A DNA stretch of 64,000 bases from the NCBI RefSeq assembly GCF_014217545.1, contig NZ_CP043178.1, forward strand, positions 3,534,001 to 3,598,000, written 5' to 3'. The stretch's first letter is position 1, and each line of letters starts with the position of its first letter. Below the pieces are notes generated by a model. That model was not told where the DNA came from and made no database searches. It was given only the letters and a program-made list of their open reading frames with translations. This DNA is from Pseudarthrobacter sp. NBSH8. Lineage in GTDB: Bacteria > Actinomycetota > Actinomycetes > Actinomycetales > Micrococcaceae. Of the stretch, positions 1 to 64,000 are shown piece by piece. Position numbers and translations under genes: made by a program.

Positions 1-800
1 AACGCCTCATCTCGCAGTACCACGAGCGCGGCGACGGCGCCGTCATCCAGATTGCCCTGGCCCCGTGCTCGCCGTTCTCGGTGACCAAGGAGATCATGGC
101 GGAGAGTGCAGCCATGGCCGAACGGCTGGACGTCCGGCTGCACACGCACCTCGCCGAAACCATTGACGAGGAAGACTTCTGCCACTCGATGTTTGGCTTG
201 CGGACTGTGGACTACCTGGAAAGCGTCGGCTGGCTGGGCAACCGCACGTGGCTGGGCCATGGCATCCACTTCAACGACGACGAGATCGCCCGGCTGGGAG
301 CCGCCGGCACCGCCGTCGCGCACTGCCCGACGTCGAACATGCGGCTCGCGTCGGGCACCGCCCGCGTGCTGGAACTTGAGGCGGCCGGGGTTCCGGTGGG
401 GCTGGGTGTGGACGGATCGGCGTCGAACGATACCTCCAACATGATGCTCGAGGCCCGGCAGGCGCTGTACTTGCAACGGCTGCGCTACGGGGCATCCGTT
501 CCCGTGGAGCGGGCCCTTGGCTGGGCGACGCGGGGCTCGGCTGCGGTCCTGGGGCGCTCCGATATCGGTCAACTGGCACCGGGGATGCAGGCCGACCTGG
601 CGCTCTTCCGCCTCGACGACCTGCGGTTCTCCGGCAGCCACGATCCTGTTGCGGCGCTGTTGCTGTGCGGCGCGGACCGCGCGGACCGCGTCATGGTAGG
701 CGGGAAATGGCGCGTGGTGGACGGACAGATTCCGGGGCTGGACGTCGCGGGGCTCATTGCGGAGCACTCGGCCGCAGCGAGGAAGCTTGTGGCGGGGTAA
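1..800 (+). CDS. 8-oxoguanine deaminase-type amidohydrolase, 5' end cut by the window
   Basis: The reading frame is open from base 3, so the N-terminus lies outside the window. The protein belongs to the AtzB/TrzN/8-oxoguanine deaminase branch of the amidohydrolase superfamily. Visible metal and catalytic elements are the HTHLAET stretch, the GHGIHFND histidines, the HCPTSNMRL loop and the GLGVDGSASND aspartate. The APCSPFSV motif just before the first in-frame ATG is typical of this branch. Members deaminate 8-oxoguanine to urate, which fits the uricase and purine permease downstream; a related chlorohydrolase or guanine deaminase activity is possible. The missing N-terminal part should hold the HxH metal motif. 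Confidence 0.8.
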   Translation, partial: RLISQYHERGDGAVIQIALAPCSPFSVTKEIMAESAAMAERLDVRLHTHLAETIDEEDFCHSMFGLRTVDYLESVGWLGNRTWLGHGIHFNDDEIARLGAAGTAVAHCPTSNMRLASGTARVLELEAAGVPVGLGVDGSASNDTSNMMLEARQALYLQRLRYGASVPVERALGWATRGSAAVLGRSDIGQLAPGMQADLALFRLDDLRFSGSHDPVAALLLCGADRADRVMVGGKWRVVDGQIPGLDVAGLIAEHSAAARKLVAG

Positions 801-861
801 CTCATTGCTGACCGCCGCACCAACTCTGGCCGCAACATCCGATCGTTGCTAGCGTGGCGGC

Positions 862-2106
862 ATGAGCCCGTCGAAGACCCCGGCCGAGATCCTCACCATC
901 GGCGGCACCGAGGTGCGCATCTCGAGTCCGGACAAGGTGGTGTTCCCCGAACCCGGACTGACAAAGCTCGATCTGGTGCGCTACTACCTCGCCGTGGCGG
1001 ATGGTGCGTTGCGCGGTGCGGGCGGCCGGCCCATGGTGCTCAAGCGCTTCCCGAAAGGCATCGACGCTGAGCCGTTTTTCCAGAAGCGCGTGCCCGAAAA
1101 CCACCCCGACTTCATCGATACAACCACGCTGCACTACGCATCGGGGACGTCGGCCGAGGAGGCCGTCATCCGGGATGCTGCGGGCCTGGCGTGGGTGGTG
1201 AATCTTGGCTGCCTGGACCTCAACCCGCATCCCGTGCGCGCCGAGGACCTTGATCACCCCGACGAACTCCGCGTCGACCTCGATCCGATGCCGGGAGTCA
1301 GCTGGTCCCAGATCGTCGACGTTGCGTATGTCGCGCGGGAGGTGCTCGACGACGTCGGACTGGTGGGGTGGCCGAAGACGAGCGGGTCGCGCGGACTCCA
1401 CATTCTGGTGCGGATCGCGCCGCAGTGGTCCTACCGCGACGTGCGGCTCGCCGCCGAGACCCTCGCCCGCGAGATCGAAAACCGCGCTCCGGGTCTTGCC
1501 ACCGCGCGCTGGTGGAAGGAGGAGCGCGGCGAGAGCGTCTTTGTCGATTTCAACCAGAACGCCAAAGACCGCACCGTGGCATCCGCGTACTCGATCCGGC
1601 CCCTACCGGACGCCCGGGTGTCGACGCCGCTCACCTGGGACGAGGTGCGCTTCATCCGTCCGGAACAATTCACGGTGCGCACGGTGCCCGAGCGCTTCGC
1701 CGACGCGGGCGACCCGCACGCCGGGATCGACGGCGCGGTGGGTGCACTCGACGGGCTCCTGGCGCTGGCGGCCAAGCTTGGCCCCGCGGAGAAAGCGCCC
1801 CGCAGCGGAGACGGCTCCGGCCGCCGGCAGTCGGTAATGCCGCTCATCGAGGTGGCCCGGACCAAGTCCAAAGCCAAGGCGGTCGTGGCGCTCGACGAGT
1901 GGAAGACCCGGCATGCGGACATCGTCCCGGCCCTGCGTCCGGCCGACGTGCTCGTCGATGGAATGCGCGGGTCCAGCTCGCTCTGGTACCGGGTGCGGGT
2001 GAACCTGCAGCACGTCCCCGAAGCGGAGCGCCCGCTGCAGGAGGAGCTCATCTCCGACTACGACCCCTGGGCCGGCAAGCAGTGGCCGGGGCGCCCGGGT
2101 CAATAG
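862..2106 (+). CDS. LigD-type polymerase/primase domain protein (stand-alone)
   Basis: This 414-aa protein is an archaeo-eukaryotic primase-like polymerase of the kind found in bacterial LigD, the NHEJ ligase. The metal-binding DLDP motif lies near residues 139-142, followed by SGSRGLHILV and the DFNQNAKDRT element. There is no ligase or nuclease domain, so it is a stand-alone polymerase protein. The last 80 residues (from about DEWKTRHADI) form an extension outside the core fold. It probably acts in DNA repair with a ligase and Ku encoded elsewhere. It interrupts a purine-catabolism neighbourhood and has no visible link to it. The ATG at 862 lacks a strong ribosome binding site. Confidence 0.8.
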   Translation: MSPSKTPAEILTIGGTEVRISSPDKVVFPEPGLTKLDLVRYYLAVADGALRGAGGRPMVLKRFPKGIDAEPFFQKRVPENHPDFIDTTTLHYASGTSAEEAVIRDAAGLAWVVNLGCLDLNPHPVRAEDLDHPDELRVDLDPMPGVSWSQIVDVAYVAREVLDDVGLVGWPKTSGSRGLHILVRIAPQWSYRDVRLAAETLAREIENRAPGLATARWWKEERGESVFVDFNQNAKDRTVASAYSIRPLPDARVSTPLTWDEVRFIRPEQFTVRTVPERFADAGDPHAGIDGAVGALDGLLALAAKLGPAEKAPRSGDGSGRRQSVMPLIEVARTKSKAKAVVALDEWKTRHADIVPALRPADVLVDGMRGSSSLWYRVRVNLQHVPEAERPLQEELISDYDPWAGKQWPGRPGQ

Positions 2107-2108
2107 AC

Positions 2109-2297
2109 CTAGCGGCGCCGGCTGCCGAAGCCCGGCAGGCCCTGGACCCAGCGGGAGAAGCGGCCCGGAATATGCTCCCGGTCTGCGGGCAGATAGAAGT
2201 CCGGATCCGTCCCGCCTCCGAGGGGAAGGTAGAACTCCTGGACGGCGGGTGCCGCCGTGTTTTCCGGTGCGACCGGCGTTGTGTCCTGCTGGTACAT
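2109..2297 (-). CDS. 62-aa protein of unknown function in the purine regulon
   Basis: A consensus GGAGGA site lies 4 bases before the ATG at 2297, which fixes the start; the longer open frame upstream is probably not translated. The product is small, proline-rich and basic at its C-terminus (ends GSRRR), with two FYLP motifs 11 residues apart (EFYLPLGGG and DFYLPADRE). No signal peptide or membrane segment is seen, and I do not recognise the family. Its promoter carries the same paired 15-bp operator found before the hydroxypyruvate isomerase operon and the malic enzyme gene. This suggests co-regulation with purine and glyoxylate catabolism. Confidence 0.72.
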   Translation of the reverse strand: MYQQDTTPVAPENTAAPAVQEFYLPLGGGTDPDFYLPADREHIPGRFSRWVQGLPGFGSRRR

Positions 2298-2335
2298 CTG
2301 ATCCTCCTCCGAGGCGGTTGGTACTACTGCGAACA

Positions 2336-2402
2336 TTCCACAAAGCGGAAAATAACTTTTGCTATATGAAATATAGTAATCTGCCAGGTCTCGGTACGTC
2401 AA
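2336..2402 (-). promoter_or_regulatory. Promoter with two operators 21 bp apart (purine regulon)
   Basis: On the minus strand TTGACG (2402-2397) and TACTAT (2378-2373) are 18 bp apart. Directly after the -10 lies TTTCATATAGCAAAA (2371-2357), and 21 bp further TTCCGCTTTGTGGAA (2350-2336). The same two words in the same order and spacing occur at 18039-18080. The likely binder is the IclR regulator at 5345-6100, by inference from position and motif symmetry. Confidence 0.7.
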
Positions 2403-2447
2403 CGGTCCGCGAGCCCCTCAGTCACAAAGTGATTTTTCAGATTGTGA

Positions 2448-2476
2448 TGTACACCACCGCAAAGCTGGGCTATTCT
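2448..2476 (+). promoter_or_regulatory. Possible uricase promoter
   Basis: TGTACA (2448-2453) and TATTCT (2471-2476) are 17 bp apart and would give a leader of about 180 bases before the uricase ATG. A symmetric element, TCACAAAGTGA at 2422-2432, lies just upstream and shares the CACAAAG core with the regulon operators. The -35 match is weak. Confidence 0.35.
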
Positions 2477-2531
2477 GGTGTTCAACTCGTGGCGCAAGTC
2501 ACGTAACCTGGGAGCAGCAGGCAGGGTCGTA

Positions 2532-2567
2532 ATGAGCTGACATCAATTGATGTCGGCTCATTTTTTG
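2532..2567 (+). terminator. Intrinsic terminator in the uricase leader (possible attenuator)
   Basis: ATGAGC pairs with GCTCAT and GACATC with GATGTC around an AATT centre, with one T-G position between the two arms. Six T residues follow. The structure lies about 100 bases before the uricase start and downstream of the nearest candidate promoter, so it would stop uricase transcripts unless bypassed. Confidence 0.65.
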
Positions 2568-2659
2568 TTGGGCCGACGGCACTGGAAACGCGCGGTAAAT
2601 GCGCGCTTAATTTCTATGTGGAACCTTGGTCCCACGTACCTGAAGTTGGGAATCTGACC

Positions 2660-3568
2660 ATGAGCAGCAACATCATCCTCGGCCACAACCAGTACGGAAA
2701 GGCTGAAGTCCGGGTTGTCAAAATCACCCGCGACACAGACCGCCACGAGATAGAGGACTTGAACGTCACCTCGCAACTGCGCGGAGACTTCGAGGCCGCC
2801 CACCGCGAGGGCGACAACGCCCACGTGGTGGCAACGGACACCCAGAAGAACACCATCTACGCCTTCGCCCGCGAAGGCGTCGGCTCCCCCGAAGCGTTCC
2901 TCCTGCGCCTCGGCGAGCACTTCACGTCCAGCTTCGACTGGGTCACTGGTGGCCGCTGGGAAGCCGAGTCCTACAGCTGGGACCGCATCCAGGCTCACGG
3001 CAGCGAACACGACCACTCCTTCGTGCGCAACGGCCAGGAAGTCCGCACCGCCGTCCTGGTCCGCGACGGCGCCGCAACGCACCTGATCTCCGGGCTCATG
3101 GACCTGACCGTCCTGAAGACCACACAGTCCGGCTTTGTGGGCTACCCCAAGGACAAATACACCACCCTCCCGGAAACCACAGACCGCATCCTGGCCACCG
3201 ACGTTTCCGCCCGCTGGCGGTTCAAGTCCGGAACGGACCTGAACACCCTGGACTTCAACAAGAGCTACGAGGACGTCAAGGGCCTCCTGCTCGAGGGGTT
3301 CACGGAGAGGTACTCCCACGCCCTGCAGCAGACGCTGTTCGACATGGGCACCAAAGTCCTGGAAGCCCACAGCGAAATCGACGAGATCAAGTTCTCCATG
3401 CCCAACAAGCACCACTTCCTGGTGGACCTCTCGCCGTTCGGACTCGACAACCCCAACGAGGTCTTCTTCGCAGCCGACCGGCCATACGGCCTGATCGAGG
3501 CCACGGTCCTGCGCGACGACGCCACACCGGCGGACCTCGCCTGGTCCGGCATCGCCGGGTTCTGCTGA
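2660..3568 (+). CDS. uox: Factor-independent urate hydroxylase (uricase)
   Basis: Urate oxidase converts urate, O2 and water to 5-hydroxyisourate and H2O2 without a cofactor. The 302-aa product resembles the known Arthrobacter globiformis uricase. It has the conserved NQYGKAEVR segment with the catalytic lysine near residue 14, VATDTQKN with the active-site threonine near 61, and the C-terminal PNKHHFLVDL and NPNEVFFAADRPYG stretches. I prefer ATG 2660 (MSSNIILG) over the upstream in-frame start at 2618 because homology begins there. The enzymes for the next two steps, hydroxyisourate hydrolase and OHCU decarboxylase, are not in the window. Confidence 0.95.
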   Translation: MSSNIILGHNQYGKAEVRVVKITRDTDRHEIEDLNVTSQLRGDFEAAHREGDNAHVVATDTQKNTIYAFAREGVGSPEAFLLRLGEHFTSSFDWVTGGRWEAESYSWDRIQAHGSEHDHSFVRNGQEVRTAVLVRDGAATHLISGLMDLTVLKTTQSGFVGYPKDKYTTLPETTDRILATDVSARWRFKSGTDLNTLDFNKSYEDVKGLLLEGFTERYSHALQQTLFDMGTKVLEAHSEIDEIKFSMPNKHHFLVDLSPFGLDNPNEVFFAADRPYGLIEATVLRDDATPADLAWSGIAGFC

Positions 3569-3584
3569 CCCATCCGCTGAGATC

Positions 3585-3619
3585 GAGCCTGTCGAAATCC
3601 ACCGGGCTTCGACCGGCTC
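3585..3619. repeat. Intergenic inverted repeat (GAGCC.GTCGAA family)
   Basis: GAGCCTGTCGAA (3585-3596) faces TTCGACCGGCTC (3608-3619) around an 11-base loop, with one mismatch. The nearby words AAATCCACCGGGC are also repeated. The hairpin lies between uricase and the permease and may stabilise or terminate the uricase message. Confidence 0.55.
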
Positions 3620-3712
3620 GACCACAGAGAAATCCACCGGGCCAGTGCCCACATTTTTAGCCAGACCACGTTAGCCAGACGAAGACGTCTGCCATGAACC
3701 CGAAAGTCTGCC

Positions 3713-5212
3713 ATGAACCTCAAGAAAAAGTCCGTCGGCCCCATCAAGACCGGCCGCCAGCGTACTGACCGACCCGAAGACCAGCGCCTGTCCCTCGGGA
3801 GCAGCTTCGCCTACGGCTTCCAGCACGTGCTGACTATGTACGGCGGCATCGTTGCCGTTCCGCTCATCGTCGGCCAGGCCGCAGGGTTGCCCCCTGCCGA
3901 CATCGGCATCCTGATCGCCGCCGCACTTTTCATGGGCGGGCTTGCCACCATCCTCCAGACCATTGGTATTCCGTTCTTCGGCTCCCAGCTGCCGCTGGTC
4001 CAGGGCGTCTCCTTCGCCGGCGTGGCAACGATGGTCGCCATCGTCACCACCGGCGGAGGGATCCAGTCCGTCTTCGGCGCAGTTATCGTGTCGGCAGCCA
4101 TCGGCTTGCTGATCGCCCCTGTCTTCTCGAAAATCGTTCGTTTCTTCCCACCGGTGGTCACCGGAACTGTCATCACGACCATCGGCCTGACCCTGATGCC
4201 GGTTGCAGCCAACTGGGCCATGGGCGGTAACAAGAAAGCCGAAAACTACGGCAGCATCGAAAACATCGGCCTCGCCGCTGTCACCCTGGCCCTCGTTCTC
4301 CTCCTGAGCAAGCTCGGCAACGCAACCATCTCCCGGCTCTCGATCCTGCTGGCCATGGTCATCGGAACCCTGATCGCCGTCGCCACCGGCATGGCCAACT
4401 TCGCCAAGGTCGGGGACGGCCCGATCGTCGCCTTCCCGGCACCGTTCCACCTCGGAGCCCCCACCTTTGAGATCGCCGCGATCATCTCCATGCTGATCGT
4501 CGTCCTGGTCATCCTGACCGAAACCATGGCGGACATCCTGGCCGTCGGTGAAATCATCGGTACCAAGGTCGACTCCAAACGCATCGCAGCAGGCCTCCGC
4601 GCAGACATGGGCTCCAGCCTCATCGCCCCGGTCTTCGGATCATTCACCCAGAGCGCCTTCGCCCAGAACGTCGGCCTGGTCGCCGTCACCAAGATCAAGA
4701 GCCGCTACGTGGTGGCAGCCGGCGGCGTGATCCTGGTCCTGCTGGGACTGCTGCCTATCCTCGGCCGCGTGGTGGCCGCCGTTCCCACAGCGGTTCTGGG
4801 CGGGGCAGGCATCGTCCTGTTCGGCACCGTCGCCGCCAGCGGCATCCGCACCCTGGCCAAGGTCGAATACCGCAACAATATGAACCTCATCATCGTGGCC
4901 ACCTCCATCGGCTTCGGCATGATCCCGATCGCCGCCCCGGCCTTCTACGACAAATTCCCCAACTGGTTCGCCACGATCTTCCACTCCGGCATCAGCTCCG
5001 CGGCCGTGATGGCCATCCTGCTGAACCTGCTCTTTAACCATCTCAAGGCCGGCAACTCCGAAAACCAGTCCGTATTCGTGGCGGGCACCGGCCGGGTAGT
5101 CCGGGAAGAAGACCTCAAATGCCTTACCGACGGCGACCGCTACGAAGGCGGCAAGCTGATCGACGCTGAGGGCAAGGAAGTTCCGGTGGAGTCGTCAAAG
5201 TCTGAGCACTAG
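3713..5212 (+). CDS. NCS2 family purine (urate/xanthine) permease
   Basis: This 499-aa polytopic membrane protein belongs to the nucleobase-cation symporter 2 family (UraA, PbuX, UacT). The opening FAYGFQHVLTMYGGIVAVP segment and the QNVGLVAVTKI signature are family hallmarks, and about 13-14 hydrophobic stretches can be followed. Position after uricase suggests urate or xanthine import by proton symport. The C-terminal 60 residues are hydrophilic and presumably cytoplasmic. A 14-bp direct repeat (GTCTGCCATGAACC) places an out-of-frame decoy ATG 19 bases before the real start. Confidence 0.9.
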   Translation: MNLKKKSVGPIKTGRQRTDRPEDQRLSLGSSFAYGFQHVLTMYGGIVAVPLIVGQAAGLPPADIGILIAAALFMGGLATILQTIGIPFFGSQLPLVQGVSFAGVATMVAIVTTGGGIQSVFGAVIVSAAIGLLIAPVFSKIVRFFPPVVTGTVITTIGLTLMPVAANWAMGGNKKAENYGSIENIGLAAVTLALVLLLSKLGNATISRLSILLAMVIGTLIAVATGMANFAKVGDGPIVAFPAPFHLGAPTFEIAAIISMLIVVLVILTETMADILAVGEIIGTKVDSKRIAAGLRADMGSSLIAPVFGSFTQSAFAQNVGLVAVTKIKSRYVVAAGGVILVLLGLLPILGRVVAAVPTAVLGGAGIVLFGTVAASGIRTLAKVEYRNNMNLIIVATSIGFGMIPIAAPAFYDKFPNWFATIFHSGISSAAVMAILLNLLFNHLKAGNSENQSVFVAGTGRVVREEDLKCLTDGDRYEGGKLIDAEGKEVPVESSKSEH

Positions 5213-5232
5213 CGTCACAGCCACCACGCCAA

Positions 5233-5295
5233 GCGCGAACTGGCAGGAAATGCCCTCAAATGTGGAATCTGAGGGCATTACCTGCCAGTTCGCGC
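5233..5295. terminator. Long stem-loop between convergent genes
   Basis: GCGCGAACTGGCAGG and AATGCCCTCA on the left pair with TGAGGGCATT and CCTGCCAGTTCGCGC on the right around an 11-base loop, with one internal mismatch. It sits between the 3' ends of the permease and the IclR gene, where a bidirectional terminator would be expected. There is no T-tract. Confidence 0.65.
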
Positions 5296-5341
5296 TGTTG
5301 TGATTGGACGCTGTTGTGATCGGACGCTGTTGTAGTTGGGC
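5294..5341. repeat. Three tandem 16-bp repeats
   Basis: GCTGTTGTGATTGGAC, GCTGTTGTGATCGGAC and GCTGTTGTAGTTGGGC follow one another directly. They end 4 bp before the IclR stop codon, next to the stem-loop. Confidence 0.75.
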
Positions 5342-5344
5342 GGG

Positions 5345-6100
5345 TCAGTTCTGGTTGAGCTCCGCCGAGATGGCCATCGCGGCCTGGCGCAGCAGCGGCA
5401 CGGCGCGGTCGGCGAAGCTCTGGTCCACGCGGCTGATCGGCCCGGAGACCGAGATGGCGGCAGGGGTGGGCGCGTTGGGCACGGCCATCGCGAAGCAGCG
5501 CACGCCGAGCTCCTGCTCTTCCTCGTCGATGGAGTAGCCGCGTTCACGGATCAGCTTGAGATCGGCGAGGAGGGCATCAATGTCGCCGATGCTTTTGGCC
5601 GTGGGGGTGGGCATGCCGGTGCGGGCCACGATGCCACGCACCACCTCGTCGTCGAGCTGGGCCAGGATCGCCTTGCCCACGCCGGTGTCGTGCGTGTGGG
5701 CACGGCGGCCCACCTCGGTGAACATGCGCATGGAGTGCATGGACGGCACCTGGGCCACATAGATGACCATGTCCGAGTCCAGGACGGCCATGTTGGAGGT
5801 TTCGCCGAGGCGGTCCACGAGGTTCTTCAGCTGCGGGCGGGCCACGGCTCCAAGCTGCTTGCTGGCGCCTTCGCCAAGCCGGATCAGCCGGGGGCCCAGT
5901 GCGTAACGGCGGTTGGGCAGCTGGCGGATATAGCCAAGCGAGACCAACGTGCGCAGCAGACGGTGGATGGTGGGCAGGGGCAGATCCGTGGAGGAGGAGA
6001 GCTCGCTGAGCGTCACGTCACCGCCCGCGTCTGTGATGAGTTCCAGCAGTTCGAAGACGCGCTCGACGGACTGCACGCCTCCGGAGGCTTTTTCAGCCAT
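5345..6100 (-). CDS. IclR family regulator of purine/glyoxylate catabolism
   Basis: This 251-aa protein has an N-terminal IclR winged helix (about residues 8-70, with STDLPLPTIHRLLRTL as the recognition region) and a C-terminal effector domain ending near SVSGPISRVDQSF. A GGAG site 8 bases before ATG 6100 supports the start. It is divergent from the malic enzyme and malate synthase operon and lies between uricase and glyoxylate genes. It is therefore the best candidate to bind the TTCC(A/G)C-type operators at 2.3, 6.2 and 18.0 kb. IclR family members in allantoin pathways (AllR) often respond to glyoxylate; the effector here is not known. Confidence 0.88.
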   Translation of the reverse strand: MAEKASGGVQSVERVFELLELITDAGGDVTLSELSSSTDLPLPTIHRLLRTLVSLGYIRQLPNRRYALGPRLIRLGEGASKQLGAVARPQLKNLVDRLGETSNMAVLDSDMVIYVAQVPSMHSMRMFTEVGRRAHTHDTGVGKAILAQLDDEVVRGIVARTGMPTPTAKSIGDIDALLADLKLIRERGYSIDEEEQELGVRCFAMAVPNAPTPAAISVSGPISRVDQSFADRAVPLLRQAAMAISAELNQN

Positions 6101-6226
6101 TCCGTTGTCTCCTATGGCTCAGATTCTGACATCTCTTATCCACATCGTGAAAAGAGTTGCTTAGAACACTCAACATACAGCACAAGCAGGCCCCAGGCGA
6201 TGTCCCCAAACATGACCATCAGGGGG

Positions 6227-6268
6227 TTGCATTTCCACTTTGTAGATAATAATATCCATAATACGAAA
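6227..6268 (+). promoter_or_regulatory. Malic enzyme/malate synthase promoter with paired operators
   Basis: TTGCAT (6227-6232) and TAATAT (6250-6255) are 17 bp apart. TTCCACTTTGTAGAT (6233-6247) fills the spacer and ATCCATAATACGAAA (6254-6268) covers the start site. Their starts are 21 bp apart, as at the two other purine-regulon promoters, but here the pair is shifted upstream onto the core promoter. Confidence 0.65.
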
Positions 6269-6320
6269 ACATTTGGTTGCACGAGTGGTCCGGCAACGGA
6301 CCCAACGAGGAGGAAATTCA

Positions 6321-7721
6321 ATGGCGAACCCGAGCCCCGGAAATTCGATCACCCTGCGCGTCGCGGCGCCGTCGAGCTTCACCGCCACGAGTGAGCTCGC
6401 TGCCGCCGTTGGCGCAGCCGGCGCAGCCATCACGGCGCTTGACGTCACGGAATCCCACCACGACACCCTCGTTGTGGACGTCACCTGCAACACCACCGAC
6501 GACGACCACGCCGCCCGCGTCAAGGATGCCCTGAACGCGCTCGACGGCGTCACGGTCCAGCACGTCTCGGACCGCACCTTCCTGATGCACCTCGGTGGCA
6601 AGCTCGAGGTGGTCCCCAAGGTGGCCCTGCGCAACCGTGACGACCTGTCCCGTGCCTACACGCCCGGCGTCGCCCGCGTCTGCCTCGCCATCGCGGAGGA
6701 CCCGTCGGCGGCCCGCAACCTGACCGTCAAGCGCAACACCATCGCCGTCCTCACCGACGGTTCGGCCGTCCTGGGCCTGGGAAACATCGGCCCCGCCGCG
6801 GCCCTGCCCGTCATGGAAGGCAAGGCCGCACTGTTCAAGCAGTTCGCCAATGTCGACGCCTGGCCGGTCTGCCTGGACACCCAGGACACCGAAGAAATCA
6901 TCATGATCGCCAAGGCCATGGCCCCCGTCTACGGCGGCATCAACCTTGAGGACATCGCGGCGCCGCGCTGCTTTGAAATTGAGAAGCGCCTGCGCGACGA
7001 ACTCGACATCCCCGTCTTCCACGACGACCAGCACGGCACCGCCATCGTCACCCTGGCAGCCCTCCACAACGCCCTGCGCGTGGTGGACAAGAAGCTCTCC
7101 GAGGTCCGCATTGTTGTCTCCGGCGTCGGCGCCGCAGGCTCGGCCATCATCCAGCTCCTCAAGGCCCAGGGCGCGCAGCACATCGTTGCCGCCGGCCGCT
7201 CCGGAGCCATCCACTCGGGCAAGGAGTACGACGACGAGCACCGCGCCTGGATTGCCGCGAACACCAACGAGGAAGGCTTCTCCGGAACCCTGCACGAGGC
7301 CATGACCGGCGCCGACGTCTTCATCGGTGTCAGTGCCCCGCACGTGATCGGCGAAGAGCAGGTTGCCGCCATGGCCGAGAACGCGATCGTCTTCGCCATG
7401 GCCAACCCGACGCCGGAGATCGACCCCGTCATCGCGTCCAGGCACGCCGCCGTGGTGGCCACGGGCCGCAGCGATTTCCCCAACCAGATCAACAACGTGC
7501 TGGCCTTCCCGGGCTTCTTCCGGGGACTGCTCGACGCCGGTGCCAGCGATATCACGCCGGAGATGCTGGTAGCCGCCGCAGACGCGATTGCCAACCGGGT
7601 AGCTGACGACGAGCTCAATGCCAGCTACATTATCCCCAGCGTCTTCGATCCTCATGTCGCCGCCGATGTGGCTGCTGCGGTTGCGGCAGCTGCGCACGCA
7701 AACGCAGCCCGCGCTCTCTAG
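6321..7721 (+). CDS. NAD(P)-dependent malic enzyme with N-terminal ACT-like domain
   Basis: Malic enzyme decarboxylates malate to pyruvate. With malate synthase next door it would recycle malate made from glyoxylate and acetyl-CoA back to pyruvate. The 466-aa product opens with about 80 residues of ACT-like fold, then the catalytic region ([37 protein letters not shown]) and a Rossmann domain ([11 protein letters not shown]). AGGAGGA 8 bases upstream selects ATG 6321 over the in-frame start at 6273. The operator-bearing promoter immediately upstream places it in the purine/glyoxylate regulon. Confidence 0.92.
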
Positions 7722-7737
7722 ATAAGGACTTACGAAT

Positions 7738-9336
7738 ATGGCTATCACTGTCACCGACCGCCAGCCGGTCGACCGCGCGGAACAGATCCTCACCCCGAAG
7801 GCCCTGGCCTTCCTGGAGGAGCTGCACCGGCGCTTCGCCGGCACGCGCAACGGGCTGCTCGAGGCCCGCCAGGTCAAGCGCGACGGCGTCGCCCGCACCA
7901 GCCGCCTGGACTTCCTCCCGGAGACGCAGGAAATCCGCGACGGCGACTGGAAGGTCGCCGAGGCACCCGCCGCGCTGCGGGACCGCCGCGTCGAGATGAC
8001 CGGCCCGGCCACTCCGGCCAAAATGGCCATCAACGCCCTGAACTCCGGCGCCAAGGTATGGCTGGCGGACCTTGAGGACGCCAGCACGCCCACATGGGCC
8101 AACGTCATCGACGCCATCCTGAACCTGCGTGACGCCGCAACGGGTACCCTGGCCTTCACGTCGCCCGACGGCAAGGAGTACAAGCTCCGCACTGACGCCC
8201 CGCTCGCCGTTGTGGTGGCACGTCCGCGCGGCTGGCACATGCCGGAAAAGCACCTGCTGATCGACGGCGAACCCGCCGTGGGTGCGCTGGTGGACTTCGG
8301 CCTGCACTTCTTCCATACGGCCAAGCAGCTGCTGCTCAATGGCCACGGCCCGTACTACTACCTGCCCAAGATGGAATCGCACCTCGAGGCCCGCCTCTGG
8401 AACGAAGTGTTCGTCTTCGCCCAGGACTTCCTCGGCATCCCGCAGGGCAGCGTCCGCGCCACCATGCTGATCGAAACCATCCCGGCCGCCTTCGAAATGG
8501 ACGAGTTCCTCTACGAACTCCGGGACCACGCCTCGGGCCTGAACGCCGGTCGCTGGGACTACCTGTTCAGCATCATCAAGTACTTCCGCGACGCCGGCGA
8601 GGAGTTTGTGCTCCCGGACCGCGCCTCGGTGGTTATGACCGCACCGTTTATGCGCGCCTACACCGAGCTCTTGGTGAAGACCTGCCACAAACGCGGTGCC
8701 TTCGCCATGGGCGGCATGGCCGCCGTCATCCCCAACCGCCGCCACCCGGAGGTCACCGAGGCCGCCTTCGCCAAGGTCCGCGCGGACAAGACCCGTGAGG
8801 CTAACGACGGGTTCGACGGTTCCTGGGTGGCCCACCCGGACCTGGTCCCCACCTGCCGCGAGGTGTTCGACGGCGTGCTCGGCGAGCGCGCCAACCAGCT
8901 GGACAAGCAGCGCCCCGAAGTTTCGGTCACGGCGGACCAGCTGCTGGACATCGCCTCGGCCGACGGCCAGGTCACCGAAGGCGGGCTGCGCCTGAACCTG
9001 TATGTCGCCGTGGCCTACACCGCGGTCTGGCTCTCCGGAAACGGTGCCGTAGCCATCCACAACCTGATGGAGGACGCCGCCACCGCCGAGATCTCCCGCT
9101 CGCAGGTATGGCAGCAGATCCGCAACAAGTCCGTTCTGGCGGACACCGGAAACACCGTCACCCGGGAACTGGTGGAAAAGATCCTGGGCGAGGAAACGGA
9201 GCGGCTCCGGACCGAATTCGGGGACGAGGCGTTCCGCCGGTACTACCAGCCCGCCAGCAAGCTGATCGCCGAGATCTGCCTGTCCGAGGACTACACGGAT
9301 TTCCTCACCACCCCGGCCTACGAACTGGTGGGCTGA
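7738..9336 (+). CDS. aceB: Malate synthase A
   Basis: Malate synthase condenses glyoxylate with acetyl-CoA to malate. At 532 aa it has the length of isoform A. Recognisable elements are WLADLEDASTPTW, the catalytic VARPRGWH arginine region, FHTAKQLL, YYYLPKMESHLEARLW and GFDGSWVAHPDL. It begins 16 bp after the malic enzyme stop. The context is purine-derived glyoxylate rather than the classic glyoxylate shunt, since no isocitrate lyase gene lies nearby. Confidence 0.95.
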   Translation: MAITVTDRQPVDRAEQILTPKALAFLEELHRRFAGTRNGLLEARQVKRDGVARTSRLDFLPETQEIRDGDWKVAEAPAALRDRRVEMTGPATPAKMAINALNSGAKVWLADLEDASTPTWANVIDAILNLRDAATGTLAFTSPDGKEYKLRTDAPLAVVVARPRGWHMPEKHLLIDGEPAVGALVDFGLHFFHTAKQLLLNGHGPYYYLPKMESHLEARLWNEVFVFAQDFLGIPQGSVRATMLIETIPAAFEMDEFLYELRDHASGLNAGRWDYLFSIIKYFRDAGEEFVLPDRASVVMTAPFMRAYTELLVKTCHKRGAFAMGGMAAVIPNRRHPEVTEAAFAKVRADKTREANDGFDGSWVAHPDLVPTCREVFDGVLGERANQLDKQRPEVSVTADQLLDIASADGQVTEGGLRLNLYVAVAYTAVWLSGNGAVAIHNLMEDAATAEISRSQVWQQIRNKSVLADTGNTVTRELVEKILGEETERLRTEFGDEAFRRYYQPASKLIAEICLSEDYTDFLTTPAYELVG

Positions 9337-9339
9337 GGC

Positions 9340-10617
9340 ATGGCGGTCTCCCCCACACCGTCGCTCTCCGCGGCGGACCTCGCCGCCATCGACGCGCAGC
9401 TGGCCGCCACCGACCAGCTGCTGGAACGCAATTACCCGGGCGACGACGGCACCCGCCAGCCCGTGCACACCGTGTACGTGCCGGCGGACCGTTTCACGCC
9501 GTCGTTCGCTGCCGACTGGGGTGCCCAGGCGCTCACGACGGCGGAGGCGCACGGCGGGCTCGAGAAGCTCGGCGCGCTGCTGGGCCAGGACGCCGAACTC
9601 GCCGGGGCCGTAGCGTCGCGGGTCCGGGCGAAGCTCGAAAGCGAACCGATCGAGGACCTGCGCCTCGACTTCGAGGATGGCTACGGCGACCGCGGCGACG
9701 AAGCGGAGGACGCGGCAGCGGTCGCGGCGGCCCGGGCTGTCAGCGAAGCAGTTGCCGCCGGCACCGCGCCCCCGTTCATCGGCATCCGGTTCAAGTGCTT
9801 CGAGGCGCCCACCAGGGCCCGCGGCCTGAAGACCCTTGACCTGTTCGTCTCCACACTCGCGCAGGCCGGCGAACTGCCTGCCGGGCTCATCCTGACCCTG
9901 CCCAAGGTCACCACCGTGGCCCAGGTCCAGGCGATGGACTTTGCGGTGTCCCGGCTGGAGGAAGTCCATGGACTTCCCGCCGGCCGGCTCCGCTTCGAGG
10001 TACAGGTGGAAACGCCGCAGCTGATCCTCGGGCCGGACGGCACCTCCCCCGTGGCGCAGTTGCCGCACGTGGTTCCGGGACGCATCAGCGCCCTGCACTA
10101 CGGCACCTACGACTACTCCGCGTCGCTGCAGATCTCAGCCGAGTACCAGTCCATGGAGCACCCGGTGGCGGATTTCGCCAAGGAAGTCATGCAGCTGGCC
10201 GTCGCCGGAACGGGCATCAGGCTCTCCGACGGTTCCACCAACATCATCCCGGTGGGCGACGCCGTCGAGGATGCCTGGAAGCTGCACGGACGGCTCGTCC
10301 GCCGTTCGCTGGAGCGGGGCTACTACCAGGGCTGGGACCTGCACGCCGCCCAGCTGCCCAGCCGGTTCGCAGCCACGTATGCGTTCTACCGCGAGGGCCT
10401 CCCGGCCGCCGCGGCACGCCTCCGCAACTATGTCGACCACACGGAAGGCGGGGTCATGGACGAACCCGCCACCGCCCGGGCCCTGGCCGCCTTTGTCCTG
10501 CGCGGCGTCCAGTGCGGCGCGGTGGGGACCGAAGAGGTCCAGGCGCTCGCCGGCGTCGAACTTTCCCAGCTGACCGCACTGGCGCACCCGCGGCTGGCAC
10601 ACTCCACTTCGAAGTAA
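9340..10617 (+). CDS. HpcH/HpaI aldolase-like protein (DUF6986-type)
   Basis: The 425-aa product has a TIM-barrel, aldolase/citrate lyase-like appearance: DLRLDFEDGYGDRG suggests a metal-binding acidic loop, followed by GIRFKCFEAPT, LTLPKV and FEVQVETPQ. It starts 3 bp after the malate synthase stop and belongs to the same operon. The family is found beside malate synthase in related actinobacteria; I know of no proven reaction. A role on malyl- or glyoxylate-derived hydroxyacids is inference from position only. Confidence 0.7.
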   Translation: MAVSPTPSLSAADLAAIDAQLAATDQLLERNYPGDDGTRQPVHTVYVPADRFTPSFAADWGAQALTTAEAHGGLEKLGALLGQDAELAGAVASRVRAKLESEPIEDLRLDFEDGYGDRGDEAEDAAAVAAARAVSEAVAAGTAPPFIGIRFKCFEAPTRARGLKTLDLFVSTLAQAGELPAGLILTLPKVTTVAQVQAMDFAVSRLEEVHGLPAGRLRFEVQVETPQLILGPDGTSPVAQLPHVVPGRISALHYGTYDYSASLQISAEYQSMEHPVADFAKEVMQLAVAGTGIRLSDGSTNIIPVGDAVEDAWKLHGRLVRRSLERGYYQGWDLHAAQLPSRFAATYAFYREGLPAAAARLRNYVDHTEGGVMDEPATARALAAFVLRGVQCGAVGTEEVQALAGVELSQLTALAHPRLAHSTSK

Positions 10618-10627
10618 GGATCCCTTG

Positions 10628-11440
10628 ATGGGCAAGTACTACACCCCGCAGGGCGGACTGCCGCCGCAGACGCACCTGACCACGGAACGGGCAATCGTCA
10701 CGGAGGCCTACACGGTCATCCCCAAGGGCGTCATGACGGACATCGTGACCAGCACCCTGCCTGGTTTCAGCAACACCCGGTCCTGGATCATCGCCCGCCC
10801 GATTTCCGGCTTCTCCACCACCTTCTCGCAGCTGATCGTTGAGATCGGCCCCGGCGGCGGCGCCCCCAAGGCCGAGTTCGAGGCAGGCGTCGAAGGTGTC
10901 GTCTTTGTCACCAAAGGCAAGGTCAACCTGACGCTCGACGGCGAACTGCACCAGCTTGAGGAAGGCGGCTACGCCTACCTGGCCGCCGGTGCCACCTGGG
11001 GCCTGGAAAACGTCTCAGACGACGTCGTTTCCTTCCAATGGATCCGCAAGGCCTATGAGCGGCTCGAGGGTTACGAGGCAAAGTCCTTCGTCACCAGTGA
11101 TGCCGAGGTGGAACCCACCGCGATGCCGGATACCGACGGCGCCTGGAAGACCACCCGCTTCACGGATTCCAGCGACCTGGCCCACGACATGCAGGTGAAC
11201 ATCGTGACGTTCCAGCCGGGCGGCGTCATCCCGTTCCCGGAGACCCACGTCATGGAACACGGCCTGTACGTGCTGGAGGGCAAGGCCATGTACCTGCTCA
11301 ACAACGACTGGGTCGAGGTGGAGGCCGGCGACTTTATGTGGCTGCGCGCCTTCTGCCCGCAGGCCTGCTACGCCGGTGGCCCCGGCCAGTTCCGCTACCT
11401 GCTGTACAAGGACATGAACCGCCAGATCAAGCTCACCTAG
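10628..11440 (+). CDS. allE: (S)-ureidoglycine aminohydrolase (bicupin)
   Basis: AllE releases ammonia from (S)-ureidoglycine to give (S)-ureidoglycolate, a late allantoin step that leads to glyoxylate. The 270-aa protein is a double cupin. The second cupin carries the manganese-site pattern (PFPETHVMEHGLYVLEG) and the first shows a degenerate GVEGVVFVTKGKV barrel. The frame could open at TTG 10625, but ATG 10628 is better spaced after AAGGA. It lies 10 bp downstream of the aldolase-like gene and ends the operon before a long stem-loop. Confidence 0.88.
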   Translation: MGKYYTPQGGLPPQTHLTTERAIVTEAYTVIPKGVMTDIVTSTLPGFSNTRSWIIARPISGFSTTFSQLIVEIGPGGGAPKAEFEAGVEGVVFVTKGKVNLTLDGELHQLEEGGYAYLAAGATWGLENVSDDVVSFQWIRKAYERLEGYEAKSFVTSDAEVEPTAMPDTDGAWKTTRFTDSSDLAHDMQVNIVTFQPGGVIPFPETHVMEHGLYVLEGKAMYLLNNDWVEVEAGDFMWLRAFCPQACYAGGPGQFRYLLYKDMNRQIKLT

Positions 11441-11480
11441 GCCGTCCCTTACGGGCCCGCCTCCTTACCGGCTGGCCGCC

Positions 11481-11547
11481 GAAATCGCCGGAACCATGCC
11501 GGGTCGCTGCAAATTTGCGGCGACCCGGACACGGTTCCGGCGATTTC
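11481..11547. terminator. Long stem-loop after the allE operon
   Basis: GAAATCGCCGGAACC pairs with GGTTCCGGCGATTTC, and an inner CCGGGTCGC pairs with GCGACCCGG. There is no T-tract. It most likely ends transcription before the second IclR gene. Confidence 0.6.
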
Positions 11548-11562
11548 GCGTTTAAGGGCCAA

Positions 11563-11601
11563 TTCCCACCCGGCGGAAAATAGATTCCCACTCTATGGGA
11601 A
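11563..11601 (+). promoter_or_regulatory. Paired palindromic operator before the second IclR gene
   Basis: TTCCCACTCTATGGGAA (11585-11601) is a perfect 6-bp-arm palindrome ending 19 bp before the ATG. A related word, TTCCCACCCGGCGGAAA, starts 22 bp earlier at 11563. The pairing resembles the purine-regulon sites but the inner bases differ (TTCCCA rather than TTCCAC), so a separate IclR protein, probably the adjacent one, is the likely binder. Confidence 0.6.
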
Positions 11602-11620
11602 CTTTTTAAGGCCGTCTGTG

Positions 11621-12397
11621 ATGCCAGCCACTAACGTCGCTTTTATGCACACAGATCCAAGCCATTCCGTGATATTGGAAGGCAACGCCTCACGGTTCGT
11701 CGACATCCTGCTCGAATTCGCGCGGCACCGGACCCTGACTGCAGCCCAGATCACCAAAACGACGGGCATCCCCACCAGCGCCGTATACCGGCACCTGGCA
11801 CTCCTGATGCAGTCCGGGCTGGTAGCGCAGACCCGGCGCCGCGGCCAGTACAGCGCCGGCCCGGAAACGCTCCGCCTCGCCGCCAACTTCCACCAGGAAG
11901 CCATGGTCAAGGGCCGCATCTCGGAGCATCTACAGCTGCTCTCCGATGAGACCCAGGAACTGGCCGCCTACCTGGTGGTCCGCGGTGCTGAAGCACTCTG
12001 CGTGGATGCCATCGAGGGCCCGCAGATGCTGCGCTGCAGCTACTCTCCGGGCCGCTCACTTCCCCTGCTCAGGGGCGCCAGCGCGCTGGCCCTGCTCGCA
12101 CATCTGGACCCCCAGGAACAGGGCAGGATCGTGGCTGGCCTTGGACTGAGCCAGGAGGACGCAGAGAACCTGAACCACGAGCTCCAGATCGTCCAGGACC
12201 GCGGCTTCGGCCTCAGCTACGGGGCGGTGGATGCCGGCGTCTGGGGCGTCAGTTTCCCCGTGCTCGACGACGGCGGCCGGCTTTTGGGTGCCGTCAGCAC
12301 CATGGCTCCCGCGGACCGGGCGATCCGGCGCGAAAAGCAACTCATAGCAAGCACCCGTGACGCCGCATTGGCGCTCGGACATGGAGAAGGATCCTGA
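11621..12397 (+). CDS. IclR family transcriptional regulator (hut/ABC operon)
   Basis: The 258-aa protein has an IclR winged helix in its first third (ITKTTGIPTSAVYRHLALLMQSGL) and an effector-binding domain (YSPGRSLPLLRGASALALLAHL). The frame can start at GTG 11618, ATG 11621 or ATG 11645; 11621 is chosen for the upstream AAGG. It overlaps the formimidoylglutamase gene by 4 bp, so it is co-translated with the genes it probably controls. The palindromes just upstream suggest autoregulation. The effector may be a histidine-pathway compound, by context only. Confidence 0.85.
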   Translation: MPATNVAFMHTDPSHSVILEGNASRFVDILLEFARHRTLTAAQITKTTGIPTSAVYRHLALLMQSGLVAQTRRRGQYSAGPETLRLAANFHQEAMVKGRISEHLQLLSDETQELAAYLVVRGAEALCVDAIEGPQMLRCSYSPGRSLPLLRGASALALLAHLDPQEQGRIVAGLGLSQEDAENLNHELQIVQDRGFGLSYGAVDAGVWGVSFPVLDDGGRLLGAVSTMAPADRAIRREKQLIASTRDAALALGHGEGS

Positions 12398-13362
12398 TGA
12401 CCAACCCCACCATCCAGCACACGTGGACGGGCCGCGACGACGGCCCCGGCCCGGAACACCGGCGCTGGCACCACGCAGTGAACACGGTCCAGGCCGGCGC
12501 TGCCCAGGCCGGCGCTGCCGGGATTGCACTCCTGGGATTCCGCAGCGATGAAGGCGTCCGCCGGAACAAAGGCCGGGTCGGCGCCGTCGACGGTCCTGCA
12601 AGCATCCGCTCCGCCCTCGCCCCCATGGCGGCACCGGCGGACCTCCTGGTCCATGACCTTGGCGACACCAGCGTTGTGGACGGAAACCTCGAGGACGGCC
12701 AGAAGCGCCTCGGCGCGGCCGTCTGCCAGGCCCTGGAGGCAGGCCACCTGCCTGTCATCCTGGGCGGCGGCCACGAAACCGCCTTCGGCACCTACACGGG
12801 CCTGCGCGCAAGCCAGGTCACCGATGGACGCCGCGTCGGCATCATCAACCTGGACGCGCACTTCGACCTGCGCGCCGAGGAAGTCCCGTCGTCGGGCACC
12901 CCGTTCCGGCAAGTGGCCGCGGCCGAGCAAGCCCGAGGCCACGGGTTCAACTACACGGTGCTGGGCATCAGCCAGCCCGGCAACACCGAGGCACTGTTCC
13001 AGACAGCCCGGGACCTCGGCGTCAAGTACCTCCTGGATGAGGAATGCACCGAGTCCAGGGCTGAGCAGGTCCGGCAGTTCACGCAGGACTTCATCGACTC
13101 CGTGGACGTCCTCTACCTGACGATCGACCTCGATGTCCTTCCCGCGTACGTCGCCCCCGGTGTCAGCGCACCGGCGTCGTACGGGGTTCCCCTCTCCGTC
13201 GTCCTGGACGTATGCCGTCACCTGGCCCGCTCCCCCAAGCTCACCGTCGTCGACGTCGTCGAACTGAACCCCAGGTTCGACGTCGACTCCCGCACCGCCC
13301 GCACGGCCGCACGCCTCATCCACACCATCGCCACCGAGCGATCCGGACACCGGCATGCGTAG
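12397..13362 (+). CDS. hutG: Formimidoylglutamase
   Basis: HutG hydrolyses N-formimidoyl-L-glutamate to glutamate and formamide, the last step of histidine degradation. The 321-aa protein has the ureohydrolase dimanganese motifs GGGHE, DAHFDLR and DLDVLPAYVAPG. The remaining hut genes are not in the window. The start overlaps the IclR stop (ATGA) and the gene is followed by an amino-acid uptake system. Other ureohydrolases (agmatinase, guanidinobutyrase) are possible, but motif spacing and context favour HutG. Confidence 0.82.
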   Translation: MTNPTIQHTWTGRDDGPGPEHRRWHHAVNTVQAGAAQAGAAGIALLGFRSDEGVRRNKGRVGAVDGPASIRSALAPMAAPADLLVHDLGDTSVVDGNLEDGQKRLGAAVCQALEAGHLPVILGGGHETAFGTYTGLRASQVTDGRRVGIINLDAHFDLRAEEVPSSGTPFRQVAAAEQARGHGFNYTVLGISQPGNTEALFQTARDLGVKYLLDEECTESRAEQVRQFTQDFIDSVDVLYLTIDLDVLPAYVAPGVSAPASYGVPLSVVLDVCRHLARSPKLTVVDVVELNPRFDVDSRTARTAARLIHTIATERSGHRHA

Positions 13363-13396
13363 CCGGACGTCCGCTTCCCCCCAGAAACGAGCACAC

Positions 13397-14902
13397 ATGA
13401 AGAACCGATTCCCGCGATCCGGATGGGCTGCCACGACGGCCGCCCTTCTGGCCGCGCTCCTCGGGCTGGCCGCACCGGCAGCCCAGGCCGAGACCACCCC
13501 GGCAACCCCGTCCGCCGGCAAGATGGCAGACCTGCGCTCGGGCAAGACCACCCTTAAGGTCGGCACCGACGCCTCCTTCCCGCCGTTCGAATTCACCGAT
13601 GCCAACGGCACCAAGATCGGCTTCGACATCGATGTTGTGCGGGACCTCGCCGCCAAGTCCGGCATCAGGAACGTCGAGTTTGTGCAGATGCCGTTCGGCA
13701 ACATCGTCCCGGCGCTGCAGGCAAACCAGATCGATGTCGGCGCTTCCGCCATCTACATCAGCCCCGAACGCGCCAAGGTGGTGGACTTCTCCGAGATCTA
13801 CTACCCCGGCGGCCTGGGCATGTTCGTGTCCACGTCCAACGACACCGTCAAGACGCTCGCGGACCTCGCCGGCAAGAAGGTTGCCGTGCAGGTAGGCACC
13901 AAGTCCGTGGAGTGGCTGCGCCAGAACCAGCCGCAGGCCGAACTGGTCCAGGTCCAGACCAACGACCAGATGTTTTCCTCGGTCAAACTCGGCCAGGCCG
14001 ACGCCGTGGTCACCGGGCAACCCGGCGGCCGATACTTCATCCACGAGCAGGGCGGCCTTAAGCAGGTCGGTGACCGCCTGACGAATGAAAACTACGGTTT
14101 CGCGTTCCAGAAAAGCGACTCGGACATCCGCGAGGCCTTTAACACGGCGCTGAAGGGCATGCAGGACTCGGGCGACTTCACCAAGGCCTCTTCCAAGTGG
14201 TTCGGCGACGAATCCAGCACCGCCACCGGGCCCACCAAGGAACGCGGCATCTTTAACGTCTCCTCGATCACCAATTCCTGGGGCCCGCTGATGCAGGGCC
14301 TGGGAACCACACTGCAGATCATCGCCCTCTCACTGGCCCTGAGCCTGCTGTTCGGCATGCTGGGCGGCTTCGCCAAGCTCTCGCATATACGGCCTATCAG
14401 CTGGATCGGCAAGGTCTACGTCTCAGTGGTCCGCGGCACCCCGTTCATCGTCCAGCTGTTCTTCATCTACTTCGGCCTGCCGCAGCTGGGCATCCAGCTC
14501 TCGCCGATGGTGGCCGGCATCCTGGCCCTGGGCCTCTACAGCGGCTCCTACGTCACGGAAATCGTCCGCGGCGCTATCCAGTCCGTGGACAAGGGCCAGA
14601 TGGAAGCAGCCCGGTCCTGCGGCATGAGTTCAGCCTCCGCCCTGCGCCACGTGATCATCCCGCAGGCCTTCCTGAGAATGCTCCCGCCGCTCGGGAACGA
14701 GTTCGTCTCCCTGACCAAGAACTCCGCGCTGGTGTCCTTCGTGACCATCAGCGAACTGTTCCTGGTGGGTCAGACCATTATTTCCCGCACCTTCGATGCA
14801 CTGACCGTGTACGTCTTCATCGGCTTGGTGTACTACGTCCTCACAAACATCATCGGCCTGGCCGCAAACGCAATCGAAAAGAAGATGGCGGTTTACATCT
14901 AA
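13397..14902 (+). CDS. Amino-acid ABC transporter: fused binding protein and permease
   Basis: The 501-aa product joins two normally separate subunits. An N-terminal signal peptide (about residues 1-32, ending AAQA) leads into a family 3 solute-binding domain ([26 protein letters not shown]). A His/Glu/Gln-type permease of several membrane helices follows ([20 protein letters not shown], the EAA-like [12 protein letters not shown] loop). The substrate is probably histidine or a related polar amino acid, inferred from hutG. The start at 13397 is preferred because the signal peptide begins there; it is 34 bp after hutG. Confidence 0.85.
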
Positions 14903-15633
14903 TGGCACTCCTGGAAACGAAAGACATCACCAAGTCCTACGGTGACCACCACGTCCTCAAAGGCATCGACTTCACCATCGAGCCCGGCGAAGTTGTCGCC
15001 GTCATCGGCCCCAGCGGCGGCGGCAAGTCCACCTTCCTGCGCTGCCTGAACCTACTCGAGACGCCCACGTCCGGACACGTTGTATTCGACGGCGAGGACC
15101 TCCTGGCGCCCAAGGTGGATCTGGACCGCCTGCGCTCCCGCATGGGCATGGTGTTCCAGCAGTTCAACCTGTTCCCCAACATGACAGCCCTGAAGAACGT
15201 CATGCTTCCGCAGATGGATGTCCTGAAGATCAGCAAAAAGGACGCGGAAGCACGCTCCATGGAACTCCTCGAAAAGGTCAACATGACCCACCGGGCGCAC
15301 GTCTACCCGAACCGGCTCTCCGGCGGCCAGAAGCAACGCATCGCCATCGCCCGCGCCGTCGCCATGAATCCCAAGGTGATGCTCTTCGACGAGCCCACCA
15401 GCGCCCTGGACCCCGAAGTGGTCCATGACGTCCTGGATGTCATGGCCGGCCTCGCCGCCGACGGCATGACCATGGTGGTGGTCACCCACGAAATGGGCTT
15501 TGCCCGCAAAGTGGCGGACCGTGTGGTGTTCATCGATGGCGGCAAGATCGCCGCCGACCTCCCGCCGGAAGAGTTCTTCTCCGAAAGCAACACCAACCCG
15601 CGTATCCGGTCATTCCTGGAGAAGGTTCTGTAA
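14902..15633 (+). CDS. Amino-acid ABC transporter ATP-binding protein
   Basis: This 243-aa ATPase belongs to the polar amino-acid (GlnQ/HisP) group. The Walker A motif is GPSGGGKST, the signature LSGGQKQR and Walker [15 protein letters not shown], with the switch histidine in VVTHEMGF. Its ATG overlaps the stop of the fused binding protein/permease by one base, so the two are translationally coupled and form a complete importer. Confidence 0.93.
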
Positions 15634-15728
15634 CCCGGACCGCTTCGGGAACCTGCACCCCGGCAACGCCGTCGGTCACATCCTGCGGTGAGGCACTGTG
15701 ACAAGACCTGCCACCGGCCCCCGTGATA

Positions 15729-15773
15729 GTCGTCGTAGGTCCGGCCGGGCTCACCGGTACGGACCTACACGAC
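15729..15773 (+). terminator. Stem-loop after the ABC operon
   Basis: GTCG plus GTAGGTCCG pairs with CGGACCTAC plus CGAC around a GC-rich loop. It ends just before the Shine-Dalgarno of the next gene and is the only hairpin seen in this 150-base gap. Confidence 0.5.
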
Positions 15774-15786
15774 CCGAAGGATGGAA

Positions 15787-16596
15787 ATGCGCAGCGCCAC
15801 AATAATGACCAGGAAGTCTTTGCTAGTTGGATCCGGCCTGGGGCTGCTGGCACTGATCACCGGCTGCGGCAAGTCCGCCGCCGTGGCCCCTGTTCCCTCG
15901 CCGTCCACCCCCGCAGCGCCCCACGCCTGGTCCTACGACGGCGCCGAAGGCCCCGGGCAGTGGGGCGCGTTGGGCTCCGATTTCGGCTCCTGCTCTTCCG
16001 GCACCGCCCAGTCCCCCATCGACGTCGGCGGTGCTTCCGGCCTTACCCCGGCGCCGCTCACGCTGGCCTATTCGGCTTCCGAAGGCGAGCTGACCGACAA
16101 TGGCCACACCACCGAGCTGCGCGCCCTCACGGCCCAGGGCATCACGGTGGGCGGCAAGCAGTATGCCTTCAAGCAGATGCACTTCCACGCGCCGTCCGAG
16201 CACACGCTGGAGGGCGTCCAGTACGAGACCGAGTTCCATTTCGTCCACCAGGCCGACGACGGCGGGCTTGCCGTTGTCGGGATCCTCGCCACTGTTGGGG
16301 CTACCAATGCGGCGTGGGCGCCGTTCACGGACGGTGTGCCCGCCGCAGCCGATGGGCAGAAGGTGGCGGCCGGCGTCGTGGACTTCCCGGCACTGTTCCC
16401 GGCGTCACTGGACCATTTCGCGTATGACGGCAGCCTGACCACTCCGCCCTGCTCGGAAGGCGTGCGCTGGCTGCTCCTCGAGACCCCCGTCGAACTGGGA
16501 GCCGGGCAGCTTGCCGCACTGCGCGCCGCGCACGCGGGCAACAATCGGCCGGTCCAGCAGCTCAACGGCAGGGACGTGGTTGTGGTCGATCAGTAG
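15787..16596 (+). CDS. Alpha-class carbonic anhydrase, predicted lipoprotein
   Basis: Carbonic anhydrase interconverts CO2 and bicarbonate. The 269-aa protein has an N-terminal lipoprotein signal with the lipobox LITGC (cysteine near residue 27), then an alpha-type domain. The zinc histidines are visible in QMHFHAPSEH and ETEFHFVH, and the substrate-pocket element is LTTPPCSEGVRW. It would act on the outer face of the membrane. ATG 15787 is favoured because AAGGA ends 5 bases before it; 15781 and 15805 are also possible. Confidence 0.9.
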   Translation: MRSATIMTRKSLLVGSGLGLLALITGCGKSAAVAPVPSPSTPAAPHAWSYDGAEGPGQWGALGSDFGSCSSGTAQSPIDVGGASGLTPAPLTLAYSASEGELTDNGHTTELRALTAQGITVGGKQYAFKQMHFHAPSEHTLEGVQYETEFHFVHQADDGGLAVVGILATVGATNAAWAPFTDGVPAAADGQKVAAGVVDFPALFPASLDHFAYDGSLTTPPCSEGVRWLLLETPVELGAGQLAALRAAHAGNNRPVQQLNGRDVVVVDQ

Positions 16597-16618
16597 GGCC
16601 TCAGGGCACGCGCCGGCC

Positions 16619-17551
16619 TCAGACCGTGGCGGGATCCGTGTTGGCCCCGCAGAGGATCACGGCAACACGTTCCCCGTCCGCCGGGACGTAGGCGCCGGAG
16701 TGCAGGGCGGCGAAGGCCGTGGCCGCGCCGTGCTCCACGATGATGCGGTTCTGCTCCCACAGCAGCGAGCGGGCGGCAACGATTTCCGCGTCGGAGACCA
16801 GCACGGCGCGGACGCCGGTACGGACGGCCACTTCGAAGCCGATCCGGCCGATCTGCCGGGCACCCAGGGAGTCAGCGGCGATCCCGGAGACGGCGACGTC
16901 CACGGGTGCCCCGGCCGCGAGCGCGGCATGGAGGGTGGGCGTGGATTCGGACTCGACGCCCACCACTTTGGCCAGGCCCTCCACGGCGGCCGCGACACCC
17001 GCCATGAGCCCGCCACCGCCCACGGCCACCACCACTGTGTCCACGTGGCCCAGCTGCTCCAGCAGCTCGGTTCCGATAGTGCCGGCGCCGGCAGCGATCT
17101 CGGGCTGGTCGTAGGCATGGCAGTAGACCGCGCCGGTCTCGGCTGCGTAGGCCATCGCGGCGTTGTACGCCTCGGAGTATTCGGCCCCGCCCTGGACCAC
17201 GTTGGCGCCGATGGCCCAGAGCTTCTTGACCTTCACAGCCGGGGCGTTCTCGGGCAGGAATACGGTGGCCGGGACCCCGGCTTCCGCGGCGGCGTAGGCG
17301 TTGGCGAGGCCGGCGTTGCCGCCGGAGGCCACCACAATGCCTACGTCGTCCTTCAGCTCGCCGCGCTCCCGGCAGGCAAGAACACGGTTGAGCGCGCCCC
17401 GGGCCTTGAACGTGCCGGTGTGCTGCATAAACTCGCACTTGAACCACACCTCGCCGGGGAACTGGCCGCGGTCTGCCGCCAGCACGGGCGTGACGCGGAC
17501 CCTCCCGGCAATCCGGGCAGCGGCCTCGTCGATGTCGGTGCGTGTGATCAT
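16619..17551 (-). CDS. Threonine/serine dehydratase (PLP-dependent)
   Basis: The 310-aa protein is a fold-type II PLP enzyme of the threonine/serine ammonia-lyase group. The Schiff-base lysine is in HTGTFKARGA (near residue 49), the substrate loop is ASGGNAG, and the phosphate-binding loop is VGGGGLMAG. It has no C-terminal regulatory ACT domain, so it is the catabolic or short type. GAGGA lies 7 bases before ATG 17551. It converges on the carbonic anhydrase gene and has no operon partner. Confidence 0.87.
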   Translation of the reverse strand: MITRTDIDEAAARIAGRVRVTPVLAADRGQFPGEVWFKCEFMQHTGTFKARGALNRVLACRERGELKDDVGIVVASGGNAGLANAYAAAEAGVPATVFLPENAPAVKVKKLWAIGANVVQGGAEYSEAYNAAMAYAAETGAVYCHAYDQPEIAAGAGTIGTELLEQLGHVDTVVVAVGGGGLMAGVAAAVEGLAKVVGVESESTPTLHAALAAGAPVDVAVSGIAADSLGARQIGRIGFEVAVRTGVRAVLVSDAEIVAARSLLWEQNRIIVEHGAATAFAALHSGAYVPADGERVAVILCGANTDPATV

Positions 17552-17738
17552 AGGGTAATCCTCGTTCCGGGTGGGGCTGGGCTCAGCGTTTCAGGCTATC
17601 GGCCGCCTGGACATCCGCTGGCATTCCCGCGGATGATTTGGGTTGCCCACCGGTCCACGGGGGCCATTTCTTTCTACAATATAAGTGGCGGCAAGTGCGG
17701 CAACCAGCTGGACGGGCCGCACCACAAGGAGGACCGCA

Positions 17739-17915
17739 ATGGGTTTGGGTGACAAGATCCACAACGCCGCGGAGAGGCTGCACGGCAAGGGAACAAAGGC
17801 CACCGGTGAGGTCAGCGGCAACGACCGCATGAGGGCCGAAGGCAAGGCACGCGCAGTTCGGGCCGACCTCAAACAAGCCGGCGAAAAAATCAGGCACGCG
17901 TTCAAGCGGCACTGA
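17739..17915 (+). CDS. CsbD family stress protein
   Basis: A perfect AAGGAGG site 6 bases before ATG 17739 defines this 58-aa protein; the longer open frame upstream is not used. CsbD-like proteins are small, hydrophilic and charged, and often belong to general-stress regulons. The repeated pattern KGTKATGEVSGN and GKARAVRADLKQAGEKI is typical. Function is unknown. A strong terminator follows at once, so it is monocistronic. Confidence 0.88.
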   Translation: MGLGDKIHNAAERLHGKGTKATGEVSGNDRMRAEGKARAVRADLKQAGEKIRHAFKRH

Positions 17916-17928
17916 AAACGATTGATCG

Positions 17929-17962
17929 AACGGGCGGCTCCACCAGGAGCCGCCCGTTTTTC
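17929..17962 (+). terminator. Intrinsic terminator after the csbD-like gene
   Basis: CGGGCGGCTC pairs with GAGCCGCCCG around a 6-base loop, followed by TTTTTCC. Confidence 0.9.
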
Positions 17963-17971
17963 CGTTCCCGG

Positions 17972-18003
17972 GGGCGGTGGTTTGGTATCCCAAACCACCG
18001 CCC
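17972..18003. repeat. Perfect 14-bp stem palindrome
   Basis: GGGCGGTGGTTTGG and CCAAACCACCGCCC are perfect inverted copies separated by TATC. It lies 9 bp beyond the terminator and 12 bp before the promoter of the hyi operon. No T-tract follows. It could be a second terminator or a protein-binding palindrome. Confidence 0.7.
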
Positions 18004-18015
18004 TCCGCGACCCCC

Positions 18016-18080
18016 TTGACTACACTCCCCTCATTCTCTAAACTTTTCATAAAGCAGAATCTAAATTCCACAAAGCGGAA
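18016..18080 (+). promoter_or_regulatory. Promoter and paired operators of the hyi operon
   Basis: TTGACT (18016-18021) and TAAACT (18039-18044) are 17 bp apart. TTTCATAAAGCAGAA (18045-18059) directly follows the -10 and TTCCACAAAGCGGAA (18066-18080) starts 21 bp after it. The arrangement is nearly identical to the promoter of the 62-aa gene at 2.3 kb and would allow repression by blocking initiation. Confidence 0.8.
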
Positions 18081-18140
18081 ACCAGCATAGGGCCAAGCAA
18101 GCGGACGATAGATCAAAGCCCCTCCTCGGAAGGACCTACG

Positions 18141-18941
18141 ATGACGTACACAGTGAACTGCTCCATCCTCTTGACGGAGCTTCCCCTGCTCGAACGCCCC
18201 GCAGCCGCAAAGGCTGCCGGCTTTGACGCCGTCGAGTTCTGGTGGCCCTTCGAGGCCTCCGTCCCCACGGACGCCCAGGTCACCGGGTTTGAAAACGCCA
18301 TCAAGGATGCAGGCGTCCAGCTCACGGGCCTGAACTTCAACGCCGGCAACATGCCCGGCGGCGACCGCGGCCTGGTTTCCTGGCCCGTCCGCTCCACCGA
18401 ATTCCTGGACAACATCGACGTCGTCGCCGGCATCGGCGAGCGCCTCGGCTGCAAGGCCTTCAACGCCCTCTATGGCAACCGCATCGACGGCGAATCGGCC
18501 GAGAAGCAGGACGCCATCGGCGCCGAGAACCTCGCCGCCGCAGCTGCCGGCGTCGCGGGCATCGGCGGCACCGTCCTCCTCGAACCCGTCAGCGGCGCCC
18601 CCAAGTACCCGCTCCTCACGGCCGAAGACGCGCTCAAGGTCATCGCCCGCGTCAAAGCGGAATCCGGCGCCGAGAACATCAAGCTCCTCGCGGATTTCTA
18701 CCACCTGGCAGTCAATGGCGACGACGTCGCAGCCGTCATCGAAAAGCACGCAAAGGACTTCGGCCACATCCAGATTGCCGACAACCCCGGCCGCGGGGCT
18801 CCCGGAACCGGTGAGCTTCCCCTCGGCGAATGGATCGCCCGCAGCCGCGAACTCGGCTACGACGGCTACATCGGCCTCGAATACAAGGAACCGGCGGAAA
18901 CCGCGTTCGCCTGGGCCATCCGCCAGCGCGTCGCCCGCTAA
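18141..18941 (+). CDS. hyi: Hydroxypyruvate isomerase
   Basis: Hyi interconverts hydroxypyruvate and tartronate semialdehyde. The 266-aa protein is a xylose isomerase-like TIM barrel, with metal-site carboxylates in LLEPVSG and LLADFYHLAVNGDD and the IQIADNPGRGAPGTGEL loop typical of the family. It is the first gene of a two-gene unit with the reductase 32 bp downstream, and its promoter carries the purine/glyoxylate operators. Confidence 0.92.
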   Translation: MTYTVNCSILLTELPLLERPAAAKAAGFDAVEFWWPFEASVPTDAQVTGFENAIKDAGVQLTGLNFNAGNMPGGDRGLVSWPVRSTEFLDNIDVVAGIGERLGCKAFNALYGNRIDGESAEKQDAIGAENLAAAAAGVAGIGGTVLLEPVSGAPKYPLLTAEDALKVIARVKAESGAENIKLLADFYHLAVNGDDVAAVIEKHAKDFGHIQIADNPGRGAPGTGELPLGEWIARSRELGYDGYIGLEYKEPAETAFAWAIRQRVAR

Positions 18942-18973
18942 TCCTCCATCAGACTTTCAGTAAAGGAACCACA

Positions 18974-19852
18974 ATGAGCAACGTTGCAGTCATCGGACTC
19001 GGAATCATGGGCCTGCCCATGGCCATCAACCTGGTCAAGGCCGGCCACACCGTCACCGGCTTCAACCGCAGCCAGGACAAGATCGACAAGCTCGTCTCCG
19101 AAGGCGGCCAGGGTGCCACGAGCATCGCGGACGCCGTCAAGGACGCCGACGTCGTCATCACCATGGTGCCGGACTCCCCCGACGTTGAGGGCGTAGTCAG
19201 CGGCAAGGACGGCGTCTTCGCCAACGCGAAAAAGGGCACCCTCTGGATCGACGCCAGCAGCATCCGCCCGGACGTTGCCAAGCGCCTCTCCGACGACGCC
19301 CAGGAAGCCGGCATCCGCCCCCTCGACGCCCCGGTATCCGGCGGCGAACAGGGCGCCATCAACGCCGCACTCTCCATCATGGTGGGCGGCGAGGCAGCTG
19401 ACTTCGAGGCAGCGCAGGACGTCCTCAACGCCGTCGGCAAGACCATTGTCCATGTCGGCCCGTCCGGCTCCGGCCAGACCGTCAAGGCAGCCAACCAGCT
19501 GATCGTCGCCGTCAACATACAGGTCCTGGGCGAAGCGATCGCCTTCCTCGAGGCCTACGGCGTGGACACGGACGCGGCCCTCAAGGTCCTCGGCGGCGGC
19601 CTGGCCGGCTCCAAGGTCCTCGACCAGAAGGGCCAGAAGATGCTCGACCGCAACTTCGACCCCGGCTTCCGCCTCGCCCTCCACCACAAGGACCTCGGCA
19701 TCGTCACCTCGGCAGCCCGCGAAGCCAATGTCGCCGTCCCCCTCGGCGCCGTCGTCGCACAGCTCGTCGCCGCAACCGTGAACCAAGGCGATGGCGGGCT
19801 CGACCACTCCGGCCTCTTCAAGCAGGTCCTGCAGCTCAGCGGCCGCAAGTAG
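18974..19852 (+). CDS. glxR: 2-hydroxy-3-oxopropionate (tartronate semialdehyde) reductase
   Basis: This NAD(P)H-dependent enzyme reduces tartronate semialdehyde, the glyoxylate carboligase product, to D-glycerate. The 292-aa protein has an N-terminal Rossmann motif (VIGLGIMGLPMAINL), the substrate-binding DAPVSGGEQGA and the catalytic lysine in GQTVKAANQL. AAGGA sits before ATG 18974. The hyi-reductase pair precedes glyoxylate carboligase, giving the full glycerate pathway in order. Confidence 0.93.
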   Translation: MSNVAVIGLGIMGLPMAINLVKAGHTVTGFNRSQDKIDKLVSEGGQGATSIADAVKDADVVITMVPDSPDVEGVVSGKDGVFANAKKGTLWIDASSIRPDVAKRLSDDAQEAGIRPLDAPVSGGEQGAINAALSIMVGGEAADFEAAQDVLNAVGKTIVHVGPSGSGQTVKAANQLIVAVNIQVLGEAIAFLEAYGVDTDAALKVLGGGLAGSKVLDQKGQKMLDRNFDPGFRLALHHKDLGIVTSAAREANVAVPLGAVVAQLVAATVNQGDGGLDHSGLFKQVLQLSGRK

Positions 19853-19870
19853 GTTTCGCGCCCCACCGAT

Positions 19871-19931
19871 AGTTTTTGTCCAGATAACGCCCTCAATTCC
19901 CCTTCCACGCGGCGTTATCTGGACAAAAACT
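19871..19931. repeat. 21-bp perfect inverted repeat between glxR and gcl
   Basis: The left arm begins AGTTTTTGTCCAG and the right arm ends CTGGACAAAAACT. All 21 bases of each arm pair around a 19-base loop. The T-run is in the left arm and the A-run in the right, so the hairpin is not followed by a U-tract and is not a classic intrinsic terminator for either strand. It separates the hyi-glxR and gcl units. Confidence 0.75.
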
Positions 19932-20004
19932 TCCTTCAGCACACCCAAAATCGGGCTTCACCAAGCTCAGCCACCGAAAAACACAGACTTTCAAGGAGTA
20001 CACA

Positions 20005-21795
<1,791 letters not shown>

Positions 21796-21820
21796 TAAGA
21801 AACCGATAGGAGGTACCGGA

Positions 21821-23008
21821 ATGCGTGTGGTCATCGCCCCGGACAAGTTCAAGGGCTCGCTGTCCGCCCCCGACGTCGCCAGCCGCCTGAGCGCGGGACT
21901 GCAGTCAGTTGTGGCGGACCTTGAGACCACACTCATTCCGGTGGCCGACGGCGGCGAGGGCACCCTCGACGCCGCCGTCGGCTCCGGCTTCACCCGCCGG
22001 AGCGCCACCGTCACCGGCCCCACGGGCCAGCCGGTCCGGGCCGACTTCGCGGTCCGCGGCCGGGAGGCCGTGATCGAAATGGCCGCAGCTTCCGGGCTCG
22101 CGCTGCTGCCCTCCGTCATCCAGGGCGGCGGCCCGGACTCCGCAACGGCTACTATCGCAACGAGCCTGGGCACCGGCGAACTGATCCGGGCCGCCCTGGA
22201 CCTGGGCTGCCGCAAGTTCATCCTGGGTGTGGGCGGCAGCGCCAACACCGACGGCGGCGCCGGCGTACTTCAGGGCCTCGGGGCAGTGCTCCTGGACGCC
22301 GAGGACAACGAGCTCCCCGGCGGCGGGGCCGCGCTGGCCCGCCTGGACCGGATCGATTTCTCCGGCCTGGACGTCCGGCTGGAGGATTCCCGCTTCACCC
22401 TGGCATCCGACGTCGACAATCCCCTTCTGGGGCCCAGCGGCGCCGCCGCGATCTTCGCACCGCAGAAGGGCGCGGCACCGAGTGACGTCGTCGCGCTGGA
22501 CGCGGCGCTGACGAACTTTGTCTCGGTCCTTGCCGGCGAGATCGGCGTCCGCGCCGAGCATGCCGCCGTCGCACCCGGCGCAGGTGCAGCCGGCGGTGTC
22601 GGCTACATTGCCATCGCGGCGCTGGCCGCGGCACGCAGGCCGGGCATCGACGTCGTACTCGAATTCACTGAACTGGAGCAGCGGCTGGCCGGCGCGGACC
22701 TGGTGATCACCGGCGAAGGCAGCCTGGACGAGCAGAGCCTGCTCGGCAAGACCCCCATGGGGGTGGCCCGCGCCGCGGCGCGCGCCGGAATCCCCGTGAT
22801 TGCCGTCTGCGGCCGCAGTACGCTGAGCCCGGAACAGCTTGCGGAAGCCGGGTTCAGGGCAGTTCACGCCCTGACCGATTTTGAGTCCAATGTAGAGAAA
22901 TGTATGGCCGAAGCAGGCCCGCTGCTTGAAGAATTAGGTAAGCACATCGGAGTGCACCTGCCCGCGAGTGCAGCGCGTACCGACACCAAGGAGAACGTCC
23001 ATGTCTGA
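21821..23008 (+). CDS. Glycerate kinase
   Basis: The kinase phosphorylates D-glycerate from the tartronate semialdehyde reductase and passes it to glycolysis. The 395-aa protein is the GarK/GlxK type, with APDKFKGSLSA at the N-terminus, ADGGEGTLDA, GVGGSANTDGGAG and TGEGSLDEQSL. AGGAGG lies 8 bases before the ATG. It begins 25 bp after gcl and its stop overlaps the allantoinase start by 8 bp. Confidence 0.94.
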   Translation: MRVVIAPDKFKGSLSAPDVASRLSAGLQSVVADLETTLIPVADGGEGTLDAAVGSGFTRRSATVTGPTGQPVRADFAVRGREAVIEMAAASGLALLPSVIQGGGPDSATATIATSLGTGELIRAALDLGCRKFILGVGGSANTDGGAGVLQGLGAVLLDAEDNELPGGGAALARLDRIDFSGLDVRLEDSRFTLASDVDNPLLGPSGAAAIFAPQKGAAPSDVVALDAALTNFVSVLAGEIGVRAEHAAVAPGAGAAGGVGYIAIAALAAARRPGIDVVLEFTELEQRLAGADLVITGEGSLDEQSLLGKTPMGVARAAARAGIPVIAVCGRSTLSPEQLAEAGFRAVHALTDFESNVEKCMAEAGPLLEELGKHIGVHLPASAARTDTKENVHV

Positions 23009-24362
23009 AGAAACCACCCCGGCGGCCGGCTCGTTTGACCTCGTCATCCGCGGCCAGCGCATCCTCACCACCGCAGGCATCACCGCCCGCGAAGTAGGCA
23101 TCCGCGACGGCGTGATCGTCGCCATCGAACCGTTCGGCAACGGCCTCACCGGCGCGCAGGTCATCGACCTGGCCGACGACGAAACCCTCATCCCCGGCCT
23201 CGTGGACACACACGTCCACGTCAACGAGCCCGGCCGCACCGAGTGGGAGGGCTTCGCCTCCGCCACCCGCGCAGCCGCCGCCGGCGGTGTCACCACCATC
23301 ATCGACATGCCGCTGAACTCCATCCCGCCCACCACCACCGTGGAAGGCCTCAAGCTCAAGCGCGAAGTGGCCGAGGACCAGGCGTTTGTGGACGTCGGCT
23401 TCTGGGGCGGTGCCGTACCGGGCAACAAGAAGGACCTCCGCGGCCTGCATGACGAGGGCGTCTTCGGCTTCAAGTGCTTCCTGCTGCACTCCGGCGTGGA
23501 CGAATTCCCGCACCTCGAAGCGGACGAGATGGAGGAGGACATGGCCGAGCTCAAGTCCTTCGACTCCCTGATGATCGTCCACGCCGAGGACTCCCACGCG
23601 ATCGACCGCGCCCCGCACCCCGGCGGCGACCACTACGAAACGTTCCTGGCCTCCCGCCCGCGCGGCGCCGAGAACAAGGCCATCGCCGAGGTCATCGAGC
23701 GCGCCCGCTGGACCGGCGCCCGCGCCCACATCCTGCACCTCTCGTCCTCCGACGCGCTGCCCATGATCGCGAGTGCAAAGCGCGACGGCGTCCACCTCAC
23801 CGTGGAGACGTGCCCGCACTACCTCACCCTGATGGCCGAGGAAATCCCCGACGGCGCCACCGCCTACAAGTGCTGCCCGCCAATCCGTGAGGCCTCCAAC
23901 CGCGAGCTGCTCTGGAAGGGCCTGCAGGACGGCACCATCGACTGCATCGTCTCGGACCACTCCCCCTCCACCCTGGACCTGAAAGACCTGGAAAACGGCG
24001 ACTTCGCCGTGGCCTGGGGCGGCGTCTCATCACTGCAGCTGGGGCTGTCCCTGATCTGGACCGAGGCCCGGCACCGCGGCATCACCCTGGAACAGGTGGT
24101 GTCCTGGATGGCGGAGAAGCCGGCCGCACTGGCCCGCCTGCACAACAAGGGCCAGCTTGCCCTCGGTTACGACGCGGACTTCTCCATCTTCGCGCCGGAC
24201 GACGCTTTCGTCGTCGACGTCACCAAGCTCAAGCACAAGAACCCCATCACGCCCTACGACGGCAAGGCGCTCTCCGGCGTCGTCCGCAAAACGTTCCTTC
24301 GCGGCAACGAGATCGACGGCCGCACGCCCAGCGGCAAGCTGATCCGCCGCGGCGGCGTCTGA
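23001..24362 (+). CDS. allB: Allantoinase
   Basis: AllB hydrolyses allantoin to allantoate. The 453-aa cyclic amidohydrolase shows DTHVHVNEPGRTEWEGF (binuclear metal site), GFKCFLLHSGVDEFP (carboxylated lysine), HILHLSS and SDHSPST. ATG 23001 is preferred over the earlier in-frame start at 22968 because of AAGGAG upstream and homology. The overlap with glycerate kinase indicates translational coupling. An allantoate amidohydrolase gene was not found in the window. Confidence 0.95.
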   Translation: MSEETTPAAGSFDLVIRGQRILTTAGITAREVGIRDGVIVAIEPFGNGLTGAQVIDLADDETLIPGLVDTHVHVNEPGRTEWEGFASATRAAAAGGVTTIIDMPLNSIPPTTTVEGLKLKREVAEDQAFVDVGFWGGAVPGNKKDLRGLHDEGVFGFKCFLLHSGVDEFPHLEADEMEEDMAELKSFDSLMIVHAEDSHAIDRAPHPGGDHYETFLASRPRGAENKAIAEVIERARWTGARAHILHLSSSDALPMIASAKRDGVHLTVETCPHYLTLMAEEIPDGATAYKCCPPIREASNRELLWKGLQDGTIDCIVSDHSPSTLDLKDLENGDFAVAWGGVSSLQLGLSLIWTEARHRGITLEQVVSWMAEKPAALARLHNKGQLALGYDADFSIFAPDDAFVVDVTKLKHKNPITPYDGKALSGVVRKTFLRGNEIDGRTPSGKLIRRGGV

Positions 24363-24373
24363 GGCGCAGCGCG

Positions 24374-25096
24374 ATGGCCGTAAACGTCCACGCCCCCTAC
24401 CCGCGGCCGCGCGCCGGCGTTGGCTTCAGCCCGGGAGCTCGTCCCGGCCCTCAGCCAGGGCTTCAGCCGCGCGGCCTGGCGGTGTGGCTCCAGCCGTGTG
24501 AAGGCCAGGAGATCGACCCAGCGGTCTGGGCCCAGGCTGCCCAAGCGGTCCTGGCACGTGCCCGGCAGCTCGCTCCGGAAGCCGGAATCCACCTGTGGAC
24601 CGCGGCCGGAACCGGAACTCCCGGCGTCGAAGGTTCGGACGCTGCAGCCGCTGCCGACCGTTCAGCCGTTTTCGACGGCGCTGACGTTTCGGGAACGGCG
24701 TCCGGCGCCGGAAACGGTCCTGCCGCCGTCGCCGCACCGCTGGTCTCCCCGCCGGTCTCCCTGGCCGGGAGGCGCAGCGTCGTATCTGTGGATCTGGCTG
24801 CGGACACCGTCCTGCTGGACGGTGTTCCGGTCAGCCTGACCTTCATGGAATTCAGCCTCCTGCGGTACCTCGTGGAGAACCAGTCGCGTCCGATTAAACG
24901 TGAAGAACTGCAACGCGTTCTCGAGTCGCTGGACTGCCCCGGCGCCGCATTCCGCTCCATCGACGTGTATGTTGGCCGCGTCCGGCGCAAGCTGGGCTCC
25001 GCCCGCCACGCCATCGCCACGGTGCGCGGTGGCGGCTACCAGTTTGTGCCCGGACCGGGCAGCACTGTCCGCGGACCCGCGGAATACTGCATCTAG
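24374..25096 (+). CDS. Winged-helix DNA-binding protein (OmpR-type C-terminal domain only)
   Basis: The 240-aa protein has a recognisable Trans_reg_C winged helix in its last 100 residues (LTFMEFSLLRYLVENQ, DVYVGRVRRKLG, ATVRGGGYQFVPG). There is no receiver domain. The N-terminal 130 residues are alanine- and proline-rich and look unstructured. Single-domain regulators of this kind occur in actinobacteria. It starts 11 bp after allB and is probably co-transcribed, so it may respond to or act on the allantoin operon; this is inference. Confidence 0.8.
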   Translation: MAVNVHAPYPRPRAGVGFSPGARPGPQPGLQPRGLAVWLQPCEGQEIDPAVWAQAAQAVLARARQLAPEAGIHLWTAAGTGTPGVEGSDAAAAADRSAVFDGADVSGTASGAGNGPAAVAAPLVSPPVSLAGRRSVVSVDLAADTVLLDGVPVSLTFMEFSLLRYLVENQSRPIKREELQRVLESLDCPGAAFRSIDVYVGRVRRKLGSARHAIATVRGGGYQFVPGPGSTVRGPAEYCI

Positions 25097-25164
25097 GCAG
25101 TGCGTTGCACCCATAGATTTGATCGTCGGCCACGGCGGTTGCCCCACAAGTCAAGGATCCTCAC

Positions 25165-25632
25165 ATGACCCAGAAACTCCTCGCCGGAACCCAGGCCCCC
25201 GATTTCGCACTGCTCAACGCAGACGGCCACAAGGTCTCCCTCTCCGATTACCGCGGACGCAACGTCATTGTGTACTTCTACCCGGAAGCCGCCACCCCCG
25301 GCTGCACCACGGAGGCCTGCGACTTCCGCGACAACCTCGCCAGCCTGCAGTCCTCCGGCTACGAGGTCCTGGGCATCTCCCCGGACGCGCCTGAGAAGCT
25401 GGCGGCCTTCACCGGCGACTTCGCCCTGACGTTCCCGCTGCTCTCCGACCAGGACCACGCCGTGGCGCTCGCCTACGGCGCCTGGGGCGAGAAGCTCGTG
25501 AACGGCGAAGTGGTTGACGGGCTGGTCCGTTCCACAGTGGTGCTTGACGCCGAAGGCAAGGTCACGCTCACCCAGTACCAGATCCAGGCGCAGGGCCACG
25601 TCGCAGCGCTCAAGGCAGAGCTCGGCCTCTAA
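25165..25632 (+). CDS. bcp: Thioredoxin-dependent peroxiredoxin (Bcp/PrxQ type)
   Basis: The 155-aa peroxiredoxin reduces hydroperoxides. The peroxidatic cysteine is near residue 47 in ATPGCTTEACDFRD, with a second cysteine five residues later, the atypical 2-Cys arrangement of PrxQ. Placement after the uricase/allantoin genes may be useful because uricase makes H2O2, but no shared promoter is visible. Confidence 0.93.
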   Translation: MTQKLLAGTQAPDFALLNADGHKVSLSDYRGRNVIVYFYPEAATPGCTTEACDFRDNLASLQSSGYEVLGISPDAPEKLAAFTGDFALTFPLLSDQDHAVALAYGAWGEKLVNGEVVDGLVRSTVVLDAEGKVTLTQYQIQAQGHVAALKAELGL

Positions 25633-25676
25633 GCTTCGCCGGCCTGACACGCGCAAGGCCCCAGCCGAGCGGACGC

Positions 25677-25702
25677 ACGACGGCGGGACCTCCCGCCGTC
25701 GT
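25677..25702. repeat. REP-like palindrome, copy 1
   Basis: ACGACGGCGGGA and TCCCGCCGTCGT flank a CC centre: the complete core of the dispersed repeat. It lies between convergent genes and could act as a bidirectional terminator. Confidence 0.85.
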
Positions 25703-25718
25703 AGCTGCTTGTTGCGGG

Positions 25719-26819
25719 TTATTTATTTCGTCCGCGTGCGGCCACGTGCCAGCGGTCCACGATTTTGCCGCCGCTGACCACGGTGACGTCGTCGACGAGG
25801 TTCATGGCGATGCAGACGTGATTGGGGACCACACGCAGCCGGTCTCCGAGAGCCGGCAGCGTTGCCTCTTCCGGCCATACAACGGTGGCGTGGTGTTCTG
25901 ACAGTGCGGTGATCCGGGCTTCCGGATGGTCCAGGAGCCGCCCGAATCCGGTGGTCCAGCCGGGCCGGTCCCCGCCGAGGATCTTGCTGCCGGAGTCCAG
26001 GATGACCCTCCGCGGCATGAGGTCAGTGCCTTCATGGCGGCTGACGACTGTTGCCGCGATGGTCAGTGCGATGTCTTCGGCCGCACAGCGTTCCAGTTCC
26101 AGTTGTTGGGCGTCTCCGAAAACGTATACGCCGGGCCGGACTTCCGTGGCTCCGGAGTCGCCGGCGGTGAGTGTGGCGGTGGGTGTGGATCCGCCGCTGC
26201 GTTGGGCGATGGGGAAACCTGCCGCGGTAAGCAGGCCTGCGGCTTCGCCGAGGGCCAGCCGTTCCTCGTCCATAGCCTTCAACGGCATGCCCGGAGCATA
26301 GCTGTGCCCTGGAAACGTGAAAATCCCCGTGACGCGCAGCCCACCCCGCGCTGCGGCCTGGGCGACGCCGACGACGGCGTCGGGTGCTATCCCGCTGCGG
26401 TGATGGCCGCTGTCGATCTCCAGCACCACTTCAATCTCCCCGACGGCACCGCCCAGTGACGCGGCCATGGTTTCGGCTGCTTCCCGTGAGTCCAGTCCAA
26501 CTGCGATCCTGGCTTTTGCTGCAAGACGCCGGAGCCGTTCAGCCTGCCGGGGACCGACCCAGAGAGGATACGCAATGAAGATATCTTTGGCCCCGTGCTC
26601 TGCAAAGACTTCGGCCTCTCCGAGGGTGGCCACTGTCAGCCCGACGGCTCCGGCTGCCAGCTGCATTTCAGCGATTTCGGGGACTTTGTGCGTCTTGACA
26701 TGCGGCCGAAGGTGCAGGCCCTTTGCACGGACGGCGGCTGCCATGCGGTCGATATTTCGCTGGAGCACGTCCCGGTCAATGATGATCTCAGGTGTGTCGA
26801 TTTCGGCTGGGATGGTCAT
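25719..26819 (-). CDS. D-serine dehydratase-like/D-threonine aldolase-family PLP enzyme
   Basis: The 366-aa protein has a fold-type III (alanine racemase-like) barrel. The PLP lysine is in RPHVKTHK (near residue 42). The C-terminal PNHVC motif supplies His and Cys, the zinc ligand pair of eukaryotic-type D-serine dehydratase, rather than the His-Asp pair of D-threonine aldolase. GHHRSG and GGSTPT are also conserved. It probably removes ammonia from D-serine or cleaves a beta-hydroxy D-amino acid. It stands alone, convergent with bcp. Confidence 0.82.
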
Positions 26820-27197
26820 CTTGACACTCTACGTGGAAAGAGTCATCGCATACTCTCTGTATACACACTGACCGTCGATCCGGACTGCAGAAGTTGTAAT
26901 GCGCAAACCAGAGCTGGAGTTCCTCCCGCCGCCGTCAGCTGACGTTTAGCTGGGCCCCGGATTTTTCGGCGTACCTATTGCCTCGGGGCAGGGGCTTCAG
27001 GCACACTGACTACAGATCCGCAGGAACAAATGCTTCCGCAGATCCAGCCCGCCGGACAATTCGGCCGGCCACCGCCCCATCAGAGATGCCGGGCAACCCC
27101 TCCTGGAACCACCGCTTTCCGCTACCCCGGGTGCACCCGGCCCCGGAAGCCTGTGCGAACCCCAGAGTCCCGGGATCCCGCCGAGAAAGAGACCACC
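26820..27197 (+). other. Gene-free 378-bp region with a structured leader
   Basis: The first part should hold the promoter of the minus-strand PLP enzyme gene. From about 27000 to 27195 the plus strand is rich in pairing potential: GATCCGCAGGAA against TTCCGCAGATC (27016-27044), CCGGACAATTCGGCCGG, and CCCCGGGTGCACCCGG near 27130. The word GCCGGGCAACCCC occurs at about 27089. No open frame is convincing. It reads as a long 5' leader for the 75-aa gene that follows. Confidence 0.45.
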
Positions 27198-27425
27198 ATG
27201 ATCAAGCGCCACTCTGACCTTGTCCTGGCAATCACAGCCCACGATCCTGACACCGTCGAAAACGACCTCAACACCGCCGTGGAAATGGCCCGCGAACACG
27301 CCATGACGGAAAGCCGCCACGGCATCCTGGTCACACAGCACAGTTTCACCAGCTACACCGTCGCCGTCAGCCGCGATGTCCCGTACGGGCAGACACACGA
27401 AAGGCGCGAACAGGCCCGGCAATAA
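27198..27425 (+). CDS. 75-aa conserved-looking protein of unknown function
   Basis: The start is set at ATG 27198 (MIKRHSDLVL), after a purine-rich AGAAAGAGA stretch; the longer frame upstream lacks coding character. The soluble product contains an acidic helix-prone segment (DPDTVENDLNTAVEMAREH) and a beta-strand region (GILVTQHSFTSYTVAVS), with a charged C-terminus. No domain is recognised. It is preceded by a long potentially structured leader and followed by a REP-like palindrome that probably ends transcription. Confidence 0.65.
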   Translation: MIKRHSDLVLAITAHDPDTVENDLNTAVEMAREHAMTESRHGILVTQHSFTSYTVAVSRDVPYGQTHERREQARQ

Positions 27426-27430
27426 GGCGA

Positions 27431-27463
27431 GCGGACGACGGCGGAACCTCCCGCCGTCGTCCG
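27431..27463. repeat. REP-like palindrome, copy 2
   Basis: GCGGACGACGGCGGA pairs with TCCCGCCGTCGTCCG, with one change in the left arm (GGAA for GGGA). It starts 6 bp after the stop of the 75-aa gene and is followed by TTTGCGTTT. Confidence 0.85.
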
Positions 27464-27527
27464 TTTGCGTTTAGGGCCGTTCCTCCGGTGCCGACCGGCC
27501 GGCCTCGGAGGGCGGTAGTTTGGTGGC

Positions 27528-28100
27528 ATGACGGAAAGCTACCGCTACGACGTGGAGGTCCTGCATCTGCTGGTTTCTCCGGCGCATGCGTACTTCGGCC
27601 GGGCCCGCGAGGGTGCCGCGGAGGTCCCCACCACGGATGCCGCGCGAGCCGAACTAGTGGCGGGCAAGGGCATCGTGGGTGACCGGTTCTTCGGCAAGGC
27701 CGCGCACATGGACGCGGCAGTCACGCTGTTTGCCATTGAGTCCCTTGAGGCCATCGCCGCAGAGCTGGGAACGGGGCCGTTTGACCCGCTCCTGACGCGG
27801 CGCAACGTTGTGCTCCGAGGGGCCCATCTGGCCCCGTTGCTGGGACACGATTTCACCCTGGAATCCCAGGGTGACCTGGTGCGCCTGACGGCCGGGCGGC
27901 CCGCACACCCTTGCGTCTGGATGGATGAGATGCTCGCCGCGGGCGCGCACAAAGCAATGCGCGGGCGCGGCGGCGTGCGGTGCCGGGTAATTTCCGACGG
28001 CGTCCTGCACCGCGGGCCGGCGGTGCTGGTCAGCCCCGTGCCGCTCGAGCCCAGGCGCGCCGGCGAGGCCACGGTTTTGCGGGCGTCGCGGCTGCCCTAG
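27528..28100 (+). CDS. MOSC domain protein
   Basis: MOSC domains bind molybdenum cofactor or catalyse sulfur or nitrogen transfer using it. The 190-aa protein is essentially a single MOSC domain: VGDRFFG, LTRRNVVLRG, the cysteine motif HPCVWMDEM and GRGGVRCRVISDG, as in the YiiM/MOCS1-like group. GGTGG precedes the ATG. No partner redox gene is adjacent. Confidence 0.88.
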   Translation: MTESYRYDVEVLHLLVSPAHAYFGRAREGAAEVPTTDAARAELVAGKGIVGDRFFGKAAHMDAAVTLFAIESLEAIAAELGTGPFDPLLTRRNVVLRGAHLAPLLGHDFTLESQGDLVRLTAGRPAHPCVWMDEMLAAGAHKAMRGRGGVRCRVISDGVLHRGPAVLVSPVPLEPRRAGEATVLRASRLP

Positions 28101-28139
28101 CTTAACGGCACCCTGGTGAGAGAGTGGGCCGCCTGCAGG

Positions 28140-28511
28140 TCAGACGTGCTGATCCACGAGCACCGGATTACCGTCGGGATCCACAACGATGAAACTGCCC
28201 GGCCCGGTTGTAGCTTCATCGGCCTCAGAAACGAACTCCGCGCCCTGTGCCTTGAGTTCCCGCTGGAGGTCGCGCACATCAGTGAAGGAATCCAGTGCTT
28301 CCGCGTTCTGGCTCCAGCCCGGGTTGAACGTCAGCATATTCTTCTCAAACATCCCCTGGAAGAGGCCAATGACGGTCTCGCCGTTCTTGAGGATCAGCCA
28401 GTTCTGCGTGATGTCGCCGCCAAAACTCGTGAAGCCGAGTTTCTCGTAGAACGCAGCCGACGCCGCGATGTCCTTAACGGTGAGGCTGATCGAAGAGGCG
28501 CCGAGCTGCAT
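28140..28511 (-). CDS. VOC (glyoxalase/bleomycin resistance) family protein
   Basis: The 123-aa product has the paired beta-alpha-beta-beta-beta modules of the vicinal oxygen chelate fold ([35 protein letters not shown]). GGAG 7 bases before ATG 28511 supports this start over the GTG at 28523. Substrate is unknown. No resistance context is present. Confidence 0.85.
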
Positions 28512-28563
28512 GGGTAACTCCACTCATAGTGGGACGGATGCTCCGATGATACCGACAGGCGCA

Positions 28564-28599
28564 CGCGGACGACGGCGGGCGGTCCCGCCGTCGTCCGCG
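28564..28599. repeat. REP-like palindrome, copy 3
   Basis: CGCGGACGACGGCGGG pairs with CCCGCCGTCGTCCGCG around CGGT; this is the longest arm of the family in the window. It lies between the 5' end of the VOC gene and the 3' end of the next minus-strand gene. Confidence 0.88.
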
Positions 28600-28623
28600 T
28601 ACGTTAAGCAGCGCTCCCCCGCA

Positions 28624-28863
28624 TTATTTCTCCTCTGTGGGTCCTTCGCCCTCGGTGGTCAGTGGACCCGCCTCCTCGGACTCAGGCACCGCATCGTGGT
28701 GCGGATCTTCTCTGTGGCGGGCTTGCTCGAGGTGCTGCTCTAATTTTTCCTCCGACTGCCGGCGGCGTTGACCTACGGTCCGCATTTGTTGCGTTGTCGG
28801 CGCGGCGTGGGCGTGCTGGTGCGGGCCGTGCTCCTGCGGGCCGTCAGCGATTTTTTCACTCAT
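28624..28863 (-). CDS. 79-aa hydrophilic protein of unknown function
   Basis: The product starting MSEKIADGPQ is very hydrophilic, with a His-rich segment (EHGPHQHAHAAP), a charged helix-prone centre (QRRRQSEEKLEQHLEQARH) and an acidic tail. The central region could form a short coiled coil. An in-frame ATG at 28911 would add 16 residues (MKWRLPDTDSRW...); neither start has a strong ribosome binding site. No family is recognised. Confidence 0.5.
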   Translation of the reverse strand: MSEKIADGPQEHGPHQHAHAAPTTQQMRTVGQRRRQSEEKLEQHLEQARHREDPHHDAVPESEEAGPLTTEGEGPTEEK

Positions 28864-28940
28864 ACTGAAATCGTCCCACCGCGAGTCAGTGTCGGGAAGA
28901 CGCCACTTCATGTCCAACCCAACGACATGTCCAACCGAAT

Positions 28941-28968
28941 GACGGCGGGAGGTCCCGCCTGCGTCCGC
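28941..28968. repeat. REP-like palindrome, degenerate copy 4
   Basis: GACGGCGGGA and TCCCGCC flank GG, with the right arm altered (TGCGTC for GTCGTC). The remaining bases to 29090 show no gene. Confidence 0.6.
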
Positions 28969-29090
28969 TTGTCACTGGCGCACCGCGGATTGCCGGGCTC
29001 CGGGGTTGCGATCACCGGCGGCAGAACCCGGAGGCAGACTGAGGCCAGCACTGCGCAGGGTGCAGGCGAACGCTGGTCATGGGCACCCCG

Positions 29091-30578
29091 TCAGGCGGTG
29101 GAGTGGAGGAGCCGTTCCACCCCGTCCTCTCCCAGAGACAGCCCGGTGTGAACAAAATCCGGATCGCCGCTACCTTCACGCCGCGCTGGGAGCTGGCGCC
29201 CGTTCCCGCACGCTCCCGGGTTTGGTTCCGTAGGCCAATGTGGCGGTTCCCAGTCCTGGTGTTCACTCTTGTAGTGCCGGCCAGTGGGTGATATCCAGCC
29301 AGGCGGTTCGTTCTTGGTGCCTGGCGTGGGTTTCCAGGCGCTCGTGTGTCTCAAGCGGTGATGTTTGGGGCAGGGCTGACCCAAATTCGACACGCCGGTG
29401 GTTCCGCCCTTGGCCCAGGCAAGGAGGTGATCTGCTTCGTTGTCCAGTGAATGGTTGGAACATCCAGGGAAGGGGCACTTGCCGTCACGTAGCCGGAGCC
29501 AGTTCCGCATGGCCTTGGTGGGACGGTAGTTGGCGCGGCCGATCTCGAGTGGCGCCCCGTCGCGCGGGTCAACAAGGACCCGGTAGAACGAATCGGCCCC
29601 GTTCGCCACGAGGGCCCTGGCCATCGACGCCGGGATAGGACCGTAGCCGTCAAGCATCGCCGGTTCCTCGGTGGCGCCGAGCAGGGAAAACACAGGGACC
29701 GTCACGAGGACGTGAGCCCGCGGTGGCGGAACCTGCCCGGGTTCATGTCCTGCCGGGTTCCCGCTGCCGAGGATGGCCGCGGCGAAGACGTCGGCCCGGA
29801 GTTGCGTGAGGGTGCGGGGCTCGTCCGGCCCCTGCAAACCCCGGGCGATCGCAGTGCTCCGGTTCCAGATCCCGGCCGCCTGGTCCGCGGGGAGGTAGGC
29901 CGAGAGCCAGGCCATCCCGTCCTGATCCGGGGCGTACTCGACCCGACGGTCCAGGACACCCTTTGCGTGCCGCTTCTCGATACTCTCCGTATGGTGGCGT
30001 TCGCGCCAGGTACGGGCCCTGTGACGGAACCGGGACGCTGGCATTTCCCCTGCGGGACAACCAGCGGCCGCGTTCGGCGCATCCGGGTCCAGAAAGTGGG
30101 CTTCCAAGGCCGCGGCACCGGCCGGGTCAAGGGTTGCGGCTTCATCCACCATGGCCCGCGCGTGCTGCCACGAAATATTGCCCGCCTGCAGCGCGGACAG
30201 GGTCAGCGGCAAAGCAGTAGTGAGCATTTGTGACTGGTACAGCAACGCACCCGCAGCCCGGTCGCCGATGGTCAGCGCGCACGCGACCTCCGCGGTCACC
30301 GCCATCTCCTGCGCCTGCACCGGCGCACCCGGCGAAGCGACAGCTTGGACGGTGTCCGCATATTTCACAGCGGCCCGGGCCTTCAGGGCAGCCATCCGCG
30401 CCTCCACTCCCGCGGCGCCGGAGAGGACGTCCAGGCACCTATCGCCCAATCCACCCAAAAGTTCAGCCTCCGATGACACTTCAGAACCAGACCCGCCAGC
30501 CCCGTTCAGGACGGAATTCAGCACAGCAATGGCGGCAATGATGTCCGCATATGCCTTCACCACCGCCGCGTTTCCCAT
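29091..30578 (-). CDS. DUF222/13E12-type HNH endonuclease
   Basis: The 495-aa protein has an N-terminal DUF222 (13E12 repeat family) helical region and a C-terminal HNH nuclease motif (CPFPGCSNHSLDNEADH, then PCPKHHRLRH) with two CxxC-like zinc ligands. Such proteins are multicopy and very common in actinobacteria; their role is unproven and has been linked to mobile DNA. ATG 30578 (MGNAAVV) has GGAG just upstream, so the 31 residues before it are excluded. It marks the start of an accessory stretch. Confidence 0.88.
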   Translation of the reverse strand: MGNAAVVKAYADIIAAIAVLNSVLNGAGGSGSEVSSEAELLGGLGDRCLDVLSGAAGVEARMAALKARAAVKYADTVQAVASPGAPVQAQEMAVTAEVACALTIGDRAAGALLYQSQMLTTALPLTLSALQAGNISWQHARAMVDEAATLDPAGAAALEAHFLDPDAPNAAAGCPAGEMPASRFRHRARTWRERHHTESIEKRHAKGVLDRRVEYAPDQDGMAWLSAYLPADQAAGIWNRSTAIARGLQGPDEPRTLTQLRADVFAAAILGSGNPAGHEPGQVPPPRAHVLVTVPVFSLLGATEEPAMLDGYGPIPASMARALVANGADSFYRVLVDPRDGAPLEIGRANYRPTKAMRNWLRLRDGKCPFPGCSNHSLDNEADHLLAWAKGGTTGVSNLGQPCPKHHRLRHTSAWKPTPGTKNEPPGWISPTGRHYKSEHQDWEPPHWPTEPNPGACGNGRQLPARREGSGDPDFVHTGLSLGEDGVERLLHSTA

Positions 30579-30767
30579 GTCTCCATCATCTAGTGAGGGT
30601 CTGACATTTAAGCGAGAACGGATTTGGGGCGTGTGGCCAAAATGGGAGCCGGTCCTTGGCGATCGATGCAACCGCCCGGACCATTTCTCTGTTGTGAAAC
30701 CATCGTCCCCGCCGGCCCTGGCCTCCCCGGACTGAGATACGAGTCGTGTCGGGATGGCGCCACGAAC

Positions 30768-30790
30768 GACGGCGCGAGGCCCCGCCGTCG
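30768..30790. repeat. REP-like palindrome, degenerate copy 5
   Basis: CGACGGCG and CGCCGTCG flank CGAGGCCC; the inner arms have changed. It lies 25 bp before the next start codon. Confidence 0.6.
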
Positions 30791-30814
30791 CACGACACGT
30801 GGAAGTATTCAGGT

Positions 30815-31285
30815 ATGACTACCGATAATGATGCTGCCAACACTCCGGCGCCAATGGACTCACACGGCACCGACGCCTCGACCGAAGCCAGCCGCGGTTG
30901 GGACCACGTCGGCGCCATCATTGTCGATTCCACGCTCCAGCGCCGGCAGAACTACAACGAAACCGTCAAGCCTCGCGTCGAAGCCCTGGTCGCGGAATGG
31001 CCGGATGCCGCCACGACGAGCGGGTTCCGGCAGCACCTGAATACGGGGAAGCTCTCGGAAGTCATCGACTGGCCGTCGCCTGGCCGCCTGGCCCAAGTAG
31101 AGGACATCACGCGCGTGTTCGAGCGTCTCGGCATCGAAACGGTAGCGGAACTCCGCGGCGCGCTCAGTGATCAGACCAAGGGTGCCGTCCTTCGGGAAGC
31201 CTTAGCGGAGGTGCGGCACGTCAGTCCCAAAACGCTGGATTACATTGGCACGCTGAGCGGGATCTCAACGGCTGCGCCCGAGTAG
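30815..31285 (+). CDS. 156-aa protein with a helix-hairpin-helix-like C-terminus
   Basis: I do not recognise the full-length family. The N-terminal 30 residues are polar and probably disordered. The C-terminal half (ITRVFERLGIETVAELRGAL, LREALAEVRHVSPKTLDYIG) resembles tandem HhH-type helices used for DNA contact. It starts at ATG 30815 and is followed 140 bp later by the HsdR_N-type nuclease on the same strand. A functional pairing with that nuclease is only suggested by proximity. Confidence 0.55.
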   Translation: MTTDNDAANTPAPMDSHGTDASTEASRGWDHVGAIIVDSTLQRRQNYNETVKPRVEALVAEWPDAATTSGFRQHLNTGKLSEVIDWPSPGRLAQVEDITRVFERLGIETVAELRGALSDQTKGAVLREALAEVRHVSPKTLDYIGTLSGISTAAPE

Positions 31286-31425
31286 AAGCCCCCTGCACCT
31301 CCCGGCGAACTGAAGCCTGTGAACGCGAGGAACAGCCTGGTTGGCAAGCGGTGGACCCGAATCCATTGAGTTCTGAGATTGGTGCGTTACGGTGAGCAGC
31401 ACCATCAGTTTTTCAAGGGGGAAAA

Positions 31426-32532
31426 ATGGAGTTTCCAGAAAAGCTCTCGGCTTTGGCAGCAAAGGTGCGCCAGCAGCGAGAAGTAATCCAGAGCGAAGAG
31501 GCAACAAAGAACGCGTTTGTGATGCCCTTCATTTCAACGATTCTTGGCTATGACGTCTTCAATCCAATGGAAGTGGTGCCGGAGTTCACCGCCGATGTCG
31601 GCCTGAAAAAGGGCGAGAAGATCGATTACGCGATCGTCAAAGACGGCGAAGTCCAGATCCTCATCGAGTGCAAGAAGTCCACCGAGCCGGTGAAAATCGA
31701 GCACGCGTCACAGCTCTTCCGCTACTTCGCCGTGACGAACGCGCGCATTGCGATCCTTACCAATGGCGAGGTGTACCAATTCTTCACGGATCTCGATGCT
31801 CCGAACCGGATGGACGCGAAGCCCTTCCTGGTCCTGGACCTCACTGATATCGATGAGTCCCTGATCCCGGAGCTGCAGAAGCTGTCCAAGGACGTCTTTG
31901 ACCTCGACTCGATCATCAATGCCGCCGGTGAACTGAAGTACATCGGCGAGTTGAAACGGACATTGGCGGCGCAGTTCAAGGAACCGGAGGACGAATGGAT
32001 CAAGTTCCTCACCGGCCGCGTCTACCCCGGCGCGTACACGCAGAAAGTGCGTGAGCAGTTCACGGCGCTAGTGACCAAAGCGTCCAAGCAGTTCCTCAAC
32101 GACCAGGTGAACGAGCGTCTGAAGAAAGCCCTCGGCGCCCCGGGCTTCCCGCAGGCTGAGGACGCGGCCGCAAGTGTCACGAGCGCGCCGGTGGCGGAAG
32201 CCGACCTGGCAAACGCTGACTCCCTGGAGACCACCCTTGAGGAGATCGAAGGCTACCAGATCGTCCGCGCCATCGTCTGCAGCGAGGTCAAGCCCGCCCG
32301 CGTGGTCCAGCGCGATGCCAAGTCCTACTTCGCCGTGCTGCTGGACGATAACAACCGCAAACCGATCGCACGCCTGCACTTCAACCGGACGCAGAAATAC
32401 ATCGGGATCTTCGACGACAACAAGGAAGAAACGCGCGTCCCTATTTCCTCCCTCGAGGAGATCTACGAACACACCGAAGCCCTCCGCGCCAGCGTAAAGA
32501 GTTACCTCAGCGCGTCTCCCTCAATCAACTGA
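31426..32532 (+). CDS. Orphan type I restriction HsdR_N-domain nuclease
   Basis: The 368-aa protein opens with a PD-(D/E)xK nuclease domain like the HsdR N-terminus: D67 in KIDYAIVKDG and E81-x-K83 in QILIECKKS. Residues 90-190 continue the HsdR_N_2 region, then come a helical segment and a C-terminal beta-rich module (residues 270-350, IVCSEVKPARVV, FNRTQKYIGIFDD). There is no helicase, methylase or specificity gene nearby. AAGGGGG precedes the ATG. Such solitary proteins are widespread and of unknown role; a DNA-targeting or defence function is possible. Confidence 0.8.
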   Translation: MEFPEKLSALAAKVRQQREVIQSEEATKNAFVMPFISTILGYDVFNPMEVVPEFTADVGLKKGEKIDYAIVKDGEVQILIECKKSTEPVKIEHASQLFRYFAVTNARIAILTNGEVYQFFTDLDAPNRMDAKPFLVLDLTDIDESLIPELQKLSKDVFDLDSIINAAGELKYIGELKRTLAAQFKEPEDEWIKFLTGRVYPGAYTQKVREQFTALVTKASKQFLNDQVNERLKKALGAPGFPQAEDAAASVTSAPVAEADLANADSLETTLEEIEGYQIVRAIVCSEVKPARVVQRDAKSYFAVLLDDNNRKPIARLHFNRTQKYIGIFDDNKEETRVPISSLEEIYEHTEALRASVKSYLSASPSIN

Positions 32533-32564
32533 GCGGCCACGCGAGGCTTCGTGAAACTGGACAG

Positions 32565-32598
32565 GCGGACGACGGCGGGAAGTGCCGCCGTCGTCCGC
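32565..32598. repeat. REP-like palindrome, copy 6
   Basis: GCGGACGACGGCGG pairs perfectly with CCGCCGTCGTCCGC around GAAGTG. It lies between the convergent nuclease and DUF3846 genes. Confidence 0.88.
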
Positions 32599-32642
32599 TT
32601 GCGTTTGGTGCCGTTCCCTATGTAATGCCGCGCCGTTCGAGG

Positions 32643-32987
32643 TCAGGCCGCCAGTGGCACGTCGAAAAGCTGCTCGGCAAGCCGGATGAGGTGCCGGGGA
32701 GCGTCTGATTCATCCCCGCGGCGTCCGTTCCCGAGGAACACCGCCGTGCCGTTGAGGGTGTCGTCGAGAAAGACGCCCGCTTCGCGGATGAGCACTTCGG
32801 CCCGCGCGTTCTGGGGGAGGCGGGGCCCCGCGTCGTTCAAGTAGACATGCCAGTCTCTGCTGGTGATGGATTCGACGTTTCCTGCAACCAGTTTTTGCAG
32901 TGCCGCCATGACCGTGTCCACGGTTTCGATGCGCACCGGTTGAGTGAGGTGCGCCGGGACGATCAGGGCGTTGTATGTGGTGTTCAT
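32643..32987 (-). CDS. DUF3846-like small protein
   Basis: The 114-aa protein opens with a beta-rich NALIVPAHLTQPVRIETV segment followed by repeated helix-strand elements, resembling DUF3846 proteins found on phages, plasmids and actinobacterial chromosomes. No activity is known. It ends in a region with REP-like repeats and lies downstream of a small basic protein gene on the same strand, with 113 bp between them. Its placement in an accessory stretch is consistent with horizontal origin. Confidence 0.65.
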   Translation of the reverse strand: MNTTYNALIVPAHLTQPVRIETVDTVMAALQKLVAGNVESITSRDWHVYLNDAGPRLPQNARAEVLIREAGVFLDDTLNGTAVFLGNGRRGDESDAPRHLIRLAEQLFDVPLAA

Positions 32988-33100
32988 GGTCTTGTCCTTG
33001 CGACTGAAACGATGTTCTCAGCTGCGGCCTCAGGCCGGCAAAAAGTGGTGGCGGGCAGCCGAACGGGGCTAGGAGTCTCGCATCCGGCTGCCCGAGTTTA

Positions 33101-33235
33101 TTAGCGCTGGTTTTTGCGCGGCTTTGCGAACAGAGTTTCACTGGTTTCGTTTTTAGCTTTTTTGTCGGCTCTTTTTTCGAGAATAGACTTTCCCGGCTTT
33201 TTGGCACTGACGCTCTTGGGCGATTTTCCTGACAT
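33101..33235 (-). CDS. 44-aa lysine-rich basic protein
   Basis: ATG 33235 follows GAAAGGTG by 7 bases, and the frame runs to TAA at 33101. The peptide begins MSGKSPKSVSAKKPGKSI and continues LEKRADKKAKNETSETLFAK, ending PRKNQR. About a third of its residues are Lys or Arg, with no membrane segment, suggesting nucleic-acid or ribosome association. Short peptides of the pattern GKSP-x-K-GKSI-x-EKRADK seem common in related actinobacteria, though I cannot verify this here. The upstream AT-rich region (33240-33310) would supply its promoter. Confidence 0.65.
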   Translation of the reverse strand: MSGKSPKSVSAKKPGKSILEKRADKKAKNETSETLFAKPRKNQR

Positions 33236-33679
33236 TGGAATTACACCTTTCTTTGTTTGTATCTACCAGATACCATACACACTTATATTTTTTATGCTAG
33301 TTTCCCGAAAAAAGCACCACAAGGCGGTGAGAGAGGACTCCCTCGGGGCATACGCGCCGGCAGCGGGGCCCCGCAGGCGCGCTTTGCTGCCCCCACTGGC
33401 TGCCGTCGCGGCTTTTCGGATTTCCGGATTAAAAACTCCGTTAGGAAATGTAGATTTGCCCATCTGGCCGGGCGTCGACCTCTTGAGTTGACCGTCCAGA
33501 GTTTCGCTCCATAAATGCGTAGAGCACTCGCATGCTGATCAGGATATTTCGTGCTGCTATTCAGAACATTAATTCCCGGATGCGAAATTTCACCCCGCAC
33601 AAGTGCGCATCCGTCGGCCGGCAGGGTTTTGTTACGAGGCCTACGCGGCACCCGCCAACCGCACCCTGCGGAGGGGTGA
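33236..33679. other. 444-bp gene-free region of atypical composition
   Basis: The first 80 bases are strongly AT-rich, unlike the rest of the window, and probably hold the promoter of the 44-aa gene. The remainder has open frames on both strands but none has a ribosome binding site, recognisable product or normal codon bias. It ends at the remnant of an IclR gene. No terminal repeats or transposase were seen. Confidence 0.5.
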
Positions 33680-34129
33680 GTGGATTCGGATGCGGCCACC
33701 GTCTTGCGTGAGTTTTATTTCAGGGTCCGCGAGCACACCGGAATGCCCATGTCGACAGTGCAGCGTCTGGTCACGAACCTGACCTCCCAGGGATTCCTTG
33801 ACCGCGAGGACGACTCCTACCGCATCGGACTGAGGATGGCCTTCTGGGCGGCCCCGGCGACCCGTGGAATGGAAGTTGTGGACGTCCTGAGCCCCTTGCT
33901 CAAGACCTTGCGGGACACCCCGGGTGAGACCTCGCGTTTCTTCAAATCGGAACAGCATAGCCGCGGGTGTGTGGCCATGCCGGTAACTAACCGTGTGCTT
34001 CGCCGCGAGATGCAGCTGGGCAAGATTGCCCCGCTTTATGCAGGTTCGGCCGGGCTGGACAATACGAGTGGCGTGGCGCAGCCGGAACGGTCGCCAGTTG
34101 GCGCCGATACTGCCAAACTGAGCCAATGA
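33680..34129 (+). pseudogene. Truncated IclR family regulator
   Basis: The frame encodes part of an IclR winged helix (TGMPMSTVQRLVTNL, GFLDREDDSYRIGLRMAF) and the first part of the linker and effector region (LSPLLKTLRDTPGETS). It then degenerates after about residue 115. Intact family members have about 250 residues, so the N-terminus and most of the effector domain are missing. The stop overlaps the next gene's ATG. It may be a relic that still provides upstream transcription or translation. Confidence 0.65.
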
Positions 34130-35361
34130 ATGACGCCCTCTCACCCTCCCGCAGGCCAGGCATCCGGGCTGCGATGTTTGTTGATTTCGACAATGTCTTC
34201 ACCGGCCTGCAGGCGCTGGATCCACTGGCGGCGAAGCGCTTTGCCGAAGACCCGAAGCACTGGGCAGACGCGTTGTCAGCAGGCGGTTCCGGGGAGGACG
34301 CCCGCAGGTTCCTGATCCGCAACTGCTACCTGAATCCGGTGGTGTACTCGAAATACAGAACATACTGGACCCGCGCCGGCTTCCGCGTGATCGACTGTCC
34401 GTCGCTGACGCAGCGGGGCAAGAGCAGCACGGACATCAATCTGGTGCTTGACGCAATGGATGCACTGTCCGGCAACGTTGGCATCGAAGAGTTCTTCATC
34501 GCCTCCGCTGACGCCGATTTCACGTCCCTGATCCAGCGGTTCCGGGCCGCTGACCGGATGACCACAGTCATCGCGGCCGGCGCCGTGGCTTTCGCCTACC
34601 GGGAGATGGCGGATAACGTAGTGGAATCGCACGACTTCGTCGCCATCCTCAACGGCTCAACCGTGGAACCGGTCCATACAGTGGCGTCCGGGAAACAGCC
34701 GGCTGTCCCGCCGGCGGGGAAGGCGAAAGCCAAGTCCGCCTCGCCCGCCATCCGTGAGGTCCTCGGGTTTGTCCGCGCCGCCCCGGGTCCGGTGAACGGC
34801 GCGATGGTGGCCCACCGGGCCCTCACGGCGGAGCCCTCCCTGAAGACAGACTGGGGCGGCTGGGGAAAGTTCGGGACCTGGGTGTCCCAGATCGGCCAGG
34901 GCGTCGAATACTCCCCGGCACAGGGTGGCTGGGTCTGGGACGCGAAGCGGTTTGCGAGCGAGGATCTCCCTGCGCCCGCTGACCTCCAGCCCGGCATCGA
35001 GGAGCAGGTCACCAGGGTCACGGATGTGCCCGCACTTTCAGCAGCCCAGTTCCGGCAGATGTTCCAGGCCATGGCAGCCAGGCTTCGCGAGCATCCCCTC
35101 AACCGCACCGAACTGTCCCGGCTGGTGCGGGATGACTGCGTCACCGCGGACCAGCCGGTCTCCCGCAACGCCGTGAGCTTTGTCCTTCAAGGCCTGGCCT
35201 ACGTCAATTTCCCGCTCACCGACGAAGCGACGGCCGAAGGCCTGGCCGCAGCCTGGACCGCGAACGTGGAGGAACTCTGCCGGGTGGCGCTGCTGGAGTT
35301 CGACGCCGCCGAGAAACTCGCCGTCCGGCGCTGGGCCAGCGGCGGACTACTGGACGCTTAA
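34126..35361 (+). CDS. NYN-domain RNase-like protein with C-terminal winged-helix-like modules
   Basis: The 411-aa protein begins with a NYN (PIN-like) domain: acidic residues in AMFVDFDNV (about D20 and D22), SSTDINLVLDAMD and SADADFTSLI form a metal-dependent RNase-type site. Residues about 200-275 and 305-380 look like two helical modules of OST-HTH/LOTUS character (AIREVLGFVRAAPGPVNGA, GKFGTWVSQI). LabA/MARF1-like proteins share this layout and act on RNA. It overlaps the IclR remnant by 4 bp and has no clear ribosome binding site of its own. Confidence 0.78.
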   Translation: MNDALSPSRRPGIRAAMFVDFDNVFTGLQALDPLAAKRFAEDPKHWADALSAGGSGEDARRFLIRNCYLNPVVYSKYRTYWTRAGFRVIDCPSLTQRGKSSTDINLVLDAMDALSGNVGIEEFFIASADADFTSLIQRFRAADRMTTVIAAGAVAFAYREMADNVVESHDFVAILNGSTVEPVHTVASGKQPAVPPAGKAKAKSASPAIREVLGFVRAAPGPVNGAMVAHRALTAEPSLKTDWGGWGKFGTWVSQIGQGVEYSPAQGGWVWDAKRFASEDLPAPADLQPGIEEQVTRVTDVPALSAAQFRQMFQAMAARLREHPLNRTELSRLVRDDCVTADQPVSRNAVSFVLQGLAYVNFPLTDEATAEGLAAAWTANVEELCRVALLEFDAAEKLAVRRWASGGLLDA

Positions 35362-35432
35362 CAGCAGCTAAGGCGGGCGAAGTTTCTTGGTTGGCCCGGA
35401 CAGCTTTTCGTGCAGCCTGAGAGAATGGCCCA

Positions 35433-36953
35433 ATGGAGATCGCACTGGGACTTCTGGTACTTGTCGCAGTGGTCTGTGCCGGGAGTGCACTGGGCCGTAA
35501 GCTCAACATTTCCGTTCCGCTGCTGCTGGTCCTGGCCGGCGTCGCCGGTTCCTTCCTCCCCTTCGTTCCGCACATTGAGCTGAATCCGGAACTGGTCCTC
35601 GTGGGCCTGTTACCGCCGCTGCTTTACGCCGCGGCGCTGCGGACTTCCCTCTTCGATTTCGGCTCCAACCGCCGCGCCATCGGGCTGCTCTCGGTGGGCT
35701 ATGTCATCTTCGGCACCATCGCCGTGGGCTTTGTGGTCTGGTGGCTGTTCCCGGAGATCCCGCTGGCCGCCGCGATCGCCCTCGGTGCAGTCCTGGCGCC
35801 GCCGGATGCGGTGGCCGCCACCGCCATCGCGAGGAAGGTGGGGATGCCGCGCAGGATCGTCACCATCCTTGAGGGTGAATCCCTGGTCAACGACGCCACC
35901 GCACTGATCTGCCTCCGTGCCGCAATCGCCGCCATCTCGGGGTCCGTGTCCGCAGCGGGGATCGCCGGGAACTTCCTGCTCGCGGCCGGCGGCGGGCTGG
36001 TGGTGGGCATGGCCGTCGCCTACGTGCTGACCGCGCTTCGCAAACGGATCCGGAACGTCGCGATCAACACCTCGACGTCGTTGATGGCCCCGTTCGTCGC
36101 GTACCTCCCTGCGGAAGCGATTCACGCCTCCGGTGTCCTCGCCGTCGTCGTTACCGGGCTGGTGATGGGCACCAAGGCGCCATCCATGCCCAACGGTGCC
36201 GCCCGGCTGAGCCAGCGCAGCAACTGGAACACGGTGCAGTTCCTTCTGGAAAACGCGGTGTTCCTGCTGATCGGGCTGCAGGTGCGGACCATCATCGAGG
36301 GCGTCCAGGACGACTCCCTTGGCGCTGGCCGGATCTGGGCCGGCTGCGCTCTGATCCTACTGGCGGTGCTGCTGCTCCGGCCGGTGTGGGTATTCCCGGC
36401 GACGTACCTGCCGCGGCTGATTCCGGCCGTGCAGTGGGACGACCCGGCACCGCCATGGCAGTTCGCGGCGATTGTCTCCTGGGCCGGGATGCGCGGGGTG
36501 GTCACCCTGGCCGCGGTCCTGGTGCTGCCTGCGGATCTGGAACACCGTCCGGTGCTGATCCTGGCTGCCCTGGTGGTGGTCGGCGGCACGCTGACGCTGC
36601 AGGGCTTCACTCTTCCGGCGTTGGTCCGGCTCCTGCGGGTCCAGGGCCCGGACCAGCGCGAGGACGCACTGAACCAGGCTTCACTGATGCAGCTGGCCAC
36701 CGCTGCCGGCGTGGCCCGTCTGCAGGAACTGCGTACGGACGACGATCCGCCGGAGGTCGTAGCCATGCTGAAACGGCGCACCCAGGAGCGCGGGTTGGCT
36801 GCCTGGGAACGGCTCCGCCGGCCGTCGGCGGAAACGGCGACCCCCAGCGAGCGCTACGCCCGGCTGCGGCTTGCCATGCTGGAAGCAGAACGGGCCACGG
36901 TGCTGGAGCTGCGGCGCGGCGGCGCGGCGGCGCCTACGCCCGGGAGGTCCTGA
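35433..36953 (+). CDS. CPA1 Na+/H+ antiporter, C-terminus frameshifted
   Basis: The antiporter has about 12 membrane helices. The family motifs APPDAVAATA and GESLVNDATAL are present, with the ND pair typical of electroneutral CPA1 exchangers. Residues from about 410 are cytoplasmic. As read it is 506 aa and ends in an abnormal AAAPTPGRS tail. Removing one 8-bp unit of the repeat at 36912 restores a natural C-terminus (ELRRGGAYAREVLSDVL) and fuses it to a UBP-type zinc finger ending at 37315, about 624 aa in all. Confidence 0.85.
   Translation: MEIALGLLVLVAVVCAGSALGRKLNISVPLLLVLAGVAGSFLPFVPHIELNPELVLVGLLPPLLYAAALRTSLFDFGSNRRAIGLLSVGYVIFGTIAVGFVVWWLFPEIPLAAAIALGAVLAPPDAVAATAIARKVGMPRRIVTILEGESLVNDATALICLRAAIAAISGSVSAAGIAGNFLLAAGGGLVVGMAVAYVLTALRKRIRNVAINTSTSLMAPFVAYLPAEAIHASGVLAVVVTGLVMGTKAPSMPNGAARLSQRSNWNTVQFLLENAVFLLIGLQVRTIIEGVQDDSLGAGRIWAGCALILLAVLLLRPVWVFPATYLPRLIPAVQWDDPAPPWQFAAIVSWAGMRGVVTLAAVLVLPADLEHRPVLILAALVVVGGTLTLQGFTLPALVRLLRVQGPDQREDALNQASLMQLATAAGVARLQELRTDDDPPEVVAMLKRRTQERGLAAWERLRRPSAETATPSERYARLRLAMLEAERATVLELRRGGAAAPTPGRS
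36912..36934 (+). repeat. 8-bp tandem repeat causing a frameshift
   Basis: CGGCGCGG, CGGCGCGG and CGGCGCC follow one another. Two full copies plus 7 bases shift the antiporter frame; one full copy would keep it open into the zinc-finger segment. Confidence 0.85.
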
Positions 36954-37315
36954 GTGACGTCCTCGAGCGGCTGGACGTTGAGGAATCCATGCTGGACGTG
37001 GCGCTGGACGAGGTGGACACCTCCGGCGAGGGCGGCGGCGAAGGGGTCGCGAGGCCGGGCGGGGTGTGCGGCCACCTGGAGTCGGCCCGGTCCCTGGAGG
37101 TGCCCCTCGGCGCCTACTGCGCGGACTGCCTGCGGGAAAGCACGACGACGGTTCATTTGCGGATGTGCCTGGCCTGCGGCAACGTGGGGTGCTGTGATTC
37201 CTCGCCCGGAACCCACGCTTCCAAGCACTTCGACGGGACCCGGCACCCGGTCATGCGGAGCATCGAGCCGGGAGAAGACTGGCGCTGGTGCTACCAGGAC
37301 GACCTGCTGGGGTGA
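36934..37315 (+). pseudogene. UBP-type zinc-finger segment separated from the antiporter
   Basis: This frame carries the antiporter's expected tail (YAREVLSDVLERLDVEESM) and then a ZnF-UBP domain: CGHLE, YCADCLRE, MCLACGNVGCCD and the histidines in THASKHFDGTRHPVM. Alone it could start at ATG 36989, but no ribosome binding site is seen there. More likely it is the detached C-terminal domain of the antiporter, and a functional single protein would result if the 8-bp repeat contracted. Confidence 0.75.
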
Positions 37316-37341
37316 CGGCGGGAGGTCCGTTGCGGGGGGAG

Positions 37342-37767
37342 CTAACCTTCGGGCATCTGGATCACACCGAGCTGCTGCATCAGCCCGAGGTCGTCGCGGT
37401 CCGACCAGTGCTCGACGATCTTTCCGTTGTGGACCCGATGGATCGCCACCGCGGTCTCTCGTAGTTCGGCGCCTGTGGGAGGCAGCGGTCCGGGGAGGTC
37501 GCCCTCATGTCGACCGGTCGCCGTCAGCCTGGTGACCACTTTGTCCCCTTCGGCGACCTGGTCGTGAATCTCGTGTGTGCCCGGCGTCGCCGTCCAGAAT
37601 ATGCGGAAGGCCTGTTTCAGGCCTTCGCGTCCTGCCGGCAGCCCGGGGAAGGGCGGATTATGGTCAAGGTAGTCTTCAGCGACCAAATCATCCATCGCAT
37701 CGATATTCCCGGCGTCGATCTCGGCGTAGAAGCGCCGCACGAGCGTTTTGTTGTCCTCAGATTCCAC
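37342..37767 (-). CDS. SnoaL-like ester cyclase family protein
   Basis: The start is GTG 37767, 5 bases after GGAAGGA; the long open frame upstream is ignored. The 141-aa product has the cone-shaped SnoaL/NTF2 fold signature (RRFYAEIDAGNIDAMDDLVA, EDYLDHNPPFPG, VVTRLTATGRHEGD, IHRVHNGKIVEHWSDRDD). Family members are often annotated as ester cyclases without a proven reaction. It sits alone, convergent with the zinc-finger segment. Confidence 0.82.
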   Translation of the reverse strand: MESEDNKTLVRRFYAEIDAGNIDAMDDLVAEDYLDHNPPFPGLPAGREGLKQAFRIFWTATPGTHEIHDQVAEGDKVVTRLTATGRHEGDLPGPLPPTGAELRETAVAIHRVHNGKIVEHWSDRDDLGLMQQLGVIQMPEG

Positions 37768-37962
37768 GGCCGTCCTTCCGTTTGTACACGGGGTTCGTAC
37801 TCGGACCGGCTCATCTGTGCAGGCAGTCAAGTGTCCCGTGGCAGGCCAGTCTAAACCCGCGGGGCTGGCCATGGTAGGTGAAGCCGGCCGAGCTTCAACA
37901 GAGATCTCCCTGCAGCCGGGAAGCAGCCGAGCTGAAGCCCAAAGCGGTCGAGCTCTGGACAG

Positions 37963-37995
37963 GCGGACGACGGCGGGACCTCCCGCCGTCGTTCG
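37963..37995. repeat. REP-like palindrome, copy 7
   Basis: GCGGACGACGGCGGGA pairs with TCCCGCCGTCGTTCG around CC, with a single terminal mismatch. It ends 6 bp before the GPP34 stop codon. A half copy (GACGGCGGGAGGTCC) lies at 37314-37328. Confidence 0.85.
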
Positions 37996-38000
37996 TTTGC

Positions 38001-38639
38001 CTACGTGGCGGCTTCCGCGTCCGCCAGCCTGATCATGCGGAGCTCGCCAGCCACCCCGCGTGACGGCCAATAGTCATTTGCCATTTCCCTCACATGGCTT
38101 TGATCCGCCGCCGGGAAGATCTTCCCGAGCATCTCCGCCGAGTGGAGCAGCGCGATCAGTGCGGCGGTACGCGGATCGGAGGATCCGCCGCCGAGTGCGG
38201 CTTCGATCCTTTTCAGCAGCGCCGCCTCCGGAGCGTGGTCCTTCTCCGGGTAGCGTGTGGTCCTGAACAGGCCAAGGTGCCGTTCGCCCACACGTTCCAC
38301 GATGCCCAGCGACGCCATGCCCTCATAGATGCGGTGCAGCTCAGCGCGGCTCTCCAGCATCGAGACCCACCGCTTGGGAGTGTGCGGGCGCGACTTGTCC
38401 CGGATGAGCTCCAGCTGGTGCTGGAAGTCCGTGTGCGGGGTGGCGCCGGTAGCCCTGACATGCTTCCCCTGTAGCTCGATTGCACCGAGCAGGTCCAGCT
38501 CGGCCAGGACCGCACCGGCCAATGCGGCCCTCAGGACGACCGCCGGCACGTCGGTCTGGCCGTCCTTGTCATTGGTGGCCAGGAGGAGCAGGGCCTGGGG
38601 AAGGCTTAGCTCCCCGCCGTTCTGAATGTTGGCATCCAT
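38001..38639 (-). CDS. GPP34 (GOLPH3-like) family protein, copy A
   Basis: The 212-aa protein matches the GPP34/GOLPH3 fold: LSLPQALLLLATND at the start, AGAVLAELDLLGAIELQGKHV, then YPEKDHAPEAALLKRI. In eukaryotes the family binds phosphoinositides; the bacterial role is unknown. The C-terminus (DYWPSRGVAGELRMIRLA) is nearly the same as in the paralog at 52823-53581. ATG 38639 is chosen; a GTG 11 codons upstream begins a conserved nucleotide block shared by both paralogs. Confidence 0.85.
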   Translation of the reverse strand: MDANIQNGGELSLPQALLLLATNDKDGQTDVPAVVLRAALAGAVLAELDLLGAIELQGKHVRATGATPHTDFQHQLELIRDKSRPHTPKRWVSMLESRAELHRIYEGMASLGIVERVGERHLGLFRTTRYPEKDHAPEAALLKRIEAALGGGSSDPRTAALIALLHSAEMLGKIFPAADQSHVREMANDYWPSRGVAGELRMIRLADAEAAT

Positions 38640-38710
38640 ATGATCATGGTCGCGCAGCGGGGCGCCCACCACAACGATGATTTACAAGCCGGAAACCAAA
38701 AACCCTATCC

Positions 38711-38757
38711 GCAATCGAAATTGCAGAGTACATTTAATGCAATCAGCCTTGCAGAGT
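38711..38757 (+). promoter_or_regulatory. Candidate RpiR operator region
   Basis: GCAAT-CGAA-ATTGC is a perfect palindrome at 38711-38724. TTGCAGAGT occurs at 38721 and again at 38749, and TGCAA lies between them. The cluster is 27-70 bp before the RpiR start codon and suggests autoregulation. Confidence 0.4.
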
Positions 38758-38783
38758 GATGCACGTTACAGAGGAGGTCCGGT

Positions 38784-39683
38784 TTGGACACCAATGCGGT
38801 CGGTCTTGAAGACGGTACGGCAGGCGACAGCACGCCCGGAAACCTTACACATGCCTGGCTCGGCGACGTATTCCCCGACGTTCCGCTGTCCAAGGCCCAG
38901 AGCCGGGTGGTGGATGTCATCGGCCGCAATCCGCAGCTTTCCTCCTACGCCGACATCGCCGAAATTGCCCAGCGCGCCGATGTCAACAATTCCACGGTGG
39001 TCCGCGCCGCCCAGCATCTGGGCTACCGCGGCTGGCCCGACCTCCAGCGGGAACTGCGCTCCCGGTACCTCGTGATGATCTCCACCGAGGACACCCTGAC
39101 CGAGCACGGCGAACACCGCAGCCCCCTGCACGACGCGATCAACCACGACATCGAGAACCTGCGCCTGACGCTGGACTCCAACACGGCCGACGACGCCGAG
39201 GCCGCCATTGCTGCCATGGCAGCCGCGAAGTCCATCACCGTCGTCGGGCTTGGCTCGTTTGCTGGGCCCGCCAGCGTCATGGCACACCTGGGTTCCACTA
39301 TGGGCTACCCCATCACCTTGGAGAACCGCGGCGGCGTCCACCTCGCCTCCAGCACCAACACCCTTGGCCCCGGGGATGTACTGGTGGTCATCAACATGTG
39401 GCGCTCCATCCGGCAGATCATTGTCACCGCCGAGGCCGCGAAGCAGGCGGGCGCCACGGTCATTGCCATCAGCGACATGCGCCGCGGCCGCCTCGCAGCA
39501 GCGGCCGACCACCTCCTGGTGGTGGCCTCGGAAGGGATCTCCTTCTTCCAGTCCGTCACCGGCGCAAACTCCCTGGTCTATGGCCTGCTCGCGGGCATGG
39601 AGGCGGCGCACCCCGAACGCAGCCGCACCGCCATCCGCCGCACCCAGCAGCTCTGGAAAGACCTGGACATCTATCTCGACTGA
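38784..39683 (+). CDS. MurR/RpiR family transcriptional regulator
   Basis: The 299-aa protein has an N-terminal HTH_6 domain (about residues 30-105, IAEIAQRADVNNSTVVRAAQHLGYRG) and a C-terminal SIS sugar-phosphate-binding domain (ITVVGLGSFAGPASVMAHL, GATVIAISD). It starts at TTG 38784, supported by GAGGAGG 6 bases upstream. It leads an operon with a hydroxyacid dehydrogenase, an aldehyde dehydrogenase, an M20 hydrolase and a DUF3100 membrane protein and probably controls it. Confidence 0.88.
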   Translation: MDTNAVGLEDGTAGDSTPGNLTHAWLGDVFPDVPLSKAQSRVVDVIGRNPQLSSYADIAEIAQRADVNNSTVVRAAQHLGYRGWPDLQRELRSRYLVMISTEDTLTEHGEHRSPLHDAINHDIENLRLTLDSNTADDAEAAIAAMAAAKSITVVGLGSFAGPASVMAHLGSTMGYPITLENRGGVHLASSTNTLGPGDVLVVINMWRSIRQIIVTAEAAKQAGATVIAISDMRRGRLAAAADHLLVVASEGISFFQSVTGANSLVYGLLAGMEAAHPERSRTAIRRTQQLWKDLDIYLD

Positions 39684-39734
39684 CCCCGGCACCACTGACA
39701 GGCCCCACACCGCATACCTTTCCCAGGAGTTTTT

Positions 39735-40646
39735 ATGAACACCAGCACCCACCGCCGCGTCGCCGTCATAGGCCTCGGCGCCATGGGCGGAGCGATGGCC
39801 GCCACCCTCCACCGCGCCGGGTGGGACGTCACCGGTTTCGACCCGTCAGACTCCGCCCGGGCTGCCGCTTCCGAAGCAGGAATCGCCACCACCGCCGACC
39901 TCGCGGACGTCGCCGGAACCGCCTACGCGGTCCTCTCCCTCCCCGCGGCCAGCATGGTGGAAACCACTGTGCCCCAACTCCTGGCAGCACCCGGAACCGT
40001 CGCAATCATCGACACCACCACCTCCGAACCGGGCACCAGCAAGCACATGGCAGAGCTGGCGGAAGCACAGGGGGCAGCCTTCGTGGACGCGCCGGTGTCC
40101 GGCGGCCGCGACGGCGCCGCAACCGGATCCCTGAGCGCCTTCGTCGGCGCAACCGACGGCGCCCTCAAAGCGGCCGAACCTGTCCTGCTCGCCCTCACCG
40201 GCGGCAAGTACAGCCACATCGGCGGCCCCGGCAGCGGCAACGTGGTCAAACTCCTCAACAACGTCCTGGCCGCGGCCAACCTGGTCTCCGTGGGCGAGGC
40301 CCTCGGCGTCGCCAAGGCCTACGGCATCGATCCCGCCACGGCCGCCGCCAGCATCAGCGAAGCCTCCGGCGGCAGCAAAGTCTCCGCGAACATGTATCCG
40401 AACTGGGTCCTCAGCGGCACCCACAATTCGGGCTTCTCGCTGGGCCTGATGGCACGCGATGCCGCCCTCGCCGTGGAGGTCGCCGCGCAGATCGGCGAAA
40501 AGCCGGCACTGCTCGCCGCCGTCGCAGGCCAGTGGCAGGAGGCCTTGGCCGCCCTCGGGCCGCGGGCCGACTTCACCGAAATCGCCAGGACCGTCGCCCC
40601 GGCCATCACGCCCGCCGGCGCCCCCAGCACCAGCCCGGACAACTAA
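39735..40646 (+). CDS. 3-hydroxyisobutyrate dehydrogenase-family oxidoreductase
   Basis: This 303-aa beta-hydroxyacid dehydrogenase has the Rossmann motif VIGLGAMGGAMAATLHRAG, the substrate loop DAPVSGGRDGA and the catalytic lysine in GSGNVVKLLNNVL. AGGAG precedes the ATG. The family includes 2-hydroxy-3-oxopropionate reductase and L-threonate dehydrogenase. Co-occurrence with an aldehyde dehydrogenase suggests stepwise oxidation of an alcohol or hydroxyacid. The specific substrate is unknown. Confidence 0.85.
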   Translation: MNTSTHRRVAVIGLGAMGGAMAATLHRAGWDVTGFDPSDSARAAASEAGIATTADLADVAGTAYAVLSLPAASMVETTVPQLLAAPGTVAIIDTTTSEPGTSKHMAELAEAQGAAFVDAPVSGGRDGAATGSLSAFVGATDGALKAAEPVLLALTGGKYSHIGGPGSGNVVKLLNNVLAAANLVSVGEALGVAKAYGIDPATAAASISEASGGSKVSANMYPNWVLSGTHNSGFSLGLMARDAALAVEVAAQIGEKPALLAAVAGQWQEALAALGPRADFTEIARTVAPAITPAGAPSTSPDN

Positions 40647-40701
40647 GCACCGCTCCCGTCGCTTAAGCAGCCACTCCCCCCAGCCCCGAAGGACCACCAC
40701 C

Positions 40702-42249
40702 TTGAGCATCACCACAGCACCCGCCTCCTCCTCGGCAGCCACCGCCCGGGCCGTCCTGGACGCAGCCTTCCCAACCGGCCTCGGCTCCTTCGTTGACGGC
40801 AAAGTAGTCTCGGGCAGCGGCGAAAGCATCACGCTCACCGCGGCCGCCACCGGCGAACCCTTCGCCACCTACTCGGACCCCGGCGCCGAGGGTGCCAACG
40901 CCATCCTGGAAAGCTCGACGGCGGGCGCGGCGGCCTGGGCCGCGCTGAACGGCTTCGAACGGGCAGCCATCCTCCGCAACGTCAGCCGCGTCGTCGAGGC
41001 GCACGGCGAGGAACTCGCCATCCTCGAGTCGGCCACCACCGGAAAGCCCATCCGTGACGCCCGCGTCGAAGCCGCCAAGGTGGCCGAAATGTTCGGCTAC
41101 TACGCCGGCTGGGCAGACAAGCTGACCGGCCAGACCATCCCCGTCCCCGGCAACTGGCACACCTACACCGAGCGTGTGCCGTGGGGCGTCGTCGTCGCCA
41201 TCACCCCGTGGAACGCCCCCCTGTTCACCGCCGGCTGGAATTCCGCCGCCCCGCTGGCGGCCGGCAACGCCGTGATCGTCAAGCCCAGCGAATTCACCCC
41301 GGCCTCCTCGGTCCGTCTCGCCCAGCTGGCCCACGAAGCAGGGCTCCCCGCCGGCGTCTTCAACGTCGCCGCAGGGCTGGGCCAGACCGTGGGCGCCACC
41401 CTCACCACTGACCGCCGCGTCGGCAAGATCAGCTTCATCGGCTCCGTCCCCACCGGCCGCAGGGTGGCCGTCGCGGCAGCGCAGGCCGGCATCCCCGCCT
41501 TGTTGGAACTCGGCGGCAAGAGCGCCAACATCGTGTTTGCCGACGCCGACCTGGACCGGGCCGCGGACGGCGCCGTCTCGGCGATCTTCTCCGGTGCCGG
41601 TCAGTCCTGCGTCGCCGGATCACGGCTCCTCGTGGAGCGCAGCGTCCACGCCCAGTTCGTTGAAATGGTCGCCGAGAAGGCTGCCCGGCTGCGGCTCGGC
41701 GACCCGCTGAGCGCGGACACCGAGGTGGGCCCCATCATCACGGCCCAGCAGTTCGCCACCGTCAACTCCCTCATCGCGGCAGGAATCAACGACGGCGGCC
41801 GCCGGGTCACGGGGGCCGCGCTTCCGGACGCGCTGGCCGGGTCAGCGCTGGCCGGCGGGCACTGGGTCATGCCGACGCTGCTGGACGGCGTCACGCCGTC
41901 GAACCGGCTCGAAACCACAGAGGTCTTCGGCCCCGTGGTGGGTGCGGATGCGTTCGACACCGAGGCTGAGGCCATCGCGCGCGCTAACAACACCAATTTC
42001 GGCCTGGCCGGTGCGGTGTGGACCTCCGACGTTTCCCGGGCGCACCACGTTGCCCGCGCGGTGAAGGCCGGTACGTTCTGGATCAACTCCTACAAAACCA
42101 TCCACGTGGCGGTCCCGTTCGGCGGCTTCGGCGATTCCGGCCACGGCCGTTCCTCCGGCCCCGGGGTCCTGGACGAGTACACCCAGACGAAGGCCATCTG
42201 GGTTCCCACGTGCGCGGCAGGTTCCCCCTTCCCCTCGCTGTCCTACTAA
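40702..42249 (+). CDS. NAD(P)-dependent aldehyde dehydrogenase
   Basis: The start is TTG 40702, 8 bases after GAAGGA; the longer frame upstream overlaps the previous gene and is rejected. The 515-aa enzyme shows ITPWNAPLFTAGWNSA, the general-base glutamate in LELGGKSANIVF, the catalytic cysteine in GAGQSCVAGSRL and the cofactor element ETTEVFGPVV. It oxidises an aldehyde to an acid. It is in the RpiR operon between the hydroxyacid dehydrogenase and the M20 hydrolase. Confidence 0.9.
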   Translation: MSITTAPASSSAATARAVLDAAFPTGLGSFVDGKVVSGSGESITLTAAATGEPFATYSDPGAEGANAILESSTAGAAAWAALNGFERAAILRNVSRVVEAHGEELAILESATTGKPIRDARVEAAKVAEMFGYYAGWADKLTGQTIPVPGNWHTYTERVPWGVVVAITPWNAPLFTAGWNSAAPLAAGNAVIVKPSEFTPASSVRLAQLAHEAGLPAGVFNVAAGLGQTVGATLTTDRRVGKISFIGSVPTGRRVAVAAAQAGIPALLELGGKSANIVFADADLDRAADGAVSAIFSGAGQSCVAGSRLLVERSVHAQFVEMVAEKAARLRLGDPLSADTEVGPIITAQQFATVNSLIAAGINDGGRRVTGAALPDALAGSALAGGHWVMPTLLDGVTPSNRLETTEVFGPVVGADAFDTEAEAIARANNTNFGLAGAVWTSDVSRAHHVARAVKAGTFWINSYKTIHVAVPFGGFGDSGHGRSSGPGVLDEYTQTKAIWVPTCAAGSPFPSLSY

Positions 42250-42290
42250 AGCGTCCTCCTCATGCGTCCAACTGAAGCAGGCAGGTACTT

Positions 42291-43517
42291 ATGGAACTGA
42301 CAGACACCACCCCCGCGATGGCTACTCTCCGCGGGGCCCTCGCGGACGGCGTCGAACGCTGGAAGCCCCGGGTCCAGGCCCTGGCGCGGGAAATCCACGC
42401 CCACAAGGAGATCTCGTTCGAGGAGGTCCGCTCGGCCGAGGCCATTGCGGCCCTGCTGGCAGAGGGCGGTTTCGCGGTGGAGCGCGGCACAGGGGGCCTG
42501 CCCACCGCGTTCACGGCGAGCGCCGGCAGCGGTGAACTGACCGTCGCGCTGTGCGTGGAATACGACGCACTCCCGGACATCGGCCACGCCTGCGGGCACA
42601 ACCTGATCGCGGGCGCCTCCGTCGCAGCGGCCCTTGCGCTGCAACCCTACGTCGACGTACTGGGCATCACACTGAAGGCCATCGGAACGCCCGCCGAGGA
42701 ACACGGCGGCGGCAAGGTGCTCATGCTGGAACAGGGGGGGTTCGACGGCGTCGGGCTGGCTTTGATGGTCCACCCCGTTCAGGACGGCCTGACGTACAAC
42801 CCGGCCGGTACCAGCGCCCAGGCCGTGGGCCGGTACAAGGCGACGTTCACCGGGAAGGCCGCGCACGCTGCGGCAGCGCCGCACCAGGCCGTCAACGCCG
42901 CCGATGCAACCGTCCTGAGCCAGGTGGCCATTGGTCTGCTCCGCCAGCAGATCCCCGGCGACCACCGCATCGCGCTGTACGTTGCCGAGGCCGGCCACGT
43001 CACCAACATCATTCCGGACCGGGCGGTGATCCAGTTTGAGTGCCGCGCCTTCACCCTGCCGGAATACGAGGCGCTGCTTGAGCGGGTCCGCCGCTGCTTC
43101 GAAGGGGCCGCGCTGGCCACCGGAACCACACTGGACATCGAGGCAACGGAGCCCCTCTACGAACCGCTGCTCCAGGACAACGCCCTGGCTGCGCACTGGA
43201 CGGCGGCGATGGACGCGTTCGGCAAGGACACCTCGCCCTCGGCCGGCCTCAGCGGCGGGTCAACCGACATGGGCAACATCTCCCAGGTCATCCCGTCCCT
43301 GCATCCCTGGCTCAGCATTCCCGGGGCCAACGTACCCATTCACTCGCACGCGTTCGCCGCGCTGGCCGACACCGCCGGGGCGTACGGCGTGATGTTCGAG
43401 GCAGCCACCGCGCTGGCCTGGACCGTCGCCGCCGCGGCCTCAACCCCCACCGAACGGGAACGCTTCACCAAAGCGGCATACCGCCGTCGTACTCTCACTC
43501 AGGAAGGCACATCATGA
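42291..43517 (+). CDS. M20 family amidohydrolase (aminoacylase/AbgA-like)
   Basis: The 408-aa metallohydrolase belongs to peptidase M20D. It has the metal-site elements CVEYDALPDIGHACGHN and GTPAEEHGGGK, a dimerisation lid (TFTGKAAHAAAAPHQAVNA) and the C-terminal SHAFAALA. Enzymes of this type release amino acids from N-acyl or aminobenzoyl conjugates. Its stop overlaps the DUF3100 start by 4 bp, implying that hydrolase and membrane protein work together. Confidence 0.88.
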   Translation: MELTDTTPAMATLRGALADGVERWKPRVQALAREIHAHKEISFEEVRSAEAIAALLAEGGFAVERGTGGLPTAFTASAGSGELTVALCVEYDALPDIGHACGHNLIAGASVAAALALQPYVDVLGITLKAIGTPAEEHGGGKVLMLEQGGFDGVGLALMVHPVQDGLTYNPAGTSAQAVGRYKATFTGKAAHAAAAPHQAVNAADATVLSQVAIGLLRQQIPGDHRIALYVAEAGHVTNIIPDRAVIQFECRAFTLPEYEALLERVRRCFEGAALATGTTLDIEATEPLYEPLLQDNALAAHWTAAMDAFGKDTSPSAGLSGGSTDMGNISQVIPSLHPWLSIPGANVPIHSHAFAALADTAGAYGVMFEAATALAWTVAAAASTPTERERFTKAAYRRRTLTQEGTS

Positions 43518-44887
43518 GTACCAGCACCAAAACCACACGGATCGACAAAGCTGGTGCCCGGCTGACGCTTCCGGTCGCCGCCCTGGCCTTTGTCATCGCG
43601 CTGGCCGTCCAGTTCATCGGCCAGGCCAAGATCGATATCGGAATCGGCGCAATCGTCATCTTCCCCATGGTCTGGGGCCTCATCCTGGGGCTCCTGGTCT
43701 CCATCCAGAAGTTCAAGCCCCTGGGCCTGGACCTGCAGCGGATCGCCGCCGCCCTGGTGGGCGTGGCCGTGCTGCTGCTGGTGGCCAGGCTGGCGTTCAA
43801 CATCGGGCCCAGCCTCCCCAGCCTGATCAAAGCAGGGCCGGCCCTGCTGCTGCAGGAAGTGGGGCACCTGCTGGGCACCATCATGCTGGCGCTCCCCCTG
43901 GCCGTCCTGCTCCGGATGGGCAAGGCAACGGTGGGCGCTACGTTCTCCCTTGACCGGGAGCCGTCCTTCGCCATGGTCTCCGAAAAGTACGGCCCCGACT
44001 CGGACCAGTACCGCGGAGTGCTGGCCATGTATGTCTTCGGAACGCTGTTCGGCGCCGTGTACATTACGCTGCTCACTTCACTGGTGGCCAACTGGAAGAT
44101 CTTCGATCCGCTGGCCCTGGCGATGGGCGCCGGCGTGGGATCCGGCTCCATGATGGCGGCGTCCTCGGCGAGTATCATCGCGGCCTACCCGGCGGACCAG
44201 GAAGCCATCCTGGGCATGGCGGCGGTGTCCAACCTGATCACCACCATCCTGGGCGTCTACGTAGGCATCTACATCGCGCTGCCGCTTGCGGACCGTTTCT
44301 ACAAGCTCCTCACCCGCAGGCAGACCCGTGAAGCTGCGGCGGTCACAGCAGGGGCCCCCGCCGAGCGCGGCCTGGCCGACATTGAGCGGGAAGAGGTCCA
44401 GGCCGAAGAAAACCGCCGGTTCCGCGAGCGGGTTGCCGAATCCTCCGCAGCCATCAAGCTCCCGCTGTGGCTGTCCCTGTCCGTCCTGACGGTCCTGGGC
44501 ATCGGCACGGCGTCGGTGGCGGCCAAGGGCTTCAGCCTGACGATCGTCGCCGGGTACGGAATCATGCTGGCACTGGTCCTGGTGAGCGTTGCCCTGGCGA
44601 AGGTTACCAAGAAGATTTCGGCGATCGTCTACATCACCACGATCGGCGCCTACATCTCCAGCCCGTGGTTCTTCGGGGCGGAGTCGCTCACAACGGTCAT
44701 CAAGACGGTCGACTTCCTGTCCATCGCCACGGTGATGCTGACGCTCGCGGGCCTGTCTTTGGGCAAGGACATCCCCTTGCTGAAGAACATCGGCTGGAAG
44801 ATCATCCCGGTGGGCCTGGTGGCCATCACCGCGTCCTTCCTGCTCTCCACCGTGATAGCGGAGTTCGCCCTCGGGCTCTGGCACTAA
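43514..44887 (+). CDS. DUF3100 membrane protein, copy A (putative transporter)
   Basis: The 457-aa protein has about 10-11 hydrophobic segments, with a charged cytoplasmic loop near residues 275-315. Conserved elements shared with the paralog at 49984 are LLQEVGHLLGT, the GAT(F/W)S(L/I)DRE loop, YRGV and a GSGSMM-type small-residue stretch before a YP pair. The symmetric layout resembles ion-coupled organic-acid carriers, so import of the M20 hydrolase substrate is a reasonable inference. Function is not established for DUF3100. Confidence 0.8.
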   Translation: MSTSTKTTRIDKAGARLTLPVAALAFVIALAVQFIGQAKIDIGIGAIVIFPMVWGLILGLLVSIQKFKPLGLDLQRIAAALVGVAVLLLVARLAFNIGPSLPSLIKAGPALLLQEVGHLLGTIMLALPLAVLLRMGKATVGATFSLDREPSFAMVSEKYGPDSDQYRGVLAMYVFGTLFGAVYITLLTSLVANWKIFDPLALAMGAGVGSGSMMAASSASIIAAYPADQEAILGMAAVSNLITTILGVYVGIYIALPLADRFYKLLTRRQTREAAAVTAGAPAERGLADIEREEVQAEENRRFRERVAESSAAIKLPLWLSLSVLTVLGIGTASVAAKGFSLTIVAGYGIMLALVLVSVALAKVTKKISAIVYITTIGAYISSPWFFGAESLTTVIKTVDFLSIATVMLTLAGLSLGKDIPLLKNIGWKIIPVGLVAITASFLLSTVIAEFALGLWH

Positions 44888-44894
44888 CATGCAA

Positions 44895-44949
44895 CGCGGG
44901 GTCACTTACGGCCCAATAATAGGCACTTATTGGGCCAAAAGTGACCCCG
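44895..44949. terminator. Stem-loop after the RpiR operon
   Basis: GCGGGGTCACTT and CGGCCCAATAA pair with TTATTGGGCC and AAGTGACCCCGC, leaving small mismatches. No T-tract follows. Confidence 0.65.
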
Positions 44950-44994
44950 CATTGGGCCACCCCTCCCCACTGCTTTCGCGGCGAAGGTGAACGG

Positions 44995-45020
44995 TCGACG
45001 GCGGGACCTCCCGCCGTCGT
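44995..45020. repeat. REP-like palindrome, copy 8
   Basis: CGACGGCGGGA pairs with TCCCGCCGTCG around CC. Its edge reaches the stop codon of the GntR gene (45020-45022), so it acts as that gene's 3' end. Confidence 0.85.
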
Positions 45021-45688
45021 CAGCTTTCGGGGAGGCGCCCGGCCAGTCCTTGGAGCGACGGTTCACGGCCCAGCTCCACGTGTGCGAAGGCCAGCGCCGC
45101 CGCCAGGTCCGGCTTGCCGTCATAAATGGCCTGGCACAGGCTCAGGTGCTCCGCACACTGAACCTGGGGGTCACGGTGCCCGGTCAAAGTGAAGAGCCAC
45201 TGCATCCTGCCCAGCAGGGGCTTCATGGAGGACTCCAGCAGCGAGTTGCCCCCCATCGCCACGATCTCTGCGTGCAGGGCCGTATTGCTGAGCGGTATCT
45301 GCGCATGGTCGTGGCGCAGGGTTGCTTCTTCTGCCTGGTCCATCATTTGCTGCAGCCGCGACGACGGCTGGCCTCTTGCCGCGGCCTGGGCCGCGAGGCG
45401 TGCGGCGAGGACTTCCAGGCTGAGCCGCACCTCAAAGAGCTCGTTGACGTCGCGCAGGGTGATCTGCTTGACGGTGGCACCACGCCGGGGGGAGGCGTCA
45501 ATGAAGCCTTCGGCTTCGAGCTGCTGGAGGGCTTCCCGGACGGGCACCCGGGAAACAGCCAGAGTCTGGGACAGCTCACGTTCCCTGAGCCGGGACCCCG
45601 GCGCGAAGTCACCGGAGATGATCAACTCCCGGATCCGGGCCCGGGCAGTATCAGCCGAGGACGCCGGGGCTTCCGCTTGGACGGCCAT
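45020..45688 (-). CDS. GntR family (FCD-type) transcriptional regulator
   Basis: The 222-aa protein has an N-terminal GntR winged helix (RIRELIISGDFAPGSRLRERELSQTL, VSRVPVREALQQLEAEG) and a C-terminal FCD effector domain whose metal-binding residues are in the ALHAEIVAMGGN and CAEHLSLCQAI stretches. GGGAGG 5 bases before ATG 45688 sets the start. It lies downstream of the cyclodeaminase gene on the same strand. The perfect palindromes CTTGGTATACCAAG at 48.3 and 49.9 kb contain the TGGT/ACCA half-sites of this family and are its probable targets. Confidence 0.9.
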   Translation of the reverse strand: MAVQAEAPASSADTARARIRELIISGDFAPGSRLRERELSQTLAVSRVPVREALQQLEAEGFIDASPRRGATVKQITLRDVNELFEVRLSLEVLAARLAAQAAARGQPSSRLQQMMDQAEEATLRHDHAQIPLSNTALHAEIVAMGGNSLLESSMKPLLGRMQWLFTLTGHRDPQVQCAEHLSLCQAIYDGKPDLAAALAFAHVELGREPSLQGLAGRLPES

Positions 45689-45732
45689 TCATTCCTCCCG
45701 TTATTGCTGCGAAACCATACTTCCGCGCTTAC

Positions 45733-46719
45733 TCAGTTATTCAGCTCCACGCGGGTGCCAACCCCCTGATGGAGCGCAGCGTCGTACAGGAGCCGCCCGA
45801 TGGCAAGATCCTGCAGACCTATACCAACCGAGTTGAACAAGGTTACGTCCTCATCACCCAGGCGACCTGCTTTTGTCCCCGCCGCCACGTCACCGAGCTC
45901 GGCTTCCACATCCTCAAAGCTCATCACACCTTCGGCCACCGGGATGATCAGCCCGCCTGATTTGGCCCTGGCCGTGGCCAGACTGTCCACGAAGACCCTG
46001 GCCCTCACCATGCCCGCCGAATCAATCTCCCGGTGGTCCGCCCGCGGACGGGATCCGACGGCGTTCACGTGCAGCCCGGGCTGGAACCACTCGCCCCTAA
46101 CCACCGGCTCAACGGCCGGCGTGAGGGTGCACAGCACATCGGCAGCCGCCACCACTTCCCGGACGCTGGCCGCCCGCGTGACGTTCAGGCCGTAGTGGGA
46201 AATCTCGTCACAGAAGGCGGCGACCGTGTCCGCGGAACGGGACCACACCACGACGTTTTCAATCGGGAGGACGGCCAGCATGGCTTCCACGTGGGCAACG
46301 GCCAGGGCGCCTGCACCGACCAGTCCCAGGGTGGTGCTGCCGGGCCTCGCGAGGAGCTTCGTCGCCACCGCACTGGCAGCGGCAGTGCGGACCCGTGTGG
46401 GGACTTTGCCGTCCAGGATGGCCAGGGTTTCGCCGGTTAGCTGGGAGACAAGCATGATCGTGGACCGCTGCGTGGGCAGGCCGGACTCCCGGTTTGCCGG
46501 GATGTCCGCCAGTAGTTTGACGGACGCGAGCTCCTCGGCGCTGGACAGCGCTGCCATCGGCAGGAACCTCGCGTCCGAGGACGGCAGGAGGAGCGAGTCC
46601 GGCGCCGGCTGAAAGGCGGTGCCCCGGCTGAGGCCGGCAAAGACGCGTTCGACGGCGGCAATGGTCCCCGGCATATCGGCCAGGGTCTGGAGCTCGGAGG
46701 CTTTAAGAATCAAGGTCAT
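45733..46719 (-). CDS. Ornithine cyclodeaminase/mu-crystallin family protein
   Basis: The 328-aa NAD(P)-dependent protein shows the family pattern: RTAAASAVATKLLARPG, the dinucleotide-binding LGLVGAGALAVAHVEAM and the DVTLFNSVGIGLQDLA end. Members include ornithine cyclodeaminase, alanine dehydrogenase and ketimine reductase, so the reaction cannot be fixed from sequence. It is followed 44 bp later by the GntR regulator, probably in one transcript. With three amidohydrolases nearby it may process an amino or imino acid released by them. Confidence 0.85.
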   Translation of the reverse strand: MTLILKASELQTLADMPGTIAAVERVFAGLSRGTAFQPAPDSLLLPSSDARFLPMAALSSAEELASVKLLADIPANRESGLPTQRSTIMLVSQLTGETLAILDGKVPTRVRTAAASAVATKLLARPGSTTLGLVGAGALAVAHVEAMLAVLPIENVVVWSRSADTVAAFCDEISHYGLNVTRAASVREVVAAADVLCTLTPAVEPVVRGEWFQPGLHVNAVGSRPRADHREIDSAGMVRARVFVDSLATARAKSGGLIIPVAEGVMSFEDVEAELGDVAAGTKAGRLGDEDVTLFNSVGIGLQDLAIGRLLYDAALHQGVGTRVELNN

Positions 46720-46823
46720 GGGTGGCTTTCTGGGTTGGGAGGGCGCGTTTGCCGGGTAGCTCAGACGGCTCGGGCAGGAGGAAGGTGGTCGGGGACAGCG
46801 TCGCGTTTGTCCTTACCGACCGA

Positions 46824-48161
46824 TCAGAGGTCATTCCGTACAAGGACTCCCTGCGCCACCACTGCCCTTATTTCTTCCAGGGCCGAGGCACTGTTCAAGG
46901 GATCAGAATCCACGATGATCGCGTCTGCAAAGGAACCGCGTACCAGGCGTCCTGCACTCTCACTCCAGCCGAGCAGGGCGGCGGCGTTGACTGTCGCGGC
47001 CCGTAGCGCGTCCAGTGGTGAAAGCCCGGCCTCAGCAAGCAGACGCGCTTCTGTGCCTATGGGGGTCACATCGGATCCGAAGGAATCCGTCCCTGCCACC
47101 ACCGTCACACCGGCTTCATGGGCAGCCCTCACGGCTGCTTTGATGATGGGCGTGTACTCCGTGCCGCGAGCGGCAAGAATCGGGTTGGAAGAACCAGCCA
47201 TGCTCGTGATGGCGTCCAATGTGGGTGTGAAGTAAGTGCCACGGCGGGCCATCAGCGAGATGGTCTCCTCGCTGACGAAGACGCCGTGCTCGATGCTGCG
47301 CACACCGGCCCGGACGGCACCGCCTATCCCCTCTGCGCTGTAGGCGTGGCAAAGCACGCCTGCTTTGCCTGCGGCCTTAACCACTGCAGAGAGCTGTTCG
47401 TAGGTGTAGACCAGTTCGCGGGGGTCCTGTTCCGCCAGGCCTGCCCGGGGATTGGCCCGGGTCTTGATCACCTGTGCACCGCGTTTCAGGTTGACGCGGG
47501 TGAGGTAGGCAAGGTCCGTCGGTGCGGTGACTCCCCCGGCCAGGGATGCAAGCGGTGCAAGGTCCGGGTCAGCGAGGAGCGAGGCCCCAAGATCGGGTGA
47601 GATGAACAGCCCGGCGGGGCTCATCCGGGGTGAGGCGCCGGCGGCCCAGGCAGGCAGGGCAGCGAGGGCCACGTCCTGGTAGAAGCTGCTTGAACCACTT
47701 CTGACGCTGGTCGCTCCGCCCTGCAGGATGGCCCGCGCATCCGAAAGAGCGTTCGCATGGACATGCACGTCGATAAGGCCGGGAAGCACCCACCGCCCGG
47801 AGGCATCCACGATGCGGGCACGGCCTGCAAGGGCGGCTACCGCACGCCGTGTTTCGTCCCGGGTGCCGGCCGCGGTGACCTTGCCTCCTTCCAGCACAAG
47901 GACCCCGTCCTGCACTGCGTTGCCCGTTTTGGGGTCCACTATGGTGCCGCCCTCGATGATCATCGGCGGGGGCGAAGCGGGGCGGTCAGGATAGACGGGG
48001 CCTGATGTGTTGCCCGCTGCCCTCGCCGCCGGGGCACTTCCGAGCTGGGCAGCCAGGCTTGCCACCGAGATTCCCGCCAGGGCGGCCGCTCCGGCCAGGA
48101 TGCCGCGGCGGGGAACAGCAGTTGGTGGCAGGACAGCGGAGGTGTGATCGTGCAGGCACAT
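46824..48161 (-). CDS. Tat-exported amidohydrolase (imidazolonepropionase-like)
   Basis: The 445-aa protein starts at ATG 48161 after GGAGAGA. Its N-terminus has a twin arginine (RR18-19) before a hydrophobic stretch (LAGAAALAGISVASLAAQLG) and an ARA cleavage site, so export by Tat with its metal bound is likely. The catalytic domain has DVHVHANA, a lysine in QVIKTRAN, LCHAYSAEG, SIEHGVF and VAGTDSF, the full metal set. Proline- or imidazole-type amide hydrolysis outside the membrane is possible. A promoter carrying the GntR palindrome lies upstream. Confidence 0.86.
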   Translation of the reverse strand: MCLHDHTSAVLPPTAVPRRGILAGAAALAGISVASLAAQLGSAPAARAAGNTSGPVYPDRPASPPPMIIEGGTIVDPKTGNAVQDGVLVLEGGKVTAAGTRDETRRAVAALAGRARIVDASGRWVLPGLIDVHVHANALSDARAILQGGATSVRSGSSSFYQDVALAALPAWAAGASPRMSPAGLFISPDLGASLLADPDLAPLASLAGGVTAPTDLAYLTRVNLKRGAQVIKTRANPRAGLAEQDPRELVYTYEQLSAVVKAAGKAGVLCHAYSAEGIGGAVRAGVRSIEHGVFVSEETISLMARRGTYFTPTLDAITSMAGSSNPILAARGTEYTPIIKAAVRAAHEAGVTVVAGTDSFGSDVTPIGTEARLLAEAGLSPLDALRAATVNAAALLGWSESAGRLVRGSFADAIIVDSDPLNSASALEEIRAVVAQGVLVRNDL

Positions 48162-48287
48162 TGTTCTCTCCAATGAGAAAGGCCCTGACGCAGGCGCGCG
48201 GGTCCGGTGTCGGTAGGTCAAAGTGGTGGTTCCACCGAGGGCGGATCGGCTTGCACCGCAGTGTGCTGGAATCCCTCGAGTAACTTC

Positions 48288-48316
48288 ATTCTATCGCTCT
48301 TGGTATACCAAGCCAA
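48288..48316 (-). promoter_or_regulatory. Promoter with GntR-type palindrome (amidohydrolase gene)
   Basis: On the minus strand TTGGCT (48316-48311) and TAGAAT (48293-48288) are 17 bp apart. The perfect palindrome CTTGGTATACCAAG (48299-48312) lies almost entirely inside the spacer, a typical repressor position. Confidence 0.7.
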
Positions 48317-48350
48317 GAGCGAGCGAATGAAGAGCCGAAGGTTGCGGCCG

Positions 48351-49838
48351 TTACGGGGCAGCGATCGGCTGAGCGATTTCCGCGCGTGGATAGGTGGGCG
48401 GAAACAGCTCGTCAGGCTCCCGGAGCCGGGCGTCCCGTACCGAGTAGGCCGCCCGCATCGCGTCGAACAGCCGCTGCCCCTCAACCCGCAGCGCGTCAAG
48501 GTCTATGCCGGGAAGGGCGCCGCCAACCACGACCGGGCGCCCTGCAACGAAGGTGTCGGTCACCTGGCGCGCCGTCCCGTTGAGCACCAGCGTCCGTAGC
48601 GGGTCTTCGACGACGCCGTCGCCGAAGTCGGCCAGGGAGACCACCGTGATGTCGGCCTGCATGCCGGGGGCAAGCCTCCCCAGGTCAGCGCGCCCAAGGG
48701 CCCGGGCGCCGCCGAGGGTGGCGGCGTCGAAATAGTCGGCCAGGGTCCCGGCGTCAGGCCTTCCCTCGACCAGCCGGGTCAGGTGCATGCCGGCGTCCAT
48801 GCCGCGCACAAGATCCGGCGGGAAGGAGTCAGTGCCCAGGCAAATGTTGATGCCTGCTTCGCGGAAACGGTCGAATGAAACAAGCTGCTTCTGGTAGCGG
48901 AACGATGTCAGCGGGCAATGGACAATGCTGACGCCGTGGCGGGCCAGCGTGTCAAGCGGGCCGCCCGGCGCTGACGCGGCAGGGTCCTTGCCGTCGATCA
49001 CCACACCATGCGGGATCAGAAGCCTCGTGCCGAACAGGCCGGTGGATTCGAGCAGTTCCAGGACGCCGCGTCCGGCGGATTGCTGCAGGAGCCCGTCCTC
49101 GAGCGGGGACTGAAGGCAGTGCAGCCGGACCAGCGAGTCCCGCTCCCTGGCGATTTGCGCCGTCTGCCGCATCAGGTCTTCGGACAGCGTCTCAATGCGG
49201 CACGGCAGCAGGGCCCCGGTGACGAGCGGGTCCGCGAGACCCGCGGCGTAGTCCATGAAGCGCTCTGCGTCGCGCAGGCCTGCAAGCCCCCGGGCCTCGT
49301 CGAAGTGGACCTCGCGGTCGCCTGCTGCGGTGATGACATGGACCCCGGAACGGTAGGCCGGCCCCAGGTAGCCGCGCAGTCCGATCCGGCGGCTTGTCTC
49401 CGCCATGTCCACAAGCTCATCGAGGCCTTCGGCCCAGGAACTGTGGATTTCCGAGGCGATCGGCATGTAGGTCGTAATGCCGTGCAGGGCGAGCTGCGCC
49501 AAGGCGAACTCGCGGATCGTGGCGCGCTCCGAGGGCGTGAACACGTCCCGGCGACGGTTGGCGAAGTAGTCCTCCGACCACAGGTGGCCGGCGGCGGCAT
49601 CGGGCGAAGGCCACGAGTCCAGGATGAGGTGATCGATGTCGGCGAGGGCGTCGAGGTCTATCAAGCCAGGCATGACCAAACTCTGGCCATAGTGGTGCTC
49701 CTCATCGACTGGGCCCACATAGTCGCGCCCCACGAAAACGATGGCATCCCCCTCGTAGACAACTTCGCCGTCCTCGATGAGCGTGTGCCCTGTTCCGTCG
49801 AACCCCAGAACGTACCGGGCCGAGATTTTCTTGTACAA
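48351..49838 (-). CDS. Amidohydrolase-family protein with altered metal motif
   Basis: AAGGAGG 4 bases before TTG 49838 fixes the start of this 495-aa protein. It resembles chlorohydrolase/guanine deaminase-like amidohydrolases, with later histidines (RLHCLQSP, IPHGVVIDG, IVHCPLTS) and the GTDSFPPD aspartate conserved. The first motif, normally GLxxxHxH, reads MPGLIDLDALADIDH, so both metal histidines are absent. Either another ligand set is used or the protein is not a standard hydrolase. It diverges from the second DUF3100 gene across a GntR palindrome. Confidence 0.78.
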   Translation of the reverse strand: MYKKISARYVLGFDGTGHTLIEDGEVVYEGDAIVFVGRDYVGPVDEEHHYGQSLVMPGLIDLDALADIDHLILDSWPSPDAAAGHLWSEDYFANRRRDVFTPSERATIREFALAQLALHGITTYMPIASEIHSSWAEGLDELVDMAETSRRIGLRGYLGPAYRSGVHVITAAGDREVHFDEARGLAGLRDAERFMDYAAGLADPLVTGALLPCRIETLSEDLMRQTAQIARERDSLVRLHCLQSPLEDGLLQQSAGRGVLELLESTGLFGTRLLIPHGVVIDGKDPAASAPGGPLDTLARHGVSIVHCPLTSFRYQKQLVSFDRFREAGINICLGTDSFPPDLVRGMDAGMHLTRLVEGRPDAGTLADYFDAATLGGARALGRADLGRLAPGMQADITVVSLADFGDGVVEDPLRTLVLNGTARQVTDTFVAGRPVVVGGALPGIDLDALRVEGQRLFDAMRAAYSVRDARLREPDELFPPTYPRAEIAQPIAAP

Positions 49839-49891
49839 CGTGCCTCCTTGGCGAACAGCGGATAAATGTGACTTGCCTCTCAATGAGTACG

Positions 49892-49919
49892 AGTATACAG
49901 TCACTTGGTATACCAAGAA
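49892..49919 (-). promoter_or_regulatory. Divergent promoter with GntR-type palindrome
   Basis: The palindrome CTTGGTATACCAAG is at 49904-49917. On the minus strand a TTCTTG -35 (49919-49914) and TGTATACT extended -10 (ending 49892) frame it with a 16-bp spacer. The plus-strand DUF3100 gene starts 67 bp away, so one operator could control both directions. Confidence 0.65.
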
Positions 49920-49983
49920 CCAGGTTCCGCAATGCGGGATGTTTTAGTTCTGATTCCTGATCCCCCCTCGAAAGGCCTGCGTC

Positions 49984-51441
49984 ATGCGCAATGAAGCGAA
50001 GACCACAGGCGGCTCCGTGTCCGCCCTTGTGGACGCGCCGCCGTCCCGTTCTTTCCGCGCCCGCCCCGCCCTGTGGCTGGTGATGATCGCACTCTCCACC
50101 GCCATCTGTGCCGCAGCCATCTTGATCGGCACTCACAAGTTCCAGCTCGGACCGGCCGCAATCGTCCTGATGCCCATCCTGTGGACCGTGCTCATCGGCG
50201 GATTCCTCGGTGTCCAGAAATGGAAACCCATCGGCGGGCGTGCCCGTGCGGTGTCCACCCACCTGATGGACGTATCCATAGTTTTCTTCCTGGCAGGTCT
50301 GGGCACTCAGATAGGTCCGTCGCTGACGAAGTTCACCGGCCTCGGCCCTGCAATACTCCTGCAAGAGGTGGGGCACGTGCTCGGCACGGTGATCCTGGCC
50401 CTGCCGGTCGCGGTGGCCCTTGGCCTGGGCCGCACTGCGATCGGCGCCACCTGGTCGATCGACCGTGAGTCCTACCTTGCCTTCGCCATCCAGCGCTTTG
50501 GTGTCCGCTCCCCCGAGTACCGCGGCGTGTTCGCAGTGTGGGTGCTGGGCAGCGTCTTTGGCGCCGTGTTTATCTCCCTCCTGGCCGGCCTGCTCGGCGG
50601 AATGGACTTCTTTGATCCCCGGGCCCTCGCGTTGGGCCTGGGACTGGGGTCCGCCTCCATGATGCTCGGGGGCGTGGGCGCCCTGTCCATCCTGTATCCG
50701 GAGATGGCCGGGGAGATCATGGCCCTCGCTGCACTGTCCAACCTCGTCACCAACATCGTCGGGTTCTACGCAGGTGTCTTTATTGCGCTGCCGATGTGCC
50801 AGAAGCTTTACAAGATGTGGTCCCGCATTTTCGGGCGGGACGACCTTGGCCGCCGTGTCCCCCGCGGCGCCCTCATAGGCGCTGCGGCTGGAACCCAATC
50901 GGGCAGCTCAGGTCAGGCACACCTGGGCGCCGCAGCGCTCGAGTCCCGTGGGGCCTCGGGCATCGACACCGTGGACGTCAACAGCATCGAAGAGGATCCC
51001 GTTGTTGTCCGGACACCCAGGACGTGGCTGATCGCGTTCGCCGCGACCGGGGTGGCCGGCTTCCTGCTCAACGCCCTCGGTACAGGTTCACTGCTGCCAC
51101 TGGATGCCGTCGGCATCCTCATCCTGCTGGCCCTCACCGCCATCGCCCTTGTGCTCGCCAAGCTCGTCCCGGTGGTTCCGTCCAGCATCTGGGTCCTGGC
51201 TCTGGCAACCATCGCCTCCGCGACGTTCCTGCCCATGGGCCCCTTCGTTGCCTCCGCTACGCAGCACATCAGCGTCCTCTTCGCCGGCCTGCCCATGATT
51301 GCCCTGATCGGCATGTCGCTTGGCCGTGACGTCAAGGCCCTGCGCTCACTGAGCTGGAAGATCGTCATCGTCGCCCTCATGACGTTCACCGCGAGCTTCG
51401 TCGCCGCAGCAGCCATCGCGCAGGCTGCCTTCCACTTCTAG
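49984..51441 (+). CDS. DUF3100 membrane protein, copy B (putative transporter)
   Basis: The 485-aa protein is a paralog of the one at 43514 and aligns through its whole length (LLQEVGHVLGT, GATWSIDRE, YRGVFAVWVLGSVFGAV, GLGLGSASMM, LYP). It has similar hydrophobic segments and a longer polar loop near residues 280-345. It pairs with the cytosine deaminase-like enzyme downstream and the divergent amidohydrolase. This mirrors the hydrolase/DUF3100 pairing of copy A. Substrate transport is inferred. Confidence 0.8.
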   Translation: MRNEAKTTGGSVSALVDAPPSRSFRARPALWLVMIALSTAICAAAILIGTHKFQLGPAAIVLMPILWTVLIGGFLGVQKWKPIGGRARAVSTHLMDVSIVFFLAGLGTQIGPSLTKFTGLGPAILLQEVGHVLGTVILALPVAVALGLGRTAIGATWSIDRESYLAFAIQRFGVRSPEYRGVFAVWVLGSVFGAVFISLLAGLLGGMDFFDPRALALGLGLGSASMMLGGVGALSILYPEMAGEIMALAALSNLVTNIVGFYAGVFIALPMCQKLYKMWSRIFGRDDLGRRVPRGALIGAAAGTQSGSSGQAHLGAAALESRGASGIDTVDVNSIEEDPVVVRTPRTWLIAFAATGVAGFLLNALGTGSLLPLDAVGILILLALTAIALVLAKLVPVVPSSIWVLALATIASATFLPMGPFVASATQHISVLFAGLPMIALIGMSLGRDVKALRSLSWKIVIVALMTFTASFVAAAAIAQAAFHF

Positions 51442-51475
51442 CTAGTACATGCTTCTTCCAGTACATGCTGCGGTA

Positions 51476-51511
51476 GGGGAGGCACCGGTCCCGCGGGATC
51501 GGTGCCTCCCC
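51476..51511 (+). terminator. Stem-loop between DUF3100 and amidohydrolase genes
   Basis: GGGGAGGCACCG pairs with CGGTGCCTCCCC around a GC-rich centre. No T-tract follows and it precedes a likely co-transcribed gene, so it may attenuate or process rather than end the message. AGTACATGCT is repeated just upstream (51446 and 51462). Confidence 0.55.
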
Positions 51512-51547
51512 AGCCGTCATTCATAGCCCAGCCGAAAGGAATGAACA

Positions 51548-52780
51548 ATGCTCATTACCAACGTCCGCCCCTGGGGCGGGGACGCCGTAGACCTTGAAGT
51601 TCGCCAAGGGCGGATCGCGGCCCTTCACCCCGCGGGGACCGCCGTCGTAGCAGCAGACGCCGACGGCGGGGCGGTCGACGGACGGGGCCGGATCGCCGTG
51701 CCCGCGTTCACCGACGTGCACGTCCATCTCGACTCGACCAGGATCGGGCTGCCGTTCCGGGAGCACACCGCCTCGCCCGGCGTGTGGAACATGATGTGCA
51801 ACGACCGGGAAAACTGGCGCGACACCCCCGTCCCCTACGGCGATGTAGTGCGGGGAACGCTGGAACGGATGATTGCGCGGGGCACCACTCGCGTCCGTTC
51901 CTACGCCCAGATCGACGTGGACTGCAAGCTTGAGCGCTTCGAGGCAGTCATGGCCGCGAAACAGCACTTCGCCTACGCCGCCGATGTGGAAGTCATGGCC
52001 TTCCCGCAGGCAGGCCTGCTGCTCGAGGACGGCACTGTCCCGCTCCTTGAGGAGGCCCTCCGCGCAGGTGCGACAACCATCGGCGGCATTGATCCCTGCC
52101 AGCTGGAGCGTGACCCGGTCCGCCATCTGGACATTGTCTTCGGTCTGGCGGAGAAGTACGGCGTCGACGTCGACATTCATCTGCACGAGCCTGGCCACCT
52201 GGGGGTCTTCAGCGCGGAACTTATCTTCGAACGCACCCGCGTGCTGGGGATGGAGGGTCGCGTCTCGCTGTCCCACGCTTACGATCTCGCCAATGTCCAC
52301 CCCGATGTGACCGCTCGGCTGGTGGAGCAGATGGCCGATCTCGACATTGCCTGGGCGACGGTCGCCCCGGCAAGCGGCGGGTCGCAATTCGACCTCGCCC
52401 GGATGACCGAGGCGGGGATCCGTGTCGGTTTGGGCGAGGACGGGCAGAGGGACTACTGGAGTCCCTACGGCAATTGCGACATGCTCGACCGCACGTGGCA
52501 GTTGGCCTTCACACACCGGCTGCGCAAGGACCGGCTGATCGAGCACTGCGCGGCGATCGCCACCATCGGAGGCGCATCAATCATGGACCGAAGCGTCCAG
52601 CGCCTCACCAGCCCCGACGACCGGCCGGGCCTGGCTCTCGGAGATCGGGCGGACATCGTCCTGGTTGATGGCGAGACCATCACGAGCACCGTCATGGACC
52701 GCGGCACCGACCGCACCGTCATCCACGATGGCCGGCTCGTCGCCGACGGCATGGTGGTTCTTCCGAACCCGGCCGCATAA
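51548..52780 (+). CDS. Cytosine deaminase-like amidohydrolase
   Basis: The 410-aa protein follows the CodA/AtzC pattern: HVHLDSTR (metal HxH), SYAQIDVDCKL, DIHLHEPGHLG (with histidine ligand), SLSHAYDLA and VGLGEDGQRDYWSPYGN. Members deaminate cytosine, isoguanine or N-alkyl ammelides. AAAGGA is close to the ATG. It shares the strand with DUF3100 copy B 106 bp upstream. The substrate is unknown; a cyclic amide or amidine would suit the fold. Confidence 0.85.
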   Translation: MLITNVRPWGGDAVDLEVRQGRIAALHPAGTAVVAADADGGAVDGRGRIAVPAFTDVHVHLDSTRIGLPFREHTASPGVWNMMCNDRENWRDTPVPYGDVVRGTLERMIARGTTRVRSYAQIDVDCKLERFEAVMAAKQHFAYAADVEVMAFPQAGLLLEDGTVPLLEEALRAGATTIGGIDPCQLERDPVRHLDIVFGLAEKYGVDVDIHLHEPGHLGVFSAELIFERTRVLGMEGRVSLSHAYDLANVHPDVTARLVEQMADLDIAWATVAPASGGSQFDLARMTEAGIRVGLGEDGQRDYWSPYGNCDMLDRTWQLAFTHRLRKDRLIEHCAAIATIGGASIMDRSVQRLTSPDDRPGLALGDRADIVLVDGETITSTVMDRGTDRTVIHDGRLVADGMVVLPNPAA

Positions 52781-52822
52781 GGAAGCCCGGCGGCTCCCGT
52801 GCCTAGCGGTCTGCGGGCAGCT

Positions 52823-53581
52823 TCACAGGTTTGCCGCTTCTTGCTCCGCCAGCCTGATCATCCGAAGTTCGTCCTCCACCGCACGGGACGGCCAATAGTC
52901 CTTCGACAGCTCATTTGCCCGGGTCAGATCCGCTGCCGGGAAGAGCTTGCCGAGCAGTCCGGCCGCCTGCAGCAGGGCGATCAGCACGATGGTCCTGGCC
53001 TCGGGTGCCTTGGAATCAGGCTTGGCAGCGGGCTCCGGGGAATCGGTCGCCACGGCGTCAGCCGTCCCGGCATCAGTGGTCCCTGAATCAGGCGCCGTAG
53101 TTTCGGGCGCCTCAAGATCGGACGGCGCACCGCTGAGTGCGGCCTGGATCTTTTCGAGGAGGGCCGCCTCCGGAGCGTGGTCCTTCTCCGGGTACCGCAC
53201 AGCCCGGAACCGCCCCAGGTGCTTTTCGCCGACATGTTCCACGATGCCCAGTGACGCCATCGCTTCGTAGACACGCTGCACTACGGCGCGGCCCTCCAGC
53301 ATGCCCACCCACCCCTTGGGGGTGTAGGGCCGGGATTTGCCACGGATGACTTCGAGCTCGCGCTGGAATTCTGTTTCCGGGGCCTCGCCGGTGGCCCTGA
53401 CGCGCTTCCCCTGCAGCTCGATCGCACCGATCAGATCCAGCTCGGCCAATATTGCCCCTGCCACAGTGGTCCTGAGTGCGAACACCGGCACTTCGGGCTT
53501 TCCGTTCACGTCGTTCGTTGCCAGAAGGAGGAAGGCCTGGGGAAGGTTCAGCTCCGTCGCCTTCGGGGTTTCAACGTCCAT
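52823..53581 (-). CDS. GPP34 (GOLPH3-like) family protein, copy B
   Basis: The 252-aa paralog of 38001-38639 shares LNLPQAFLLLATND, AGAILAELDLIGAIELQGKRV and DYWPSRAVEDELRMIRLA. It carries an extra 40-residue Ala/Thr/Asp-rich insertion (around residues 165-205) that is absent from copy A. The upstream bases GGGCGCCCACCACAA, 33 bp from the ATG, match those of copy A. The function of bacterial GPP34 proteins is unknown. Confidence 0.85.
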   Translation of the reverse strand: MDVETPKATELNLPQAFLLLATNDVNGKPEVPVFALRTTVAGAILAELDLIGAIELQGKRVRATGEAPETEFQRELEVIRGKSRPYTPKGWVGMLEGRAVVQRVYEAMASLGIVEHVGEKHLGRFRAVRYPEKDHAPEAALLEKIQAALSGAPSDLEAPETTAPDSGTTDAGTADAVATDSPEPAAKPDSKAPEARTIVLIALLQAAGLLGKLFPAADLTRANELSKDYWPSRAVEDELRMIRLAEQEAANL

Positions 53582-53628
53582 ACGAACATGGTGGCCCTGT
53601 TGGGCGCCCACCACAATGACGAATTAGC

Positions 53629-54267
53629 GGAGGCGAGGATGGCGCCGTTGATGTTGGTGCCGTCGTCGCTGAGCAGGAACGTGATGGACGCGGCGAGCTG
53701 CGCGGCGATGGCGGGCGTGGGGACGGTGGCCTGCATCAGCGGGCCGAGGCGTTCGGCCGCGAGCTGGGATCCCCAGTTGGCCACGATGCCGGTGATGGTG
53801 GGGCCTGGTGCCACGGCGTTGAAGCGCAGTCCCTTGGGCCCGTACATCACGGCGGAGTTTTTGGTCAGGCCGACGACGGCGTGCTTGGACGCGGTGTAGG
53901 CGGCGCCGGCGGCGGACCCGCGCAGGCCGGCCTCGGAGGCGACGTTGACCACGGCCCCGGTGCCGGCGTCGAGCATCAGGGGCACCACGGCGCGGGTGAG
54001 GCGCATGAGGGCGGTGACGTTGATCCGGAAGACGCGGTCCCAGAGCTCGTCGTCCACTTCGTGGATGGGTGCGAAGTTGTCCATGATGCCTGCGACGTTC
54101 GCCAGGGCATCGACGCGTCCGCCGGCGGCAGCGACGAGGGCGGCCACGGTCTCTTCGGTGGAGATCTCGCCCGCGACGGGGACCAGGTCCAGTCCGGCGT
54201 TCTCAAGAATCAGGTCGTCGAGCCGTTCCTTGCTGATGTCGGCGGCGATGACGCGGCCGCCTTCCTT
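53629..54267 (-). pseudogene. Short-chain dehydrogenase remnant, truncated at both ends
   Basis: The open stretch encodes the middle of a classical SDR: GGRVIAADISKERL, NVAGIMDNFAP, INVTALMRLTRAVVPLM, VNVASEAGLRG with the YTASK catalytic pair, and DDGTNINGAIL. The N-terminal glycine-rich nucleotide motif and the usual C-terminal DGG end are both missing. Homology stops sharply at about 54267, where a TetR-like fragment on the other strand begins, and at 53629 near the GPP34 promoter. Confidence 0.78.
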
Positions 54268-54268
54268 C

Positions 54269-54310
54269 CGCGTGTTCGCCGAGCGCGGCTACGAGCAGAC
54301 GTCCGTGACC
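54269..54310 (+). pseudogene. Scrap of a TetR-family regulator
   Basis: The 14 residues RVFAERGYEQTSVT match the helix 1-2 region of TetR proteins. Nothing before or after continues the domain. It abuts the SDR remnant head to head, as expected if a regulator/SDR divergent pair lost its intergenic centre. Confidence 0.5.
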
Positions 54311-54455
54311 TATCGTCCCACGGACCACGCTGGCGGGGATCGAACGACCAGCCGCCATCGGACGCAAGGATGGCGCGCCAATTCCAAGGCGCCCGTGCGG
54401 ATCAGCAGGCATAAGCTGATATCAGCACGTCTCTTCCAGCGCCGGGGAGGTCATC

Positions 54456-54779
54456 ATGGACACTGAATCCGCCGAAGTGATCGGCCATGATGTCACCACC
54501 ATCGTCTGCGTGTGCGGGAACACTGTCAGCAAGGACGGGTTGATTCAGGCCAACTCAGACGGCGTCCCCGTCTACATCGGGGAGAACATCCCGGTCCCCG
54601 CGGAGCTGGCGGAATGGCCTGCGGATGAGGATCTCTATACCCTGTGTCCCTCCTGCGGCCGCGTGTACAGTGACTCGGTCATCGAAGAGACGGGGACCGC
54701 GCCTGTTGCTTTCCGGGTGGACGTCACGGCCGGCCCCATGGCCGAGGCCATCCGGGTGCACTGGGACCTCAGCTCCTGA
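54456..54779 (+). CDS. 107-aa zinc-ribbon protein of unknown function
   Basis: GGGGAGG precedes ATG 54456. The protein has two cysteine pairs: CVCGNT near residue 18 and CPSCGRVY near residue 64, which suggests a structural zinc ribbon. The rest is acidic and soluble. It is an isolated gene between decayed sequence and a convergent membrane protein gene. I do not recognise a named family. Confidence 0.68.
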   Translation: MDTESAEVIGHDVTTIVCVCGNTVSKDGLIQANSDGVPVYIGENIPVPAELAEWPADEDLYTLCPSCGRVYSDSVIEETGTAPVAFRVDVTAGPMAEAIRVHWDLSS

Positions 54780-54852
54780 CGACGGTGGTGTCCCCGTCAG
54801 ACCCGTGGCCGCTGGTGTAGACCGCGCTTCGGCGTTTTGTGACTCTCTGCCG

Positions 54853-55293
54853 TCAGCGCTTCACCGCGGCGCTACTGTGGATCGCTGAATCCGTTGCCCG
54901 CCCGTCGCGCAGGCTGGCCTGGCACTCTGCCGCGCGTGCGGCGACGTCGCCATGAACGGCAAAAGTAATTGCCTCGACAACAGCGATTTGGCCGGTTGTG
55001 TCAGGAACACCCGGAAATTGCACCTGCGACGCCTCAACTGGGGCCACCGGCGACTCTTGCGTGGACCGCATGCGAAGAATCGCGATGGCGGAAATAAGGC
55101 ACCAGGCAACGTTCGTGACCACTGAGGGCCACGCTTCGTGGACCGCACCATTGATGATGAAGGCACATGCGCCGATGAGGTTGGCTACTTGGAAGTGCTT
55201 GCCGGCCTTCAACCAACCCATGGAGACAGACAGGTATGCCGACAGGATCAGAACTGCCCCTGACCAACCTGCAATTTCCCACAGCAGTTCCAT
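54853..55293 (-). CDS. Small membrane protein (CBU_0592-like)
   Basis: GAAGGA 4 bases before ATG 55293 supports the start. The 146-aa product has three hydrophobic helices in its first 75 residues (AGWSGAVLILSAYLSVSM, QVANLIGACAFIINGAV, SVVTNVAWCLISAIAIL), then a soluble tail. The first part matches the small CBU_0592 family membrane domain, whose role is unknown. It is divergent from the LysR gene. Confidence 0.68.
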   Translation of the reverse strand: MELLWEIAGWSGAVLILSAYLSVSMGWLKAGKHFQVANLIGACAFIINGAVHEAWPSVVTNVAWCLISAIAILRMRSTQESPVAPVEASQVQFPGVPDTTGQIAVVEAITFAVHGDVAARAAECQASLRDGRATDSAIHSSAAVKR

Positions 55294-55472
55294 GATGTCC
55301 TTCAGAGGTGTTGCCCGGCTGCCGTAGCTGGGCGGATCGTAAATGGCCGGCTATGCGTGTGTTTGCAAGGCCCGGATGCTCCCCCAGACCTGTGCTTTAA
55401 CAGCAATTATGAGGACGACGCACCTTTAGGGCAATTGCATTCCACTGAAGACATGGTTTAGAACTACTTAAC

Positions 55473-56396
55473 ATGGACATCGATCCGCGCAGGCTGCGCG
55501 TGCTTCTCGCGATTGCCCGCACGGGCGGGGTGCTGGCTGCCGCCGACGAGCTGGGAATCAGCCCCTCGGCCGTCTCACAGCAGCTCACCAAATTGGAAGA
55601 CGAAACCGGGCATGCCTTGGTGGTGCGCACGCCCAAAGGCTCAGTTTTGACACCCGCCGGCCTGGCAGTAGCGGAAGCCGGCGAGGAGATTGAACGTGCT
55701 CTCAGCGTTGCCCGCGCCCGGATCGAAGGCGGGGCCACGGTGGCTGGCGTTGTGCGCGTGGGCGGATTCACCAGCTTTGTCCGGACGGTGGTGATCCCGC
55801 GCCTGCCCGAGTGGCGCACACAGTACCCGCAATTGCAGATCCGGATCGTCGAGGATGACTTTCCGGACCTGATGCGGCTGCTCCGCCAGCGCCAGCTCGA
55901 CGCCGTGGTGGTGGAGCTCGATTCGACCACCGCCGAGCAGCGTTCGCTCTCCGCCGGGATCATCGAGGAGCCCTTGCTGGACGAGCCGTGGAAGCTGGTG
56001 GTCCCCTCGGGCGCCCTGCTCACCACCGAGAACATCGACCTGGCCCGGCTGCCCCTTCCGTGGCTCGGCGTCGACCCAACAGCCGCGAACGCTGCGGTGC
56101 TCGGCCGGCTCCGTCAGTCAACGGGCGCTCAGATGGAGAGTGCGCACCAGTACCAGGAAACGCTGACCGCACTCGCACTCGTGGCCGCCGGCGAAGGAAT
56201 TGCGATTGTGCCCACCCTGGCATTAAGTGGCGTCGCCCACGACGGAGTGGACGTCCTGGACGTCCCCGGACTCGGAACCCGTCGCATCGTTCTGCGACGG
56301 TTCGACCGGCGGCGATCAGCCAGCACGCCGGTGGACACCGTCGCACGCCTGCTGCGGGAATCGGCTGCGGCGTTCGACACACGGTCGTCATCTTGA
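55473..56396 (+). CDS. LysR family transcriptional regulator
   Basis: The 307-aa protein has an N-terminal LysR winged helix (LRVLLAIARTGGVLAAADEL, SPSAVSQQLTKLEDE) and a substrate-binding domain (VRVGGFTSFVRTVVIPRLPE, LALVAAGEGIAIVPTLAL). Such regulators often control a divergent gene, here the small membrane protein 179 bp away. Its stop codon is followed at once by a REP-like palindrome and the remnant of an arabinofuranosidase gene. Confidence 0.9.
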   Translation: MDIDPRRLRVLLAIARTGGVLAAADELGISPSAVSQQLTKLEDETGHALVVRTPKGSVLTPAGLAVAEAGEEIERALSVARARIEGGATVAGVVRVGGFTSFVRTVVIPRLPEWRTQYPQLQIRIVEDDFPDLMRLLRQRQLDAVVVELDSTTAEQRSLSAGIIEEPLLDEPWKLVVPSGALLTTENIDLARLPLPWLGVDPTAANAAVLGRLRQSTGAQMESAHQYQETLTALALVAAGEGIAIVPTLALSGVAHDGVDVLDVPGLGTRRIVLRRFDRRRSASTPVDTVARLLRESAAAFDTRSSS

Positions 56397-56414
56397 ACCA
56401 CCGCGTGGCGGTGA

Positions 56415-56443
56415 GCGGACGACGGCGGGACCTCCCGCCGTCG
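56415..56443. repeat. REP-like palindrome, copy 9
   Basis: GCGGACGACGGCGGGA pairs with TCCCGCCGTCG around CC; the outer right arm has decayed. It lies exactly at the broken 3' end of the arabinofuranosidase remnant. Confidence 0.83.
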
Positions 56444-56980
56444 GCGGCTTCCTCCAGGCCGCGGTTCGCGAAGAACAGTGCCACGCGGCCCGTTTCCTCG
56501 TTCCATTTTGCGCTGACGTCCACCAGGTCGGTGCCGCCGAAGCGGGTATCCTCGTACTTGTCCGAGTCAACGGACAGGCGCAGAATCTGGCCCTTGGCTA
56601 GCTCCGCCATGCGGGCGAACGGGTGGAAGATGGTCTGCTTCCACGCAGGACCGTTTTCCTCGCTGAGGATCGGTGCAATGACGTTGACCAGCTGCGCCTG
56701 GTTGGCGATCTTGACGCGGTCGCCGTGGCGGAGCAGCGAGTTCAGCAGGGTGCCCACCACCACCGCGTCCGTCACGTTGCACTTGTCCTCGATGACCCGG
56801 GGGGTGCTCGCGCCAGCCCGCCTTGGCGACGTTGTGCGGCTGGTCCTCGGTGTCCAGGCCGCGCTGGTACCAGACGTTCCACACGTCGAAGGACAGGTTG
56901 ATGTGCTTTTTGTGTTTGCCCTTGGCACGCACGGCGTCAGCGGTGGCGATCACGGACTCGATGGTGCCGGACCCGGGCCA
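56444..56980 (-). pseudogene. Alpha-L-arabinofuranosidase (GH51) remnant
   Basis: Two minus-strand frames carry consecutive pieces of a GH51 enzyme. The upstream piece (about 56980-56804) has INLSFDVWNVWYQRG and the downstream piece (56799-56444) has RVIEDKCNVTDAVVVGTLLN, DRVKIANQAQLVNVIAPI and TIFHPFARM. A run of six G/C at about 56798-56803 marks the frame change. The N-terminal 300 residues, including the acid/base glutamate, and the C-terminal end are gone. The 3' break coincides with a REP-like palindrome. Confidence 0.8.
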
Positions 56981-57123
56981 GGCGCCCGGCCGGGAAGATT
57001 GGGTCCAAGTGGACCGGTTCATGGTGGCATGAACAGCGATTGGGTCGTGTGGTGGAAAGAGCCGCCTCACGACCCAAACGCCTAGTCACAAATAGTCACG
57101 GCACGGACCCGTGTGTCATTGGT

Positions 57124-58074
57124 TTAGCCCTTGATCGCTCCGCCTGTCAGCCCAGTGACCAGGAACTTTTGGGCTAGGAAGGCCAGAGCAATGATCGGGA
57201 GAGCCAGCAGAATACTGGCGGCGGCGATCAGCTGGTAGAGGGCGGTGTCTTCAGCAATTCCGAACGATGCGATGAACACCGACAGTGTGGTCGCATGCTG
57301 TTGTGTCAACACGACCGGAATCAGGTATTCCTGGATGGCCAGCAGGAACGTGAAGATGCCTGCGGTGACCAGCCCGGGGCCGGCGAGGGGCATGATGACC
57401 CGACGGAATGCCCCGAAGCGGCTGCAGCCGTCGATCTGGGCCGCTTCTTCCAGTTCCCGTGGCAGCTCTGCGAAGAAGTTCCGCAACAGCCAGATCGTGA
57501 ACGGCTGGTTCACCGCGACCAGGGCGATGATCAGCATCAGCTGGGTGTCGTAGATGTTGAGGGCCTGTGCGATGGAGTAGAAGGGCAGGACAACGACGAA
57601 GCGCGGCAGTGAGCGGAAGACGAGGGCGAGAACGAGGAGCCATAGTGAGATCCGGGAGTCAAAACGGGACAGCGCATAAGCCGCAGGAGCCCCCACAATC
57701 AGGGAAATGATGACCGTGACCACGCCGACCACGATGGTGTTCATACCGAATGAGGCGAATTCGGTGGCGTACCAGAGCTGTTCGTAGGCCGCGATCTGGG
57801 GGGTGAAGCTCCAGACGGGGGGCGAGATGAACGCGTCCGTGTAGGGCTTGATGGAAGTCAGGAAAGCCCAAACGAACGGGAATACTGCCACAAACGCCGC
57901 CACCGACAGCCCTGTGTACGCCATGGCGGTCCGCCACCGGGGGCGGCGTCCTATGGTGGTGTTGCTCAGGGCCCCGCGGGTCCGACGTGGCGGACGGTCG
58001 TTGACCGACCTGTCCGGGACAGGTACCGGCGGCGAAGCCGGGGTGAGCATGCTGACGTTATTGGGTGCACTCAC
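57124..58074 (-). CDS. Carbohydrate-type ABC transporter permease (MalG-like)
   Basis: The 316-aa protein has a 45-residue polar N-terminus, then six membrane helices and the permease EAA loop (ELEEAAQIDGCSRFGAFRRVI). It starts at GTG 58074 and overlaps the upstream permease stop by 4 bp. With the second permease and the binding protein it forms a CUT1-type importer. No ATPase gene is in the cluster, so a shared MsiK-like ATPase elsewhere is likely. Confidence 0.9.
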   Translation of the reverse strand: MSAPNNVSMLTPASPPVPVPDRSVNDRPPRRTRGALSNTTIGRRPRWRTAMAYTGLSVAAFVAVFPFVWAFLTSIKPYTDAFISPPVWSFTPQIAAYEQLWYATEFASFGMNTIVVGVVTVIISLIVGAPAAYALSRFDSRISLWLLVLALVFRSLPRFVVVLPFYSIAQALNIYDTQLMLIIALVAVNQPFTIWLLRNFFAELPRELEEAAQIDGCSRFGAFRRVIMPLAGPGLVTAGIFTFLLAIQEYLIPVVLTQQHATTLSVFIASFGIAEDTALYQLIAAASILLALPIIALAFLAQKFLVTGLTGGAIKG

Positions 58075-58946
58075 GCTGTTTTCATCTCCCGCCAGGTTTG
58101 GCGTATGAAGGGTACGAGGAAGGTCAGAATGATGATGATCGTGATGACGTTAATCGCGCTGGCGAGTCCAAGTTGTTGGGTTTCGCCTAGGGCGACGTTG
58201 TAAACATAGGTCATGAGGGACTCGGTGCCGACCGTTGAGGCGGCCGGGGTAATCATCCGGATGCTGTCGAAGACCCGGAAACCGTCCATGATTGAGATCA
58301 GGGCGATGAAGCCGATAAATCCCCGGATGGAGGGCATCACGATGCGCCATTGGGTCTGCCACCAACTGGCCCCGTCGAGGGCGGCCGCCTCGATCCGTTC
58401 GCGGGGGACGGACTGCAGGGCCGCCACCAGGACGAGGATGCCGAACGCCGACTCGTGCCAGATGCTGTGGGAAATGAGTAGGAACTTTGCCGCCGTCGGA
58501 TCGGTGAACCAGTCCGGTGCGATACCCAGGGGTGCCAGCAGGACATTGACGAGGCCGCCGAATGTGCTGTTGAACAACCAGGAGAAAACGAGTGCACCGA
58601 TTACTGTCGGCACGACATAGGGCACCAGAAGCAGCCCAAGGAAGAAGGCCCGGGCCTTGGCGCGGACGGCGTTGAGCATGAGGCCAACAACGTACCCGCC
58701 AACGATCTTTCCTGCCGTCATCGCGGCGGTGTAAGCGGTTGTGAACCCGGCGGCGGCCCAGAAACGCTGGTCACCCAACGTGGCCGCATAGTTGGCGAAC
58801 CCGACGAACAGACCAGGGTCGCCATAGCTGACCTTCCTGAAGCTGTCGAAGGCCGTGATGAATAAGGGCCCGGCCATAAGCAAAGTCATGACCAAAATAC
58901 TGGGGCCGACGAAGATGAAGAATTCGCGTCGTCTCAGTGGACCCAC
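58071..58946 (-). CDS. Carbohydrate-type ABC transporter permease (MalF-like)
   Basis: The 291-aa protein has six helices and the EAA loop (ERIEAAALDGASWWQTQWRI). The frame is preceded by a TAG, leaving GTG 58946 as the only upstream start, yet AGGAGG overlaps that GTG. A CTG three codons later would be at normal spacing, so the true start may be unusual. It is the middle gene of the binding protein-permease-permease operon. Confidence 0.88.
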   Translation of the reverse strand: MGPLRRREFFIFVGPSILVMTLLMAGPLFITAFDSFRKVSYGDPGLFVGFANYAATLGDQRFWAAAGFTTAYTAAMTAGKIVGGYVVGLMLNAVRAKARAFFLGLLLVPYVVPTVIGALVFSWLFNSTFGGLVNVLLAPLGIAPDWFTDPTAAKFLLISHSIWHESAFGILVLVAALQSVPRERIEAAALDGASWWQTQWRIVMPSIRGFIGFIALISIMDGFRVFDSIRMITPAASTVGTESLMTYVYNVALGETQQLGLASAINVITIIIILTFLVPFIRQTWREMKTA

Positions 58947-58983
58947 CTCCTAAATCTGTTGTGGCGGATACGCCGCGGAAAAG

Positions 58984-60336
58984 CTACTTGAGGTACCCGG
59001 CGGACTTCAGCGCGGAGTTCGCCGCTGCGTCTGCCTTTCCGAGTGCTTCCATCGGGTCCCCGGCGCCGTTGACTGCCTCGACAATGAAGGACCGGGTGCT
59101 CTGCTGGATGGTGGGCATGAACGGCTTCAGCGGCAGCGTGTCCGCGCCCGCTTCAAGGGTATCCAGTGCTGCCTGCCAGTAGGGTGCTTTGGCCTGCAGC
59201 GTGGGGTCGTTGAGCTTGCTGGTCCGGGAAATGACGGCGAAGGGGGCGCCGTTGGTCATGGCTGAGTCTCCGACCGAGGTGGCCAGGACTCCGGCGAGTG
59301 TGTCGAATCCGACCTTGGAGTTCTTTGCGATGGCGAAACCGTCCTGGGTCCACTGGGCGGCCGGCTTCCCGCCTGCCTTTGCCGCCGGCGCAGGCGCGAA
59401 GGCGAAATCGTTGGAGAACTTGGACAGGGCCGGGTCGATCAGGGTGGCACCGCGGCCAGCATAAATGATACCCATAGCTGCCTGCCCGTTCTGCAGGGCG
59501 GCGACGGCCTTGGCGTTGTTCAGGGTCAGGGCGTCGCTGGACATGTAGGACTTGAGCTTGCGCAGGTCGTTGATCGCGGCTGCACCTTCAGGGGAGGCAA
59601 GTGTGGGCCGTCCCTCGTTGTTGACCCAGGAGCCACCTTGGCTGGTCAGTGCGTTGTTGAACGCAGTGGAGATATCGCTGTCCGCGTTGAAGGAAGCGAC
59701 GAACGGTGTCTCAGACTTTTCCGCTGCCCTGATCTTGTCGGCCGCTGCAAACAGTTCGTCATAGGTCGTGGGGGCCTGGATACCCAGGCCGTCGAGGATA
59801 TCTTTGCGGTACATCAGAATGTGGACATTCTGCTGGTTAGGCAGGGCGTAGAGGTGGCCGTCGTATTTCATCTTCTCCAGCAGTGCCGGATCAATATCGT
59901 TGACACCGGAGGCTTCACCATTCTTGGCCACCCACTCGTCCAGAGGCGCCAGCCATCCTTTAGAGGCGTACTCGACCAGGGTGGTGTTATAGACCTCCAC
60001 AATGTCATAGGACGCGCCGTCGGCCGGCTGGGAAAGCGAAAGTGGCGCCTTTTCGAGTTGGGCCGAGAAATCCACCGGTGAGTGGTTTACCTTGAGATTC
60101 TTGACTCCGTTACAGGCGCTCGTCATGGCCCTGGTAAACGGGTCCATGCCAGGGGCACCGTAAGCCAACACATTGACGGTGGCAGAGGCCGCGGGTTCCG
60201 GAGCAAGACAGGTCCCCTGGGCGCCGGATGCACCGGGAATCTGACTGCCGGCGCCACAGGCAGCCAGGGACGCCACCGTAAGGGCGGCTACAGCCAGCAA
60301 CAGGGGAGATCGACCGATTCTTTTGGGAAAGTTCAA
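58984..60336 (-). CDS. ABC transporter substrate-binding lipoprotein
   Basis: The 450-aa protein starts at TTG 60336, 4 bases after AAGGTGA. It has a lipoprotein signal with lipobox LAAC (cysteine near residue 27) and a family 1 binding-protein body (VEVYNTTLVEYASKGWLAPLDEW, RKDILDGLGIQAPTTYDELF). It captures the substrate for the two permeases downstream. The family usually binds sugars, but a co-regulated bicupin and hydrolase suggest another carbon source. It is divergent from the LacI regulator. Confidence 0.9.
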   Translation of the reverse strand: MNFPKRIGRSPLLLAVAALTVASLAACGAGSQIPGASGAQGTCLAPEPAASATVNVLAYGAPGMDPFTRAMTSACNGVKNLKVNHSPVDFSAQLEKAPLSLSQPADGASYDIVEVYNTTLVEYASKGWLAPLDEWVAKNGEASGVNDIDPALLEKMKYDGHLYALPNQQNVHILMYRKDILDGLGIQAPTTYDELFAAADKIRAAEKSETPFVASFNADSDISTAFNNALTSQGGSWVNNEGRPTLASPEGAAAINDLRKLKSYMSSDALTLNNAKAVAALQNGQAAMGIIYAGRGATLIDPALSKFSNDFAFAPAPAAKAGGKPAAQWTQDGFAIAKNSKVGFDTLAGVLATSVGDSAMTNGAPFAVISRTSKLNDPTLQAKAPYWQAALDTLEAGADTLPLKPFMPTIQQSTRSFIVEAVNGAGDPMEALGKADAAANSALKSAGYLK

Positions 60337-60373
60337 AACGTCACCTTATTGATAGGTGCCCCTATGGGCATGA

Positions 60374-60381
60374 ATACGTAT
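60374..60381. promoter_or_regulatory. LacI operator candidate in the divergent region
   Basis: ATACGTAT, an 8-bp palindrome with the central CG typical of LacI operators, sits between the binding-protein gene and lacI and recurs at 61520-61527. A TTGACA on the minus strand near 60409 may belong to the ABC promoter. Confidence 0.5.
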
Positions 60382-60477
60382 GTAATAGACTGTGGCATAG
60401 CTAACATGCTTGTCAATAGGCTTGCCGTGAGATGTTTACATCGAAGCATCCGCCCGAACCCGGAAAGTGAGGCAACA

Positions 60478-61470
60478 ATGGTTGCCACCAGTCGTGACGT
60501 CGCCCGCTTGGCGGGAGTATCCCAGCCGACGGTTTCGCGTGCCCTGCGCGGGGATCCCCGGGTCACCTTGGAGACGCGCCGCCGCATTGCGGACGCGGCG
60601 GCGGCCCTAAGCTACGTTCCCAGCCAGATGGGCCGCTCACTCTCAACGCAAGCCACACAGCGGGTGGCCATGGTCGCCGATCTGGCCAACCCCCTCTACC
60701 CCCTGATACTTCCGGCGATCCACGACGCCCTGGCCTCCCGCGGCTACCGGATGGTTCTGATGGCCGAACGCGAGGATGACGATGCTGCCTACTCGCCACT
60801 TCTGGACCGCTCCGTGGACGGGGTGCTGCTCACGACCACGCGGCGGGAGTCCACGATGCCGTTTGAACTCCAGCAGCGAGGCATCCCAATGGTCATGCTG
60901 AACCGCATTGGCGGCATCGTGGCAGCCGACAGCGTGGTAGCGGACAACCTGGCAGCGGGTCGGGTAGCAGCCCAGATGCTTGTGTCTGCAGGCCACACCG
61001 AGATCGGGCTGATAGCGGGACCGGCCGCAGCCTCCACCAGTACCGACCGCGAGACCGGAATCCGGGAGGCACTCGCTGACTCCGATATCCCCTTGCGTTC
61101 CTCGCGGATCGCACGCGGTTGGTTCGGACATGATTCCGGGGTTTCGGGGATGCGCAAGCTTATGGCACTCGAGCGCCCACCCCGCGCCGTCATCTGCATC
61201 AGCGACTCGGTCGCCATCGGCGCGCTGAACGCGGCCCGGGAACTTGGCCTCCGGGTACCCGAGGACATTGCCCTGGTCGGGATCGATGATATCCCCACCT
61301 CCGGCTGGCCGATCTGCAACCTCAGCACCGTCGCCATCCCCTTGGCCGACATGGCCCGGGATGCCGCGAATCTTCTGGTGGACAGGCTGACGGGGGCTCT
61401 GGCCGAGGACCCGGTTCGCCGCGTCCACCCGGTGACCGCCGTGCCCCGCGGCACTCACACCGTCTCCTAG
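60478..61470 (+). CDS. LacI family transcriptional regulator
   Basis: The 330-aa protein has the LacI helix-turn-helix and hinge (TSRDVARLAGVSQPTVSRAL, YVPSQMGRSLSTQ) and a periplasmic-binding-like effector domain (VAMVADLANPLYPLILPAI, ICISDSVAIGALNAA, LVGIDDIP). ATG 60478 is chosen over long in-frame extensions because the DNA-binding domain starts there. It lies between the divergent ABC operon and the bicupin operon, and ATACGTAT sites occur before both. It is the likely repressor of both. Confidence 0.92.
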   Translation: MVATSRDVARLAGVSQPTVSRALRGDPRVTLETRRRIADAAAALSYVPSQMGRSLSTQATQRVAMVADLANPLYPLILPAIHDALASRGYRMVLMAEREDDDAAYSPLLDRSVDGVLLTTTRRESTMPFELQQRGIPMVMLNRIGGIVAADSVVADNLAAGRVAAQMLVSAGHTEIGLIAGPAAASTSTDRETGIREALADSDIPLRSSRIARGWFGHDSGVSGMRKLMALERPPRAVICISDSVAIGALNAARELGLRVPEDIALVGIDDIPTSGWPICNLSTVAIPLADMARDAANLLVDRLTGALAEDPVRRVHPVTAVPRGTHTVS

Positions 61471-61501
61471 TCGACGCACGTCCCAATCCGCGAGCGAAAC
61501 C

Positions 61502-61530
61502 TTGACATGCATGCGATACATACGTATACA
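61502..61530 (+). promoter_or_regulatory. Strong promoter overlapping a LacI operator; leaderless start
   Basis: TTGACA (61502-61507) and TATACA (61525-61530) are 17 bp apart. The operator ATACGTAT (61520-61527) covers the -10. The expected transcript start, about 7 bp after the -10, coincides with ATG 61537. Confidence 0.8.
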
Positions 61531-61536
61531 TGACCC

Positions 61537-62700
61537 ATGGACGTTAACGTGAAGCAGAAAACAGCAACCCAGGTCGTCGATGAAAATGAGCTGAGGCGCC
61601 GGACCATCCGCCGCAGTGACTATGTCAGCTGCAACCAGGCCTTCATCGACTGCCGCACCCCCGGGAGCGACACCAAGGAGAACTACTCGATCATTGGGCC
61701 GGGGGTGACCCAGAGCGCACAACAGGTCGTGAACCTTCGGGAACCGCACGGCTTCAATATCGGGGCCGCCGCCATGCCGGATGGCGTGGTGAACAACCTC
61801 CATCTCCACTTCACTGCCGAAGTGTTCCTGAACTGGAGCGGAACCTGGCAGATGCGCTGGGGCGCGGACGGCAGCGACGGCGAATTCATCTGCGAAGAGG
61901 GCGATATCGTCAGCGTTCCCACCTGGATCTTCCGTGGATTCACCAATGTGGGAGGTTCGCACGGTTGGCTGTTCACTGCCTTGGGCTTCGACAACACCGG
62001 AGGCATCATCTGGGGACCCTCGGTGCTGAAGGAGGCCGAAAAGCATGGCCTCTTCCTGACCCTGGACAACGACCTTATCGATACGGTGGCCGGCGACACG
62101 ATCCCGGAAAACGTGGAGGTCGTCCCGCCCCTGCCCCAGGCCGAGATCGACAGGCTGCGCACCTGGACCGCCGAGCAGATGCAGCAACGTGTGGTCCGCC
62201 AGCGCGATCTGAAGTGGAGCAGCCAACCGTTCCTGTGTAATGAACTGCCCGGCGGCGGGGCTGAGCTGGCCACGGTCATCGGTTACGGAATGACAGAGGA
62301 CCGGGACCAGGTACCGCCGATACACTACCCGCACAACTTCAACCTCGCGTGGCTGCGTGCGGTCAAGGACGAGGGCATGCTCCAGCACCGCCACGACCAC
62401 AGCCAGGTGTTGATGGGCTACCGCGGCACATGGCTGGTGACCCTGAACGACGGCGACCATAAGGTGGCGACCGTCCTCCGTCCCTACGACACGATATCCG
62501 TGCCGGCGGGAGCCTGGCGGACCTTCACCGCAATGGATGACGAGGCCCAGATGCTGGTCGTGAACAGCGGCGACGGGCGCGTCCGTCTCGAATGGCCGTC
62601 CGAAACCATCCGGCACGCCGAAGACAAAGGCCACGCCGCCGACGCCGCCGGCTACGTCGCCGCGTGGAACGTCGTCCGATACTCCACAATCGACGACTGA
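61537..62700 (+). CDS. Bicupin protein of unknown reaction
   Basis: The 387-aa protein contains two cupin domains. The first has VNNLHLHFTAEVFLNWSGTW (metal-type HxH and E) and the second LQHRHDHSQVLMGYRGTW with HxHxH-type ligands and PAGAWRTFTAMD. The layout resembles gentisate- or homogentisate-like dioxygenases and other bicupins, but no family is certain. There is no Shine-Dalgarno sequence and the promoter places the transcript start at the ATG, so it is probably leaderless. Hydrolase and SnoaL-like genes follow in the same operon. Confidence 0.8.
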   Translation: MDVNVKQKTATQVVDENELRRRTIRRSDYVSCNQAFIDCRTPGSDTKENYSIIGPGVTQSAQQVVNLREPHGFNIGAAAMPDGVVNNLHLHFTAEVFLNWSGTWQMRWGADGSDGEFICEEGDIVSVPTWIFRGFTNVGGSHGWLFTALGFDNTGGIIWGPSVLKEAEKHGLFLTLDNDLIDTVAGDTIPENVEVVPPLPQAEIDRLRTWTAEQMQQRVVRQRDLKWSSQPFLCNELPGGGAELATVIGYGMTEDRDQVPPIHYPHNFNLAWLRAVKDEGMLQHRHDHSQVLMGYRGTWLVTLNDGDHKVATVLRPYDTISVPAGAWRTFTAMDDEAQMLVVNSGDGRVRLEWPSETIRHAEDKGHAADAAGYVAAWNVVRYSTIDD

Positions 62701-62711
62701 GCGGGCAGATC

Positions 62712-63443
62712 ATGGGGCCTCGCCCAGCGACACAACGGATCCGTACCTGGATCAGGGTGCCGGGCATGCTGTGTACCGCCGAAATCTTTACCGCTATGGA
62801 TCCCTACCTCCGCCTCGGCGGCGCGACAGTGGACACACGGATCGAGGGCACCACCTTGGACGAAGGGGCGGACTATCTCCTCGAGCTTGCCCGGAGGCAG
62901 GAGGGGCCGGTGGGAATCATCGGACTCTCACTCGGTGCAATCGTCGCGATGGCCGCGGCAGTGAAAGACCCGTCAATCTTCCACGCCGCAGTGCTGATCT
63001 CGACCAACCCCCGGGGACCCAGGCCCGAACAGATGCAGGCCTGGGAAGAATTGGTCCGACGCAACACGGCTGGTGCCTTCCCCGAAATCGCCAGTGACCT
63101 CGCGCCTGGCCTGTTCGCGCCGGCACGCATCACCGCCGCCCTACTCAGGACTGGAACAGCCATGGCCGAACACCTCGGACCGCGAGTCTTCGCCGACCAG
63201 CTGGGCATCCAGCGAAGCCGCCGGGACCTTCGTCCCGACTTGCAGCGGGTCACTGCACGGACTCTGGTCCTCGCCGGATCCGAAGATCAGCTCTGCACCC
63301 CGGAGATGCACCACGACATTGCCACTGCCATGCCACACGCCGAACTCCACACCATGTCCGGCGCCGGCCATCTCATGCCACTTGAGGGTCCGGAAGCAAC
63401 GGCCAACACCATCAACCACTGGAACCGAAGGAAAACTTCATGA
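62712..63443 (+). CDS. Alpha/beta-hydrolase
   Basis: The 243-aa protein has the nucleophile elbow GLSLG, a likely catalytic Asp in GSEDQLCTPEMH and His in GAGHLMPLEG, with VPGML near the N-terminus as oxyanion loop. The start at ATG 62712 is 12 bp after the cupin stop; the upstream Arg-rich frame is a shadow of the cupin gene. Its stop overlaps the next gene's ATG. It probably cleaves an ester or C-C bond in the pathway of the bicupin. Confidence 0.85.
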   Translation: MGPRPATQRIRTWIRVPGMLCTAEIFTAMDPYLRLGGATVDTRIEGTTLDEGADYLLELARRQEGPVGIIGLSLGAIVAMAAAVKDPSIFHAAVLISTNPRGPRPEQMQAWEELVRRNTAGAFPEIASDLAPGLFAPARITAALLRTGTAMAEHLGPRVFADQLGIQRSRRDLRPDLQRVTARTLVLAGSEDQLCTPEMHHDIATAMPHAELHTMSGAGHLMPLEGPEATANTINHWNRRKTS

Positions 63444-64000
63444 CAACCACCCCCCCGGGGCTGCGGGCCTACGGGTTCGACGGCCCCGTCGACTACATCG
63501 AACGCATCACCTACGACATCTGGAACCTGCCCCACCGCGATCTCGAACTCATCCGCAAGTACTACGCGCCCAGCACGGCAATCCACCTCGACGCCGGCGA
63601 CCTGGTGGGCGACGAGATCGTCATCGCCAACACCCACGCGCGGCTGCGCACCTACCCGGACTTCCACGGCGTCATCGATGACACGATCTGGACCGGTTCC
63701 GAAGAGGAAGGTTACCGGACCTCCATGCGCTGGACCTGGACCGGGACCGACACCGGCGGCACCGTCTACGGCCCCGCCACCGGCCGGCCGGTGACATTCA
63801 CGGCGATAGCCAACTGTATTGTGCACGGCGAAGTCATCGTCGAGGAATGGCTGGGCGCCAACCCGCTCGCTCAGGCACGCCAGCTGGGATACTCCCATGA
63901 GGACGCCGTGCAGGCTACTGAGTATCCCTCTGCAACCCGGGTGGCCCGTCCGTCCTTTGACTTCACCCGGACGGCGGAGGGAGACCTGGTCCGGAAGGCA
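63440..64000 (+). CDS. SnoaL-like protein, 3' end beyond the window
   Basis: The frame opens at ATG 63440, overlapping the hydrolase stop (ATGA), and stays open to the window end (187 codons). The product has the SnoaL/NTF2-like signature (TYDIWNLPHRDLELIRKYYA, RLRTYPDFHGVIDDTIWTG, NCIVHGEVIVEEWLGAN), typical of polyketide cyclase or ester cyclase-like proteins. It would be the third enzyme of the bicupin operon. Length and C-terminus cannot be judged. Confidence 0.85.
   Translation, partial: MTTTPPGLRAYGFDGPVDYIERITYDIWNLPHRDLELIRKYYAPSTAIHLDAGDLVGDEIVIANTHARLRTYPDFHGVIDDTIWTGSEEEGYRTSMRWTWTGTDTGGTVYGPATGRPVTFTAIANCIVHGEVIVEEWLGANPLAQARQLGYSHEDAVQATEYPSATRVARPSFDFTRTAEGDLVRKA

Follow-up and report, generated by a model that had tools for sequence, protein, structure and literature searches.

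The window analyzed here, a 64,000-nucleotide stretch of DNA from Pseudarthrobacter sp. NBSH8, carries two genes for DUF3100 membrane proteins. A sequence-only reading had taken the different regulators nearby, RpiR and GntR, as signs of distinct but related substrates, and two separable modules were indeed found. Module A (38784-44887) begins with its RpiR gene, further upstream than that reading had placed the start, and lies entirely on the + strand. This first gene (38784..39683) encodes a MurR/RpiR family regulator (Pfam HTH_6 2.7e-12, SIS 5.7e-7), and an RpiR gene precedes module A in most actinobacterial module A loci. Next is a β-hydroxyacid dehydrogenase of the HIBADH family (39735..40646; NAD_binding_2 and NAD_binding_11), whose nearest solved structure is 2-hydroxymethylglutarate dehydrogenase (3cky) and which fell below every NCBIfam cut-off among its best 25 families. 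The aldehyde dehydrogenase that follows (40699..42249; Aldedh 1.9e-150) has an open frame from 40459, making its start codon position approximate, and is nearest to the BADH and HpaE types of NCBIfam, both below cut-off. Neither dehydrogenase had entered the argument of the sequence-only reading. The module ends with an M20 amidohydrolase (42291..43517; TIGR01891, 201.8 bits against a cut-off of 153.75) and DUF3100 copy 1, a predicted CPA/AT-fold carrier (43514..44887; PF11299, 300.7 bits). The previously described 4 bp overlap between these two genes was evident when the junction was read directly.

Module B (45020-52780) opens with four genes on the - strand. These encode a GntR/FCD regulator (45020..45688; GntR 1.7e-19, FCD 8e-18), an ornithine cyclodeaminase/mu-crystallin family enzyme (45733..46719; OCD_Mu_crystall 3.4e-66), a prolidase-type amidohydrolase with a twin-arginine-like N-terminus (46824..48221; Amidohydro_1 1.9e-28) and a PRK06151 'chlorohydrolase family' amidohydrolase (48351..49916; NF004801, 662.7 bits against a cut-off of 416). 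The cyclodeaminase-type gene, which shares its strand with the PRK06151 gene, was found repeatedly beside GntR and PRK06151 in Micrococcaceae loci. The prolidase-type enzyme scored 189.9 bits against the Xaa-Pro dipeptidase model NF051886, under its cut-off of 500, and is probably exported, judging from an RR..AxA signal spotted by eye in the translation. On the + strand, DUF3100 copy 2, likewise a predicted CPA/AT-fold carrier (49984..51441; PF11299, 283.5 bits), is divergent from the PRK06151 gene, as had been reported. Provided that the TTG start is correct, 67 bp separate this gene from the ATG of copy 2; the PRK06151 protein may be shorter, since the match to the family model starts only at residue 28. 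The last gene (51548..52780, +) was present as described, but its earlier label, cytosine deaminase-like, gave way to an AtzC-like assignment within the cytosine-deaminase superfamily. Its nearest family is PRK05985 (NF004636; 372.5 bits, below the cut-off of 408), and it scored 239 bits (8.8e-70) against N-isopropylammelide isopropylaminohydrolase (6nbo) compared with at most 94 bits for cytosine deaminases; the latter identity was rejected.

Both DUF3100 copies far exceed the PF11299 gathering score of 27. They are 34% identical to each other, and the genome holds no other PF11299 match. DUF3100 is present in 60 of 150 genomes of the source genus and is also found on conjugative plasmids of enteric bacteria. 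The family appears to occur both as fused proteins and as split pairs, with 17 plasmid-borne copies seemingly divided between two ORFs; for two of these pairs, a Pfam scan of the C-terminal ORF gave no match. The name DUF3100 was not found in the literature searched.

Structure comparison with carriers had been suggested earlier, and in predicted structures the DUF3100 fold is that of secondary transporters and appears to be of the NhaA/CitS type that marks the CPA/AT superfamily. The N half of copy 1 is predicted to contain two broken helices with one helix between them (secondary-structure spans 138-159, 164-194 and 199-224), and copy 2 has similar spans (151-172, 177-206 and 212-237). The predicted fold resembles CPA/AT (NhaA/CitS/AspT) elevator transporters such as the 2HCT carrier CitS and the Asp/Ala exchanger AspT, although no significant sequence relation to them was found. 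Comparison with CPA/AT member families by hhalign gave 0.5% and 1.3% with a shallow DUF3100 alignment (Neff 2.9), and the alignments, which are not significant, land on a G-x-x-L...G motif. For 58 DUF3100 members, neither PF03390 (2HCT) nor the AbgT model was among the best 25 of 27 Pfam families at E<=10. Foldseek returned nothing at E<=0.001 for copy 1 against the PDB or copy 2 against BFVD, and a profile search of PDB sequences gave 0 matches. A repeat test of the N-half against the C-half returned a single short motif (E 0.007, probability 5.6%). DUF3100 is also missing from the accessible parts of the family tables of two 2021 surveys (PMC8396727; PMC8562792).

The neighboring hydrolases were characterized further. 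The M20 protein belongs to the TIGR01891 subfamily, with a score over the cut-off and conserved ligand-type residues: H99, C101, H103, E136, E137, H161 and H351 are each conserved in 93% or more of the 86 copies aligned. Its nearest relatives are HmrA (3ram) and an Xaa-Arg dipeptidase (7yh4). An ectoine-type N-acetyl-diaminobutanoate deacetylase (DoeB/DoeB2) was rejected on a score of 50 against the NCBIfam cut-off of 550; proteins from other loci were also below the equivalog cut-offs (L113, 291.9 against 402.7; L097, 348.5 against 550). In the PRK06151 protein, the strand-1 HxH of the classical amidohydrolase metal site is replaced by DxL. The motif PG[LF]IDLDAL[ATM]DIDH occurs in 29 of 29 DUF3100-linked PRK06151 copies (some genomes being counted twice); among alphaproteobacterial PRK06151 proteins it was found by pattern in two of three and by eye, as PGFVDLDAL, in the third. 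The metal-site residues of the AtzC-like enzyme are present: an alignment of 18 copies shows H58, H60, H211, H243 and D298 conserved in 93% or more of them.

A survey of DUF3100 neighborhoods revealed that the association with hydrolases recurs elsewhere; an outcome of no association was not seen. The loci, retrieved by searching with copy 1 or, within the genus, with PF11299, were mostly from Micrococcaceae, and 27 regions were added from about 70 (70 or 71) matched plasmid records. A listed hydrolase lies within 1.7 kb of DUF3100 in 110 of 117 full copies, 13 more matches having been left out as fragments. The proportion was 104/111 once identical sequences were removed, some genomes being present twice, and 29/36 after clustering at 80% identity (one copy was skipped, and the limit was 2 kb). 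Of the listed hydrolase matches (154 with some counted twice, 133 counted once), 1/133 is at least 3.4 kb away from DUF3100, a figure that may miss distant M20 genes because the M20, HIBADH and ALDH references came partly from DUF3100 neighbors. On these counts a chance neighborhood was rejected. DUF3100 accompanies amide or amidine hydrolases in Actinomycetota, Pseudomonadota, a Fusobacterium and a haloarchaeon. Within the sample, HIBADH-ALDH-M20-RpiR with DUF3100 is the most frequent combination (39 copies); among listed partners within 6 kb, 13 copies have M20 alone and 7 have RpiR and M20 alone. In Sulfitobacter, AstE and a threonine dehydratase replace the usual partners, and Pfam and NCBIfam scans of odd neighbors at other loci (L061, L093, L112 and L164) added nothing on the substrate. 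The pairing had been called independent: it does recur across phyla, but not freely so, as in a tree of the 80% clusters M20 partners are scattered whereas PRK06151 partners form one clade.

Known systems offer partial parallels. The abgABT genes provide uptake of p-aminobenzoyl-glutamate and its hydrolysis by M20 enzymes. Module A similarly joins a predicted carrier to an M20 amidohydrolase, with cleavage that would follow import, and its M20 protein is distantly related to an aminobenzoyl-glutamate utilization protein (3io1); AbgT, however, comes from a different transporter family, and module A has two dehydrogenases besides. For module B, PRK06151 matched 85 records, of which three loci were examined (S. 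meliloti, Alloyangia and Paroceanicella). These share the PRK06151/AtzC-like enzyme pair, and two of the three have a GntR regulator. Where module B has DUF3100 they encode a Dpp-type ABC importer with its solute-binding protein, and they carry an extra CDA-type deaminase (two) or allantoinase (one).

Several other explanations were weighed. The pairing could be incidental to a catabolic island dense in amidohydrolases, with DUF3100 unrelated in function, as 8 of the 17 Amidohydro_1 matches of the genome fall within 3.53-3.66 Mb. Recurrence in other phyla and on plasmids, the scarcity of distant hydrolase matches and the frequency of 4-bp overlaps (52/62, both strands counted) largely refute this idea, which is hardly credible. 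The tight M20 overlap and the two-ORF plasmid copies would also suit a membrane subunit or scaffold that tethers hydrolysis to the membrane. This is very improbable given that the predicted fold agrees with carriers, that the partners come from unrelated families (M20, AstE and PRK06151) and that some copies have no hydrolase partner nearby. A safety valve exporting a hydrolysis product or inhibitory analogue is simply unlikely: direction is not readable from genome context and CPA/AT includes the exporters LysO and PSE, according to the accessible text of PMC8396727, yet an importer takes the place of DUF3100 in some loci of the module B type, and the catabolic dehydrogenases of module A need a substrate, most simply from outside.

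The enzyme types of module A match those of the classical pathway of pantothenate catabolism. DUF3100 might then import pantothenate and M20 act as pantothenase; oxidation of pantoate at C4 would fall to the HIBADH-like enzyme, and formation of dimethylmalate to the aldehyde dehydrogenase. The prevalence of the full gene set favors this, and the P. fluorescens pantothenase was still without an identity in 2023, as far as the accessible text of PMC10393543 goes. Against it, the gene tables of the full-set loci L096, L097, L115 and L117, which are incomplete, list no gene of the dimethylmalate dehydrogenase type, and the loci with M20 alone or with RpiR and M20 alone, as well as the Sulfitobacter partners, fit poorly. 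A literature search for pantoate dehydrogenase found no paper. The pantothenate operon is quite unlikely, and it is decidedly improbable that module A is a full uptake-to-oxidation route supplying genes for the orphan pantothenase and pantoate-oxidizing enzymes, with DUF3100 founding an unrecognized split-and-fused CPA/AT family.

The reading that we prefer, with a probability of roughly 0.6, is that DUF3100 proteins are elevator-type CPA/AT carriers which would import small carboxylated amide-type compounds for cleavage in the cytoplasm by neighbor-encoded enzymes. The direction, coupling ion and substrates of transport are inferred. The amide-type carrier proposed earlier agrees with the hydrolase ties, the predicted transporter fold and the ABC importer swap, but its hydantoins and cyclic ureas were without direct support. 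In module A, copy 1 would bring in an N-acyl-amino-acid-like compound, for whose uptake a narrowly framed literature search found no paper, and M20 would cleave the amide. The HIBADH-like and aldehyde dehydrogenases could then oxidize the hydroxymethyl group (CH2OH to CHO to COOH) of a product, preferably a β-hydroxy amino acid such as serine, and RpiR may detect the substrate or a product. In module B, copy 2 would import a carboxylate-bearing cyclic amide or amino-substituted N-heterocycle, perhaps freed outside the cell by the putatively exported prolidase-type enzyme, for deamination or hydrolysis by the PRK06151 and AtzC-like enzymes.

If this is true, DUF3100 would pass from a domain of unknown function to a predicted family of carriers whose cargo can be tested, and the conserved hydrolase and dehydrogenase partners may guide the choice of candidate compounds. 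The evolution of the CPA/AT fold would likewise gain an example of a family with both split and fused members.

The two DUF3100 (PF11299) genes of the window lie in adjoining modules. Module A is found on the forward strand and comprises genes for an RpiR regulator (38784-39683), a HIBADH-like enzyme of the beta-hydroxyacid dehydrogenase family (39735-40646), an aldehyde dehydrogenase (ALDH, end at 42249), an M20 (TIGR01891) amidohydrolase (42291-43517) and DUF3100 copy 1 (43514-44887). Module B has GntR (45020-45688), OCD family (45733-46719), prolidase-type amidohydrolase (46824-48221) and PRK06151 amidohydrolase (48351-49916) genes on the reverse strand, and DUF3100 copy 2 (49984-51441) and an AtzC-like gene (51548-52780) on the forward strand. 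The copies share 34% identity over 462 aligned positions. The 4.06-Mb single-contig genome has no other PF11299 match; it holds nine M20 and 17 Amidohydro_1 matches. The stretch from 3.53 to 3.66 Mb contains eight of the 17 Amidohydro_1 matches, a local density that alone could raise chance adjacency; therefore, the pairing test must use other genomes.

The survey set contained 118 sequences: the window, 54 genome-contig loci, 27 plasmid regions and 36 genome regions (35 from the same genus). A tblastn search of this set, for which window proteins and annotated neighbours served as references, gave 130 DUF3100 matches, of which 117 spanned at least 330 residues and 13 were left out as fragments. 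The tie to hydrolases proposed in the sequence-only reading was found to be real and strongly conserved in the sampled loci, as 110 of the 117 copies had an M20, AstE, PRK06151 or AtzC-like match within 1.7 kb (genome contigs 48/50, same-genus genomes 39/39, plasmids 21/26, window 2/2; 104/111 after dropping identical sequences). Among 36 representatives at 80% identity (which leave out one copy that was too short), 29 had such a neighbour within 2 kb: M20 in 25, PRK06151 in three and AstE in one, with none in seven. One of 133 hydrolase matches, each counted once and found with references partly from DUF3100 neighbours, was at least 3.4 kb from DUF3100; an earlier count that included some matches twice gave 1 of 154. 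No listed hydrolase was found within 1.7 kb in L061, L074, L091, L093, L094, L098 and L100 (7/117). Of these, L061, L074, L094 and L100 retain HIBADH and ALDH. Relatives of the window M20 are encoded elsewhere in the L061 and L074 genomes (best identity 52% and 45%).

The commonest module A is RpiR-HIBADH-ALDH-M20-DUF3100, with exactly these four listed partners within 6 kb of 39 copies; this form also occurs in Streptomyces and Leucobacter (L065, L069, L126, L073). In 62 cases a same-strand M20 gene stands immediately before DUF3100, and an exact 4-bp overlap is usable in 52 of these. Reduced forms are RpiR-M20-DUF3100 (7 copies) and M20-DUF3100 (13 copies). Proteobacterial loci carry the module A enzymes with LysR (L096, L097, L114-L117, L123, L124). 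A Sulfitobacter locus combines LysR, a threonine/serine-dehydratase type enzyme, Rid, DUF3100 and a DoeB-like AstE.

PRK06151 was divergent from DUF3100 in 29/29 cases, 18 of which had an AtzC-like gene no more than 2 kb away. In a subset of Micrococcaceae, module B also includes GntR, OCD and the prolidase-type gene. Modules A and B are separable, and module B lacks module A in its flanks at L128, L136, L137 and L139. In all 29 DUF3100-linked PRK06151 copies the strand-1 HxH is replaced by DxL (PGLIDLDAL for PGLIDxHxH), as it is in three alphaproteobacterial relatives examined. PRK06151 would represent an amidohydrolase subgroup whose metal site is altered, so that its chemistry may be unusual. 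The prolidase-type amidohydrolase, adjoining cytoplasmic amidohydrolases, bears a twin-arginine-like signal and could possibly perform an extracellular first step of module B.

In a quick maximum-likelihood tree of the 36 representatives (root not inferred, deepest forks weak, two long end branches), the three PRK06151-linked copies form one clade (support 100) beside an actinobacterial M20 clade. M20 partners are scattered across the tree, their label no more clustered than in shuffles. Since PRK06151 is confined to one clade and M20 is tree-wide, M20 may be the older partner and PRK06151 a later swap.

PF11299 is present in 60/150 genomes of the same genus and exceeds the cut-off in only 3/296 sampled phylum-wide, own genome counted. 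With copy 1 as tblastn query, 70/72,556 plasmid records matched. DUF3100 is also plasmid-borne in E. coli, Salmonella, Hafnia and Klebsiella (L095, L120, L121, L091), in three of the four with M20 and a TdcA-type LysR; the enterobacterial plasmid loci L095, L120 and L121 pair DUF3100 with M20, and the adjoining LysR of L095 and L120 is over the TdcA cut-off. The E. coli form was found by blastn in 8/5,426 complete E. coli genomes, always plasmid-borne. The L060 contig, titled Sporosarcina beigongshangi, shares flanking genes with Arthrobacter loci L062, L063, L082 and L090. In all five the reduced module A (RpiR-M20-DUF3100) is close to the shared genes, and the L090 annotation places Tgt and a queuosine precursor transporter there. 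The DUF3100 of L060 has 78% identity to copy 1, and the contig may be mislabelled or recently transferred. At L156 (8958-10410) and L154 (8689), full-length matches with a short first open frame are probably broken copies.

M20 and AstE-type enzymes both cleave N-acyl amino acids, which suggests these as module A substrates. Threonine/serine-linked neighbours, namely the TdcA-type regulator, a dehydratase, an L-serine ammonia-lyase 4.3 kb from DUF3100 in L101, and Tdh and Kbl in L096, lead us to lean towards serine or threonine derivatives. HIBADH-family enzymes oxidize beta-hydroxy acids; for one of them, D-phenylserine dehydrogenase, the substrate is a beta-hydroxy amino acid (PMC2963168). 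The boldest alternative is that module A serves pantothenate; a 2023 paper gives the identity of pantothenase as unknown (PMC10393543), but the shorter modules and the Sulfitobacter AstE case count against this reading. Module B probably handles an aminated ring compound, since PRK06151 and the AtzC-like enzyme both belong to deaminase-rich amidohydrolase families.

PRK06151 relatives in S. meliloti, Alloyangia and Paroceanicella (3/85 PRK06151-matched records) adjoin Dpp-type ABC genes and AtzC-like enzymes matching that of the window at 37-40%, with GntR in two of the three loci. Six DUF3100 queries found no DUF3100 in these 18-19 kb stretches. At L141, from the same genus, DUF3100, PRK06151, AtzC-like and Dpp-type genes occur together. 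That the same slot is filled by an importer or DUF3100 is the best context evidence for inward substrate transport by DUF3100. Neither DUF3100 (PF11299, IPR021450, pfam11299) nor PRK06151 was mentioned in the literature searched, which excludes most subscription journals, so that the family may have been described elsewhere. Context and predicted fold support the earlier proposal of DUF3100 as a carrier, and DUF3100 is predicted to be a new transporter family within a kind of system already known, uptake with cytoplasmic hydrolysis.
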